Below are positions 1 to 46,149 of a DNA stretch of 46,149 nucleotides, one piece after another. Under the pieces are notes generated by a model. The model saw nothing but the letters and a program-made list of their open reading frames with translations. It was not told where the DNA came from and did no database searches. Origin of the DNA: an uncultured Akkermansia sp. (lineage in GTDB: Bacteria > Verrucomicrobiota > Verrucomicrobiia > Verrucomicrobiales > Akkermansiaceae). The position numbers were made by a program, and so were the translations under genes. The stretch lies in assembly GCA_947629715.1 (NCBI GenBank), contig CANRET010000010.1, forward strand, positions 1-46,149. Reading direction: 5' to 3'. Within the stretch, counting starts at the first letter, position 1. Every line of letters starts with the position of its first letter.

Positions 1-527
1 ATCGATATCGTGTTACCCTTCAGCTCAAGCGAATCTATCAACTTGGGAATCGCCGTCACTTCATTGCTCTTCTGTTCGACTCGCGTTTGTCCCAACACCA
101 ATCCGCTCTCGCTCTCGTACGCACTCACCACGTGTACATTGTACTCTTTCCCGTACTTGCCCGCTCCACAGATCGTTTTGCCATCTATGCTGATGTTTCT
201 TTCTGCCGCCTGCTCTCCTGCTTCTTTTTCTCGTCGCTGCCTGAATTCTTCGATTAATTCCCGAAACATATTTTCAAAGCCCTCTCTGCTCAGCATCCGA
301 AATACCCTCGCAAACGTGTCGGCCGATGGTATCCCTCCGGGCAGTTCCAAATACTTGCTGAAGTACTCTGTGTGATGGCTTGCGAACTCTTGTATTTCTT
401 CCCATGTTGACATACCCGCTACGACTGCCGCGATTACCATAAAAACGATGTCCGTCAACTTATGTGTCTCTGGGTTACCGGTCCTTGGGTCTTCCATCAG
501 GTTGATTTTTGCAATGAGTTGGTGCAT
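1..527 (-). CDS. ISAs1-family transposase, N-terminal part (runs off the window)
   Basis: Reading the complement from an ATG at 527-525 gives 175 uninterrupted codons that reach the window edge, so the C-terminal part is missing here. The protein begins MHQLIAKINLMEDPRTGNPE and continues with the ISAs1-type DDE_Tnp_1-associated N-domain (TDIVFMVIAAVVAGMSTWEE, then a GGIPSADTFARVFR segment near residue 65). It reaches the first catalytic aspartate in the motif ISIDGKTICGAG near residue 115. The order of motifs is that of the ISAs1/H-repeat family, which moves DNA by a DDE mechanism. Whether the gene is intact cannot be judged. An A+T-rich stretch with TATAAT-like boxes (about 540-580, minus strand) lies directly upstream and may hold its promoter. 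The family call is from remembered motif similarity and is firm; activity is unknown. Confidence 0.88.
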   Translation of the reverse strand, partial: MHQLIAKINLMEDPRTGNPETHKLTDIVFMVIAAVVAGMSTWEEIQEFASHHTEYFSKYLELPGGIPSADTFARVFRMLSREGFENMFRELIEEFRQRREKEAGEQAAERNISIDGKTICGAGKYGKEYNVHVVSAYESESGLVLGQTRVEQKSNEVTAIPKLIDSLELKGNTIS

Positions 528-602
528 TCCCGTGTCCTATTATATTTTATATTTAATATCAATAATTTATTGATGCTAAATTCCATACTCCGATTCTGCT
601 CC

Positions 603-627
603 CAGGTTTTCAAATGCGTTTGCCCTG
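603..627. repeat. Probable terminal inverted repeat (outer end) of the ISAs1-family element
   Basis: On the minus strand this reads CAGGGCAAACGCATTTGAAA and onward, about 75 bp upstream of the transposase start. It begins with the CAGGG typical of ISAs1-family ends, so the element probably ends at 627. The other end is outside the window, so neither the repeat match nor a target duplication can be checked. Positions 628-820, between this end and rnz, hold no gene I can support. Confidence 0.55.
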
Positions 628-820
628 CTCCTCACGGAGTCGTGAGTTGGTGAGGACATGACATCCGGGAAGGTGGCGTGTGTTCGCGTGAAAGATTGTA
701 CCGTGATAGGGGGCATTGCTTGAGCAAAAACGATGCACCACGATGGTTGCATGGTCAATGCGTGCAATGAGCAAGGATGTGTTGCGATGTCCGGAGAGAC
801 GAGAAAAAGCAGGCAGCAAA

Positions 821-1780
821 TCAGATTTCAGAGGCAGGCGTAGGAGTTGAGGCTGATGGCGGTTCAGTTTCATCCTCAAAATTAATGGACTTGCACCAAC
901 CGTCGCGGGGAGTGAAGGTATTGGGAAAGATGGCGCGCGCGATATCGCGGTAGGCTTTGGGATTAGGCATGGAGGGACTGTAGTGAGTGAGCCACAATTC
1001 TTTCACGCCACCGGCGTCAGTGGCCATTTGAGCGGCTTCTTCAAAGAGCAGGTGGCGGTTGGCCCAGCTGCTCGCTGACATCTCTGCAGTGCCATACATG
1101 CCTTCGCAGATGAAAAGGTCAGATCCCGCAGCCATACGTGGGATGGTGGGAGTAGGACGTGTGTCGGTGCAGTAAGTCAGCTTGATGCCCTTCCTCGGCG
1201 GACCGAGCGCCATATCTGGCGTGAAGATACGTCCAGCATCCTCCACAGTTTCGCCTCGCTGGAGGCGCTTCCAGAAGCGCATAGGGATACCTTCTTGTTC
1301 TGCGCGCTGCACGTCGAATTTGCCTGAACGTGGCAGGTTAAAGCTGTAGCCATAGCAAGGGACGCCGTGGTTGAGTGCAAAGGCGTGAATATCGCACTCC
1401 AGAAAAAACATTGTTTCTTCCTCTGTTTCAATTTCCGACACTTGCACGTCAAAGGGCAAGTTTGGCACAATGCAGCGCAGTGCGCGCACCACTCTCTCCG
1501 TACCCACCGGCCCCACAATAGAGAGCTGCTCGGTACGCCCGCTGTTGCCGATGCTCAGCAGCATTCCCGGCAGTCCGCTCACATGGTCGGCGTGCAAGTG
1601 CGTGAGCAAAATCTTGTCGATCGGTTTCAGGTTCATTCCTGCCTTCGCTGCAGCTACTTGCGTTCCCTCCCCGCAGTCTATCAGAACGCTGTGCCCCCGG
1701 TAACGCACCATTAGCGAGGTGAGCCACCTGTTCACCAGAGGCAGAGTCCCGCCTGTTCCCATGAGACATACATCCAGCAC
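821..1780 (-). CDS. rnz: Ribonuclease Z (tRNA 3'-processing endonuclease)
   Basis: A metallo-beta-lactamase-fold nuclease that removes 3' trailers from tRNA precursors. This fits a genome whose tRNA genes, including all three here, lack an encoded CCA. The zinc-binding motif THLHADHVSGLPG is near residue 67, followed by NHGVPCYGYSF, a CTDTRP segment with the metal-bridging Asp, and a late THYSPS with the last His. The frame stays open upstream to a TTG at 1864. However, family members begin directly with MLDVCLxGTGG, so the GTG at 1780 (VLDVCLMGTGG) is the better start, giving about 319 residues. The gene diverges from the GAP1-like gene at 1893. The C-terminal tail (EPPSASTPTPASEI) is extra and probably disordered. 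Identification is firm; the start is inferred. Confidence 0.93.
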   Translation of the reverse strand: MLDVCLMGTGGTLPLVNRWLTSLMVRYRGHSVLIDCGEGTQVAAAKAGMNLKPIDKILLTHLHADHVSGLPGMLLSIGNSGRTEQLSIVGPVGTERVVRALRCIVPNLPFDVQVSEIETEEETMFFLECDIHAFALNHGVPCYGYSFNLPRSGKFDVQRAEQEGIPMRFWKRLQRGETVEDAGRIFTPDMALGPPRKGIKLTYCTDTRPTPTIPRMAAGSDLFICEGMYGTAEMSASSWANRHLLFEEAAQMATDAGGVKELWLTHYSPSMPNPKAYRDIARAIFPNTFTPRDGWCKSINFEDETEPPSASTPTPASEI

Positions 1781-1857
1781 GCCGATAGTGTCGCACACTG
1801 CTGCGGCGTTGTCAATGTCGGATTGCGTGTCCTCGCATTGAGATGCGGGACTGCATC

Positions 1858-1886
1858 TTGACAATATGTGCGGAATTCAGTAAAAG
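1858..1886 (+). promoter_or_regulatory. Promoter for the GAP1-like gene, leaderless geometry
   Basis: TTGACA at 1858-1863, a 17-bp spacer and TAAAAG at 1881-1886. The ATG at 1893 lies 6 bases after the -10 box, where transcription itself would begin. If the promoter is real, the mRNA has essentially no 5' untranslated region. Confidence 0.5.
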
Positions 1887-1892
1887 GGGGTC

Positions 1893-4226
1893 ATGGCATC
1901 TCAGCTCATTTACACGAGATCACGGGCGATACACGGCAGCATGATGCAGCGGTTGTGCCGAGCCATCAAACCGGGGTATGCCGTGGTCGGCAAGACGCGT
2001 ATAAGTCTCGAATTAGAGGGCAAGCTTATTGAATTGGCTCGCCATGGAAAGGGAAAGGAGAGCATGGGTACGGAGCCGCATTTCCTCTACTTGCCTGATT
2101 TCACAAGCAGGGGTACGCAACATGTGTTTGGCAGTGTGCGCTTGGCGAAACGCGGTGGGGTGACGGGCGCTGATTACATCGCGCATTTTCTCGTGCTCAC
2201 GGAAGAGGAGGTACACTCCATCTGGCAGAAAGGAGGCCGTCTCACACCGGCAGGCGTACTACTGACATTGGAGCTGCGCGGATTCTGGGCGCAAAGTTGG
2301 AGGGGAACAGCCAAGTGGCTGACAAATGAGGGCCTGCCGAATTGGATGGAAGCGGAGGCGGAGCTGCAAGCTCAGGTTCAGCCGACTTGGCAACATTACA
2401 CCGGTCATAAGCGTTTTGCTGCGCTTCTCAAGGAGCCACAGTACCGGGAAGCGTGCATGCTGGCTCTGCCCGTTGGTACTCCGATGGCGGATATGCTGGG
2501 CTTGTTGCACGAGGCGGATTATCTACGCAGCGATTTGGGCTGGGGCGTACCGATATTCACCCGGGGCGGTGAGGAGATCATGGATCTTCCCCAAGTGCAA
2601 ATGCTCGGGTTTATTGGCAGTCGCATGCACCAGCAAGCGATGTTGGCCGGACTTCCCGTTATTGAAGTGACCGAGCAGTTGTCTTCCGGTCTGACCGTCC
2701 AGAACGCTCAGCTGACACCGCCTCCGGTTTTCACCACACCGCAGGTAGTGGAAAATTTTTCGCAGCGCATCGCAGGACATAAAAAAAGCGAATTTTCAGT
2801 CAATGTTTTTTCGAAACTGCTGAAGATGGTCGGGGCGATCATCTTCTTGGGAGCGGTGGCGTTTTGCCTGCGTTACGTGTGGCAGAACAGCAGTGAACAG
2901 AGAGACAAGCTAAACGAATTGCTCACGCAGATTGAAGGGAGCGTTGGAGGCGAGCAGGCTCCAAAAGAACTGAGTGCCGTTAAATCGTCAGCAAGCGCCG
3001 AACCACTTACCGATGACGAGGAGGAACTCGCGCGCCGACGCATTGTTCCCGTCATGGTTGGTCGTCCCATTCCGGGTTGTGTAAAATGCTTTTTCAGCAC
3101 CTCCGGATACACGCTAAGCAGCGGGAGAGTCTCAATTTACCGATTCCTCTCGGACGGCAAAGCAGTGAGTCTTTCCCGCGAGTTGGACGGCAGGGCATAC
3201 CGTGCTGTCATTGCCCCGGAAGATCCGGACGGCACATGGACACTGGAACTCATGGAAGAGGGTGTAGTCATCTCCGGAGGTGCGCTCACCTTGACCATGA
3301 AAGGCGACATGTTGCAAAGTATCACGGACGAGGATGGACAGAACGTGGCTCTGCTTCTTCCTGTCTGCAAGAACGAGGTCACCATCGGCAAAGTCTTGCT
3401 TCTGCCGGAGATGCAGGTGAAGGTTCCTGAAATCACCGATAAAAAAATAGAGGAAAGGGTGAACGGCGTGGCGATGCTTACGCCGGAGTGTCTGACCGTT
3501 GACTCTCAGAAACTCGTCTTCAGTCTTTCTCCTCAGGCAAAAAAATGGGAACAGAGCTTGACCGGCGAAGTTCATTGCACAGCTTCAGATCTGCTGTGTC
3601 TCCCGGCTGTGGCTGAACGCAACAATGTGGTGTTGGAAGGTGATGACACCGGGTTTTTCCGATTCCCGATGCAGGGGGAGAAGCGCGGCGAGATGATCTG
3701 CTATAGTCCAGAATTAAAAATTCGCTATGATTTTGGGCAGTCGGTTATCTCGAGCGTGCTGAGCTTTGCCAACGCCTCTCACAGCAGCAAGGGACAAAAA
3801 AAGCAGAATTCACACAGCATTGCCGGCATTTGGCATGTCGCCACGCGCGTGTTGACCGCCCCGAAGGATAAGAAGACTGAGGCCCTTGCGCAATATGCTC
3901 GCCTGTTCGCGGATGCCGAATTTGCAGCCTTCTGTGAAAAGGAACTCAGTTACATGGCTATGCCTCATCACGGAAGCGTAACGGGTGAGGGGACGCATAT
4001 AAAAGTGGATCCCACGGTGATGAAACGGCTCATGACAGTGAACTTCCTTGATGTACGGCGCTGCCTCTGTGAGAGACTGACCCAGGAGGCGCGATCCGAG
4101 TTTTCCCGCTTGCTGAAACAGGGAAGAGCTTCTGCTGCTCCGAGCGGACAATTGTTTCTGCGCGATGTGCAGTTGACAGTCCCCGATGGAATCACATGGT
4201 TTTGGGGAGTACGTAAAGCTGAATGA
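1893..4226 (+). CDS. GAP1-N-like domain membrane protein of unknown function
   Basis: 777 residues. The first ~150 residues resemble the N-terminal domain of GTPase-associated protein 1 (GAP1-N type) found in planctomycete and verrucomicrobial conflict/signalling loci. The matching points are an opening SQLIYTRSRA, a FGSVRLAKRGGVTGADYIAH segment, HFLVL, and a tryptophan-rich WAQSWRGTAKWL. One transmembrane segment lies at about residues 309-331 (MVGAIIFLGAVAFCLRYVW), followed by an acidic, charged linker and a ~400-residue C-terminal region that I do not recognise. The predicted topology is a cytoplasmic N-domain, one membrane pass and a periplasmic C-domain, or the reverse. GAP1 genes normally sit beside a small GTPase or effector module; none is visible here. 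The nearest candidate partner is the FHA protein ending at 5909. The domain call is by remembered pattern and is moderate; biochemical function is unknown. Confidence 0.6.
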   Translation: MASQLIYTRSRAIHGSMMQRLCRAIKPGYAVVGKTRISLELEGKLIELARHGKGKESMGTEPHFLYLPDFTSRGTQHVFGSVRLAKRGGVTGADYIAHFLVLTEEEVHSIWQKGGRLTPAGVLLTLELRGFWAQSWRGTAKWLTNEGLPNWMEAEAELQAQVQPTWQHYTGHKRFAALLKEPQYREACMLALPVGTPMADMLGLLHEADYLRSDLGWGVPIFTRGGEEIMDLPQVQMLGFIGSRMHQQAMLAGLPVIEVTEQLSSGLTVQNAQLTPPPVFTTPQVVENFSQRIAGHKKSEFSVNVFSKLLKMVGAIIFLGAVAFCLRYVWQNSSEQRDKLNELLTQIEGSVGGEQAPKELSAVKSSASAEPLTDDEEELARRRIVPVMVGRPIPGCVKCFFSTSGYTLSSGRVSIYRFLSDGKAVSLSRELDGRAYRAVIAPEDPDGTWTLELMEEGVVISGGALTLTMKGDMLQSITDEDGQNVALLLPVCKNEVTIGKVLLLPEMQVKVPEITDKKIEERVNGVAMLTPECLTVDSQKLVFSLSPQAKKWEQSLTGEVHCTASDLLCLPAVAERNNVVLEGDDTGFFRFPMQGEKRGEMICYSPELKIRYDFGQSVISSVLSFANASHSSKGQKKQNSHSIAGIWHVATRVLTAPKDKKTEALAQYARLFADAEFAAFCEKELSYMAMPHHGSVTGEGTHIKVDPTVMKRLMTVNFLDVRRCLCERLTQEARSEFSRLLKQGRASAAPSGQLFLRDVQLTVPDGITWFWGVRKAE

Positions 4227-4278
4227 TTTTTCAAGTAAACGAATAAAAAACGCTCGCCAAAACACGGGTAAAATGATA

Positions 4279-4304
4279 GAATGCGGGGCAGGTAACCCCC
4301 ATTC
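4279..4304 (+). other. Hairpin just upstream of the aminotransferase start codon
   Basis: GAATGCGGGG (4279-4288) can pair with CCCCCATTC (4296-4304) around a 7-base loop, ending 5 bases before the ATG at 4310. There is no T-run, so it is not a terminator. It could limit ribosome access or mark the 5' end of the message. No regulatory role is shown. Confidence 0.35.
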
Positions 4305-4309
4305 TGTTT

Positions 4310-5401
4310 ATGGCGATTAAATTGTTTATTCCCGGACCGACCGTTGTGTCGGATACTATTTTGAAAGAACTGAGCGGGCCGATGATCAGTCACCGCTCGA
4401 AAGCGGCGTCTGCGCTGCAGAAGCATATATCGGACTATATGCAGAAGGTTCTTTTTACTCAGAACCGCATTCTGCTTTCCACGTCCTCAGGGTCAGGGCT
4501 CATGGAGGGGGCAATCCGTTCTTGCACAGCGAAGCGTGCGGCAGTTTTCTCCATCGGTGCTTTTGGGGACAAGTGGTTCAAGATGGCTAAGACGAACGGA
4601 GTTCCGGCGGACAAGTTCTCGAGCACTATGGGCGAGCCGACCACGCCGGAGATGGTAGATGCTGCTCTCTCTACCGGTAAATATGACCTCATCACGGTGA
4701 CTCACAACGAGACTTCCTCTGGTATTCAGAATCCGGTGGAGGAAATTGCTGAGGTCATGAAGAAGTATCCGGATGTGGTGTGGTGCGTGGATGCTGTTTC
4801 TTCGGCTGTGGGATCCAAGATTGAGACGGACAAGTTGGGCATCGACGTACTCATTACCTCCACTCAGAAGGCACTGGCGTTGCCGCCGGGACTTGCTGTT
4901 TGCGCCATGAGTCGCAAAGCGTATGACCGCACGGAAAAAGTGGAGAATCGCGGGCTTTACTTTGATTTGCGTACTATCTGGGATTTTATCGATAAGAAGA
5001 ATTACCAGTATACTTCCACTCCTTGCCTCTCGCTCATGTATGCGCTGGATCGTCAGCTTGTACACATCGTGGACGAGGAGGGTATTGAGGCGCGTTTTGC
5101 CCGCCACGAGGAAATGGCTAAGTTCACTCGCGCGTGGGCTGATGAGTACTTCCGCGTGTACCCGAACCGCAAGTACCTCTCCAAGACCCTCACGGTGATA
5201 GACGCTCACCCCAAAGGCAAGGACGAGCTCATTTCCGTAGGTGAGCTTAATAAGGCTCTGGCCGAGCGCAATATGCAAATCGGCAACGGTTACGGAGATC
5301 TCAAGGATAAGACTTTCCGCATTGCTCACATGGGCGAGCTCACCATGGACGACATGAAAGAGGTCACGTCCGCCATCGTAGATATCCTTCATCTCGGCTA
5401 A
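4310..5401 (+). CDS. Class V PLP-dependent aminotransferase (serine/alanine-glyoxylate aminotransferase-like)
   Basis: 363 residues, full length for the family. It opens with LFIPGPTVV and the HRS of the conserved (S/G)HRS segment. It has the cofactor-contacting STSSGSGLMEGA, a VTHNETSSG substrate segment, the aspartate in WCVDAVSSA that contacts the pyridine nitrogen, and the Schiff-base lysine in TSTQKALALPPG near residue 190. This pattern is that of the serine-pyruvate / alanine-glyoxylate / serine-glyoxylate group, also called soluble hydrogenase small subunit in older annotation. The exact amino donor cannot be read from sequence; a role in serine-glycine metabolism is likely. It is followed 29 bp later by the thioesterase gene on the same strand, probably co-transcribed. 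Confidence 0.88.
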   Translation: MAIKLFIPGPTVVSDTILKELSGPMISHRSKAASALQKHISDYMQKVLFTQNRILLSTSSGSGLMEGAIRSCTAKRAAVFSIGAFGDKWFKMAKTNGVPADKFSSTMGEPTTPEMVDAALSTGKYDLITVTHNETSSGIQNPVEEIAEVMKKYPDVVWCVDAVSSAVGSKIETDKLGIDVLITSTQKALALPPGLAVCAMSRKAYDRTEKVENRGLYFDLRTIWDFIDKKNYQYTSTPCLSLMYALDRQLVHIVDEEGIEARFARHEEMAKFTRAWADEYFRVYPNRKYLSKTLTVIDAHPKGKDELISVGELNKALAERNMQIGNGYGDLKDKTFRIAHMGELTMDDMKEVTSAIVDILHLG

Positions 5402-5430
5402 TTGGTTACTCCCTTTACCTGCTTCTCATC

Positions 5431-5844
5431 TTGAAGTCCCAATTTGTTCTTCCCTACCAGGTGATGTACTACGACACCGACTGTGGTGGCGTGGTGCACA
5501 ATCTGGCTTATCTGCGCTGGGTAGAGGAGTGCCGCTCCAAGATGTCTTTGTCCATTGGCATTGATTGGGTGCGTCTGGCAAAGGAGGAAAACAAGCACTG
5601 CGTGCTGGTGAGCCATGAGGTGCGTTACTATTCTCCCGCCTTTATGGCGGATGAGATACGCGTGCTCGGCTGTGTGGAGAGTGTAGAGAAATCCTCCATC
5701 TACTTCAGATTCGAAATCCGTCGCGCAGAGAATGATAAGCTCTGCGTGACGGTGCGCCAGAGACTCGCTCTTGTTCAGGCGCCTCAGGGACGGCCCTGCC
5801 GTATCCCGGAAGAATGGCGTGCCTGCACGCCCCAAGAAAGCTGA
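5431..5844 (+). CDS. YbgC/FadM-like acyl-CoA thioesterase (hot-dog fold)
   Basis: A 137-residue single-domain thioesterase of the 4-hydroxybenzoyl-CoA thioesterase group. The N-terminal motif YYDTDCGGVVHNLAYLRWVE contains the catalytic Asp of the YxDTDxxGVVYHxxYLxW signature; here the usual Tyr-His pair reads HN. Such enzymes hydrolyse short or aromatic acyl-CoA or acyl-ACP, and in Gram-negatives often associate with the envelope. The listed start is a TTG at 5431 (leading Met-Lys-Ser-Gln); an ATG at 5464 would remove 11 residues, including the first beta strand, and is less likely. The C-terminal ~20 residues (proline- and arginine-rich) are probably flexible. It ends 64 bp from the convergent FHA gene. 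Confidence 0.82.
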   Translation: MKSQFVLPYQVMYYDTDCGGVVHNLAYLRWVEECRSKMSLSIGIDWVRLAKEENKHCVLVSHEVRYYSPAFMADEIRVLGCVESVEKSSIYFRFEIRRAENDKLCVTVRQRLALVQAPQGRPCRIPEEWRACTPQES

Positions 5845-5908
5845 CTTCTCTTCTGAATTTCCGTGTCGGGCATGTGGAGTGAGAAGGCGTGTCCACGTGC
5901 GCTGCGGA

Positions 5909-6748
5909 TTATAGCATCGGTGCGGGTGATAGCATGGGAGCTTGGATTTCCACGCGCAGCGTCACATTTCCCAGAGTCAATATGGAGCCGTCATTCACCG
6001 TCACCCTTTGCTCCGTAGAAGAAAGTCGTTGCCCATTCACACCAGTGCCGTTGGTGGAATTCAGATCCGTTACCGTCACGCTATTGTTGATGTACTCCAG
6101 CAGTGCGTGACGACGGGATATAGAACCCTCGGGCAGCACAACGTTGCAACAGCTGCCATCGCGACCGATAGCGACTCCGCCTGTGCGGTTCAGATCGGAA
6201 ATCGGAATGTTATGATCCCATGGGGCGCCGTTGGAGAGGAGGCCCATGAGTCGTACGTAGCCGCTCGCTTGTTTCGACGATGGTGTACGCGGCGACGGGG
6301 AGCTCAAAAACACCGGGGCAGAGTTTTGCACGGTTGAACCTGTTTTGGAGCTCTTTTCCTCCACCTCCGCATTGTGTGTGAAGCGTGCGCCCATCCCTAC
6401 GCCCCATTTGACGCATAGAGGGTCCAGTATATGCAGAGGTTCCAACAAAATCTGCGGGCCTTCATATTTTTCGGTGTCTTCTATCTTGTTTTCTGGCTCC
6501 TTGGATTTGTTATCAAAGAGCAGTGGCACTGATGGAACGTGTGGCGCTTGCTTCTTGCTTTGCAATACCGGAGGAGGTGCAGCAACGTCGGAAGTCATGG
6601 GAGAAATGTTGTCCAATACAGGAGGCGGCGGGGGCGTGAGCGGTGGCGCTTTTGGTGGAATTGGTGGCGGCAGCGGTGCGTTGCTTCCCCCCATCGGAAA
6701 CGGAGGAGGCGGCGGTGCTATACTGGGTATCGGGGGCGGTTCTGGCAT
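5909..6748 (-). CDS. FHA-domain protein with proline-rich N-terminal region
   Basis: 279 residues in two parts. Residues 1 to about 50 are strongly proline-rich (PPPIPSIAPPPPPFPMGG and similar runs), then a low-complexity linker to about residue 165. The C-terminal ~100 residues form a forkhead-associated domain with the phosphothreonine-binding signature: GGVAIGRDGSCCNVVLPEG, SISRRHALLEY, and DLNSTNGTGVNGQRL. It therefore probably binds phosphothreonine peptides in the cytoplasm, but no Ser/Thr kinase is in the window. It has no signal peptide or membrane segment. Its promoter is a near-copy of the one before the DUF805-like gene at 30521, which hints at shared control. The partner is unknown; the domain call is firm. 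Confidence 0.88.
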   Translation of the reverse strand: MPEPPPIPSIAPPPPPFPMGGSNAPLPPPIPPKAPPLTPPPPPVLDNISPMTSDVAAPPPVLQSKKQAPHVPSVPLLFDNKSKEPENKIEDTEKYEGPQILLEPLHILDPLCVKWGVGMGARFTHNAEVEEKSSKTGSTVQNSAPVFLSSPSPRTPSSKQASGYVRLMGLLSNGAPWDHNIPISDLNRTGGVAIGRDGSCCNVVLPEGSISRRHALLEYINNSVTVTDLNSTNGTGVNGQRLSSTEQRVTVNDGSILTLGNVTLRVEIQAPMLSPAPML

Positions 6749-6754
6749 GGTTCC

Positions 6755-6783
6755 ATCCTATCATGGAGCCATCACGCTGACAA
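6755..6783 (-). promoter_or_regulatory. Promoter of the FHA gene, leaderless geometry
   Basis: On the minus strand: TTGTCA (6783-6778), a 17-bp spacer containing GATGGCTC, and TAGGAT (6760-6755). The ATG lies 6 bases further, at the expected transcription start. Both boxes and most of the spacer are repeated before the gene at 30521. Confidence 0.6.
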
Positions 6784-6807
6784 TAGCAAAAATCGGCGGT
6801 TTGCTGC

Positions 6808-6933
6808 ATGTTAAGTGATCTTGTTCGCGCAATTGGATCTTCGACAAACCGGATTTATACCGTGGAAGAGCAGTTTCTTGCCATCTTCAGGCAGGATAGA
6901 GAAAATGATGCCCTTTTAAGTCTTATGTGTTAG
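6808..6933 (+). CDS. Possible small protein of 41 residues
   Basis: ATG at 6808 opens a 41-codon frame (MLSDLVRAIGSSTNRIYTVE...) with balanced, protein-like composition, closed by TAG at 6931-6933. I do not recognise it. It starts just behind the divergent FHA promoter. The same frame reopens directly after the amber codon (see 6934-7041), so it may be the front part of a broken or read-through gene. No ribosome-binding site is evident. Confidence 0.35.
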   Translation: MLSDLVRAIGSSTNRIYTVEEQFLAIFRQDRENDALLSLMC

Positions 6934-7041
6934 ATAGCCGTGGATATTCAATCAAGGGTAAAGTCACTTACGGGATTCGCACGCAGTATCAGCTCCCGCC
7001 TCAATGAAGTCATCAGCGGCATTCGTCCCAAAATTAACTGA
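6934..7041 (+). other. Same-frame continuation after an amber codon
   Basis: Directly after the TAG at 6931-6933 the same frame continues for 35 codons to a TGA at 7039-7041. A GTG at 6940 could start a 33-residue peptide beginning VDIQSRVKSLTGFARSISS. The composition is amphipathic and protein-like rather than random. It could be a separate micro-ORF, the back half of an amber-inactivated gene, or chance. The rest of 7042-7162 shows nothing I can support. Confidence 0.25.
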
Positions 7042-7162
7042 GAAAGACAGAATCCTTGAAGGCGGGTATCAAATGTATTCTAAAAACTTTCCAAATCTTT
7101 TTCCTGTGCCTCCAGCGAATTTAACCGAGACCCGTTTGCCGTGTGAAAAGTTTCATAGGGTC

Positions 7163-7191
7163 TTGACGCTGCGGCGCTCCTATGGTACGAT
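7163..7191 (+). promoter_or_regulatory. Promoter of the histidine operon
   Basis: TTGACG (7163-7168), a 17-bp spacer and TACGAT (7186-7191). Transcription is expected near 7198, giving a leader of about 120 bases before hisG. This is the only good promoter match upstream of the seven his genes. Confidence 0.6.
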
Positions 7192-7199
7192 GGGAGCGA

Positions 7200-7238
7200 A
7201 TGAGATATCGGCGCCATATTCAACCCATGCATGCTTGA
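7200..7238 (+). CDS. Possible histidine-operon leader peptide (12 residues)
   Basis: ATG at 7200, about two bases from the predicted transcription start, opens MRYRRHIQPMHA and stops at TGA 7236-7238. Two of 12 codons are His (CAT), above chance but far fewer than in classical hisL. No T-run terminator separates it from hisG, so any control would act on translation or through another mechanism. The downstream leader (7239-7316) has short complementary pieces such as CACC/GGTG. Speculative. Confidence 0.25.
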   Translation: MRYRRHIQPMHA

Positions 7239-7316
7239 GATCACCCGGTTGAAGCGGTGAGGCGATTGACTGTACAAGCGCATGCTGCTTGAGCCGAAAA
7301 ACAAATGATAAGACAC

Positions 7317-8177
7317 ATGAATACGAGACTTAGAATGGCCGTTCAATCCAAAGGACGACTGAACGAAGATACGCTGCGGATATTGGCAGAGGCGGGCATG
7401 AAGGTGGATGCCGGGAAGAGGACGCTGTTGGTGGAGGCGCGGAATTACCCGTTAGAGGTTCTTTTTTTACGCGATGATGACATCCCGCAAACGGTGGCAG
7501 ATGGAGTGGCCGATGCGGGAATTGTAGGCATGAATGAACTGGCGGAGCAGGGAGTGGAGGCGGATGTGGTGCACCAACTCGGTTTTGGCGCATGCCGCTT
7601 GTCCATTGCCGTGCCCAAGGAGGCGGCTTACACAGGTGTCGATTGGTTGAACGATAAAAAAATTGCCACGTCCTATCCCGGCATCCTGAAGCGGTTTTTG
7701 GAGTCACGTGGTGTGCATGCCCATCCCCATGTCATCACCGGATCTGTCGAAATAGCCACGGGGATTGGGTTGGCAGATGCGATCTTTGATATCGTGAGCT
7801 CAGGATCTACACTCATCAGCAACAATTTACGAGAGGTGGAGGTGGTGATGAAGAGTGAAGCTGTGCTTATTGCTCACCCAGGGCTGAGCGACGAAAAGCG
7901 TCAAATACTTGACGAGATGATATTCCGTTTCAAGGCCTTGCAGGGTGCTGCCGGGAAAAAATATGTGCTGATGAATGTCCCAAAAGGCGCCTTGGATTCC
8001 GTGCTGCATGAACTGTCGGGTATCAAGAGTCCTACGGTCATGCCGTTGGCGCAGGAAGGCTGGTGCAGTGTGCACACCGTGCTGGAAGAAGACAGTTTTT
8101 GGGTGAAAGTGGGCAAGCTCAAGGAGGTCGGTGCGCAGGGAATTTTGGTGCTGCCGATAGAAAAAATGGTCCTATGA
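7317..8177 (+). CDS. hisG: ATP phosphoribosyltransferase, long form
   Basis: Catalyses the first step of histidine synthesis, joining ATP and PRPP to give phosphoribosyl-ATP. At about 286 residues it is the long form, with a C-terminal ACT-like regulatory domain that binds histidine, so no HisZ partner is needed. Key segments are RLRMAVQSKGRLNEDTL at the start, DAGIVGMNEL, the PRPP loop region GSVEIATGIGLADAIFDIVSSG near residue 148, and a C-domain with MNVPKGALD and PTVMPLAQEGWCSVHTVLE. Possible starts are 7305, 7317 and 7335; 7317 (MNTRLRMAVQ) matches the enteric-type N-terminus best. It overlaps the next gene by four bases (ATGA), indicating coupled translation. Confidence 0.95.
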   Translation: MNTRLRMAVQSKGRLNEDTLRILAEAGMKVDAGKRTLLVEARNYPLEVLFLRDDDIPQTVADGVADAGIVGMNELAEQGVEADVVHQLGFGACRLSIAVPKEAAYTGVDWLNDKKIATSYPGILKRFLESRGVHAHPHVITGSVEIATGIGLADAIFDIVSSGSTLISNNLREVEVVMKSEAVLIAHPGLSDEKRQILDEMIFRFKALQGAAGKKYVLMNVPKGALDSVLHELSGIKSPTVMPLAQEGWCSVHTVLEEDSFWVKVGKLKEVGAQGILVLPIEKMVL

Positions 8178-10546
8178 TGAAGATGCGAGTTGTGAGCAAC
8201 CCGGTGAGGGCTCAATGGGAGCATCTGGTGCGAAGACCCATGCAGGATATGGCAAGGCTGCGCGGGGATGTGGAGCCCATTGTGGAGGCTGTCCGCACCG
8301 GGGGCGACGCCGCATTGTGCGAGCTGAGTCGGCGTTTCGACCATTGTGAGTTACATCATGTACAAATCACGCCTGAGGAAAGCGAGGCGGGCATCGGGAA
8401 GCTGCCGTTGCAGCTCCGCCAGGCCATTGAGCGCGCACATGCCAATATATCTCGCTTCCATGCGGCTCAGCGCACGCCGGACGTCAGGCTTGAAACGCAG
8501 ACCGGCGTGCTCTGTGAGCAACGCAGTGTACCGATTCAGCGCGTGGGCATTTATGTTCCCGGGGGATCGGCTCCGCTTTTTTCCACGGTGTTGATGTTGG
8601 CGGAGCCTGCGCGTTTGGCGGGCTGTCGGGAGCGAGTGCTCTGCACGCCGCCGGGAAAAGATGGGGAGGTGAACCCGGCCATATTGTACGCGGCGAAGCT
8701 GTGCGGGATCACTCGGCTTTTCCGCGTGGGCGGTGCGCAGGCCATTGCCGCCATGGCGTACGGGACCGAGACAATACCCAAGGTGGATAAGATATTCGGC
8801 CCCGGCAACCGGTATGTCACTGCCGCTAAGCAAATTGTTTCGCTGGATGGCGTGGCCATCGACATGCCGGCTGGGCCAAGCGAGGTGGAGGTGTATGCTG
8901 ATGGATCATGCAACCCCGCGTTTGTGGCGGCTGACTTGCTCAGCCAGGCCGAGCACGGACCGGACAGTCAGGTGGTGCTCGTGACCACGGAGGAAGAGGT
9001 ACTCCGGTACGTGTTGCAGGAGTTGGAGGAGCAGCTCCCCTTGCTCGGGCGCAAGGATATAGCAGCTTGCGCGCTTGAACACAGCCTGGCCGTGCTCGTG
9101 CGCAGTGAGCAGGAGGCCCTCGACTTCACGAATGAGTACGCGCCGGAACATCTCATCCTGGCCGTGAAAAATGCACGTGCCGTGGCACAAAAAGTAGTGC
9201 ACGCGGGTTCCGTATTCATTGGCAACTACAGCTGTGAAAGTGCGGGAGACTATGCCTCCGGCACCAACCACACGCTTCCCACCATGGGCTGCACCAAGGG
9301 ATACAGCTCGCTGGGCCTGCACAGCTTCATGCGCAAGATGACCATTCAGGAACTCACTGCCGAGGGCCTCGGCCATATCGGCCCCACCATTGAAATCATG
9401 GCGGCAGCGGAAGGTCTGGACGCGCACAAAAAGGCCGTCAGCATGCGGCTCGATGCGTGCGACAAACAACTTTCTGCCGCGCGGACGGATGACATGCCGA
9501 CGACTTTGCGCGCTCTTGTGAGACCTGATCTTCTCGCGCTCAAGCCGTACAGCTCGGCGCGAGATGAGGCGGCCGGGCTGCCGGCGGAGGTGTGTTTGGA
9601 TGCGAATGAAGCGCCCTACAATGAGCCGCTCAACCGTTATCCCGACCCGCTTCAGCGCGAACTCAAGCAGAGCATTGCCAACCGGCTCGGGGTGGCTGCA
9701 GGAAGCATCTTTTTGGGGAACGGAAGCGATGAGGCCATAGACCTGGTCATCCGTATTTTCTGTGAGCCGAGGGTCGATCGCGTTGTGGCTCCTGATCCAA
9801 CGTATGGCATGTATGCTGTGTGCGCCCGCATCAATCAGGCGGACTATACGGCCGTGCCTCTGCGGGATAACTTTGATTTTCGCGCGGAGGATCTACTTGC
9901 TGCGACAGATGCGCGCACGAAAGCGATATTCTTGTGCAGCCCGAATAATCCGACGGGCAATCTGCTGCCCAAGGAGGAAGTGTTGGAGTTGCTGCGACGT
10001 TTCCCCGGCATGGTGGTGGTGGATGAAGCCTACATAGACTTCGCCGAGGATGAAGGCATGCTTCCCGTACTGAAAGAATACCCGAGATTGATCGTGCTGC
10101 GCACCTTTTCCAAGGCGTGGGCAAGCGCCGGCGTGCGCCTAGGTATGGCCTTGGCGCATCCCTCTGTTGTGGCCTGCCTCAATAAGGTGAAATACCCGTA
10201 CAACATCAACCGACTCACTGCCGCATACGCGCTGGAGTTGTTGAGCAGGGCCGACAGTGTCCGGCAGCAGGTGGCAAGCATACTTTCCGAGCGTGAGCGC
10301 GTGGCGGCAGAGCTGAGCAAGCTTTCGCTCTGCCAACGGGTGTACCCGAGTCGGGCGAACTTCCTGCTTGTGCAGGTGAGCGATGCTCAGCGCATCTACG
10401 CGGAGCTTGCCAGCCATGGAATCATTGTGCGCAATCGCAGCTCGGCTTTGCTCTGTCAGAACTGCCTGCGCATCACCATCGGTTCCCCGCAGCAAAATGA
10501 CGCGTTGCTGATGGCTCTGCGCGAACTGGACTCTCCCTCATCCTGA
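8174..10546 (+). CDS. hisD-hisC: Fused histidinol dehydrogenase - histidinol-phosphate aminotransferase
   Basis: One continuous frame of 790 residues carries two enzymes. Residues 1-427 are HisD, which oxidises histidinol to histidine with [27 protein letters not shown], the zinc-site segment [12 protein letters not shown], the catalytic NEYAPEHL, and [15 protein letters not shown]. Residues 441-790 are HisC, a PLP aminotransferase: [40 protein letters not shown] and the Schiff-base lysine in [15 protein letters not shown] near residue 647. The joint (about 428-440) is a short hydrophilic linker with no stop; an in-frame ATG at 9494 could also give free HisC. Start: the ATG at 8174 overlaps the hisG stop; the second ATG at 8177 is equally possible. 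The frame remains open further upstream inside hisG, but that part is unrelated to HisD. Confidence 0.94.
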
Positions 10547-10548
10547 GC

Positions 10549-11619
10549 ATGGCTATGAAAAAAGTACTCTTCATTGACCGCGATGGTACGCTGATCCAGG
10601 AACCGCCGGATGAGCAGGTGGACAGCTTGGAAAAACTCGTCTTTATGCCGGGGGTCTTCCGTGCGTTGACAGCTATCCGCGAGCGCACGGATTACCGTTT
10701 CGTCATGGTGACCAATCAGGACGGTCTCGGCAGCGCCTCTTTCCCGGAGGAACGGTTCTGGCCGGCGCACAACCATCTGATTAACACGTTGCGGGGCGAG
10801 GGCATCGAGTTTGATGAGGTGCTGATCGACCGTCATTTCCCGAGCGACAATGCCCCCACGCGCAAACCGGGTACAGCCATGCTCAAGACCTATCTCGATG
10901 GCTCATGCGATATGGAGCATTCCTACGTCATCGGTGATCGCAAGGTGGACGAACAGTTGGCGCGCAATTTAGGATGCCGGGCGTTGAGGATTGGTCCGGC
11001 TTTTGGGTGGAAGAAGGTGGCGGAGGTGCTGTTGGCCGGCGAGCGGGCAACCGAGTTGCACCGCAAAACGCGCGAGACGGATATTTACGTGAAGTTGGAC
11101 CCGGATCGTCCCGGGGAGGCCGATATTGAAACGGGCCTGCCTTTTTTGAACCACATGCTCTCTCAGCTCGTGGTGCATGGCGCGCTCTCGCTCACAATTC
11201 ACGCCAAGGGTGATTTGGAGGTGGATGAGCACCACACCATGGAGGATACGGCGTTGGCTCTCGGGGAGTGTCTGAGGCTCGCCATGGGCGATAAAGTGGG
11301 CATTCAGCGCTATGGGTATTGCTTGCCGATGGACGACAGCCTGTGCCGCGTGGCGCTGGATTTTGGCGGGCGTCCTTGGTTGGAGTGGGATGTCGAGTTC
11401 CGTCACGACAGGGTAGGGGAATTGCCCACGGAGATGTTCTTTCATTTCTTCAAGAGTTTGAGTGATGCTGCCCAGATGAACTTGAGCATATGTGCCAGAG
11501 GGACGAATGATCACCATCGGATAGAGTCTGTCTTCAAAGCGGTCGCTCGAGCGCTGCGCATGGCGATGCAGCGCGATATCCGCCACTTGGTGCTTCCTTC
11601 CAGCAAAGGAGCCCTTTAA
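10549..11619 (+). CDS. hisB: Bifunctional histidinol-phosphatase / imidazoleglycerol-phosphate dehydratase
   Basis: 356 residues, the enteric-like two-domain HisB. Residues 1-160 are a HAD-type phosphatase ([13 protein letters not shown] with the nucleophilic Asp, [28 protein letters not shown]). Residues 165-356 are the IGP dehydratase with its manganese-binding repeats ([26 protein letters not shown], and [13 protein letters not shown]). It thus does two non-consecutive steps of the pathway. In E. coli the phosphatase domain has a structural zinc held by C-x-H and C-x-C. Here the equivalent stretch reads [14 protein letters not shown], keeping the His but lacking the three cysteines. It begins 2 bases after the hisD-hisC stop; an ATG at 10555 is an alternative start. 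Confidence 0.94.
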
Positions 11620-11635
11620 TATTGATGTTCTGATC

Positions 11636-12262
11636 ATGCAGATTGCCGTTGTCAATTATCACGCGGGGAACACAAAATCGGTGCTGAATGCTCTGCACCG
11701 CGTGGGCGCGAACCCCGTACTCACGGAAGATCCCGCTTTGATAACGACGGCTGCAGGAGTGATTTTGCCGGGGCAGGGTGAGGCCTCCCACGCCATGCAG
11801 CAACTGCGCGAGAGCGGGCTTGTGGAGGCGCTGCTTGGCTTGCGGCAACCTGTGCTCGGCATATGCATCGGGCAACAGCTCTTCTGCGAACGCTCCGAGG
11901 AGGGCGGCTCCGAGGAGGGCGATACGACTTGTCTGGGCATCTTCCCCAAAGCCGAGGTGCGCCATTTCAACGCTGTGTCATCGGACCCCAATCTCAAGGT
12001 GCCTCACATGGGCTGGAATACGCTGCACCAGCTGCGCTCTCCGCTTTTTCGCGGCGTAGCGGAGGGCGCCTACGCGTATTTTGTGCACAGCTACTGTGTG
12101 CTACCCACGCAGGATACTTGCGCTGTCTGCGAGTACGGAGGGGTTCGTTTTTCGGCGGCGATGCAGCGCGGGAATTTTTACGCCACGCAGTTTCACCCGG
12201 AGAAGAGCGGGGCTGTGGGCGAGCAAATGATTTGTAATTTCCTTTCCCTTTGTCATGATTGA
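11636..12262 (+). CDS. hisH: Imidazole glycerol phosphate synthase, glutaminase subunit
   Basis: 208-residue class I glutamine amidotransferase that supplies ammonia to HisF. The nucleophile is the Cys of LGICIGQQLF near residue 80; the His-Glu pair is in TQFHPEKSG near residue 190. The oxyanion strand is ILPGQGEA, where most HisH have PGxG. An acidic insertion (SEEGGSEEGD) follows the nucleophile elbow. Its last eight bases overlap hisA, so the two are probably translated together. It is separated from hisB by 16 bases. Confidence 0.95.
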   Translation: MQIAVVNYHAGNTKSVLNALHRVGANPVLTEDPALITTAAGVILPGQGEASHAMQQLRESGLVEALLGLRQPVLGICIGQQLFCERSEEGGSEEGDTTCLGIFPKAEVRHFNAVSSDPNLKVPHMGWNTLHQLRSPLFRGVAEGAYAYFVHSYCVLPTQDTCAVCEYGGVRFSAAMQRGNFYATQFHPEKSGAVGEQMICNFLSLCHD

Positions 12263-12974
12263 GTTGATCCCGGCCATAGATATCATCGACGGCAAATGCG
12301 TGCGCCTCACCGCAGGCGACTACGCCGCCAAGAAGGTGTACTCCGATGACCCCGCCGATGTGGCGCGGCGGCTGAGTGATGAGGGATTCAGCCGCTTGCA
12401 CGTTGTGGATTTGGACGGGGCGAAGGCTCGGCGCTGCGTGAATCTCGCTCAGTTGGAACGTATCGCCTCTGCGACCCCTCTCTGCGTGGACTTCGGCGGC
12501 GGCATCGCGAGAGAAGCCGATCTGCAGGCGGTTTTCGCGGCGGGTGCAGCCATGGTGACCATCGGCAGCCTCGCCGTTTCCCAACGCGAGCTTGTAAGAT
12601 CGTGGATAGCAGCTTACGGGAGTGAGCGCTTGATCATTGGCGCCGATGTTCAGGATGGACGCATCCGCACGCAGGGCTGGCTGAAGGATGGCGGCGTGGA
12701 GCTCATGGAGTTCATCGCTGAGTGGCTGGAGGTCGGGGTTTCCCGAATCCTCTGCACTGACATCTCTCGGGATGGTATGCTCAGTCACCCGAACACGGCG
12801 CTGTACGTGCGCATCATGCAACGATTCCCGTCGTGCCGCCTCATCGCCAGCGGCGGTGTTTCTTGCACTCAGGACATTTTGGATTTGCAATCGGTCGGCA
12901 TCCCGTCCGTGGTGTTTGGCAAAGCCTATTATGAAGGGAAGCTCGACCTGCAGAAACTGCTTGCTCTGCCGTAA
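12255..12974 (+). CDS. hisA: ProFAR isomerase (phosphoribosylformimino-AICAR-P isomerase)
   Basis: 239-residue TIM barrel that opens the ribose ring in the fourth step of the pathway. It has the catalytic Asp at the N-terminus ([15 protein letters not shown]), the phosphate-binding FGGGIA and IASGGVS loops, and the second catalytic Asp in [10 protein letters not shown]. It is paralogous to hisF, the next gene. Its start lies eight bases inside hisH. Confidence 0.95.
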
Positions 12975-12976
12975 CT

Positions 12977-13735
12977 ATGCTCGCGAAACGTATCATACCG
13001 TGCCTCGATGTGAAGGACGGCCGCACCGTTAAAGGCACCTGCTTTGTCAACCTGCGCGAGGCCGGCGATCCTGTTGAGCTCGCCAAGGCGTACGGCGAAC
13101 AGGGAGCGGATGAGCTTGTGTTCCTCGATATCACCGCGAGTCATGAGGGCAGGAAAACGTTCACCAACATGGTGACACGCGTGGCGGAGGAACTCTCCAT
13201 CCCCTTCACGGTAGGCGGGGGAGTACAGGGGGCGGATGATGTGGCCCGCCTTTTGGATGCCGGGGCGGACAAGGTGAGCATCAATTCCTCAGCTTTGTGC
13301 CGGCCGGAACTTATCGACGCCATTTCAGGGCGGTTCGGGGCTCAGGTGTGCGTGGTAGCCATTGATGCCCGGCCGGTGGAGTCCGGGGGATGGGAGTGCT
13401 ATGTGAACGGGGGGCGCATAGAGACCGGACGGGACCTCTTTGCGTGGGCGCACGAAGCGCAGGAGCGTGGAGCTGGCGAAATCCTGTTTACGTCCATGCA
13501 GCACGATGGATCGCGATGTGGTTTTGCGAACGTTGCTCTCGCCGAGCTGAGTGAGCGACTGCGTATTCCGCTGATTGCCAGTGGAGGCGCCGGTTGCATG
13601 CAGGACTTTGCGGATGCATTCAACTTGGGCAAGGCCGATGCTGCCCTGGCTGCCGGTGTGTTTCATTTCGGCGACATCGCCATTCCCCAGCTCAAATCTT
13701 TTCTCACCCAACAAAACATACCTGTACGACTATGA
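12977..13735 (+). CDS. hisF: Imidazole glycerol phosphate synthase, cyclase subunit
   Basis: 252-residue TIM barrel that uses ammonia from HisH to form imidazole-glycerol phosphate and AICAR. It opens with [16 protein letters not shown], holding the catalytic Asp11. It also has [11 protein letters not shown] and the second catalytic Asp region [14 protein letters not shown] near residue 176. That motif normally reads LTSMDxDGT; here the first Asp position is Gln (SMQHDG), with the catalytic Asp retained. SGGAG forms the phosphate loop. The gene starts two bases after the hisA stop, and its TGA overlaps the hisIE ATG. Confidence 0.95.
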
Positions 13736-14367
13736 TACCCCACCCCGACGCCGATCAAATCGACTTTTCCAAAGGCGCAGGACTTGTTCCGGCCATTGTG
13801 CAAGATGCCGCCACACGTCGCGTGCTTATGCTTGGCTACATGAACCGCGAGGCTTACGACGCAACCATGCGCTTGGGACGCGTCACTTTCTTTTCGCGGT
13901 CACGGAAATGCCTTTGGACCAAGGGCGAAACAAGCGGGAATTTTCTGGAGGTGCAAGAGGTGCGGCTTGATTGCGACGCAGACGCTCTGCTGGTGCTGGC
14001 GCGTCCGCTTGGACCGGTGTGCCACACCGGTGCGGACACCTGCTGGGGCGAGAAAAATGAGCCGAGTTCGCTCTTTTTCCTCACCGAGTTGCAAGACTTC
14101 ATCAACACCCGCCGCGCCGAGATGCCGGAGGGTTCCTACACGACCTCGCTCTTCCGCGATGGCATTAACCGCATAGCTCAGAAAGTCGGCGAAGAGGCGC
14201 TCGAGACCGTCATTGAGGCTGTCAACGGGACTGATGAACGTTGCATCTACGAAGCGTCCGACTTCCTCTATCATCTCATCGTTTTGCTCACAGCCAAAGG
14301 TTTGCGCATTGAGCAGGTGACTGATGAACTCGCTGAGCGTCATCGCCCGGGGTGGGAAAAACACTGA
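13732..14367 (+). CDS. hisIE: Phosphoribosyl-AMP cyclohydrolase / phosphoribosyl-ATP pyrophosphatase
   Basis: Bifunctional enzyme of about 211 residues that does the second and third steps. HisI (residues 1-115) has [32 protein letters not shown] and the metal-binding CDADALLVL with the late cysteines in [12 protein letters not shown]. HisE (about 120-211) has [20 protein letters not shown] and [13 protein letters not shown], the MazG-like pyrophosphatase motif. The frame is open back into hisF, but the ATG at 13732 overlapping the hisF stop gives the correct HisI N-terminus. This is the last gene of the his operon. Confidence 0.94.
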
Positions 14368-14396
14368 TTCTCCACCAAATAGTCTGAAAAAAAAAG

Positions 14397-14424
14397 TTGA
14401 CAAGAAAGCGCAGAATGCTATACT
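14397..14424 (+). promoter_or_regulatory. Promoter for tRNA-Arg (and probably tmRNA)
   Basis: TTGACA (14397-14402), a 16-bp spacer and TATACT (14419-14424), about 44 bases upstream of the tRNA. No separate promoter is visible in the 49 bases between tRNA-Arg and the tmRNA, so the two are probably one transcript ending at the terminator near 14990. Confidence 0.7.
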
Positions 14425-14467
14425 GAGCGCGCTCAGAGCGTGGTTCGCTGCGCGGTGAGTGTGTTGA

Positions 14468-14541
14468 GCGCCCGTAGCTCAACTGGATAGAGCATCTGAC
14501 TACGGATCAGAAGGTTTGGGGTTCGAATCCCTACGGGCGTG
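14468..14541 (+). tRNA. tRNA-Arg (anticodon ACG)
   Basis: A full cloverleaf can be drawn: a 7-bp acceptor stem GCGCCCG/CGGGCGT (first pair G-U), D-stem GCTC/GAGC, anticodon stem TCTGA/TCAGA with loop CTACGGA (anticodon ACG), and T-loop TTCGAAT. CCA is not encoded. ACG, with A34 edited to inosine, would read the CGN codons. Confidence 0.95.
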
Positions 14542-14590
14542 TGGTTGCGGCGATTGGGCTTTTCGGTCGGTTGCCATTTCCTTTTCAAAT

Positions 14591-14946
14591 GGGGGCGTCC
14601 CGGAATCGACTGAACATTCGAGACGTCAGCTGCATGTGGAGGTTGATCGGCTGGCCTCCTTAAAAAGCCGCTCAAAAATCAAGTGCCTATTCTGAGAACG
14701 AATACGCCATGGCTGCGTAACATACGCGCCGGATCCCGTGCTTGACGCCCGCTAGGGTGCGCGGATCTCCATTCAGCGGGCAGATACGCGGCGGGGGGAA
14801 CCGCCCCGCGTACGCTTACCACAGGTTCACAGCTGCGGGAAGGCCGGCGCAGAGCTAACCCAAAGCCCATGCATCATCTGCGCCTGAACATGGAGATGCT
14901 TGCGTCAAAAGTGTCCAGGACAGGGGTTCAACCCCCCTCGCCTCCA
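14591..14946 (+). ncRNA. ssrA: Transfer-messenger RNA (tmRNA)
   Basis: Rescues stalled ribosomes and tags the nascent protein for degradation. The 5' end GGGGGCG pairs with the 3' end CGCCTCC (14939-14945) to make the alanine-type acceptor stem, and the T-arm contains GGGGTTCAACCCC. The 5' region GTCCCGGAATCGACTGAACA is the conserved tmRNA start. The internal tag frame runs 14685-14720 and reads AYSENEYAMAA, ending in the Ala-Ala degradation signal; the resume codon is GCC. As in the tRNAs nearby, CCA is not encoded. Total length is about 356 bases. Confidence 0.93.
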
Positions 14947-14952
14947 GACTTG

Positions 14953-14990
14953 AAAGTGGGTGCAGACCTTTGATCGGCACCCACTTTTTA
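14953..14990 (+). terminator. Rho-independent terminator after tmRNA
   Basis: A perfect 11-bp stem, AAAGTGGGTGC (14953-14963) with GCACCCACTTT (14977-14987), is followed by a short T-run. Confidence 0.85.
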
Positions 14991-15024
14991 TGCTCGAAAA
15001 AATGGGGGCAACGCTATTTTTTCT

Positions 15025-15052
15025 TTGGGATCAATTGTTTGTTATTTATAGT
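15025..15052 (+). promoter_or_regulatory. Possible promoter of the tryptophan operon
   Basis: TTGGGA (15025-15030), a 16-bp spacer and TATAGT (15047-15052). It would give a leader of about 320 bases before trpE that contains a small ORF with Trp codons and a terminator hairpin. The -35 match is weak. Confidence 0.4.
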
Positions 15053-15117
15053 CCCATAAGAAGGGTCTTGAAACAGATCAAAAGAGAGACTTGAGGTGAT
15101 TGCGTGGGGAGGAGCAA

Positions 15118-15183
15118 ATGCGCTTGCTATGGACAGCGAAGTATGACAAAAAAAAGACTTGCTATGCCAGATGGCAATACTAA
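15118..15183 (+). CDS. Candidate tryptophan leader peptide (21 residues)
   Basis: ATG at 15118 preceded by GGGGAGGAG, one of the best Shine-Dalgarno matches in the window. It opens a 21-codon frame beginning MRLLWTAKYDKKK and stops at TAA 15181-15183. It has Trp codons at positions 5 and 19. Together with the terminator hairpin at 15324, this is the layout of an attenuated trp operon. However, the Trp codons are not adjacent and the stop lies 140 bases from the hairpin, longer than in classical cases. A second open frame, 15222-15383 (53 codons), runs through the hairpin and overlaps the trpE start as ATGA; I do not recognise it. Confidence 0.4.
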   Translation: MRLLWTAKYDKKKTCYARWQY

Positions 15184-15323
15184 AATGACTCCGAAATGAG
15201 CAATCGGCTGGAAAAAAAGACATGCTTTGCGCCATCGATAAGCTGGCGTTGGTGGAGCTATGTCTGAAGAAGATGCCGGTTGCCGAAAGCACAATACGTG
15301 CGTTGAAACGTGAAAGTTCGCAG

Positions 15324-15358
15324 AGCGCTTTGGCACCGGAGAGCCGAAGCGCTTTTTT
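15324..15358 (+). terminator. Terminator/attenuator-like hairpin before trpE
   Basis: A 10-bp stem, AGCGCTTTGG (15324-15333) with CCGAAGCGCT (15344-15353), one G-U pair, is followed by six Ts. It lies only 22 bases before the trpE ATG, where it would stop transcription of the operon unless disrupted. An upstream CCGGTTGCC (around 15262-15275) could pair with GGCACCGG inside the hairpin and act as an antiterminator; that is inference. Confidence 0.75.
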
Positions 15359-15379
15359 ATTTCGTACCCCCTTTCAACA

Positions 15380-16780
15380 ATGACCTCGAACATACAACTC
15401 ACCCAGAGCTGCCGCCGCCTCGCAGAAGGCGACACGCAGACCCCCATCCGTTTGTTCATGCAGATCAGCCGACAGAATCCGCAGGCTATCCTGCTGGAGA
15501 GCGCTGAAGTGGACGGGCGCTGGGGGCGTTACAGCGTGATCGCGACGGATTACCTGTGCGAACTTACCTGCAAGAATGGGAAGTTGGCAGTGATGGTGAA
15601 TGATCCTGCCGTGGAGCCCCTCAGGAGCTACGATGGACAGCCATACATGGAAGGTCTGCGTGGGGTGATGCAAAGTCTGCAGATTGTGCCGGAAAACCCG
15701 CAGATGGCGCCCATCACGCGGGCCCTGTACGGTTACTGGGGGTACGAGATGGCGGCGGTCTTTCAGCCGAAGCTGGCGCAGACGTTGGATGTGGCGGATG
15801 CGGAGAGTCACCTGGTTTTGGCGGCCACGGTACTGGTGTTCGATCACGTGTACAACAAGCTGTACCAGCTGAGCATCGGCGCGCCGCGTGATATCGTGAA
15901 CATGCCCGTGCTGATGAACTGCCACCCCGGCACCTTTGCCGTGGGCGAAACGGAGCGTGTGCCGACGGAGGTCGATTACAAGGCGGGCGTGGAGAAAGTG
16001 CGGCAGATGTTGCACGATGGCGAGGCCATCCAAGTAGTGGGAGCCACACAGTGCAGCGCCCCGTTCGAGGGCGACAGCTTTACCCTGTACCGCCGCATGC
16101 GCAGCATCAATCCCTCTCCCTACATGTTCTACATGCGTTTCAGCGACATGGAGCTGTTCGGCGCTTCGCCGGAGGTAATGGTGCAGTGTACAGGAGGCAA
16201 GCTGTTGCTTTCTCCCATTGCCGGCACCCGCAGACGGGGCAGGGACGCGTCGGAGGATGAAGCCTTCGCGGCGGAGATGCTCGACAGCCCGAAAGAGCGC
16301 GCCGAACATGTCATGCTCGTGGATTTGGGGCGCAACGACCTGGGGCGCGTGGCCACGGGCGGATCTGTGCAGGTGGAGCGCCTCATGGATGTGGAGCGTT
16401 TTTCCCACGTCATGCACATGACCAGCCGTATCACGGCGCAACTTGCCCCGGGCAAGGATGCGTTGGATGTGCTGGCCGGTGCATTCCCGGCCGGTACCGT
16501 GAGCGGGGCCCCGAAGGTACGGGCCATGGAGATCATCCGCGAGATCGAGCAGGCGCCGCGTGGCCCTTACGCCGGTTGTATCGGCTGGATCGGACTCGAC
16601 AAGGACGCCGTACATCTCGACACGGGCATCACGATTCGCTCCATGTGGCGACGTGGAGGACGCGTGTTCTGGCAGATGGGCGCCGGCCTTGTGTACGACT
16701 CCGATCCCAAGTATGAGTGGATGGAATGCCGCAACAAGGGACGCATCATCGACACGATCCTCTACACGGGAGAAGACTAA
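15380..16780 (+). CDS. trpE: Anthranilate synthase component I
   Basis: 466 residues, full length. It makes anthranilate from chorismate using ammonia from TrpG. The N-domain contains LLESAEVDGRWGRYSVIA, the feedback-site LLES element that binds tryptophan. The catalytic domain has RAL/YGYWGYEM, NPSPYMFYM, FGASPEVMV, PIAGTRRRGRD, ERAEHVMLVDLGRNDLG, and FPAGTVSGAPKVRAME. The LLES motif and the trpG neighbour favour TrpE over PabB. The gene begins right after the attenuator-like hairpin and is followed 14 bases later by trpG. Confidence 0.94.
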   Translation: MTSNIQLTQSCRRLAEGDTQTPIRLFMQISRQNPQAILLESAEVDGRWGRYSVIATDYLCELTCKNGKLAVMVNDPAVEPLRSYDGQPYMEGLRGVMQSLQIVPENPQMAPITRALYGYWGYEMAAVFQPKLAQTLDVADAESHLVLAATVLVFDHVYNKLYQLSIGAPRDIVNMPVLMNCHPGTFAVGETERVPTEVDYKAGVEKVRQMLHDGEAIQVVGATQCSAPFEGDSFTLYRRMRSINPSPYMFYMRFSDMELFGASPEVMVQCTGGKLLLSPIAGTRRRGRDASEDEAFAAEMLDSPKERAEHVMLVDLGRNDLGRVATGGSVQVERLMDVERFSHVMHMTSRITAQLAPGKDALDVLAGAFPAGTVSGAPKVRAMEIIREIEQAPRGPYAGCIGWIGLDKDAVHLDTGITIRSMWRRGGRVFWQMGAGLVYDSDPKYEWMECRNKGRIIDTILYTGED

Positions 16781-16794
16781 GCAGGCAGATTTTT

Positions 16795-17367
16795 ATGATA
16801 CTCTTCATCGACAACTACGATTCATTTTCCTACAACATCGTGCAGTACTTCATGCGCACGGGTCGCGAGCCGTTGGTGCTTACCAATGACAACCCTCGCG
16901 TGTTGGAGCTGGCGACCTCGCCGGAGTTGGAGGCCGTGGTCCTTTCGCCCGGTCCCAGCAACCCGGAGCATGCGGGGCTGTGTCTGGAGTTCCTGAAGCG
17001 CTTGCCGCATCATATCCCAACCCTGGGTGTATGTTTGGGACACCAGTGTCTGGGCTACCACGCGGGGTGCGCCGTAGTGCGGGGACCGAAAGTCATGCAT
17101 GGCAAAACGAGTTCCATTGAACACGATGGCACAGGCCTCTACAAGGGCATAGCCTCGACGATGCAGATTGGGCGGTATCATTCATTGGTCGTGAAAGTAC
17201 CGCAAAATCACCCGCTGCTGGAGGTCACCGCGCGGGATGAAGATGGCGAAGTGATGAGTATGCGCTACAAAGACAGACCATGGGTCGGCGTGCAGTACCA
17301 TCCGGAATCCATCCTCACATCGGAAGGACTCAAATTGATCGCTAACTTTCCAATGACCATCACCTGA
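16795..17367 (+). CDS. trpG: Anthranilate synthase component II (glutamine amidotransferase)
   Basis: 190 residues. It releases ammonia from glutamine for TrpE and may also serve PabB. It opens with ILFIDNYDSFSYNIVQYF and has the oxyanion loop LSPGPSNP. The nucleophilic Cys is in LGVCLGHQCLGYH near residue 79, the HGKTS segment is present, and the catalytic His-Glu pair is in GVQYHPESILT. The frame extends upstream into trpE, but the ATG at 16795 gives the conserved N-terminus. Confidence 0.93.
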   Translation: MILFIDNYDSFSYNIVQYFMRTGREPLVLTNDNPRVLELATSPELEAVVLSPGPSNPEHAGLCLEFLKRLPHHIPTLGVCLGHQCLGYHAGCAVVRGPKVMHGKTSSIEHDGTGLYKGIASTMQIGRYHSLVVKVPQNHPLLEVTARDEDGEVMSMRYKDRPWVGVQYHPESILTSEGLKLIANFPMTIT

Positions 17368-17380
17368 AGACCGGGGAGAC

Positions 17381-17421
17381 GCCGCACTCTCCGGTGTTCA
17401 TCGGAGAAAAAAGAGTGCGGC
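17381..17421 (+). other. Stable stem-loop between trpG and rtcB
   Basis: GCCGCACTCT (17381-17390) pairs perfectly with AGAGTGCGGC (17412-17421), and the interior TCTCCG/CGGAGA can form a second competing stem. No T-run follows, so it is not a standard terminator. It may protect the trpEG message, be a processing site, or lower expression of the genes downstream. Confidence 0.55.
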
Positions 17422-17437
17422 ATTATCTCACAGTACC

Positions 17438-18625
17438 ATGAACGTGATAGAAGAAGAGGGATGCCTACCCATCCTCAACTGGGCAGGAGAAATCGAAGAA
17501 GCGGCGTTGAGGCAGGCAAGGAACGTAGCGAAGCACCCCTGCGTCGTGCAGCGGGTGGCGCTCGCGCCGGATGCGCACTGCGGGTTCGGCGTACCCATCG
17601 GATGTATCCTTGCCTTGCATGATGCAGTCATACCGAACGCGGTGGGCGTGGATATCGGATGCTCGATGTCCGCATGCCAAACCAACATTGATGCAGCTGC
17701 ACTCGATCGTGAAAAGCTGCGTGAGATCATGGGCAAGGCCGAGGGACGACGCACGGGAATCCGCGCCGTCATTCCGGTCGGTTACGCTCACCAGAGCAAA
17801 AAGCAACAGCACCCCATCTTTGATGAGACGGAGCGCTGGGAGTCCACCCGCATCTGCAAGCAGGAGTTTAACTCAGCTCAATACCAACTCGGTACTATGG
17901 GCGGAGGAAATCACTTCATCGAGCTGCAGGCGGACGAGGAAGGGAAGCTCTGGTACATGATACACTCCGGCTCGCGCAACCTTGGCAACAAGGTGGGTAC
18001 GGAGTACAACAAGCTGGCCGCCGAGCTCTGTCGCCGTTTCCGGCAGGATGAGGTGGTGAAGCATCAGCTCTCCTTCCTGCCGCTCGGAACGGAGGAGTAC
18101 GAGCTTTACGTGCGCGAAATGCAACTCTGCCTCGACTTTGCCAAGGCAAACCACGAGAAAATGCAGGAGCTGCTGGAGCGTGTGCTGCGCGAGTTTATCC
18201 CGGATATCGAATTCGTCGAACACATTTACACGCGTCACAACTACGCTGCGTTGGAGCATCACGATGGGCAGGATCTGTGGATCCACCGCAAGGGCGCGGT
18301 CCGTGTGCGCGAGGGAGATCTCGCCATCATCCCGGGTTCGCAGGGAACGAACTCTTACATCGTGCGCGGTCTGGGCAATCCTGCTTCTTTCTGTTCGGCC
18401 TCCCACGGCGCAGGGCGCAAGCTCTCGCGTACGGCGGCTCAGAAAGAGCTTTCGCTGGAAGCCGAGCAGGAGCGCATGAAGGATATCGTTCACGATATGC
18501 GCAGTCAAAAGAAGCTTGACGAGGCGCCCTCCGCCTACAAGAATATCGAAGATGTTCTGCAGCGCGAGGCTGACTTGGTACAGCCCGTGGTGCGTCTCCG
18601 CCCCCTCGCCGTGCTGAAGGGATAG
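17438..18625 (+). CDS. rtcB: RtcB-family RNA 3'-phosphate ligase
   Basis: 395 residues, close to the usual ~400 for bacterial RtcB. It joins RNA 2',3'-cyclic or 3'-phosphate ends to 5'-OH ends with GTP and manganese, repairing or splicing RNA in the cytoplasm. It has the family landmarks: APDAHCGFGVPIGCI, the metal-binding VGVDIGCSMSA, LGTMGGGNHFIEL near residue 150, HSGSRNLGNKVG, and the guanylylated-His region ASHGAGRKLSR near residue 327. It sits between trpG and trpD, on the same strand, with 70 bases before it and 43 after. RtcB has no role in tryptophan synthesis, so the position is unusual; co-transcription with trp genes is inferred, not shown. No RtcA or RtcR is nearby. Confidence 0.92.
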   Translation: MNVIEEEGCLPILNWAGEIEEAALRQARNVAKHPCVVQRVALAPDAHCGFGVPIGCILALHDAVIPNAVGVDIGCSMSACQTNIDAAALDREKLREIMGKAEGRRTGIRAVIPVGYAHQSKKQQHPIFDETERWESTRICKQEFNSAQYQLGTMGGGNHFIELQADEEGKLWYMIHSGSRNLGNKVGTEYNKLAAELCRRFRQDEVVKHQLSFLPLGTEEYELYVREMQLCLDFAKANHEKMQELLERVLREFIPDIEFVEHIYTRHNYAALEHHDGQDLWIHRKGAVRVREGDLAIIPGSQGTNSYIVRGLGNPASFCSASHGAGRKLSRTAAQKELSLEAEQERMKDIVHDMRSQKKLDEAPSAYKNIEDVLQREADLVQPVVRLRPLAVLKG

Positions 18626-18668
18626 CACGGCCCTAATACAGACAACCGCATTTTCACCATACACGACA

Positions 18669-19682
18669 ATGACAATAGCTACCATACTCGATCAGCTCGC
18701 GCAGAGACATAACCTCTCCGCAGCAGAAGCAAACAATGCCTTTGCATCGCTCATGGACGGGCAACTCACCGCCGCTCAGGCGGGAGCCTTGTTGCTTGGC
18801 CTGCGCGCTAAGGGAGAAACCGCTGCGGAGATGCAGTCCGCCGTGCAGAACGCGTTGGAACGCGCTTGCCTCATTCCCGGAGTGGAAGGTGATTATGCGG
18901 ACGTTGTGGGTACGGGCGGGGACGGTAAGCACAGTTTCAACTGCTCCACGACCACGGCTCTTGTCCTGGCCGGCATGGGGTACCGCATCATCAAGCACGG
19001 CAACCGAGCCGCCTCTTCCTCGAGCGGAGCAGCGGATGCTCTGGAGTCGCTGGGCTATTCTCTGGATTTGGATCCCGATGGCATTCGCGAATCGCTGAAA
19101 ATGCATAATTTCGCCTTTGCTTTCGCACCGCATTTCCACCCCAGTTTTAAGCATATCGGTCCCATCCGTCGTGAACTCGGCGTACGCACACTGTTCAATT
19201 TGCTCGGGCCTCTGATCAACCCGAGTCGCCCCCCGCTGATGATGCTTGGCGTGGCCGCTCCGGAGTTCGTGCCGCTCGTTGCGCACACTCTGGCGGCAAG
19301 CGGTCACTACAAGCGTGCTTACGTCTTCTGCGGGGCGCTGGGTTATGACGAACTCACCGTTTTCGGTCCCGCTACCGCTTGCTGGGTGCAGGGCGAACTC
19401 GTGCAGGACCTCGTCATCGATCCGAAAGACTGGGGCTTTACGGAGCCTCCCGCCTCCCCGGATGAGTTGCGGGTAGAGACCAGGGAGGAAGCTGCCGCCG
19501 CCCTGCGCGCCCTGCTTGCAGGACAAGGCTCGCGCGCGATGGCGGACATGGTGGCGTTCAACGTGGCGTTGGGCATTCGTCTGTTCGAACCCGATCGATC
19601 CGCATCGGAATGTGGTGCGCAGGCGCGTGAGGCCGTTGCCTCCGGTGTGGGGATGCGTGTAGTTCAAGGATGGCAATCCTGA
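18669..19682 (+). CDS. trpD: Anthranilate phosphoribosyltransferase
   Basis: 337 residues; transfers phosphoribose from PRPP to anthranilate. The PRPP loop is VVGTGGDGKHSFNCSTTTA near residue 80 (consensus VGTGGDGxxTFNIS, slightly varied). KHGNRAASSSSGAADALE is the KHGNR anthranilate site, and RRELGVRTLFNLLGPLINP is diagnostic. It is a stand-alone enzyme, not fused to TrpG. It is followed almost directly by trpC; a frame beginning at 19670 inside trpD could even overlap it. Confidence 0.95.
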   Translation: MTIATILDQLAQRHNLSAAEANNAFASLMDGQLTAAQAGALLLGLRAKGETAAEMQSAVQNALERACLIPGVEGDYADVVGTGGDGKHSFNCSTTTALVLAGMGYRIIKHGNRAASSSSGAADALESLGYSLDLDPDGIRESLKMHNFAFAFAPHFHPSFKHIGPIRRELGVRTLFNLLGPLINPSRPPLMMLGVAAPEFVPLVAHTLAASGHYKRAYVFCGALGYDELTVFGPATACWVQGELVQDLVIDPKDWGFTEPPASPDELRVETREEAAAALRALLAGQGSRAMADMVAFNVALGIRLFEPDRSASECGAQAREAVASGVGMRVVQGWQS

Positions 19683-19687
19683 TTTTC

Positions 19688-20458
19688 ATGATGAATCTCC
19701 AACGTTTCATTGATTCGAAGCAGGAAGAACTCAGGACATTGCGCGAGGCGATGCCTGAAGCTCTCGCTTTCTCGCGCCCGGATTTTCTCAGCGCTCTGCG
19801 TGCACCGTGTCCGGCGGGACAGCCTTTGCGCGTTATCGCCGAGTTCAAGCGCAGCTCGCCGTCCGAAGGGGTTATCAACGACTCTCTGTCTCCTCAGCAG
19901 GCGGCACAGCAGTATGCGGCGGGCGGCGCTACGTGCATGAGCGTGCTCACCGAACGTCGGTATTTTCGTGGCAGCACGGAGGATTTGTCAGCGGCTCAAT
20001 CCGGCGGACTTCCCTTGCTCCGCAAAGATTTCATCTTCGACGAACTCCAGGTGCGCGAAACTTACGCCACGCCCGCAAGCGCTTTGCTGCTCATCGTAGC
20101 GCTCACGCCGGACGCCGACAAACTGCGTTCTCTCCGCGAGCTTGCGGAAGAGCAGGGGATTCAGGCTGTGGTCGAAGTGTTCAATGAGGAAGAGCTGAAG
20201 CTTGCGCGCGTCAGCGGGGCCCGCATTATTCAGGTGAACGCGCGTAACCTCGAAACCTTCGCAACGGATCGTGCGGAGTGCCTTCGTCTGGTTCGTTTGC
20301 GTCATGCCGATGAGGTGTGGATCGCCGCCAGCGCTATGAGTGAACGCGACCACCTGCTGGATGCTGCCTCTGCCGGATACGATGCCGCGCTGGTCGGGAC
20401 GGCGCTGATGAAATCTCCCAATCCGATGCTGAAATTACAACAACTTCTCCATGAATAA
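19688..20458 (+). CDS. trpC: Indole-3-glycerol phosphate synthase
   Basis: About 256 residues, a TIM barrel that closes the indole ring. It has VIAEFKRSSPSEG (the catalytic Lys of the EFKRxSPSxG signature), SVLTERRYFRGSTEDL, LLRKDFIFDELQVRE with the second Lys, and VNARNLETF in place of the usual NNRNL. Starts at 19670, 19688 and 19691 are all possible; 19688/19691 avoid overlap with trpD and match the family N-terminus. It overlaps trpF by eight bases. It is separate from trpF, not fused as in enterics. Confidence 0.93.
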   Translation: MMNLQRFIDSKQEELRTLREAMPEALAFSRPDFLSALRAPCPAGQPLRVIAEFKRSSPSEGVINDSLSPQQAAQQYAAGGATCMSVLTERRYFRGSTEDLSAAQSGGLPLLRKDFIFDELQVRETYATPASALLLIVALTPDADKLRSLRELAEEQGIQAVVEVFNEEELKLARVSGARIIQVNARNLETFATDRAECLRLVRLRHADEVWIAASAMSERDHLLDAASAGYDAALVGTALMKSPNPMLKLQQLLHE

Positions 20459-21098
20459 AAAACTCCCCTTCATCAAAGTGTGCGGACAAACGCATGTCGG
20501 CACAGTGGATACATCGCTTGCATTGGGGGCCCGGTACATCGGCTTTATCTTTCACCCCAGCAGTCCGCGCAGTATCACTCCGGAACGCGCTGCCGCCATC
20601 CACACCCGCTTTACTCGTCGTGTCGGCGTTTTTGTTCGCCAGGGGGCAGAGGATATTTTGCGCATTATGCAAATTGCCCGGCTCGATTACGCCCAGCTGC
20701 ACGGTGCGCAGACCACAGAAGATGCCGAAAAAATAGGACCGGATCGAGTGATTCGCACCATCTGGCCGGAGCGCTGCGGGACGGTCTCCGCTCTGCAGCA
20801 GACGCTGGATGAATGGGTTCCCTTCTGCGCTATGTACCTGTTGGATGCCGGGGCACATGTCGGCTCCGGAGGTACCGGGAAGTCGCTCGATGTGGAACGC
20901 TTCGCGCACGTGAGTTTCCCTCATCCGTGGATACTCGCCGGCGGGGTCAGTGCTCGAAATATCCCGCAGCTTCTCGCCCATTGCTCACCGGATGGCATTG
21001 ATTTGAACTCCGGGGTGGAGCTTGCCCCGGGGCTGAAGGATCCGGTGAAACTTCTTGCCGCTGTGCATGCGTGCAGGACTGCTGTCCGGAAGAGTTGA
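20451..21098 (+). CDS. trpF: Phosphoribosylanthranilate isomerase
   Basis: 215 residues, the Amadori isomerase between TrpD and TrpC. It shows FIKVCGQTH with the catalytic Cys (KVCG, usually KICG), IGFIFHPSSPRSI, VGVFVRQ, QLHG, the catalytic Asp in YLLDAGAHVGSGGTGKS, LAGGVSARN and DLNSGVE. It is the last trp gene in the window; trpB and trpA must lie elsewhere. The 133 bases after it (21099-21231) hold no recognised gene. Confidence 0.94.
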   Translation: MNKKLPFIKVCGQTHVGTVDTSLALGARYIGFIFHPSSPRSITPERAAAIHTRFTRRVGVFVRQGAEDILRIMQIARLDYAQLHGAQTTEDAEKIGPDRVIRTIWPERCGTVSALQQTLDEWVPFCAMYLLDAGAHVGSGGTGKSLDVERFAHVSFPHPWILAGGVSARNIPQLLAHCSPDGIDLNSGVELAPGLKDPVKLLAAVHACRTAVRKS

Positions 21099-21231
21099 AA
21101 CCGGCGTGATCCGTTTGAGAGTCTGCGCTTGCTGAATCAATGCGCAGTACGCGGTTCGTGCCCGGCCGCAATGTGCCTTGTTTTTCTTTGCTTAACGGGG
21201 CTCGGGCGATACTTTTTGCCTCCCCGAGGGG

Positions 21232-21250
21232 TGCGTATTTGGAATACGCA
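21232..21250. repeat. Left inverted repeat of invertible segment 1
   Basis: Reads TGCGTATTTGGAATACGCA: itself an 8-bp palindrome around a TGG centre. Its 15-base core (21234-21248) is the exact reverse complement of the core of the right repeat (21390-21404), centre CCA. Homology to the second autotransporter locus begins exactly at this repeat. Confidence 0.85.
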
Positions 21251-21385
21251 TGTCAAGCCCTTATTTGATAATTTTTTCTTTTCCTTTCCAACAACTTATC
21301 AGAGACGATGGCTTCCTTTTGCAGGAAAAATTTGTTCGGTATAGTCTGATGCGACTACACATTATCAATGATTTATAAATCATCG

Positions 21386-21408
21386 GATACGTATTCCAAA
21401 TACGTATC
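21386..21408. repeat. Right inverted repeat of invertible segment 1
   Basis: A 10-bp palindrome (GATACGTATT and its complement) around a CCA centre; the core is the reverse complement of the left repeat's core. The TATCTT box starts within its right edge. Confidence 0.85.
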
Positions 21409-21484
21409 TTTTCTCCCGTGGCAGCGAAAGCAAAGATTCCAATTCGTCCGCTGCTTCATGACAAAACTCATTTTATTATACATT

Positions 21485-24400
21485 ATGAAACTCCATCTGC
21501 CTGTCATACTGTTCGCGGCTCTCATGTCCGCGATGTCTGCCCTGCCTTCCTTCGCGAAACAGGAAATTAAAGTCGATGACCAAATCATAGAAAATTGGGA
21601 CGGAAAGTTGACCCAAGACGATGAGGAATGGTTTGACGACTCAATCAATATCCGAGCTTGGAAAGAAGAGGGAGAGGAAACAAATCCGGAGGTTGTCATA
21701 GGTGATGAAGCAGGCCAGGCTCTGCAGCTGGGTGGCAATATCTCGGTGAATGTGGGGGAAGATAGCACGGTGACGGTGCATCAAGCGGGAATCGGCGTTG
21801 GGGCGCAGGGGGACAATCCTGTCAAGACAGAGATCACGGTTGATGGGGGAACGTTCAAGATGGATGGCGGAGAGCAGAGTACGCTGGGAGAAGCAAAGGT
21901 TCAGTCCAGCAAAACGGACGTTACAATTCTCGTCGAGAATGGCGGCACATTTGAAGCCGGTGAAGACACCCGCATTGGCTATTTGGGCGCAAAGTACACC
22001 GAGACTTCTCTTTCTATCACTGTGACGGGCAATGGGAGCACTTTTTCAACTGAAGGTTCCATCAGCTATATTGGGAAAGATGCAGCCGCTTGGGGAGGTC
22101 GTGCTGATCAAACTCTCACTATCCAAGTGGAAGACGGCGCCACGTTCATTTTCGGGGGAAGTTTTTTGGGAACATATGGAAGCTCAAGTTGTCAAGCTGC
22201 CGCTGATCTTAGAACTGATATTTACATTAAAGATGCGGAATTCATTTTCAAAGGGGATGGTATCATAGGCTCTGAATATCAGCAGGGTTCTATTTCCAGT
22301 AGGACGAGTCGCCATACACAAATCACGTTGCAAGGGAATGCGGTATTTGACTTGACGGAAGCGACTAGTAAGGCGCGCATTTATGGCACGTTGGTTGTGG
22401 AAGGGGGGAGCATCAAGTGCAATGCAGAAACGATTGAAGATATCCTTGGTACGAACTCGTTTGACATGCGCATTGACTCCGGGAAAGACTACGTTGGTGT
22501 GATTGATGTGGGCGGGTTACCCGGTTCCTGGCTGACCAGTGCGGATGCGGGATCTGCTGGTAATATTGTTGAGTATAGAGCAATGCGCATTAATAACGCA
22601 GGCACGACGATTACAGGCATCAAGGCAGGCACGACGCTCACTATGAGCGGTTGTGAAGTTATTTGCATTGGGTTGACAAGCGCTCGTTTCACAGATGGTG
22701 AGGCTTTTGGTGACGGCAATAGAGCTCTTTTTGAATTCCAGGGGAGAACTGGAAGGGTGAGGTTTGGTAAAGGGGGGCTCCACACGACAACATTTGTTCT
22801 CAGCGATGACATCCTCGATGTCCTTTCCAAGGAAGACGGAGATGTGGGACTCGAGATTTGGGTTACAAATGGTGAAGTTGTCAGTGGCAAGAATGATGAT
22901 TTCGAGGATATTGAAGGCATTTTCCAGATTGACGGCGGCTGGACGGTCAAAGACTGCACGGCGCAAGACGGCAAACTTACCTTAACCATCGATATGTCAA
23001 AGGTGTGGTTTGCTACCAAGCACGACGACCCGAATCACCACGGCACCTCTCATGCTGAGCTCAAGGATCTTCAGGATGCGGAGAAGGTGGTGATCGATGA
23101 GAGTACTACATTGCACGTAACGGAGGAAGGAGGTACGGTTAAGTTCCTGGAGGGCGGAAGTGATCTTTCCCTCGAAGGGAACGGCGAAGTATCCTTTGAG
23201 AATACGGATGGACTCTCATCAACGTACCGCGGCAAGCTTTCCGCTGTTGAAGATGTGGATATCCGGAAAACGGGGAAGGGAGATTTAACCCTTGCCGGCG
23301 GTATGGACGCGGCGGGCGATGTGACGATCGAAGAGGGCGAGCTCATTGTCACCGGGGAGGATAACGTCATCAGCGGTGCGCTCCGTTTCTCTGAGGATGC
23401 CGGCAAGCAGGGGACTCTGCAGGTAGATAGTGTACTCCGCTTCTTCGGAAACAGTGATCTGAGCGCCGGCAAAGGCACGATCACGGGAAGTGGCTGGCTG
23501 TATGTCGCTGAGGGAGCGAATCTGGAACTTGGAAAAGGCATAACGCTGGGGAACGAACTTTCGATGTGGGTTGATGGCAATCTCACGCTTTCTCAGAGCA
23601 CGTACAGCAGTCAGATAACTCTTACCGGTAATGGCGTTATCACGATGGGAGAGGGTTCTGATATTGGCGAGAACGTGCAGCTGGGAGAAAATATAAAGTT
23701 CCGAATCAGCGAGGACTCTGCTCAACGAGTGAATTTTTATACCGAGGATGAAGTTACTTTGCTGGATTTGAATGGTTCCCGAGAAGTGAAAGCAACAGGA
23801 GACGTTGTATTGGAAGGCAAAGGAACGTATTCGGGTTCGCTCTCATATAACAACACGGTTGCAGTACGAGGCGAATATGACCTCAGCGGCGCATCGATCA
23901 TGGGATCGTTGGACAACGGCGGAGCAGATCCTGCACAAACAGGGGCTGGCATCCTGATTTTCTCGGAAGGGAATGAAGGGACAAAAGTAACAAACGACTT
24001 GGTGCTGCGCAAGGGAGCGACCACGCGGGTCAAACTTGACTTCGGCAAGGATGACCTGTGGGAGGGAGACTCTCGAGATGTGACCGTGCTGACCGCGTCG
24101 GGCAACATCATTGTGGAGGCGGGAACCATCTTCGAGATTGAGAACCTTTCCGATGTCATCTCGGACAACCTGAGGAAAGGTGAAAAGGAAGTGTTCCTCA
24201 TGAAAGGCAAGCACGTGTTTTCCTCCGCCAGTCACTACGAAGGAGGAACAGATGGCCTCAGTGATGCAGGATCTATTGGTGGAAGCCTCGAATGCGATAC
24301 AAACGCCGAGGTGCGTCTGAGTAGCGAAATGAACTGGTTCTTCAAAAATGCTCAGATTGTGTTCCACAACAATGAAGCAGCCGTGGTAGCTTCGAGTGAA

Positions 24401-25660
24401 GAGGGAATCGCGTTGGCAGCGGAGGAGTCAGTTCCGGAAGGCCCATATATCGCGGTTCGCGTTGAGACACGCTCGGGAGAAGACATCAATAAGGTGGCGG
24501 GAAGTTCCAACGCCATAGCCGGTTCTTCCCTGCTGACGCACTACACGGAGGAGAAATTGCCCAGCGAGATTGACCCGGACGTGCGGCAGGTGATCAGTTC
24601 TCTTGGGAATGTGATCGACAGTAATTCTGCGGAAGCAAACCGCATCATGTCTGCCGTGGCGGGCAGCACGCTGACCTCACTCTCCGCCGCGCAGAGCGCC
24701 GCTCTGCGCAACCAGGAGAGTCGCGTGCGTGATCATGCCCTGCAGGCCGCACGTTTGCGCTGCCAGGGCAACGACGAGACAACGCAGCAGCAGCGTCCCT
24801 GCAAGACCACCCACGTCTGGGTGGAAGGCACGAGCTTCTTCTCCGAGCAGCACAGCCGTGGCGACGAGAGCGGCTATCGCCTCAACTCCTGGGGCGGCGC
24901 CCTGGGCATCGATGCTCAGGTGGATGCCCACTGGAGCGTGGGACTGAGCCTCGCCGCCAACTACGGCGACTTGGAGGCGCGCGCCGCCGACTACGCCAAG
25001 GGCGACTTGGACAGCTACTACGTGAGTGCATGGAGTCAGGCGAAGAACGGCCGCTGGGGCAACACGCTGCTCGCCACGGTGGGCACGAATGAGGGAGACC
25101 TCAGGCGCACGGTGAACTACGGAGGCGGCAGCTACACGGCCACGAGCAGCACGAGCGGCAGCAGCCTTGGTGCGATGTGGGAAGTTACGTATGACCTCTA
25201 CCCGGTGAAGGACAACAAGAGCAACATCATTCAACCGCTCTTCAACGTGGCTGTGCAGCACACGAGCATGGACGGCTTCAGCGAGAAGAATGCGGGGAGC
25301 GTGGGTCTCACGACGGAGAAGCAGACGCGCGACACGATGACGCTGGCATTGGGCTTGCGTTGGCTGGCGGCGATTGACTCCGCGAAGGCGGTCAACCGCA
25401 CGGTGACGACCGAGCTGCACGCGAATGTGGCGCAGGACATGGGCGACCGCCGGAGCATGGCGAACGTGGCGCTGCTAGCTGACCCGAACTACACGCAGAG
25501 CGTGTACGGGGCACGAGCAGGCAGCACGGCGTTCCAATTCGGGGCGGGCGTGAACGTGCCTGTGACGCCGAACTCGCAGCTTTATGTGAACGCGGGCGGC
25601 GAGCTGCGCAGCCACGCGAACGCATGGAACGCCGCGCTGGGCGTTCGGATGGGTTTCTGA
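21485..25660 (+). CDS. Autotransporter adhesin-like protein 1 (type V secretion)
   Basis: 1391 residues. Signal peptide 1-24 (MKLHLPVILFAALMSAMSAL then PSFA). A long Gly/Asp/Glu-rich passenger follows, with beta-helix-type strands and passenger-associated repeats (e.g. TGKGDLTLAGGMDAAGDV near residue 596). A linker (about 1057-1107) contains the shared SLSAAQSAALRNQESRVRD. A 284-residue autotransporter beta-barrel (1108-1391) ends in Phe, as expected for BAM recognition. The passenger would be displayed outside the outer membrane. The frame is open upstream to 21368, but that extension reads through the inverted repeat; the ATG at 21485 gives a proper signal peptide. The barrel is about 96 percent identical to that of the next gene while the passengers differ widely. 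Ligand unknown. Expression is probably set by the invertible segment upstream. Confidence 0.9.
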   Translation: MKLHLPVILFAALMSAMSALPSFAKQEIKVDDQIIENWDGKLTQDDEEWFDDSINIRAWKEEGEETNPEVVIGDEAGQALQLGGNISVNVGEDSTVTVHQAGIGVGAQGDNPVKTEITVDGGTFKMDGGEQSTLGEAKVQSSKTDVTILVENGGTFEAGEDTRIGYLGAKYTETSLSITVTGNGSTFSTEGSISYIGKDAAAWGGRADQTLTIQVEDGATFIFGGSFLGTYGSSSCQAAADLRTDIYIKDAEFIFKGDGIIGSEYQQGSISSRTSRHTQITLQGNAVFDLTEATSKARIYGTLVVEGGSIKCNAETIEDILGTNSFDMRIDSGKDYVGVIDVGGLPGSWLTSADAGSAGNIVEYRAMRINNAGTTITGIKAGTTLTMSGCEVICIGLTSARFTDGEAFGDGNRALFEFQGRTGRVRFGKGGLHTTTFVLSDDILDVLSKEDGDVGLEIWVTNGEVVSGKNDDFEDIEGIFQIDGGWTVKDCTAQDGKLTLTIDMSKVWFATKHDDPNHHGTSHAELKDLQDAEKVVIDESTTLHVTEEGGTVKFLEGGSDLSLEGNGEVSFENTDGLSSTYRGKLSAVEDVDIRKTGKGDLTLAGGMDAAGDVTIEEGELIVTGEDNVISGALRFSEDAGKQGTLQVDSVLRFFGNSDLSAGKGTITGSGWLYVAEGANLELGKGITLGNELSMWVDGNLTLSQSTYSSQITLTGNGVITMGEGSDIGENVQLGENIKFRISEDSAQRVNFYTEDEVTLLDLNGSREVKATGDVVLEGKGTYSGSLSYNNTVAVRGEYDLSGASIMGSLDNGGADPAQTGAGILIFSEGNEGTKVTNDLVLRKGATTRVKLDFGKDDLWEGDSRDVTVLTASGNIIVEAGTIFEIENLSDVISDNLRKGEKEVFLMKGKHVFSSASHYEGGTDGLSDAGSIGGSLECDTNAEVRLSSEMNWFFKNAQIVFHNNEAAVVASSEEGIALAAEESVPEGPYIAVRVETRSGEDINKVAGSSNAIAGSSLLTHYTEEKLPSEIDPDVRQVISSLGNVIDSNSAEANRIMSAVAGSTLTSLSAAQSAALRNQESRVRDHALQAARLRCQGNDETTQQQRPCKTTHVWVEGTSFFSEQHSRGDESGYRLNSWGGALGIDAQVDAHWSVGLSLAANYGDLEARAADYAKGDLDSYYVSAWSQAKNGRWGNTLLATVGTNEGDLRRTVNYGGGSYTATSSTSGSSLGAMWEVTYDLYPVKDNKSNIIQPLFNVAVQHTSMDGFSEKNAGSVGLTTEKQTRDTMTLALGLRWLAAIDSAKAVNRTVTTELHANVAQDMGDRRSMANVALLADPNYTQSVYGARAGSTAFQFGAGVNVPVTPNSQLYVNAGGELRSHANAWNAALGVRMGF

Positions 25661-25711
25661 GGAGGACCAACGCGTTCTTCTCAAAAGGAACAAAACAATA
25701 GGTAAATGTAG
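24653..25711 (+). repeat. Conserved 3' module (linker, barrel, 3' UTR), copy 1
   Basis: About 1.05 kb is nearly identical to 29249-30305. It begins abruptly at the GCCGTGGC of the linker and ends in ...TGTAG about 50 bases after the stop codon, after which the two loci have different terminators. Scattered silent changes and about ten amino-acid differences in 284 barrel residues separate the copies. This points to recent duplication or gene conversion. Confidence 0.9.
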
Positions 25712-25712
25712 T

Positions 25713-25752
25713 GCCGCTCGTCGGGGAAACTCGGCGAGCGGCGCAGTATTTT
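25713..25752 (+). terminator. Terminator after autotransporter 1
   Basis: GCCGCTCG (25713-25720) pairs with CGAGCGGC (25735-25742); the stem is followed by a weak T-rich stretch (GCAGTATTTT). It insulates the second invertible segment from read-through. Confidence 0.65.
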
Positions 25753-25788
25753 AGCAGTCGCTCGGTCGAGTTGCGGACCCACACAGCA

Positions 25789-25807
25789 TGCGTATTTATA
25801 ATACGTA
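25789..25807. repeat. Left inverted repeat of invertible segment 2
   Basis: Reads TGCGTATTTATAATACGTA. The 15-base core (25791-25805) has a TAT centre, unlike TGG in copy 1. It is the exact reverse complement of the right core here (25947-25961, centre ATA). Confidence 0.85.
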
Positions 25808-25943
25808 TGTCAAGCCCTTATTTGATAATTTTTTCTTTTTCTTTCCAACAACTTATCAGAGACGATAGCTCGCCTTTTGCAGAAAAATTTGTTCGGGATA
25901 GTCTGACGCGACTACACATTATCAACGATTTATAAATCATTGC

Positions 25944-25964
25944 ATACGTATTATAAATACGTAT
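25944..25964. repeat. Right inverted repeat of invertible segment 2
   Basis: A 9-bp palindrome (ATACGTATT and its complement) around an ATA centre, matching the left repeat of this locus but not those of locus 1. Confidence 0.85.
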
Positions 25965-26041
25965 CCTTTCTGCGGTGCAGCGGTAACAAAGATTTCGATT
26001 CGTCCGTTATCGCTCCGAACAAAGAACTATTCTATTTTACC

Positions 26042-29000
26042 ATGAAACTCCATTTACCGATCACATTGTTCACCGCCCTCATGGCGGTGATGGCGACTCT
26101 GCCCACCGCGTGGGCAAAAATAACCGTTAAAGAAAATATCTCAGAAAGTAAGCCTGAAGGAGACCCTGTTGAGATTACGGATGGTACTTTTGAAGGTCAA
26201 TTGGGAAAGGATTCCTCGATCAAGATTGAAAAAGAAAATGAGGAAGACGGAGATACGAGTCTGACGTTTAAGGGGGAAACTACAGATAAGGCCAGGAACG
26301 GTATAAGACGCATAGACATTGATGTCCTGCCCGAATGTTCATTCACTCTGGCCGAGGGAGGGGAACTTGGTGTCAGTGTCAGAAATGACTTCGGCAGCAC
26401 CAACACATACATAAGACTCCAAGGCGGCTCTTTTACTGTAGAAGAAGGAGCCAAGCTAGGCGGAGTGCACAGCGGAGTGGTTCTTCTGGCAAGAGTCGAT
26501 GTTCAGATGCATGGAGGCGAATTCATTGTGAATGGGAGCGTGAATGACGCTCAGGGAGGAGTAAAAAATAGCGCGCCTTCTTCTCTTAATGTCAACGTAC
26601 AGGATGGAGGCAAGTTCATTATAGGAGAAAATGCAACGGTTGGCACGACATACGATGTCAATACGACCCTTGGAGGATGGGAATACGACAAAATATGCGG
26701 CACAACCACGAGTATACTCATTAAGGATACGAGTTCTTTTGAAATGAAGGGGGGGAAGTTAGGGGTTCCCCTCTCGGCCGATACTGACAAGGGATCTGGT
26801 CACACCAACGTAAGTATAAGGTTAAGCGGTGATGCTAAAGCGATCATTTGGGGCGGAGAGATAGGAGGAAAAGGTGTTATTGGTGGCACGAACGAAGTTG
26901 CAGAAATTACCCTGTTGGAAAATGCGACACTGGAGTTCAAAGACACTGCGAACGAGAAAACTTCCCAGAATGTCACCATAAAAATGCAGGGGGGGAGGTT
27001 AGTAGGTGGAGCGAACTTTTATGGGGAAGTGGAAATTAGCGCTCTGGACACCTTTGATATGGGCGGACTTGATGCATCGAGGATAAAAAAATTGGAACTT
27101 AAATCCGCCGGGGCCACTCTGAAGAATCTCAAGGAGGGCTCTACATTAAATGCGGATGCGATGGCTGTGAATTCCACCACCATCATCATGGTAGGGAGTA
27201 AGAGCTCGAAGTTGGTTACTGGGGAAAGCAGCGGCGATGTCCTGCCCGATGGGAAAGAATGGCTCATCGGTTTCCAAGGGAACGGGGGCAACGTACAACT
27301 GGGGAAAAAGGAGATTAAGCTTGACTTCGATGCCAGAGATGGGTTACTCAGCGAACTATTGGATGATGAAGGAGACGTAAGCTTTGAGGTTTTCTTCTCC
27401 AATGCGCAGCTCATGGGGATGGAGGAAGGCGAAAATCTCTCAAAGTATTTCAGCGTTGGAGCCGGTTGGGGTGTAGATGTGAAAAATGTGACGATCACCA
27501 ATGAAGGCTGTGTGCTAACCCTTAGCGGCAACATAAGCAAATCGGTGTGGGTCGCTTCAAAGCAAGAACCGGCAGAGTCTTATCGCGGATACTCCGTAGA
27601 AAAATTTGACCGAGTGGTTATCGATAAGGATACAACGATTGAATTTCCGTCGACCATTAAGCAACTTTGCGGATCCGGCAACTTGCACCTTACCGGTAAT
27701 GGATCGGCTGAGCTTGAGAACAGGAGTGATGCTTTTCATCATGGTGATACGACCTTCTACGGAGACATCACGGTGGCCGAGGAGGGAAACCTCTCCGTTA
27801 AGAAGACAGGGGATTCCACTCTCACGCTGGCAGGCAACCTGAAGATACTCAGGGATCGAGGTTCACTCAACGTGAATGAAGGCATGCTCATATTGAAGGG
27901 CGATGACAACGTTGTAAAAAGCGGAATTAACGTGGGGCAAAGGGATTCACACGGTGTGCTGGAAGTAGAAGGGAATTTAAACACCTCAAGTATCCTTGTG
28001 AACAGCTATGATGGCAACATGCTTGTTATTGGCAAGAGTGGACACGTTACGGTCAACGAAACAATTACCTCCCTTTCAGAGTCCTGCAGTGTGCAGGTGG
28101 ACGGAGAACTCATACTATTGGGCGATCAGGACATGACGGGGAAAAACAAACCGATATTCTCCGGAACCGGCATTATTTCGATAGGCGATGGGGAGAGTGA
28201 AACAGCTCTGATCATTGATAAAGATAACTTCATCGCTGGTTCCGAAGTCAGCTTGAACGTGGCAAAGGGAGCCTCACTGAGCGTCACGGGGGATAGCTTC
28301 TCCGGCAACATCATGGGCGAGGGTAAGGTCTCCACGGAGGGAACGGTTACACTCACGGGAGATGGCTCCCTGACGGGGGAATATTCCGGCACTTTCGTTG
28401 CGGACCGTTCGGGACGCATTTTCGGTGGAAACAATCCGAATGCCGCGATCGAAGCACAAAACGGGGCCACCGTGAAACTCGAAGCGGGTTCGACTTTCAA
28501 GTCTCTGGATGCCGGGGAGGGCGAGGTCACAGGAAGCAACACCTACACCTTTACCGACAAAGATGCTGCGGGGAGCACGACCAGACATTTCTCCGGCGAC
28601 ATCGTGCTGCGCAGCGGCAACGAGTATGATATGGAGCTGGATCTGAGCAACCCGGCGCTTTGGGAGGGGAGTGGCCAGCATGAGGAAACTCTCATGCTGG
28701 ATACCCAGAAGAACATCATCATCGAAGATGGAGCCACCATCGTCTTGAACAGCATCGATAATTTGCTTGCGAAGCAAGGAGATCTCACGGGAGTTGTGCT
28801 GATGCATGGCACAGGCATCTTCCATGAGGACTATTCACAGTACAAAGTCGAAGAGGAGAGCGGTCATAATCAAGATAAATCCTTGGGGGCCGTGAATGGA
28901 GTCAACGTCAAGTTGGGAGGCATCCTCGACCTGCTCTACGAGAGAGCCGAGCTGCGGATTGTAGAAGCAGGCGATGGAGCAAGTGCGGCGAACGAACTCA

Positions 29001-30256
29001 ACGCACTCGCCGAAGTTGAGCCCAGGGCCGGTAAGACTTACGATACCATCGTCAATCTCTATCACCGCACACAGAGCAAGTTTGCTCCATACGCAACAAG
29101 CGCCAACTCCACCGCCGGTTCCAACCTGCTGTGGTTTGAGGCCGACCAGAAGGGCGTCACTATGGACGAAAGCGTGCTTGCCGTGATGAGCAGTCTGCAA
29201 CAAATGGCGGATGCAGGCGACGCGGCAGGCGTGCGCAAGGCGCTCGCGGCCGTGGCTGGCAGCACACTGACCTCACTCTCCGCCGCGCAGAGCGCGGCTC
29301 TGCGCAACCAGGAGAGTCGCGTGCGCGACCACGCCCTGCAGGCCGCACGTTTGCGCTGCCAGGGCAACGACGAGACAACGCAGCAGCAGCGTCCCTGCAA
29401 GACCACTCACGTTTGGGTGGAAGGCACGAGCTTCTTCTCCGAGCAGCACAGCCGTGGCGACGAGAGCGGCTATCGCCTCAACAGCTGGGGAGGGGCCGTG
29501 GGTCTCGATGCGCAGGTGGACGCGCACTGGAGCGTTGGACTGAGCCTTGCCGCCAACTACGGCGACCTGGAGGCGCGCGCCGCCGACTACGCCAAGGGCG
29601 ACCTGGACAGCTACTACGTGAGCGCATGGAGTCAGGCAAAGAACGGTCGCTGGGGCAACACCCTGCTCGCCACGGTGGGCACGAATGAGGGAGACCTCAG
29701 GCGCACGGTGAACTACGGAAGCGGCAGCTACACGGCCACGAGCAGCACGAGCGGCAGCAGCCTTGGCGCGATGTGGGAAGTTACGTATGATCTCTACCCC
29801 GTGAAGGACAACAAGAGCAACATCATTCAACCGCTCTTCAACGTGGCCGTGCAGCACACGAGCATGGACGGCTTCAGCGAGAAGAATGCGGGGGGCGTGG
29901 GACTCACGACGGAGAAGCAGACGCGCGACACGATGACGCTGGCGCTGGGCTTGCGTTGGCTGGCGGCGATTGAGAGCGGCAAGGCAGCCAATCGCACGGT
30001 GACGACCGAGCTGCACGCGAATGTGGCGCAGGACATGGGCGACCGCCGGAGTGAGGCGAACGTGGCGCTGCTGGCCAACCCGAACTACACGCAGAGCGTG
30101 TACGGGGCGCGCGCAGGCAGCACGGCGTTCCAGTTCGGAGCGGGAGTGAACGTGCCGGTGACGGCGAACTCGCAGCTTTATGTGAACGCGGGCGGCGAAC
30201 TGCGCAGCCACGCGAACGCATGGAACGCCGCGCTGGGCGTCCGGATGGGCTTCTGA
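26042..30256 (+). CDS. Autotransporter adhesin-like protein 2 (type V secretion)
   Basis: 1404 residues, built like its neighbour. Signal peptide about 1-25 (MKLHLPITLFTALMAVMATL then PTAWA). A ~1000-residue passenger carries acidic, glycine-rich beta-strand repeats (e.g. TGDSTLTLAGNLKILRDRGS near residue 589, a passenger-associated repeat). The linker with two cysteines (RLRCQGN...QQRPCK) is shared with protein 1. A 284-residue beta-barrel (1121-1404) ends GVRMGF. The passenger shares the overall plan with protein 1 but little sequence, so the pair offers two alternative surface structures. The ATG at 26042 is chosen over an upstream open frame starting at 25940 that crosses the inverted repeat. 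Function is likely adhesion or surface shielding; the ligand is unknown. Confidence 0.9.
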   Translation: MKLHLPITLFTALMAVMATLPTAWAKITVKENISESKPEGDPVEITDGTFEGQLGKDSSIKIEKENEEDGDTSLTFKGETTDKARNGIRRIDIDVLPECSFTLAEGGELGVSVRNDFGSTNTYIRLQGGSFTVEEGAKLGGVHSGVVLLARVDVQMHGGEFIVNGSVNDAQGGVKNSAPSSLNVNVQDGGKFIIGENATVGTTYDVNTTLGGWEYDKICGTTTSILIKDTSSFEMKGGKLGVPLSADTDKGSGHTNVSIRLSGDAKAIIWGGEIGGKGVIGGTNEVAEITLLENATLEFKDTANEKTSQNVTIKMQGGRLVGGANFYGEVEISALDTFDMGGLDASRIKKLELKSAGATLKNLKEGSTLNADAMAVNSTTIIMVGSKSSKLVTGESSGDVLPDGKEWLIGFQGNGGNVQLGKKEIKLDFDARDGLLSELLDDEGDVSFEVFFSNAQLMGMEEGENLSKYFSVGAGWGVDVKNVTITNEGCVLTLSGNISKSVWVASKQEPAESYRGYSVEKFDRVVIDKDTTIEFPSTIKQLCGSGNLHLTGNGSAELENRSDAFHHGDTTFYGDITVAEEGNLSVKKTGDSTLTLAGNLKILRDRGSLNVNEGMLILKGDDNVVKSGINVGQRDSHGVLEVEGNLNTSSILVNSYDGNMLVIGKSGHVTVNETITSLSESCSVQVDGELILLGDQDMTGKNKPIFSGTGIISIGDGESETALIIDKDNFIAGSEVSLNVAKGASLSVTGDSFSGNIMGEGKVSTEGTVTLTGDGSLTGEYSGTFVADRSGRIFGGNNPNAAIEAQNGATVKLEAGSTFKSLDAGEGEVTGSNTYTFTDKDAAGSTTRHFSGDIVLRSGNEYDMELDLSNPALWEGSGQHEETLMLDTQKNIIIEDGATIVLNSIDNLLAKQGDLTGVVLMHGTGIFHEDYSQYKVEEESGHNQDKSLGAVNGVNVKLGGILDLLYERAELRIVEAGDGASAANELNALAEVEPRAGKTYDTIVNLYHRTQSKFAPYATSANSTAGSNLLWFEADQKGVTMDESVLAVMSSLQQMADAGDAAGVRKALAAVAGSTLTSLSAAQSAALRNQESRVRDHALQAARLRCQGNDETTQQQRPCKTTHVWVEGTSFFSEQHSRGDESGYRLNSWGGAVGLDAQVDAHWSVGLSLAANYGDLEARAADYAKGDLDSYYVSAWSQAKNGRWGNTLLATVGTNEGDLRRTVNYGSGSYTATSSTSGSSLGAMWEVTYDLYPVKDNKSNIIQPLFNVAVQHTSMDGFSEKNAGGVGLTTEKQTRDTMTLALGLRWLAAIESGKAANRTVTTELHANVAQDMGDRRSEANVALLANPNYTQSVYGARAGSTAFQFGAGVNVPVTANSQLYVNAGGELRSHANAWNAALGVRMGF

Positions 30257-30305
30257 GGAGGATCAACGCGTTCTTCTCAAAAGGAGTAAACAACAGGTAA
30301 TGTAG
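29249..30305 (+). repeat. Conserved 3' module (linker, barrel, 3' UTR), copy 2
   Basis: Direct repeat of 24653-25711 with few differences; see that entry. Divergence resumes at 30306. Confidence 0.9.
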
Positions 30306-30306
30306 G

Positions 30307-30347
30307 GTCGCCCATTGCTGTATTGGCAGTGGGCGGCTTCTTTTTTT
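30307..30347 (+). terminator. Rho-independent terminator after autotransporter 2
   Basis: CGCCCATTGC (30309-30318) pairs with GCAGTGGGCG (30326-30335), one G-U, followed by GCTTC and seven Ts. Confidence 0.85.
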
Positions 30348-30485
30348 CTGCCGGTGATGCCTCATTGCCGGGAAAATGCGCTTGAAAATGGTCATCCCCG
30401 GGAAACAGTTGCCGATCGTTGAGCTTGTCTGTCCCGGAAGAGAAATCGAGATGATGTTTTGTGATGTTCCTTTTGTGAATTTTTG

Positions 30486-30514
30486 TTGTCAGTGAGATGG
30501 CTCAATGGTAGGAT
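30486..30514 (+). promoter_or_regulatory. Promoter of the DUF805-like gene, leaderless geometry
   Basis: TTGTCA (30486-30491), a 17-bp spacer containing GATGGCTC, and TAGGAT (30509-30514). The ATG at 30521 falls on the expected transcription start. It is nearly the same sequence as the FHA promoter at 6783-6755. Confidence 0.6.
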
Positions 30515-30520
30515 CAGAGC

Positions 30521-31270
30521 ATGAGCAACGGTACCCTTCACAAGCTGCGTGCACGCTGGGAGACTTTTGCAGAGAAACATCCCCGCATGAGGGTGTACGG
30601 GGAAAAATTGATGAATTACGCGCGTAACGGCATGATGCGCGATTCGGAGGTGGTAGAGTTCAATACGCATTTCACCGGGCGCATGACGCGTCAGACATTT
30701 TGGCTCACCGTCATCGGACTCGTATTTATCGCGCTGGCAGCCCAATGGCTGGTTCGTCTCGCACTGGGACTCAGCGCCCTGACACTGAGTTACATAGGGC
30801 TGATGCTCAGCCGTGTGCTCGGGGGCTGGCTTCCAGACGTCTTGCATGGTTTTTATGTTGTGTGTGCCTGCTTGGGCTATGCTCTGCTTTTCATCTTCTT
30901 TGCATGGCTCGCCGTTGTGGCAGCCAGTGCAGCAGTGCGCAGACTGCACGACATCGGCAAATCGGGATGGTTTGTGCTCATTGCGCTTATTCCGGGCATC
31001 GGATGGCTCATCTTGGCAATCATGTGCTGCATGGAAAGTGCAGAGGAGGACGAGGAAGATGTCTCCGAAGACGATGTGTCGCTGAATGACGAGGAGTCTG
31101 CGGAATCGATTCCCCAACCCGTGAATCCCGTCCCGCAGCAGACGCTGCCCTCTTCACCGCAGGTCTCGTCACTTCCGCCGCAGGCCATCTCTTGTTCGCT
31201 CTGCCACGGAAAAGGGAAACTGCCTAACGGATTTCCATGCCCCCAGTGCGGAGGCAGCGGAAAGGCATGA
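30521..31270 (+). CDS. DUF805-like membrane protein with C-terminal zinc-knuckle
   Basis: 249 residues. The middle (about 50-170) looks like the DUF805 inner-membrane family: a GRMTRQTFWL entry motif, two to four hydrophobic segments, and the conserved VRRLHDIGKSGWFVLIALIP with the IGWLIL helix after it. An acidic linker (EEDEEDVSEDDVSLNDEE) and a proline-rich stretch follow. The last ~25 residues form a DnaJ-type CxxCxGxG pair (CSLCHGKGK ... CPQCGGSGKA) that could bind one zinc in the cytoplasm. The combination is unusual for DUF805 proteins. The function of DUF805 is unknown. It converges on panB with only about 30 bases between the two stops. Confidence 0.75.
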   Translation: MSNGTLHKLRARWETFAEKHPRMRVYGEKLMNYARNGMMRDSEVVEFNTHFTGRMTRQTFWLTVIGLVFIALAAQWLVRLALGLSALTLSYIGLMLSRVLGGWLPDVLHGFYVVCACLGYALLFIFFAWLAVVAASAAVRRLHDIGKSGWFVLIALIPGIGWLILAIMCCMESAEEDEEDVSEDDVSLNDEESAESIPQPVNPVPQQTLPSSPQVSSLPPQAISCSLCHGKGKLPNGFPCPQCGGSGKA

Positions 31271-31301
31271 CACATGGAAGCTTCCCGAAGAGTACGGTCC
31301 C

Positions 31302-32078
31302 TTACTTTTTCCGTGGCAGAAGGAGGTCGGAAGCCCATTTTTTGGCGGCGGAAGTAATGCTGCCCGCCACATCGGCATGCTGCACCGCGAAGCGTGGAGT
31401 GAACCAGGGAAAATAGCGCACAAGGTCATGGAATACCTGCACTTCGCCATCGCAGGTGCCGTGTCCGGAGCCAATGCCGATGGTGGTGATGGAAGATGAG
31501 GCCGTGAGCTGCGCGGCTGCTTCTGCCCGCGTACATTCAATGACAACGGAAAAGGCGCCGGCGCGGGTGACAGCTTGTAAGTCGGCCGCGAGGGCAGCAA
31601 CGTCGGCGTCCGACTTGCCACGCATGCGGTAGCCGCCGTCTTCCTTGATGTGTTGAGGCAGCAGTCCGATATGCGCCTGCACGGGAATGCCGGCCTGCAC
31701 CAGGGCATGAATCATGGGCTCCACCGTGCAGCCGCCTTCCAGCTTGACGGCTTCGGCTCCTGCGTCCATGAGCGCGTGTGCGTTTTCCAAGGCTTGTTCC
31801 GGCGTGTCGTAGGTGTGGATGGGCATGTCGCTCACGAGCAAAGCTTTAGTTTGAGCGCGCGATACGGCGGCAGTGTGGTGCACCATGTGCTGCAGGGTCA
31901 CGCTTGTCGTGTCCGGGAAGCCAAGTACCATCATGCCCAGTGAATCTCCCACCAGCAGCATATCCACGCCTGCTTCATCCAGCAGACGCGCGGTGGGGTA
32001 ATCGTAAGCCGTGAGTTGCGAGACGGGACGCACTCCTTTGCAGGCTTGGATGCGGCGGATTTTTTCTTCAGTGGTCAT
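31302..32078 (-). CDS. panB: 3-methyl-2-oxobutanoate hydroxymethyltransferase
   Basis: 258 residues; the first committed step of pantothenate (and hence CoA) synthesis, adding a hydroxymethyl group from methylene-tetrahydrofolate. It has VSQLTAYDYPTARLLDEAG, the metal/substrate site VGDSLGMMVLGF, VKLEGG, the HIGLLPQ segment and IGIGSGHGTCDGEVQV. The ATG at 32078 is the family-like start (TTEEKIRRI); the frame is open a further 30 codons but those overlap folK. It ends the leftward operon dapA-dapB-folK-panB and overlaps folK by 11 bases. Confidence 0.95.
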   Translation of the reverse strand: MTTEEKIRRIQACKGVRPVSQLTAYDYPTARLLDEAGVDMLLVGDSLGMMVLGFPDTTSVTLQHMVHHTAAVSRAQTKALLVSDMPIHTYDTPEQALENAHALMDAGAEAVKLEGGCTVEPMIHALVQAGIPVQAHIGLLPQHIKEDGGYRMRGKSDADVAALAADLQAVTRAGAFSVVIECTRAEAAAQLTASSSITTIGIGSGHGTCDGEVQVFHDLVRYFPWFTPRFAVQHADVAGSITSAAKKWASDLLLPRKK

Positions 32079-32604
32079 GACATGACAAATCGAGGGGAGT
32101 GACGGCAGGGGATTCGGGCAGGCGGTTGAGAAGCTCCTGCACGGTAGAAGTTTGTCCGGGGAGAACAAGCGAAGGATCGATGTCGCAAAGAGGCTGCAGG
32201 ACGAAACGACGCTGTGCGGCGTGCGGGTGAGGTAGTGTGAGTCGGGGGGTGTCTATCTGCAAATCACCGGAGTAGATGAGGTCGATGTCGCAGGTGCGCG
32301 CCTCACCGTAAACGCCGGTACGAACACGCCCAAGCGCTTTCTCAATTTCCTGACAGTGGTGTAAAATCTCCTGCGGAGGCATCGTTGCGGCTACTTCCAC
32401 ACAGGCGTTCAGAAAAGACGGACTGCCGGGAGGGCAATTCACCGGCTCCGTCTCATACACCCGCGAGAGGCGCAAATCACCGAAGAGCTGCGCGAGACGA
32501 TCGCAGGTCTTCACCAGAAAAGCCAGACGGTCTTCGCAGTTGGATCCGAGGGAAAATCCTGTGCGGCGTGCGCCGGGAGCATCAGTCTGTGAAACCGAGC
32601 ACAT
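32068..32604 (-). CDS. folK: 2-amino-4-hydroxy-6-hydroxymethyldihydropteridine pyrophosphokinase
   Basis: About 178 residues. It pyrophosphorylates the pterin precursor of folate. Signature segments are TGFSLGSNCEDR, SRVYETEPV, FLNACVEV, the ATP-site RTCDIDLIY and LTLPHPHAAQRRFVLQPL. The start is uncertain: an ATG at 32604 lies 23 bases inside dapB and gives a short N-terminal lead before SLGSN. Upstream codons in the same frame are inside dapB and unlikely to be translated. Folate supply links it functionally to PanB, which uses methylene-tetrahydrofolate. Confidence 0.92.
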   Translation of the reverse strand: MCSVSQTDAPGARRTGFSLGSNCEDRLAFLVKTCDRLAQLFGDLRLSRVYETEPVNCPPGSPSFLNACVEVAATMPPQEILHHCQEIEKALGRVRTGVYGEARTCDIDLIYSGDLQIDTPRLTLPHPHAAQRRFVLQPLCDIDPSLVLPGQTSTVQELLNRLPESPAVTPLDLSCHDH

Positions 32605-33313
32605 CTTGCATGCTGTAGAGACCGGCCGGTTGATTCGCCAGCCACAAAGCCGCGCGAACAGCGCCGGAGGCAAAGGTCATGCGGCTGGAGGCCTTGTGCG
32701 CAAGCTCTACACGCTCCCCGTCGGTGGCGAAAATGACCGTATGGTCGCCTACCACATCGCCGCCGCGCAAGGAGTGCATGCCGATCTGCCGTTGAGGGCG
32801 CGCGCCCACCATGCCCGCGCGGCCGTGCACCACATCCTTCTTGTAATCCATGCCCGACTCGGTGCACACGACCTCTGCGAGGGAGCGGGCGGTGCCGCTG
32901 GGAGCATCCAGCTTGTGATGGTGATGCATTTCCACAATTTCCACATCGTAATTTTGCAGGATTTGCGTTGCCTTGCGGGTGAGCCAGAAGAGCGTGTTCA
33001 CGCCTACGGAATAATTGGAAGCAAAGACGATGGGAATGATCTTGGCAGCATCGGCGATGGCGGCGCGTTCTTCATCCGTGTGCCCGGTGGTGCCGATGAC
33101 GAGGGGCTTCCTCTGCTCCACGGCGACAGAGAGCAATTCCGGCGTAAATCCATGGAAGGAGAAGTCGATGGCGAGATCAGCTTGGGCAAGCGCAGCAGCG
33201 ATATCCTGCCCCACGTCATGGGTGGCGGTCAAGGCTGTATCCGAGCAAAGTTCTACGGCCTGCTTGACGGCTTGGCCCATGCGGCCCGAGATACCGGTGA
33301 CGAGAATATTCAT
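32582..33313 (-). CDS. dapB: 4-hydroxy-tetrahydrodipicolinate reductase
   Basis: 243 residues; the NAD(P)H-dependent step after DapA in lysine and meso-diaminopimelate synthesis. It has the nucleotide-binding GISGRMGQAV at the start, IGTTGHTDEE, SNYSVGVN, and the catalytic VEMHHHHKLDAPSGTA, which contains the His and Lys of the family signature. It lies 21 bases after dapA. Confidence 0.95.
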   Translation of the reverse strand: MNILVTGISGRMGQAVKQAVELCSDTALTATHDVGQDIAAALAQADLAIDFSFHGFTPELLSVAVEQRKPLVIGTTGHTDEERAAIADAAKIIPIVFASNYSVGVNTLFWLTRKATQILQNYDVEIVEMHHHHKLDAPSGTARSLAEVVCTESGMDYKKDVVHGRAGMVGARPQRQIGMHSLRGGDVVGDHTVIFATDGERVELAHKASSRMTFASGAVRAALWLANQPAGLYSMQDVLGFTD

Positions 33314-33334
33314 ATAGCGAGTTAAAGTAAGAGG

Positions 33335-34219
33335 TCAGGCAAGCAATTCAAAGCGGCGGAGCAAGTCAGTCAACGCGGCTTTTTTCTCTTCTGCCAGCGG
33401 GGCAAGCGGCAGACGCAGTTCCCAGGAAATATCCCCGCGCAGAGCCAAGGCGGCCTTGATGGGCACGGGGTTCACATCCAGACTCATCAGTCCTTTCATG
33501 AGCGGATAATACTTCTTCTGCAAAGCCAGCGCCTTCTTGCCATCGCCGGAGAGGGCAGCATCCACCAGCTCCTTCATCTGGACCGGCGCTACATTCGAGG
33601 TTACTGACACCAGCCCCACTGCACCGCATGAGATGAAAGGAACGGTGAGTCCGTCATCGCCGCAGAGCACGGCAAAATCTTCCGGCACAGCCTGCACGAG
33701 GCGGTTGACGCGATCCACACTGCCTCCGGCTTCCTTGATGGCGACGATGGTGGGACAATCCGCTGCCAGACGTGCCACGGTTTCCACGGCGATCTCAATG
33801 CCGCTGCGTCCCGGGATGCTGTAGAGCAGCACCGGCAAATCAGAACATTCCGCAATGGCCTTGAAGTGGCGGTACAGTCCCTCCTGGCTCGGCTTGTTAT
33901 AGTAGGGACACACCTGGAGCGTACCATCCGCGCCCATGGCCGCAGCTTCTCGGGTCATGGCGATGGCTCCGGCTGTGGAGTTTGAGCCCGTGCCGGCAAT
34001 GACTTGGCAGCGTCCGGCTGCGTACTCAATTGCCATGCGAATCACCTCCATGTGTTCGACGTGCGAGAGCGTGGGCGATTCACCTGTGGTGCCTACCGGG
34101 ACAATGCCCGTAACTCCTGCGGCGATTTGAGCTTCGATCAGGGCGCGAAAAGCACTCGTGTCCACCCTCCCGTCGCGGAACGGGGTGATGATTGCTGTGT
34201 AAAGGCCTGAGTATCTCAT
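33335..34219 (-). CDS. dapA: 4-hydroxy-tetrahydrodipicolinate synthase
   Basis: 294 residues, TIM barrel; condenses pyruvate with aspartate semialdehyde. It shows GLYTAIITPF, the pyruvate-binding VGTTGESPTL, YYNKPSQEGLYRHF with the catalytic Tyr, and the Schiff-base Lys in IVAIKEAGGSVDRV near residue 160. The ATG at 34219 matches the family and lies 12 bases after a TATAGT box. The frame is open to 34483, but that stretch overlaps the promoter and tyrS. It is the first gene of the leftward operon. Confidence 0.95.
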   Translation of the reverse strand: MRYSGLYTAIITPFRDGRVDTSAFRALIEAQIAAGVTGIVPVGTTGESPTLSHVEHMEVIRMAIEYAAGRCQVIAGTGSNSTAGAIAMTREAAAMGADGTLQVCPYYNKPSQEGLYRHFKAIAECSDLPVLLYSIPGRSGIEIAVETVARLAADCPTIVAIKEAGGSVDRVNRLVQAVPEDFAVLCGDDGLTVPFISCGAVGLVSVTSNVAPVQMKELVDAALSGDGKKALALQKKYYPLMKGLMSLDVNPVPIKAALALRGDISWELRLPLAPLAEEKKAALTDLLRRFELLA

Positions 34220-34231
34220 AAGTTCCCCGTT

Positions 34232-34261
34232 ACTATACCGCAGAGAGCCCCACGTTGTCAA
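34232..34261 (-). promoter_or_regulatory. Promoter of the dapA-dapB-folK-panB operon
   Basis: On the minus strand TTGACA (34261-34256), an 18-bp spacer and TATAGT (34237-34232). Transcription would start about 5 bases before the dapA ATG, so the leader is nearly absent. Confidence 0.7.
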
Positions 34262-34271
34262 GGGCCGGGAA

Positions 34272-34300
34272 CAGGGCAAACGCATGGGGAATGCGTTTGC
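34272..34300. repeat. Palindrome carrying a 14-bp match to the IS end at 614-627
   Basis: CAGGGCAAACGCAT (34272-34285) is identical to the outer 14 bases of the ISAs1-type end at the start of the window. GCAAACGCAT (34276-34285) then meets its perfect complement ATGCGTTTGC (34291-34300) across a 5-base loop, followed by TTTTA. It lies between the divergent dapA and tyrS promoters. It could be an IS relic, a miniature element, or a terminator-like structure. Confidence 0.5.
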
Positions 34301-34435
34301 TTTTACGATATTTGCAGGGCGGCGGCGTGGCGGAACTTCGGAAACGCGCAACGCGGTTGTTTCGCAGCGGCGGTGAATGAGGGATGAGAATCGCAAGGCT
34401 TTCACTGCATTTACGGGCCGAGAATGAATGCACAC

Positions 34436-34464
34436 TTGCAAGTTTTTGGGAGAGCGTGTACAAT
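34436..34464 (+). promoter_or_regulatory. Promoter of tyrS
   Basis: TTGCAA (34436-34441), a 17-bp spacer and TACAAT (34459-34464). The start of transcription is expected near 34471, just before the ATG pair at 34474/34477; this also argues against the ATG at 34465 or any earlier start. Confidence 0.65.
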
Positions 34465-34473
34465 ATGAGGCAG

Positions 34474-35703
34474 ATGATGACATTTTACGAAGAGTTGCAA
34501 TGGCGCGGACTGATCAATCAGATTTCCGATGAGAAGTTGATTGACAAGCTGAATGCGGGGGGCATGACCTTTTACATCGGCACGGATCCGACGGCTGACA
34601 GCTTGCACCTGGGACATTATTCGAGTTTTTTGATTACGAAGCGTCTTGAGCGAGCGGGGCACCATCCGTTGCTGCTGGTGGGACTGGCTACGGGACTCAT
34701 CGGTGATCCTCGCGGCACTGTGGAGCGCGAGTTGCAACAGCGGGAACTCGTGATGCGGAATTACGAGAGTCTGAGGGCCCAGGTGGAGAAGATTTTCGGG
34801 TTTGAAGTGGTCAATAATTACGATTGGATCAAGGATCTGAACGTGATTGATTACCTTCGCAACTACGGCAAGTACATCAACGTGGGGTACATGCTCGGCA
34901 AGGATCACGTGCGACGTCAGATGGAAACCGGCATCTCTTACGCCGAGTTTTCCTACATGCTTATCCAAGCTATTGACTTCAAGCATCTGCACGAGACACG
35001 CGGGGTGAATTTGCAGGTGGCCGGCAGTGACCAGTGGGGCAATATCACGACGGGTATTGAACTTATCCGCAAAACGACAGGGGATGAAGTGTACGGGCTC
35101 ACGATGCCGCTTGTGACCGACAGCCAGGGAAACAAGTTCGGCAAGAGTGAGGGGAATGCGCTGTGGCTGGATAAGGAGCGCACGAGTCCGTACGAGCTTT
35201 ACCAGTTCCTCGTCAATGCGGAGGATTCGCAGGTGATCAGCTACTTGAAGCGACTCACTTTCCTCACGCCTGAGCAGATCATGGAGATTGAGGCGGAGCA
35301 CACAGCTCATCCGGAACTGCGCACGGCTCAAAGAGCGCTGGCGCGAGAGATTATCACGGATCTGCACGGTGCGGCAGAGTTTGATCATGCGGTGCAGATC
35401 AGCCGGAAACTTTTTGCCGGGGAATACGCCGATATGAGTGTGCGCGATATACGCAGCGGACTGCGTGGCGCTCCTCATGTGAAGCTGACTCCGGGCGCGC
35501 TTCTTCCGGATGCCCTGGTGGAAGCGGGCATTTGTTCCTCCAAGCGCGAGGCGCGCGAGTTTGTGAACAATGGCGCCATTTCCGTGAATGGCGAGGCGGT
35601 GACGGATGTCGCTTATGCTTTCACTCCCGCGCATGCGCTGCACGGCGAACTGTTCATTTTACGTCGCGGCAAGAAGAAGTTTTTTCTGGGAATTTTGGAA
35701 TGA
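34474..35703 (+). CDS. tyrS: Tyrosyl-tRNA synthetase
   Basis: About 409 residues, full length for the bacterial TyrRS-1 type. Class I signatures are FYIGTDPTADSLHLGHYSSF (the HIGH motif as HLGH) and TDSQGNKFGKSEGNALWL (the KMSKS motif as KFGKS). Others are the tyrosine pocket ISYAEFSYMLIQAIDF and AGSDQWGNITTG. The C-terminal S4-like RNA-binding domain (SSKREAREFVNNGAISVNGE) is complete. Starts at 34474 and 34477 are equivalent. The stop overlaps the start of the next gene (ATGA). Confidence 0.95.
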   Translation: MMTFYEELQWRGLINQISDEKLIDKLNAGGMTFYIGTDPTADSLHLGHYSSFLITKRLERAGHHPLLLVGLATGLIGDPRGTVERELQQRELVMRNYESLRAQVEKIFGFEVVNNYDWIKDLNVIDYLRNYGKYINVGYMLGKDHVRRQMETGISYAEFSYMLIQAIDFKHLHETRGVNLQVAGSDQWGNITTGIELIRKTTGDEVYGLTMPLVTDSQGNKFGKSEGNALWLDKERTSPYELYQFLVNAEDSQVISYLKRLTFLTPEQIMEIEAEHTAHPELRTAQRALAREIITDLHGAAEFDHAVQISRKLFAGEYADMSVRDIRSGLRGAPHVKLTPGALLPDALVEAGICSSKREAREFVNNGAISVNGEAVTDVAYAFTPAHALHGELFILRRGKKKFFLGILE

Positions 35704-36494
35704 AAACCTTTGTCATACTTGCGCTGCTTTTGGGGAGCTTGACCACGGCTGAGTCGCCCGTTGGCCCTGCCTCTCCGGAATTGTCCACTGTGGAACAGGT
35801 CAGGACTATGCCTCCGGAACAATGGGAGACTGAGCGCTGCGCCATGAAACGGGTGATGCTGTTGCGCATGCTCTTTCTGGTTCATGACCGGTACCGGAGT
35901 ACTCCTGAACACAGCGCCGAATGCCTGGCTTTAGCCCGGCAGCTCCAGGCGCCGAAGGCTTATATTGCCCTGCTGGAAGCAGAGGCGCCTCTCTCCGGTC
36001 GGAATCACTACGAACACCAACGCGCTATGAGTCAACTCATGAACGCCTACGCTCTGGACGAGTTGTCCGCCCGTTTGCTTGCCGAATCCGTGCGTTGCGA
36101 TGAGAAGCAGGCGCGAGAATTGGTGGAGTGGCTTCCCATGCAGCATGTTTTCAATTTGGTGCCGGGTACCAAGCCGGACTTGCAGGATATCACAAACCAG
36201 CTCCAAGCTCTGCGAGAACTCTTTGAGTGCATGGAAAAGGAATATGCCGGAGTGAAGGATCGGGCGAGTGCAGATGCCGCTGCGGACGCTTTGTTGACTG
36301 CTCTGCCTTTTTTGACTGAAAGCGCCCATGTGCGATTGATCATCAGGAAGCAGCAAAGCACTGATTTGCCCGGCTACCACCAGATTGTTCAACCGATTGA
36401 AAATAAATTGAATGAGTTGCGCATTCGTCTCATTGAATCTGCTTTCTACGGTTCAAAACGGTTGATCGCCATGGATGAGCTGTTGTGTTTGTGA
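35700..36494 (+). CDS. Secreted protein of unknown function
   Basis: 264 residues. I do not recognise the family. The N-terminus is a signal peptide (MKTFVILALLLGSLTTAES, cleavage near residue 17), so it is probably periplasmic. The rest is predicted to be mainly helical, rich in Leu, Ala, Glu and Gln, with a helix-repeat feel (e.g. AMSQLMNAYALDELSARLLA) and no obvious catalytic motif. Three cysteines remain after the signal. The ATG at 35700 overlaps the tyrS stop by four bases, so it is translated behind tyrS. The frame is open upstream within tyrS but lacks a signal peptide there. The C-terminus ends in DELLCL. Confidence 0.7.
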   Translation: MKTFVILALLLGSLTTAESPVGPASPELSTVEQVRTMPPEQWETERCAMKRVMLLRMLFLVHDRYRSTPEHSAECLALARQLQAPKAYIALLEAEAPLSGRNHYEHQRAMSQLMNAYALDELSARLLAESVRCDEKQARELVEWLPMQHVFNLVPGTKPDLQDITNQLQALRELFECMEKEYAGVKDRASADAAADALLTALPFLTESAHVRLIIRKQQSTDLPGYHQIVQPIENKLNELRIRLIESAFYGSKRLIAMDELLCL

Positions 36495-36554
36495 GTCCGG
36501 CAGAAATACTGATGAGGAGCTGAGTAAAAAATAAAAAAAAGAAAAGAACATATC

Positions 36555-36583
36555 TTGAAATGTTTGAGAAGACGTGTTATACT
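36555..36583 (+). promoter_or_regulatory. Promoter of the SNF2 helicase gene
   Basis: TTGAAA (36555-36560), a 17-bp spacer and TATACT (36578-36583). A leader of about 70 bases follows, with a CCGCA/TGCGG stem (around 36594-36612), before the ATG at 36661. Confidence 0.65.
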
Positions 36584-36660
36584 TTAGACCAAGCCGCAGT
36601 GGAAAAGTGCGGGTTCGGGAGCGAATGGGCCCGGAATAAAATCAGCAAGGCAGGTGTAAC

Positions 36661-39600
36661 ATGTTAAACTCGTCACTCAATCCGGATCGGGCTACGCTCA
36701 ACTTCCTCAACGCCTATACGGAAGATGTACGCAATGAGGGAGAGAGATTGCAAAGAGAAGGAGCTGTCACTCAGATCTTCGGAAACCACCTCTTCATTCA
36801 GGGACGGGTCGAGACCAAGAAGGGGGTGTTTCGCACCAGCCTGAGACTCCGGGGCAACAAGTGGTACGGATCATGCCAAGCAGAGGACGAGGTGACAGCG
36901 GGGATATGCCTGGTGGCCACGATGGTGGAGCGTCTCTGTCGTGGAATCAGCATGCCGGAGAGTCCGAATGAACTCAACGAGATACCCCTCACCGACGTAC
37001 TGGAGGAGAAGTTGGGGCGTGATTTGGATGCGCGGGAGGAAGATTACGTGAAGCGCCTGGAGACGCGTTATCGCCGCTTCGTCATTGAACAGGCAATCAC
37101 CGATCACGATTTGGTGCGTCTCAATCCACGGTGGGAGGTCTCCGGTTATGGGTCATTGGAGCTTTGGCCGACTCCGCCGCGCAACATTTTGGAGTTTTGG
37201 AACTACATAGCCTATGCTTTTGCGAAAAAGCGCATCAGTTTTCCCACGTTCATGAGCGTGGTCACTGATCTGGGCAAGGTGCAGACGCGCATGCGCGAGT
37301 GGGAGCATGAGAAGAAAATCAACACATGGTACGAGCGCATTCGCAACATCAATGAACGCCCCCCTCAGCCGTCTCGCACCAACCTGCACATGCGCCTTAT
37401 TTCCACCATCAACGAGGCTCACTTTGAGTACCGTTATCTGGATGCCGATGAGTGGCAGCCCATCCGCGAGAAAGTGCAGTTGGATGAGCTGATGGACGGT
37501 TTTATCCGTGGTTCGTACAAAATGGATCCCCAGTCGGACATCCTGCTCAATGTGCTCAACGACTACAGCGAGCGTGAGGGCGCCGTGATGCTTGATTTGG
37601 ATAAGGACGAGGCCTGCCGGGTGATGAACCGTCTCTTCCATCAGCCAGCCCTCAAGGGCTATTTGCTCAATCTTGACGATTGCTATTTCAAGGTGGTGAA
37701 GGAGCCGCTTAAATGGATATGCATCGATGACCCCATCGCCCCTGATTGCTATGGCTTGCAGTTGGTGACAGCCGCAGGAGTGCACGTTACTCACTCCGTG
37801 CGTCAGTTGCCCGGGCAGGAGGAACTCTACCAATCGGATGAAACTGTTTTTCCGGGACCGCCTCGTTGGATGGAAGGTACGGAGGTGGAGCCGCGCTACT
37901 CCATCCCGAAGACCGTGATTGACAGCTTGGATGGCGTGGAGTTCCTGCGCAAGATCGGCGCTTCCTTGCCACCCAGCATGGAGGAGCGCGTTGTGGATAT
38001 TGAGATGATTCCCACTTTCCACATGAAGATTGCCAAAGGGCTCACCAGCGTCGATACCGAGCATGTGCTGCTTGAAGTAACGGCGCAGGATAAACCGGGG
38101 CGTCGCAGGGAACGACTTGGTAAGGATGATTGGGAGGTCCTCGAACAAGTGCGGGTGAAAGACGGTACCCTGCTGCGCTTTATCCGGGATTATCTTTATC
38201 CCATTCCTGCCATGATTGAGGAGATGACCTTCACTTATGGTTTGCCGCGCACCAAGGAGGATGGTCTGACGGGTGAAACGGGAAGCAAGCGTTACACCCA
38301 GGAAATTGAGAGGTGGCTTAAGGAGGTTTATGGTGGTAAGGCTGATCTTCCCGGTAACGTCTTTAAAACACGGATCACCAAGCAATTTCCGGAAAAATTT
38401 GCCGAGTGGGTGAAGGCCATTCCGGAAACCGTGCATGTAAAAATGGACAAAGGCTTGCAGTCCTTGCTGGCCGATCCCGTGGCCGCCTCCATTCGTTTCG
38501 AGGTCGTTAAGCAGGAGATCGACTGGTTTGACCTGCGCGTGGTTTTCGACGTGGAGGGACTCACCCTCTCCAAGGAGCAGATTCGCGCTCTTGTAGCAGC
38601 TCGTGGCGGCTATGTGCGCATGGATGATGGGACATGGATGCGACTGGAGATCAAGCTCAACGATGATGAACGCGATGCTGTAACCAAGCTGGGCTTGGAT
38701 CCTTACGATTTGTCCGGCGAGACCCACCGCATGCACACTCTGCAGTTGGCTGATCCGCGTGTGGCGGAGGTTTTTGATCCGCAGGCTTGGGCGAAAATCA
38801 AAGAGCGAACGACTGAGATTCAGATCGATGTCCGACCGGACGTGCCGAGTTCGTTGCAAGCCACGTTGCGCCCTTATCAAGTGGAAGGTTTCCGTTTTCT
38901 TGCCTATCTTGCGGTCAATGGTTTCGGCGGCATTCTTGCAGACGACATGGGCTTGGGCAAGACCATCCAGTCCATTACCTACATTCTCTGGTTGCGGGAG
39001 GAATGGGTGCGCAATCACTCCGGCAAAGGGAAAAAGAAGGAACCCACGCCGCCTGTGCTCATCGTGTGTCCCAAGTCGGTGTTGGACGTGTGGGCCGGGG
39101 AGACGGAAAAATTCGCTCCCGGCGTGCGCGTGATGGTGATTCGCAACAAGGAGCAGGCGGATGTCAAGCATATCCGCTCCCAAGTGGACATGGTGGTCAT
39201 CAACTACGCTCAGCTGCGCGTGTGCGGGGATCAGATCAACTCCATCAAGTGGCTCACTGTCATCCTGGATGAGGGTCAGCAGATTAAGAACCCGGATTCC
39301 AAGGCGGCCAAGGCGGCTCGCGAGATCATCGCTTACAACCGACTTGTGCTCTCCGGCACCCCCATCGAGAATCGCCTGCTCGATATGTGGTCTCTCATGG
39401 CCTTTGCCATGCCCGGCGTTTTGGGAAGTCGCGCTTACTTCAAGAAGCGCTTTGACAAGCGCAAGGATGCGCAGAGCCAGAATCGCCTGGCCGCTCGGCT
39501 CAAGCCCTTCCTGCTTCGCCGTACCAAGCAGCAGGTGGCTAAAGATTTGCCGCCCCGCACGGAGGAAGTGGTACTGGCGCGCATGGAGGGTATACAGTTG

Positions 39601-40383
39601 CAGCTCTATCGCCACGAGTTGCGGCAGATCCAAAAGGCGTTGCTGCGGCTTGATTCCAACGAGGAGGTGAAGAAAAATTCCTTTGCCATTCTGCAAGGCC
39701 TCATGAAGTTGCGTCAAATTTGCTGTCACCCCGCCTTACTGCCCGACTTCAAGGAGATCGTTGAGAAGCGCGGCTTAAAGACCGACTTGAGCAGCCCCGA
39801 CCTCAACTTCCGGGATGTGAGCAGCGCCAAGCTCAACGCGCTCTTTTACCTGCTCGACCAGTTGCGCGAGGAGGGGCACAAGGTGCTGGTGTTCTCCCAG
39901 TTTGTGAAGATGCTTGACATTATTAAGGACCGTTTGGTGGAGGAGAACCGCACTTTCCACTATCTGACCGGGCAAGTGAAGGACCGCAAGGGCGTCATTG
40001 AGAGTTTCCAGACGACGAAAGAGCCGAGCGTGTTCCTGTTGTCCCTGAAAGCGGGTGGCGCCGGTCTGAACCTTACCTCGGCCTCCTACGTGGTTCTTTA
40101 TGATCCGTGGTGGAACCCGGCGGTGGAGAGTCAGGCCATTGACCGTACACACCGTATCGGTCAGAAGAACAAAGTGATCGCCTATCGACTCATCACACGT
40201 GATTCGGTGGAGGAAAAGATTCGAAAGCTTCAAATCCTCAAGAGTCAACTTGTCACCAATGTGCTCGGCGATGATGGCTTCGCCTCCAGCTTGGATCTGA
40301 AAGATCTGCAGTTCATTCTGGCTCATGGTGGTGAGGATGACTCGGATATGACCGAGGAGCCGGATGCAGCAGAAGATGAGTAG
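36661..40383 (+). CDS. Large SNF2/Rad54-family DEAD/DEAH-type ATPase (helicase-like)
   Basis: 1240 residues. The C-terminal half is a complete SNF2 motor: motif I DDMGLGKTIQSITYILW near residue 760, VLIVCPKSVLDVW, motif II ILDEGQQIKN (DEGQ, as in many bacterial SNF2 proteins), VLSGTPIENRLLDMWSL, and the helicase C lobe with KVLVFSQFVKMLD, LKAGGAGLNLTSA and QAIDRTHRIGQ. The N-terminal ~740 residues are not a recognised domain set. A short segment near residues 60-95 (WYGSCQAEDEVTAGICLVAT) sits where SWIM zinc fingers occur in related proteins but lacks the full Cys/His set. These enzymes translocate on double-stranded DNA and remodel protein-DNA complexes; the bacterial target is unknown. The acidic tail (EDDSDMTEEPDAAEDE) is notable. 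The last 20 bases overlap oppA. Confidence 0.9.
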   Translation: MLNSSLNPDRATLNFLNAYTEDVRNEGERLQREGAVTQIFGNHLFIQGRVETKKGVFRTSLRLRGNKWYGSCQAEDEVTAGICLVATMVERLCRGISMPESPNELNEIPLTDVLEEKLGRDLDAREEDYVKRLETRYRRFVIEQAITDHDLVRLNPRWEVSGYGSLELWPTPPRNILEFWNYIAYAFAKKRISFPTFMSVVTDLGKVQTRMREWEHEKKINTWYERIRNINERPPQPSRTNLHMRLISTINEAHFEYRYLDADEWQPIREKVQLDELMDGFIRGSYKMDPQSDILLNVLNDYSEREGAVMLDLDKDEACRVMNRLFHQPALKGYLLNLDDCYFKVVKEPLKWICIDDPIAPDCYGLQLVTAAGVHVTHSVRQLPGQEELYQSDETVFPGPPRWMEGTEVEPRYSIPKTVIDSLDGVEFLRKIGASLPPSMEERVVDIEMIPTFHMKIAKGLTSVDTEHVLLEVTAQDKPGRRRERLGKDDWEVLEQVRVKDGTLLRFIRDYLYPIPAMIEEMTFTYGLPRTKEDGLTGETGSKRYTQEIERWLKEVYGGKADLPGNVFKTRITKQFPEKFAEWVKAIPETVHVKMDKGLQSLLADPVAASIRFEVVKQEIDWFDLRVVFDVEGLTLSKEQIRALVAARGGYVRMDDGTWMRLEIKLNDDERDAVTKLGLDPYDLSGETHRMHTLQLADPRVAEVFDPQAWAKIKERTTEIQIDVRPDVPSSLQATLRPYQVEGFRFLAYLAVNGFGGILADDMGLGKTIQSITYILWLREEWVRNHSGKGKKKEPTPPVLIVCPKSVLDVWAGETEKFAPGVRVMVIRNKEQADVKHIRSQVDMVVINYAQLRVCGDQINSIKWLTVILDEGQQIKNPDSKAAKAAREIIAYNRLVLSGTPIENRLLDMWSLMAFAMPGVLGSRAYFKKRFDKRKDAQSQNRLAARLKPFLLRRTKQQVAKDLPPRTEEVVLARMEGIQLQLYRHELRQIQKALLRLDSNEEVKKNSFAILQGLMKLRQICCHPALLPDFKEIVEKRGLKTDLSSPDLNFRDVSSAKLNALFYLLDQLREEGHKVLVFSQFVKMLDIIKDRLVEENRTFHYLTGQVKDRKGVIESFQTTKEPSVFLLSLKAGGAGLNLTSASYVVLYDPWWNPAVESQAIDRTHRIGQKNKVIAYRLITRDSVEEKIRKLQILKSQLVTNVLGDDGFASSLDLKDLQFILAHGGEDDSDMTEEPDAAEDE

Positions 40384-42043
40384 GCTGCAGTCCAGCCGAG
40401 GCTTCTTGCACAGCTGCTCGATTGCACGCATGGGACTGGGCATTGCGCTTGGTTTGCTCTCGGCGTGCGGAGACTCTGACAGGAGCGCAGATGCTGCGGC
40501 GAAGCAGGGAGTTCTTCTGCTTGGCAACAATACGGAAGTGCAGAGTCTCGATCCCCACAAAGCGACGGCCGTGGCAGACGGCAAGGTCATATCTGCTCTG
40601 TTGGAGGGCTTGGTGCGTCCGGATGCAAGTGATTCCGAAGTCGTATTGCCGGGTATGGCGAAGTCGTGGGAGCAGAGTGCGGATGCTCGGGTGTGGACCT
40701 TTCACCTGCGCGAGGCGGAGTGGAGCGATGGGCGCCCCATCACATCCCATGACTTTTCGTACGCCTACCAGCGTCTCTTACACCCGAAATTCGGCGGGCG
40801 CTATGCCGAGATGCTTTACCCGCTGCGCGGCGCACGAGCATTCAATCGCGGTGAAATTGCGTGGGATCAAGTGGGCGTGCGTACTCCGGACGACCGCACG
40901 CTCATTTTGGAGCTCGAAGCTCCGGAACCGCAGTTGCTGCGGCGTTTGCTGCACTACACGTGGTATCCGTTGCCCGCCCATCATGTGGAAAAAGCGGGCG
41001 GTATGTTGGATCGTCAGAGCCTTTGGTCGCGCGTGGAAAACTGGGTGGGCAACGGAGCGTACGTGCCGCGTGAGTATCGTCTCAATGACCATTTGAGCGT
41101 GGTTCCCAACTCGCACTACTGGCGTGCCAACGAAGTGCGCAACCGGGGCGTCCGCTTCCTGCCCATTGTGAATGGCTACACCGAGACGCGCATGTATTTC
41201 GGCGGCAAGCTGCATATCTCCAACAATGTGCCGCCGGAGATGCTCGACTACGCACGCTGCCGGGCGCCGGGCGAGTTTTGCCGCGATGCCTACTATTGCA
41301 CCGTTTTTTACCGTCTCAACACCGCCCGACCGCCGCTGGACGATGTGCGCGTGCGCCGAGCCCTTTCTCTGGCGCTGGATCGCGAATCGCTGGTGCAGCA
41401 TGTGGCGCGAGGCGCGGGCAGAGCGGCCTATGGCTTTACTCCGCCTACAAAAGATTATCCGGGAGTTGCCGACGTCGATTTGCGGAATATGCCGCAGCAA
41501 CAACGCGAGCAGATGGCGCGTGAGCTTTTGGCTCAGGCCGGATTTCCGGGAGGGCGTGGTTTCCCCACGCTGCAGATTATGACGACATCGCGTGATGTGC
41601 AGCGTGTCATGGCTGAGAGCATTCAGGCGATGTGGGTGCGGACTCTCGGAATTCACGCGGAGATACGTGCGTGCGAGTGGACAGCTTACAAGGCAGCCCA
41701 GCAAAATGGGGAGTACGACATTTCCTCCTGCTCGTGGAGCGGCGACTTTTTGGATCCCGCCACCTTTGTAGAGCTTTGGCAGAGTGAGGCAGGCAACAAC
41801 TGCACCGGCTGGGGCAGCCCAATTTGCGATGCCCGGCTTGCCGCCGCTCGCCGGGCCGCCGATCCGCAGCAGCGCCTTGCTCACTTGGCCGCGGCGGAGA
41901 GCGAAGTCCTGCGTTCCTGCCCAATCATTCCGCTGTACTGGAGTGAGCGCACCTACATGAAATCACCCTGCGTGAGGGGGTGGCACCCGCTCCTGTTGGA
42001 CAATCACCCCGTGGATGCCGTGGAGGTAAAACCGAGCCTATGA
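40364..42043 (+). CDS. oppA: Oligopeptide/dipeptide ABC transporter, substrate-binding lipoprotein
   Basis: 559 residues, SBP_bac_5 (OppA/DppA) family. A signal peptide ends in the lipobox LLSAC with the lipidated Cys near residue 35, so the mature protein is anchored in the periplasm. Family segments include LLLGNNTEVQSLDPHKA, the WTFHLREAEWSDGRPITSHDF signature and NGAYVPREYRLNDHLSVVPN. Near the C-terminus is the DISSCSWSGDFLDPATFVELW segment. The ligand, peptide or other, cannot be told from sequence. The start overlaps the SNF2 gene by 20 bases; ATG 40376 is an alternative. It overlaps oppB by four bases. Confidence 0.9.
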   Translation: MQQKMSRLQSSRGFLHSCSIARMGLGIALGLLSACGDSDRSADAAAKQGVLLLGNNTEVQSLDPHKATAVADGKVISALLEGLVRPDASDSEVVLPGMAKSWEQSADARVWTFHLREAEWSDGRPITSHDFSYAYQRLLHPKFGGRYAEMLYPLRGARAFNRGEIAWDQVGVRTPDDRTLILELEAPEPQLLRRLLHYTWYPLPAHHVEKAGGMLDRQSLWSRVENWVGNGAYVPREYRLNDHLSVVPNSHYWRANEVRNRGVRFLPIVNGYTETRMYFGGKLHISNNVPPEMLDYARCRAPGEFCRDAYYCTVFYRLNTARPPLDDVRVRRALSLALDRESLVQHVARGAGRAAYGFTPPTKDYPGVADVDLRNMPQQQREQMARELLAQAGFPGGRGFPTLQIMTTSRDVQRVMAESIQAMWVRTLGIHAEIRACEWTAYKAAQQNGEYDISSCSWSGDFLDPATFVELWQSEAGNNCTGWGSPICDARLAAARRAADPQQRLAHLAAAESEVLRSCPIIPLYWSERTYMKSPCVRGWHPLLLDNHPVDAVEVKPSL

Positions 42044-42957
42044 TACGCTACATAGCCAGACGCGTGGGGCAGGGACTTCTGGCGCTTTTTGCGTTGGAGT
42101 CGCTCACCTTCTTTCTGGTGCGGGCGCTGCCGGGCAATCCGTTTTTAGGTGAACGGAAATTGCCCGAGCATGTGCTTGCGCAGCTCAATTCTTTGTACGG
42201 ACTGGATGCCGGCATGGGGGAGCAATTTTGGCGCTACTGGAAGGCCATTCTTCTGCACGGGGATTTCGGCCCTTCCCTGGTGCGCGAAGGCGTGCAGGTA
42301 TCCGAAATCATTGCTCAGGCTTTCCCCGTGTCGTTGGAGTTGGGGTGCCTGGCCATGCTTCTGGCCATTGTGGCGGGCATACCGGTCGGCATGCTGGCGG
42401 CCTGGCGGCGCAATACTCGTACGGATGCGCTGCTCATGTTCTGCGCCGTGGCCGGTATATGTATCCCTTCTTTTGTGCTGGCACCGGTGCTGGGCATCAC
42501 GCTCGGCGCGCATGTGCCCGGGTTGAGCGTGGCGGGGTGGGACAACCCGCTGTGCGTCCTGCTGCCGGCCGTAGCGCTGGGTGCGGTGAATGCGGCGTAC
42601 GTGGCGCGTCTCACCCGTGCGGGCATGGTGGAGGCATTGTCCTCCGACTTTGTGCGCACAGCGCGGGCGAAAGGCGCCGGACCCGGACGCATTTTGTGGG
42701 TGCATGCCCTGCGCATCGGGCTGCTGCCGGCGGTGTCGTACCTGGGGCCGGCCTTTGCGGCGCTCATCACGGGCTCTTTCGTGGTGGAGTCCTGTTTCCA
42801 AGTGCCGGGCCTGGGGCTGCACTTCGTGAATGCCACGACGGATCGCGACTATTTTCTTATCCAGGGACTCGTCTTTTGCTACGGCGTGCTCATTGTGGCG
42901 GCGAACTTAGCCGTCGATATCTGCCAGGCTTGGCTTAACCCGCGTCTCCGCTCATGA
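42040..42957 (+). CDS. oppB: Oligopeptide/dipeptide ABC transporter permease (OppB-type)
   Basis: 305 residues, six predicted membrane segments. It opens MIRYIARRVGQGLLALFALE, followed by the FFLVRALPGNPF typical of OppB/DppB, and has the cytoplasmic EAA loop (EALSSDFVRTARAKGAGPGR) that docks the ATPase. The ATG at 42040 overlaps the oppA stop (ATGA); a frame open further upstream lies inside oppA. Its own stop overlaps oppC in the same way. Confidence 0.92.
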   Translation: MIRYIARRVGQGLLALFALESLTFFLVRALPGNPFLGERKLPEHVLAQLNSLYGLDAGMGEQFWRYWKAILLHGDFGPSLVREGVQVSEIIAQAFPVSLELGCLAMLLAIVAGIPVGMLAAWRRNTRTDALLMFCAVAGICIPSFVLAPVLGITLGAHVPGLSVAGWDNPLCVLLPAVALGAVNAAYVARLTRAGMVEALSSDFVRTARAKGAGPGRILWVHALRIGLLPAVSYLGPAFAALITGSFVVESCFQVPGLGLHFVNATTDRDYFLIQGLVFCYGVLIVAANLAVDICQAWLNPRLRS

Positions 42958-43901
42958 ACTCAGCCGCTCCCAAACTTCACGGACACTCACTGCTGCAGGA
43001 TGCCTTGCAGCGTTTGTTGCGCAATCGCGTGGCGGTGTACTCTGCCGTTTTTTTAGCGCTCATGGCTCTGGCGTGTTTTGTCCTGCCGCTTTTCGCATGC
43101 ATTCCCAACCCGAATCTCACGGATTTGGATCACATTGCTGCCGCAAGCAGCTTGAAGCATTGGCTGGGCACAGATCACTTGGGGCGCGATATGTTGGCTC
43201 GCGTGCTCTACGGGGGGCGCATTTCGTTGCTGGTGGGACTGTTGGCCACGGCGGTGGCGGTGGCGGTGGGGGTGACGTATGGTATGATATCGGGCTATGT
43301 GGGCGGGCGTACGGATGCCGTGATGATGCGCATCGTGGATGTACTCTTTGCCTTGCCCTTCATCGTGGTGGTCGTGGTGCTCTCGCTGAGCATTGAAGAC
43401 CCCTGCCGACAGATAACGGCTTCCGTGGTGCAGCTCACTGGCTGGAGCCATGATGCCGTGGCGCCCATCCTCGGACTCTTGCCCGTTTTTCTGGCAATCG
43501 GCGCGCTTGGCTGGCTCACGTTGGCGCGCATCGTGCGCACTCAGACTTTCGTGCTGCGCGAGCAGGAGTTTGTACTTGCCGCCCGCTCGCTGGGGCTGAG
43601 TCATTTCACCATCCTCTTCCGTCACATCGCGCCGAACTTGCTTGGCCCCGTCATCGTTTACACGACACTGGCCGTGCCGGGCATCATCCTCACGGAATCC
43701 ACGCTTTCCTTCATCGGCTTGGGAGTGAAGGCGCCCAATTCTTCATGGGGCACTCTCATCAAGGAGGGCGCAGATCGCATGGAGGTGGCGCCGGAGCTGC
43801 TCATCTACCCCGCCGCCTTTTTTTGCCTCACCCTGCTTGCTCTCAATTCTCTGGGCGACGGATTGCGGGATGCCTTTGACCCCAGGTCCGTCAAGGATTG
43901 A
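42954..43901 (+). CDS. oppC: Oligopeptide/dipeptide ABC transporter permease (OppC-type)
   Basis: 315 residues. It has an N-terminal OppC_N segment with the first membrane helix (RNRVAVYSAVFLALMAL) and the KHWLGTDHLGRDMLARVLYG signature. The EAA loop is FVLAARSLGLSHFTILFRHI, and LTESTLSFIGLGVKAPNSSWG is diagnostic for DppC/OppC. With OppB it forms the membrane channel. The OppD/OppF ATPases are not present; the next gene is rpsO, so they must be encoded elsewhere. Confidence 0.92.
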   Translation: MNSAAPKLHGHSLLQDALQRLLRNRVAVYSAVFLALMALACFVLPLFACIPNPNLTDLDHIAAASSLKHWLGTDHLGRDMLARVLYGGRISLLVGLLATAVAVAVGVTYGMISGYVGGRTDAVMMRIVDVLFALPFIVVVVVLSLSIEDPCRQITASVVQLTGWSHDAVAPILGLLPVFLAIGALGWLTLARIVRTQTFVLREQEFVLAARSLGLSHFTILFRHIAPNLLGPVIVYTTLAVPGIILTESTLSFIGLGVKAPNSSWGTLIKEGADRMEVAPELLIYPAAFFCLTLLALNSLGDGLRDAFDPRSVKD

Positions 43902-44013
43902 GACGAGACGCCCATTCTGAATGACGGATGAAAACATGATTCTGTTCTTGCTCGAAAACGTTGAATTTTTGCAGATAACCTGTGAAAAATTGCACTTGCT
44001 TCAGATTTTAGTC

Positions 44014-44041
44014 TTGCATGATTTCTAAGTCTGCGTATAAT
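44014..44041 (+). promoter_or_regulatory. Promoter of rpsO
   Basis: TTGCAT (44014-44019), a 16-bp spacer and a perfect TATAAT (44036-44041). The leader is about 63 bases and contains a small ACCTT/AAGGT hairpin; unlike several neighbours this gene is not leaderless. Between 43902 and 44013 I see no gene. Confidence 0.75.
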
Positions 44042-44110
44042 CCCTCCACCTTGTAAGGTCGATTTGCCGCAGCCACGAAAAATCAACCCTAACACAAGTT
44101 ACACACAATT

Positions 44111-44362
44111 ATGAGTGAAATTAATGTCAACGACTTCAAGACGGATGAGAAAGACACCGGCTCCACCGGGTTTCAGGTCGCCGTACTGACGAAGCGTATT
44201 GCCCATCTGACTGAACATCTGACCGATCACAAGCATGACCATGCGTCACGACGCGGTTTGCTGATGATGGTGGCCAAGCGGCGCAAGTTGCTGGATTATG
44301 CCAAACGCACGAATCCGGAACTCTACCGCAGCTTGTTGGAGCGACTTTCGCTTCGTCGATAA
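44111..44362 (+). CDS. rpsO: 30S ribosomal protein S15
   Basis: 83 residues, slightly short of the usual 88-89. It binds the central domain of 16S rRNA early in 30S assembly. It has the conserved [20 protein letters not shown], the [20 protein letters not shown] signature with rRNA-contacting residues, and [20 protein letters not shown]. It is followed by a strong terminator and is transcribed alone; pnp, its common neighbour, is absent. Confidence 0.96.
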
Positions 44363-44394
44363 AGTTGCGTCTGACGATTTGAAATCCTTGGCTC

Positions 44395-44426
44395 CGCCGC
44401 AGGCTTTCCTCCTGCGGCGTTTTTTT
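44395..44426 (+). terminator. Rho-independent terminator after rpsO
   Basis: CGCCGCAGG (44395-44403) pairs perfectly with CCTGCGGCG (44411-44419), followed by seven Ts. Confidence 0.9.
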
Positions 44427-44529
44427 GACGCGCGCAAAAATCGCCAGAGGAGGTCCTTTTGTTGCAGAAGAGAGGGCGGTCGCAAGAACAAAGACAATTC
44501 GGAAAGTGCGACTGAGGAAGCGGATGAAG

Positions 44530-44603
44530 TCGGGGCGACAGGATTCGAACCTACGACATCCAGCTCCCAAAGCTGGCGCTCTACCAGGCTGAGCTACGCC
44601 CCG
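44530..44603 (-). tRNA. tRNA-Pro (anticodon TGG)
   Basis: On the minus strand: acceptor CGGGGCG/CGCCCCG with discriminator A, D-stem GCTC/GAGC, anticodon stem CCAGC/GCTGG with loop TTTGGGA (TGG), and T-loop TTCGAAT. CCA is not encoded. It lies 23 bases downstream of tRNA-Phe in the same transcript. Confidence 0.95.
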
Positions 44604-44626
44604 CTGCGCCTGTGTGCAGAAGAAAT

Positions 44627-44699
44627 TGGCTCGGGACGGAATCGAACCGCCGACACAAGGATTTTCAGTCCCTTGCTCTGCCAACTGAGCTACCGAGCC
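44627..44699 (-). tRNA. tRNA-Phe (anticodon GAA)
   Basis: On the minus strand: acceptor GGCTCGG/CCGAGCC with discriminator A, anticodon stem AGGGA/TCCTT with loop CTGAAAA (GAA), and T-loop TTCGATT. CCA is not encoded. Confidence 0.95.
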
Positions 44700-44733
44700 G
44701 TTGCGCCGCCCCGACAAGGGTGACCGCTGCGGC

Positions 44734-44762
44734 ATGATACACGTAAAGCGGAACCTTGACAA
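44734..44762 (-). promoter_or_regulatory. Promoter of the tRNA-Phe/tRNA-Pro transcript
   Basis: On the minus strand TTGTCA (44762-44757), a 17-bp spacer and TATCAT (44739-44734), about 35 bases upstream of tRNA-Phe. Confidence 0.65.
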
Positions 44763-44811
44763 GACAAAATGTTCGTTTGATCCATTTTTTTTGCACGAGC
44801 GCAGGGATGAG

Positions 44812-45795
44812 TCAGGCATTTGTGGAACGGCAGGAGGCGCGTAGAGCTGCCACGAGGAACACAACTCCCAGTGCGATGACGGCAAAGGAGAGGTACTGAC
44901 CCCGGGTGATGCTGCCCCACATGGGAGCGTCCGGTTCACGGAAGCATTCGGTGAAGATGCGAGCCGCTGCGTAAAGAAAGCAGAAGAGAGCGCTGAAGAT
45001 GCCGGCCGGGGCCTTCTTCCACACGAGACGCAGGGAAATGAGGACCAGAAAAATGATGAGACCTTCGCCGAGCGCTTCAAAAAGTTGGGAAGGGTAGCGA
45101 GGGGACAAGAAGTTGCCGAGAGCTTCACGTGCTGCATCATTATCGCGACACAGTTCCGCTATTTGCTCAAAATTGCCCCAGCCGTTCACAGGAACCCCGG
45201 TGGCACGGCTCATGGCGACATCAGCGGAATGACGCAGAGAATCGGGAAGTTCCAAGTACTCCAAGGGGAACTTCATAGCCAAAGGATTGTCGGGCGAGCA
45301 AATTCGTCCGTAAAGTTCGCCGTTGATGAAATTTGCCACGCGTCCGAAGAAGAGGCCGATGGGACATACAATGGCCAAACCGTCACACACGCCGGGGATA
45401 GAGAGACGCCGACGCCATGCGTAGATCACGGCCACCAGCAGCACAGCTGCGATGCCACCGTGGGATGCCATGCCTCCTTCCCACACGCGGAAGACCCAGA
45501 GAGGATCGTTGCAGAATCCTTGCCAACCGCGAGCCGGGAGCCAGTAAAAAAAGAACTCCCCGAGGCGTCCGCCTGCAATGACTCCAACCAAGCATACCAG
45601 CGTGATAAAGTCGCCGAGCTTCTGCGGCTCTACGCAGTATAACCCGCGTTTGGAGAGCTGTAGAAGCGCCCAGTAACCCAGTACGAAGCCGGTCACGTAA
45701 GCCAAACCATACCACCGCAGGGCGAGGTGATCAATGGGCAGATTGACGATGACGGGGTCAAGGTGATGGATGTAGAGAGCGAGCAAGGGATACAT
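44812..45795 (-). CDS. lgt: Prolipoprotein diacylglyceryl transferase
   Basis: 327 residues, seven predicted membrane helices in the inner membrane. It transfers diacylglycerol from phosphatidylglycerol to the lipobox Cys of prolipoproteins, including the OppA-like protein in this window. Landmarks are LALRWYGLAYVTGFVLGYW, VGVIAGGRLGEFFFYW, VWEGGMASHGGIAA with the essential His, the Lgt signature GLFFGRVANFINGELYGR, and SPRYPSQLFEALGEG. An insertion of about 50 residues (NPLAMKFPLEY to EALGNF) separates the signature from the PSQLFEA helix, longer than in enteric Lgt. The ATG at 45795 lies 11 bases after its -10 box. Confidence 0.95.
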   Translation of the reverse strand: MYPLLALYIHHLDPVIVNLPIDHLALRWYGLAYVTGFVLGYWALLQLSKRGLYCVEPQKLGDFITLVCLVGVIAGGRLGEFFFYWLPARGWQGFCNDPLWVFRVWEGGMASHGGIAAVLLVAVIYAWRRRLSIPGVCDGLAIVCPIGLFFGRVANFINGELYGRICSPDNPLAMKFPLEYLELPDSLRHSADVAMSRATGVPVNGWGNFEQIAELCRDNDAAREALGNFLSPRYPSQLFEALGEGLIIFLVLISLRLVWKKAPAGIFSALFCFLYAAARIFTECFREPDAPMWGSITRGQYLSFAVIALGVVFLVAALRASCRSTNA

Positions 45796-45806
45796 GGATG
45801 CACGGC

Positions 45807-45835
45807 TTTATAGCACAAAAGCAGAGTTGGGACAA
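45807..45835 (-). promoter_or_regulatory. Promoter of lgt, near-leaderless geometry
   Basis: On the minus strand TTGTCC (45835-45830), a 17-bp spacer and TATAAA (45812-45807). Transcription would start about 4 bases before the ATG. Confidence 0.6.
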
Positions 45836-46149
45836 GTCTTGAGTTGCGACGAGGATCAGCTTGTCCCGCGTTTCAAAAAGTCAGCTCTTTGACAGGAGCA
45901 GAACCCTTGACCGGAACGCTTGTTTTTGCCGGATAAATATAGCACATGACCCAATTTCCACATCCGTCCCAAGAAAATGTATCTCGTGGGCGGGAAGTAT
46001 GATGATAGCAGGAGTTGGCGATTTTTGGGCAATTCCATAAAACTTTACGTGCTATTGAGCACTAAAACCTCTTCCGTCCCAGCCATGTCATATGGTTGGT
46101 TTAGCCACGAAAACAGGTTCTGCGTGCTCAGCAGTGATATTCGTAGGTA
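45836..46149. other. Intergenic region with no gene I can support
   Basis: A+T-richer sequence to the window end. An open minus-strand frame of 60 codons (45856-46038) has no recognisable features. Short inverted pieces (e.g. GTGCT/AGCAC near 46052-46065) and TATATT-like boxes near 45940 are present but not convincing. Confidence 0.5.

Follow-up and report, generated by a model that had tools for sequence, protein, structure and literature searches.

The systems closest to the locus described here are invertons of Akkermansia, a major mucus-dwelling gut bacterium, and invertible promoters of other bacteria. In Bacteroides, capsule and other surface genes are controlled by invertible promoters (Mpi/Tsr) in which the whole promoter lies inside the inverting segment and follows a different consensus. 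For A. muciniphila, Jiang et al. 2019 reportedly recognised an inverton motif, CGGATT..AATCCG. Read evidence for inversion has been published for A. muciniphila invertons, one of which (group 138) lies near two autotransporter proteins (PMC11892184), and for the cps1 switch of the same species (PMC13343947). In uropathogenic E. coli, the ipuS switch places an invertible promoter before the autotransporter UpaE and is flipped by tyrosine recombinases (PMC6083910).

The window analysed here is a stretch of 46,149 nucleotides from an uncultured Akkermansia sp. At positions 21232-21410 it carries an element with paired inverted CGKATTnnnAATMCG cores around a short intergenic segment, as in Akkermansia invertons. 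The element precedes a surface-structure gene in a direction that allows its regulation: autotransporter 1 (21485-25660, plus strand; 1391 aa), composed of a passenger and a beta-domain (PF03797, E=8.5e-40). The core of the left arm (21234-21248) reads CGTATT-TGG-AATACG (CGTATTTGGAATACG) and that of the right arm (21390-21404) CGTATT-CCA-AATACG (CGTATTCCAAATACG), both arms being palindromic in themselves, with the form CGTATT-nnn-AATACG (CGTATTnnnAATACG). The initial annotation had placed 15-base inverted cores at exactly these positions, and they match perfectly; the extended arms (21234-21251 and 21387-21404; 18 nt) are 94% complementary. As RNA, the arms fold into hairpins. They were considered as a terminator and rejected, as no terminator was called and the T-tract is missing in most sibling elements.

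The promoter boxes claimed in that annotation are likewise both present. A TTGACA -35 box lies at the inner edge of the left arm on the minus strand (21251-21256), pointing away from autotransporter 1, and a TATCTT -10 box (21405-21410, plus strand) stands directly beyond the right arm, outside the predicted inverting segment (21241-21397, arm centre to arm centre). Just 5' of the -35 box is an A/T-rich tract (21257-21290, minus strand) whose A-rich columns are conserved across 33 elements and which may act like an UP element. In the assembled orientation, the -35 position upstream of TATCTT is occupied by ATCGGA. An in-silico flip between the arm centres sets TTGACA exactly 17 bp before TATCTT, as had been proposed, so that the right arm plus two flanking bases itself becomes the promoter spacer. 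At the level of sequence, flipping therefore changes the direction of a promoter.

We put at about 0.88 the probability that this element belongs to the Akkermansia invertons and works as a phase-variable ON/OFF switch, OFF in the assembly, with a mobile -35 and a fixed -10 box. The two arms would be recombined by a tyrosine recombinase whose gene lies elsewhere in the genome. This would invert 156 bp with the -35 box and its A-rich upstream tract, and leave the -10 box fixed outside, on the gene side. The flip would let transcription of autotransporter 1 begin some 70 nt ahead of its ATG; as assembled, the promoter halves lie apart and the gene would be OFF. The anatomy, the family pattern and the opposite orientations of related elements between species are observed; inversion at this particular locus, the acting recombinase, the point where transcription begins and the purpose of the switch are what we infer.

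A second switch (25791-25961), absent from the initial annotation, lies 4.5 kb downstream and is 91% identical to the first. Its paired arms (25791-25805, centre TAT; 25947-25961, centre ATA, the reverse complement) enclose a mobile TTGACA box in the same layout (25808-25813, minus strand; predicted OFF), and a fixed TATCCT box (25962-25967, plus strand) follows beyond the right arm. It precedes autotransporter 2 (26042-30256, plus strand; 1404 aa), which also has a beta-domain. The beta-domains of the two autotransporters are 97% identical and their passengers about 30% identical. Near-identical barrels with divergent passengers in tandem suggest passenger exchange or strong diversification.

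The split promoter recurs across the family. The comparison set comprised 40 paired elements, nearly all from Akkermansia, collected by exact TTGACA. A TANNNT box stands 17 or 18 bp past an arm in 35 of the 40, on one side only in 33, although many of the elements are orthologous and not all are independent; the chance rate of TANNNT at such spacing is about 1.8%. The side bearing TANNNT is normally that of the surface gene, and it is the same side wherever a clear signal-peptide gene start is nearby. By arrangement, 29 elements have separated boxes (OFF) and four have joined boxes (ON), with the box on both sides in two and on neither in five. A search for ON copies by the exact TTGACA-arm-TANNNT pattern at 17 bp only, which leaves 18-bp spacing outside, found none in 76 genomes; ON forms do occur among the 40 elements. 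The design also extends to the CGGATT..AATCCG class. Of 22 such elements in two complete genomes, 17 carry TTGAC on the inner edge of one arm and not of the other, and 17 have TA at the -10 position; joined and separated forms are both present. One of these genomes (G097; 2,664,102 bp) has the genome size of A. muciniphila ATCC BAA-835. The inverton beside two autotransporters that was found to change orientation in mice (PMC11892184) probably corresponds to the G097 element at 2094059-2094248, although the coordinates differ by about 1,966 bp.

The assignment of ON and OFF can be questioned even if the arms invert. A promoter inside the segment, close to the right arm, could drive the gene as it now stands, with the flip altering strength and not switching it on or off, so that the two states would be reversed or incomplete. 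The interior of the first switch does hold a weak promoter-like pair facing the gene (TTTGCA-16-TATAGT), and similar internal pairs occur in a few siblings, for example TTGAAA-17-CATTAT in L080. However, the best promoter in the separated orientation is at the level of shuffled segments over 32 elements (mean p 0.48, E. coli-type model). The joined form is the better sigma70 match in 32 of 32, with mean scores of 13.2 against 8.5 on an E. coli consensus and with the -35 half biased by the exact-TTGACA selection. We regard this alternative as unlikely. The earlier proposals that the -35 box lies inside and the -10 box outside the segment, and that the sequenced clone is OFF, thus gain support from the family at large.

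The central 3 bp of the arms bear on whether the element inverts at all. Within each element they are reverse complements (40 of 40; permutations gave 5.5 on average and never more than 15), yet they vary between elements; in the window they are TGG/CCA in the first switch and TAT/ATA in the second. Matched but locus-variable centres are the mark of a crossover overlap. Such matching is expected if an element's own arms recombine and is not expected of operators. In addition, orientation is reversed between species in three cases of orthologous elements, one of which involves the source genome (G000). There, the element on contig C53 and its counterpart G020:C64 share 140 of 141 interior positions, and their flanks match only when swapped (391 of 400). 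G016:C35 and G048:C95 show the same pattern of opposite orientation. Between G097 (692k) and G004 (848k), where the switch precedes a large MRPxLPL-type surface gene, the flanks are collinear and the interior aligns only when inverted (33 of 35). These cases are the strongest evidence for inversion in the class and, with the arm centres, they favour the invertible promoter that the initial annotation had read here. Operators for a dimeric regulator acting by looping are, by comparison, very improbable: the arms are palindromic and lie about 15 helical turns apart, as that reading would have it, but neither the co-varying asymmetric centres nor the inverted orthologues fit it.

The arm motif itself is much too frequent to be due to chance. 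The 2.2-Mb source genome holds 27 copies of CGKATTNNNAATMCG and none of a backwards control pattern. For TTGACANNCGKATTNNNAATMCG, a scan of 76 Akkermansia genomes gave 41 copies, spread over 13 of them, against none for controls. Further homologous switches lie on contigs C3 and C4 of the source genome, and all four intact autotransporter switches (two in the window, C3 and C4) have the -35 box on the gene-distal arm, in the OFF arrangement. With switches of their own at three or more sister autotransporters, the genome would hold a repertoire of variable surface proteins. Elements of the same class also precede small outer-membrane barrels (PF13505) and a family-25 glycosyltransferase (PF01755). 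A degenerate copy (G000:C1:51434-51607, L005) has no adjoining autotransporter and resembles a decayed switch. Insertion of a miniature mobile element (MITE) ahead of several genes, with the arms as its terminal inverted repeats, would account for the many copies with inverted ends and for the degenerate copy on C1, but it is just as improbable as operators, since homology among paralogs continues past the right arm into coding sequence, the centres of the two arms change together, spacing is near-constant and the -10 side faces the gene. Both readings were rejected.

Across the genus, the phase-variable switches appear to form a class of dozens, found also in Akkermansia MAGs from 'Lapin' (French: rabbit) samples. 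No block is more strongly conserved across the family than GCTTGACATA, at the mobile -35 box. In two related elements (L014, G042:C4; L015, G046:C14) the arms are about 600 bp apart because of extra sequence inside the segment. Scans of genome and viral contigs gave many unpaired single matches outside Akkermansia, which were regarded as chance.

Other members in the source genome show further variety. One element (G000:C87:2694-2866, L169), with a TTGACG variant and a TACCCT -10 box, stands before an HsdM-type methylase gene, which suggests a phase-variable type I restriction-modification system. At G000:C15:29187-30294 (L070), two small OMP barrel genes each have a complete switch in front of them, the two switches being separated by 0.94 kb; the arm centres of these switches differ (CTG and GCA), as in the tandem pair of the window. 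Contigs C63, C102 and C103 stop at an arm or no more than about 110 bp from one, perhaps because assembly failed there on mixed orientations or on repeats. At G000:C2:85218-85982, an autotransporter beta-domain lies in a 5368-aa open frame, a giant surface protein.

Candidate enzymes are present. The source genome has 15 Phage_integrase (PF00589) loci, none of them on the contig of the window. Members of 320-360 aa directly adjoin elements of the same class, and for some of them an arm lies just a few bases upstream of the start codon. Contigs C12, C18, C51, C53, C96 and C102 (L157, L159, L164, L167, L168 and L071) encode several tyrosine recombinases, near-identical proteins of 333 aa and relatives of these, and most of them adjoin an arm of the class; box II of this group reads DVLRHTFA, with Asp at the usual HxxR His position. 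As recombinases lie beside sibling elements and the window has none, action in trans is probable, and the element-adjacent 320-360-aa members are probably the natural candidates for the orphan autotransporter switches. The published work examined identifies no recombinase for this inverton class.

A broader proposition can be offered only tentatively, and we consider it rather less probable than its negation: that throughout Akkermansia the recombination site is the promoter spacer. Because one site would serve both purposes, recombinase and RNA polymerase would compete for the same DNA, and transcription would feed back on switching. The 3-bp centre would be a private address that keeps neighbouring switches, such as the tandem pairs of the source genome, from recombining with one another. 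ON and OFF would be readable from assemblies, and the surface state of strains and metagenomes would become predictable. Such a rule would also place the autotransporter repertoire, in which barrels are nearly identical and passengers diverge, under a simple switch.

Our literature search found no paper describing a split invertible promoter, although Jiang 2019 may already note such a design. The Bacteroides Mpi/Tsr systems are alike in that multiple surface loci are switched through short inverted repeats, and they differ in promoter consensus and in enclosing the whole promoter. The ipuS switch shares an invertible promoter element before an autotransporter and the use of tyrosine recombinases; unlike the present switch, it has 7-bp repeats and a 260-bp element that contains both promoter and start site (PMC6083910). 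The A. muciniphila invertons are alike in genus, arm layout (6-bp half sites, 3-bp centre), segment length (150-320 bp) and position upstream of surface genes including autotransporters, and the split of -35 and -10 boxes is visible in the CGGATT class. They differ in their arms (CGGATTnnnAATCCG, against mostly CGTATTnnnAATACG here), in a -10 box further from consensus than the TANNNT of the present class, and in the make-up of the spacer (1+15+1 bp, against 2+15). Akkermansia invertons of such arm layout, one of them near autotransporters, are thus already known (PMC11892184, PMC13343947). The newer part is the split rule, in which the -35 half alone is mobile and the arm serves as promoter spacer.

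Follow-up and report, generated by a model that had tools for sequence, protein, structure and literature searches.

Multiple invertible promoters per genome, served in trans by a few recombinases of the serine class, are known from the Mpi-type system of Bacteroides fragilis. At the junctions of insertion sequence circles recombination joins a -35 and a -10 box at the right spacing and thereby creates a promoter. For the invertons of Akkermansia muciniphila the inverted-repeat motif CGGATT..AATCCG is said to go back to Jiang et al. 2019. One study on this species describes inverton group 138 and reports a promoter-like motif for the group (PMC11892184). In the UPEC UpaE switch tyrosine recombinases invert a promoter element before a surface autotransporter gene (PMC6083910).

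The DNA analyzed here, called the window in the following, is a stretch of 46,149 bp which represents contig C10 of a 2.2-Mb Akkermansia genome (116 contigs, 97.6% complete). Judged by their sequence, its two switches can be assigned to the inverton class already described from Akkermansia, with CGNATT-NNN-AATNCG-type cores approximately 150–175 bp apart. As in B. fragilis, many promoter switches per genome would be served in trans, but the recombinase class and the repeat sequence differ from the serine-type system there, and no serine resolvase was found here. The promoters of insertion sequence circles arise at transposon circle junctions, whereas we are dealing with a reversible chromosomal switch. 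With the A. muciniphila invertons the switches share the genus, a variable centre of 3 bp enclosed by 6-bp arms, a distance of approximately 155–175 bp, and autotransporter-domain and other surface genes as targets. The arms, however, are mostly CGTATT/AATACG here. In the UpaE switch the element is turned over together with its complete promoter (PMC6083910), whereas only the -35 half would move in the Akkermansia loci; no homology is claimed. Switches of this kind are known; the present case is a variant with a split promoter, and its crossover rule was cleanly tested. The rule for the pairing of centres, the division of the promoter with the recombination site as spacer, and the insulation test were not found in the available parts of PMC11892184 and PMC13343947; Jiang et al. 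2019 may already cover part of them. Literature searches for invertible promoters of the split type, and for overlap or heteroduplex in papers on invertons, gave nothing.

Table 1. Features of the two switch loci and adjoining genes, with positions in the window.
Feature	Position	Strand	Remarks
Locus 1, left site core	21234–21248	none	CGTATT-TGG-AATACG
Locus 1, invertible segment	21249–21389	none	141 bp, OFF orientation
Locus 1, -35 box	21251–21256	-	TTGACA
Locus 1, right site core	21390–21404	none	CGTATT-CCA-AATACG
Locus 1, fixed -10-like box	21405–21410	+	TATCTT
Autotransporter gene 1	21485–25660	+	1391 aa, PF03797
Intrinsic terminator-like hairpin	25711–25744	+	between autotransporter gene 1 and switch 2
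Locus 2, left recombination site core	25791–25805	none	CGTATT-TAT-AATACG
Locus 2, invertible segment	25806–25946	none	141 bp, assembled OFF
Locus 2, -35 box	25808–25813	-	TTGACA, inside segment, pointing away from gene
Locus 2, right recombination site core	25947–25961	none	CGTATT-ATA-AATACG, exact reverse complement of left core
Locus 2, fixed -10-like box	25962–25967	+	TATCCT, outside right site; 17 bp from TTGACA once inverted, right site as spacer
Autotransporter gene 2	26042–30256	+	1404 aa, signal peptide MKLHLPITLFTALMA..., PF03797 beta-domain

Locus 1 lies 4.56 kb upstream of locus 2, and the geometry of both loci is identical with cores 156 bp apart (Table 1). The exact reverse-complement match at locus 2 extends over 19 bp (25791–25809 versus 25943–25961), and the next outer base differs (G/A). 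A first-pass annotation of this DNA had described the locus 2 cores as exact reverse complements with the centre TAT/ATA instead of TGG/CCA, and had placed TTGACA 17 bp from the fixed TATCCT after inversion. The coordinates and the 19-bp match bear out the former statement, an in silico flip of locus 2 the latter. In the window the 21-bp pattern of the sites matched at exactly these four places with three or fewer mismatches, and it had no match in 100 dinucleotide shuffles. Both loci are paralogues with 83% identity over 315 bp. Covariation of the centres at these two loci alone was dropped as proof, since paralogues may match through the copying of cassettes. The term "compensatory change" used in the annotation is correct, but copying could explain the match of two loci, and the decisive evidence for covariation is the genus-wide comparison beyond them.

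The nearly palindromic arms made it possible to choose pairs of sites by arms and distance and to ignore the centre. Collection of all loci from the genus yielded 152 pairs. The centres were reverse-complementary in 145 of the 152 arm-selected pairs and a direct copy in none, whereas permutation of the right centres gave 6.8 matches on average and 18 at most. Each of the seven exceptions involves a spurious chance match of an arm, and several of these overlap or adjoin a real site. The 64 loci that five additional genomes yielded on both strands matched without exception (counted by eye). Altogether 28 of 32 possible centre classes are in use. The check suggested by the annotation, namely whether the centres of one locus always agree and those of different loci vary, consequently turned out positive, and its proposal that the two sites of a locus interact gains support from the genus-wide reverse-complementary centres. 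Tested over about 200 natural site pairs, the rule is that the crossover centre varies freely and never differs between partners. The CGTATT pattern was present in 13 and the CGGATT start in 23 of the 76 genomes of the genus. The CGGATT-start pattern seems to be confined to the genus, as it was found in these 23 genomes of genus g1 and in one single match elsewhere among 260 genomes in the family.

Identity between partner sites was complete from -3 to +3 (at the centre by selection), high on the inner arm and lowest at the outer arm positions -4/-5. This full identity points to a 7-bp overlap, most likely TTNNNAA around the variable centre, and supports a position of the 3-bp centre inside the exchanged overlap. 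In this way the centre rule may locate the overlap of an uncharacterized recombinase family from sequence alone. The inner arms (+4, +5) match the partner more often than the outer arms (-4, -5), an asymmetry for which a symmetric 7-bp overlap offers no explanation.

At least 30 changes of centre class were observed among homologous cassettes, in a set in which all pairs had matched centres, and both sides had changed every time. Since the centres change among homologous loops, their match is not merely inherited. If the switch had simply been copied as a unit, the centres would match by descent without continuing exchange. The paralogy of locus 1 and locus 2, the TGG centre common to the switches on contigs C3 and C4, and many same-centre paralogues in the relative G008 would agree with copying. 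Yet no mismatched pair was left behind by the numerous centre changes within groups of homologous cassettes, outer arm positions of the very same sites differ between partners, and the orientation differs between relatives. Copying as the only cause is therefore already disfavoured, and we regard it as very unlikely.

The explanation which we consider highly probable as a whole is a phase switch operated by a tyrosine recombinase, with a split promoter, centres matched by pairing and homogenization, and differences between loci that largely reflect drift and duplication. The recombinase would pair the left and the right site, cut at the edges of the overlap (most likely TTNNNAA) and exchange strands, whereby approximately 141 bp would be inverted. 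Exchange would require or favour pairing of the overlaps and so result in matched centres. After an exchange between unequal centres, the top strand of the chromosome would carry one centre at both sites and the bottom strand the other one, and replication would then provide each daughter with two identical centres. This strand bookkeeping was derived by hand and the products were written out. A point mutation in one site would be erased or copied to the partner within one flip, and the centres would drift locus by locus. The pairing requirement and homogenization both predict matched pairs, but only homogenization frees a change of centre from the need for two independent mutations. It thus suggests a route for site change that needs no two lucky mutations, and it fits the many observed centre changes. 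The match of the centres is best explained as a by-product of flipping itself, and it may allow orthologous switches to be checked for activity. Some tyrosine recombinases, namely Tn1549/Tn916 Int and CTnDOT, tolerate unequal overlaps (PMC5871717), and a strict requirement for identity therefore cannot be assumed. The annotation had stated that conservative recombinases need identical cores; the enzymes just named are exceptions to this.

The in silico flip gave the junctions TTGACA-17 bp-TATCCT for locus 2 and TTGACA-17 bp-TATCTT for locus 1. No sigma-70-like promoter was detected on either strand between positions 25640 and 26060 as assembled. The invertible segment would carry the -35 box only, and one orientation would assemble a promoter with a 17-bp spacer before the autotransporter gene while the other orientation would yield none. 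Loci of this type were selected with an ORF of 500 aa or more in front of one end and none in front of the other; 11 of them have CGTATT on both sides and three have one CGTTTT or AAAACG arm. This rule, combined with longer flanks, replaced an earlier gene assignment by the longest ORF on short flanks, which had been noisy. In the resulting 14 loci, which come from three genomes (G000, G008, G042) and thus provide a lead and not a population estimate, and which were chosen by a rule set after the first, weak result was known, TAnnnT occurred exactly 17 bp from the place where TTGACA would land in 14/14 gene-facing outer flanks and in 0/14 far ends. Inside the far ends an exact TTGACA was present in 13 of the 14 loci and TTGACG in the remaining one. 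All 14 long-ORF loci were assembled in the OFF state. Outside the CGTATT-type loci, in those of the A. muciniphila type, the -10 side of the split promoter was less clear with the assignment by longest ORF and short flanks. The sequence pattern is that of a -35 box that would move, a -10 box that would stay and a recombination site that would serve as the 17-bp promoter spacer. Such a split promoter would explain the fixed length of the site as well as an OFF state without an outward promoter on the other side.

Evidence for inversion was obtained from relatives. The loop on contig C53 of this genome and that of G020/L126 are 140/142 identical but inverted relative to each other, while their flanks are collinear and do not differ over the first 60 bp on the right; here the two orientations were seen between species only, at a locus outside the window. 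Further inverted pairs between relatives are L089/L099, L182/L193 and L186/L187, within the CGAATT/CGGATT types. For A. muciniphila BAA-835 one study reports sequencing reads in both orientations for this inverton class, including invertons near autotransporter-domain genes, and one inverton near two autotransporter-domain genes whose orientation varied with time (PMC11892184). At cps1 the capsule state follows the orientation of the inverton (PMC13343947). We infer that the switches of the present strain flip and thereby affect transcription.

The nearly palindromic sites, each of which overlaps a promoter element, could also be read as operators for a DNA-binding regulator that acts through the palindromic arms, with no inversion involved. 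This is hardly credible, as the centres covary in the reverse-complement sense, loops are inverted between relatives while their flanks are collinear, and tyrosine recombinase genes adjoin many of the sites. In addition, inverton reads have been published for the same class (PMC11892184, PMC13343947).

The genome encodes 15 tyrosine recombinases of family PF00589, namely two XerC/XerD-like proteins, 12 members of one family, from which the candidate enzymes for the switches come, and one other protein. The twelve-member family occurs in 75 of the 76 genomes of the genus. A search for serine resolvases (PF00239) gave no match in this 97.6% complete genome, and a serine invertase of the Hin/Gin/Mpi type was therefore rejected as the enzyme. 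Relatives of the recombinases with 84–93% identity were found in rabbit-gut (Lapin) MAGs, nearly all of which are labelled Akkermansia. A search by sequence for a solved structure matching the recombinase found none. All 79 family members share the motif W-x-P-D-V-L/M-R-H (including L039:4662-5630, which is of the C53 type, and L042:1077-2009). Both arginines, the lysine, the second histidine and the tyrosine of the catalytic site are conserved, while the histidine of the HxxR motif is replaced by aspartate in all 79 members, which leaves the catalytic set R-K-H-R-H-Y incomplete in the family. Despite this substitution the proteins remain PF00589 members by profile. The HxxR histidine varies in other subgroups of tyrosine recombinases as well (PMC8138268), and recombinase activity is assumed for the family.

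A pair of sites lies directly upstream of many genes of the recombinase family, and the arms differ by recombinase type: CGTATT/AATACG, as at the window loci, for the C53 type and CGAATT/AATCCG for the six-copy type. The window itself has no recombinase gene, which leaves only an enzyme that acts in trans. By the match of the arms, the C53 recombinase would be the best candidate for the window loci; an objection is that close homologues of C53 are missing from related species in which such loci are numerous. The six recombinase genes are approximately 90% identical, and several carry a 170-bp switch that ends 6–8 bp before the start codon (L043:6112-6299, L047:2958-3145, L042:10231-10417). On the opposite side of these 170-bp switches lies a surface gene or another gene. 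Two recombinase copies (C12 near 2040 and C51 near 7371) retain only the site on the recombinase side.

According to the first-pass annotation, the paired change of centres would be kept in order to stop recombination between neighbouring switches and thus to spare the intervening gene from deletion or inversion. The centres of locus 1 and locus 2 do differ, as do those of other pairs less than approximately 6 kb apart (C15, G008 C20, G042 C2, G017, G059, G054 C20). However, random sharing amounts to approximately 7.5%, so neighbours that all differ are to be expected anyway. Furthermore, same-centre pairs are frequent within genomes, with 7/66 here, 32/120 in G008 and 14/105 in G004, where pooled frequencies predict 5.0, 9.0 and 7.8, respectively. 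In four of the seven genomes sharing was above the level expected at random from the pooled frequencies, strongly so in G008 alone, and the other three were not significantly below it; none of the seven genomes tested thus showed a significant deficit of shared centres. In this genome the locus 1 centre TGG/CCA recurs in the autotransporter switches on C3 and C4, and TGA/TCA is common to three loci. The relative G008 has seven loci with GCA/TGC and five with CCA/TGG. A neighbouring pair 10.9 kb apart in G004 shares AGA, whereas the G062 pair with corresponding loops has the centres GCA and AGA. Finally, a direct repeat of 1,028 bp with 94% identity in the beta-domains of both autotransporter genes (24653–25680 and 29249–30276) exposes the intervening gene to homologous recombination whatever the centre, so the centre alone cannot protect it. 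With frequent sharing and neighbours that differ no more than by chance, the proposed purpose is unsupported, and we judge selection for insulation unlikely.

In the preferred explanation, drift and duplication would be the main reasons why loci end up with the same or with different centres, and less cross-talk between some loci would be a side effect. Reduced cross-talk between locus 1 and locus 2 is plausible, and selection is not needed for it. The tempting story is thereby corrected, as locus-specific centres need not exist in order to separate loci. More tentatively, and with some doubt on our side, the 3-bp centre could be seen as a drifting address: flips would homogenize it within a locus, the genome would gain several orthogonal classes served by the same enzymes, and loci with the same centre could still exchange promoters or rearrange with one another.

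Gene 1 and gene 2 encode passengers that have diverged from each other, but the two proteins are nearly identical in their C-terminal quarter. The 94% identical C-terminal repeat beside far more divergent passengers creates a situation in which gene conversion or deletion between the two genes may take place. For gene 1 the ORF list gives position 21368 as the start, which lies inside the switch; with the in-frame ATG at 21485 as its start, the protein has a signal peptide that resembles the one of gene 2. The site pattern of the two window loci marks at least twelve switches in this genome. Their targets are autotransporters (the two on C10 and those on C3 and C4; PF03797, for C4 by sequence similarity), outer-membrane beta-barrels (two switches on C15), a GT25 glycosyltransferase adjoining a recombinase (C53), a band-7 protein (C80) and the type I methylase hsdM (C87). 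The switches on C18, C103 and C12 are linked to recombinases. At L041:2693-2868 a switch with the centres TGA/TCA precedes an hsdM-like gene for a type I methylase by 25 bp, and methylation itself may thus be phase-variable. Contigs C102, C103 and C63 end within approximately 120 bp of a site; mixed orientations or repeated cassettes that disrupt the assembly would have this effect. At G042:C4:69238-69857 a TGG/CCA pair is spaced by approximately 600 bp instead of 155 bp, possibly a switch that carries an insertion.
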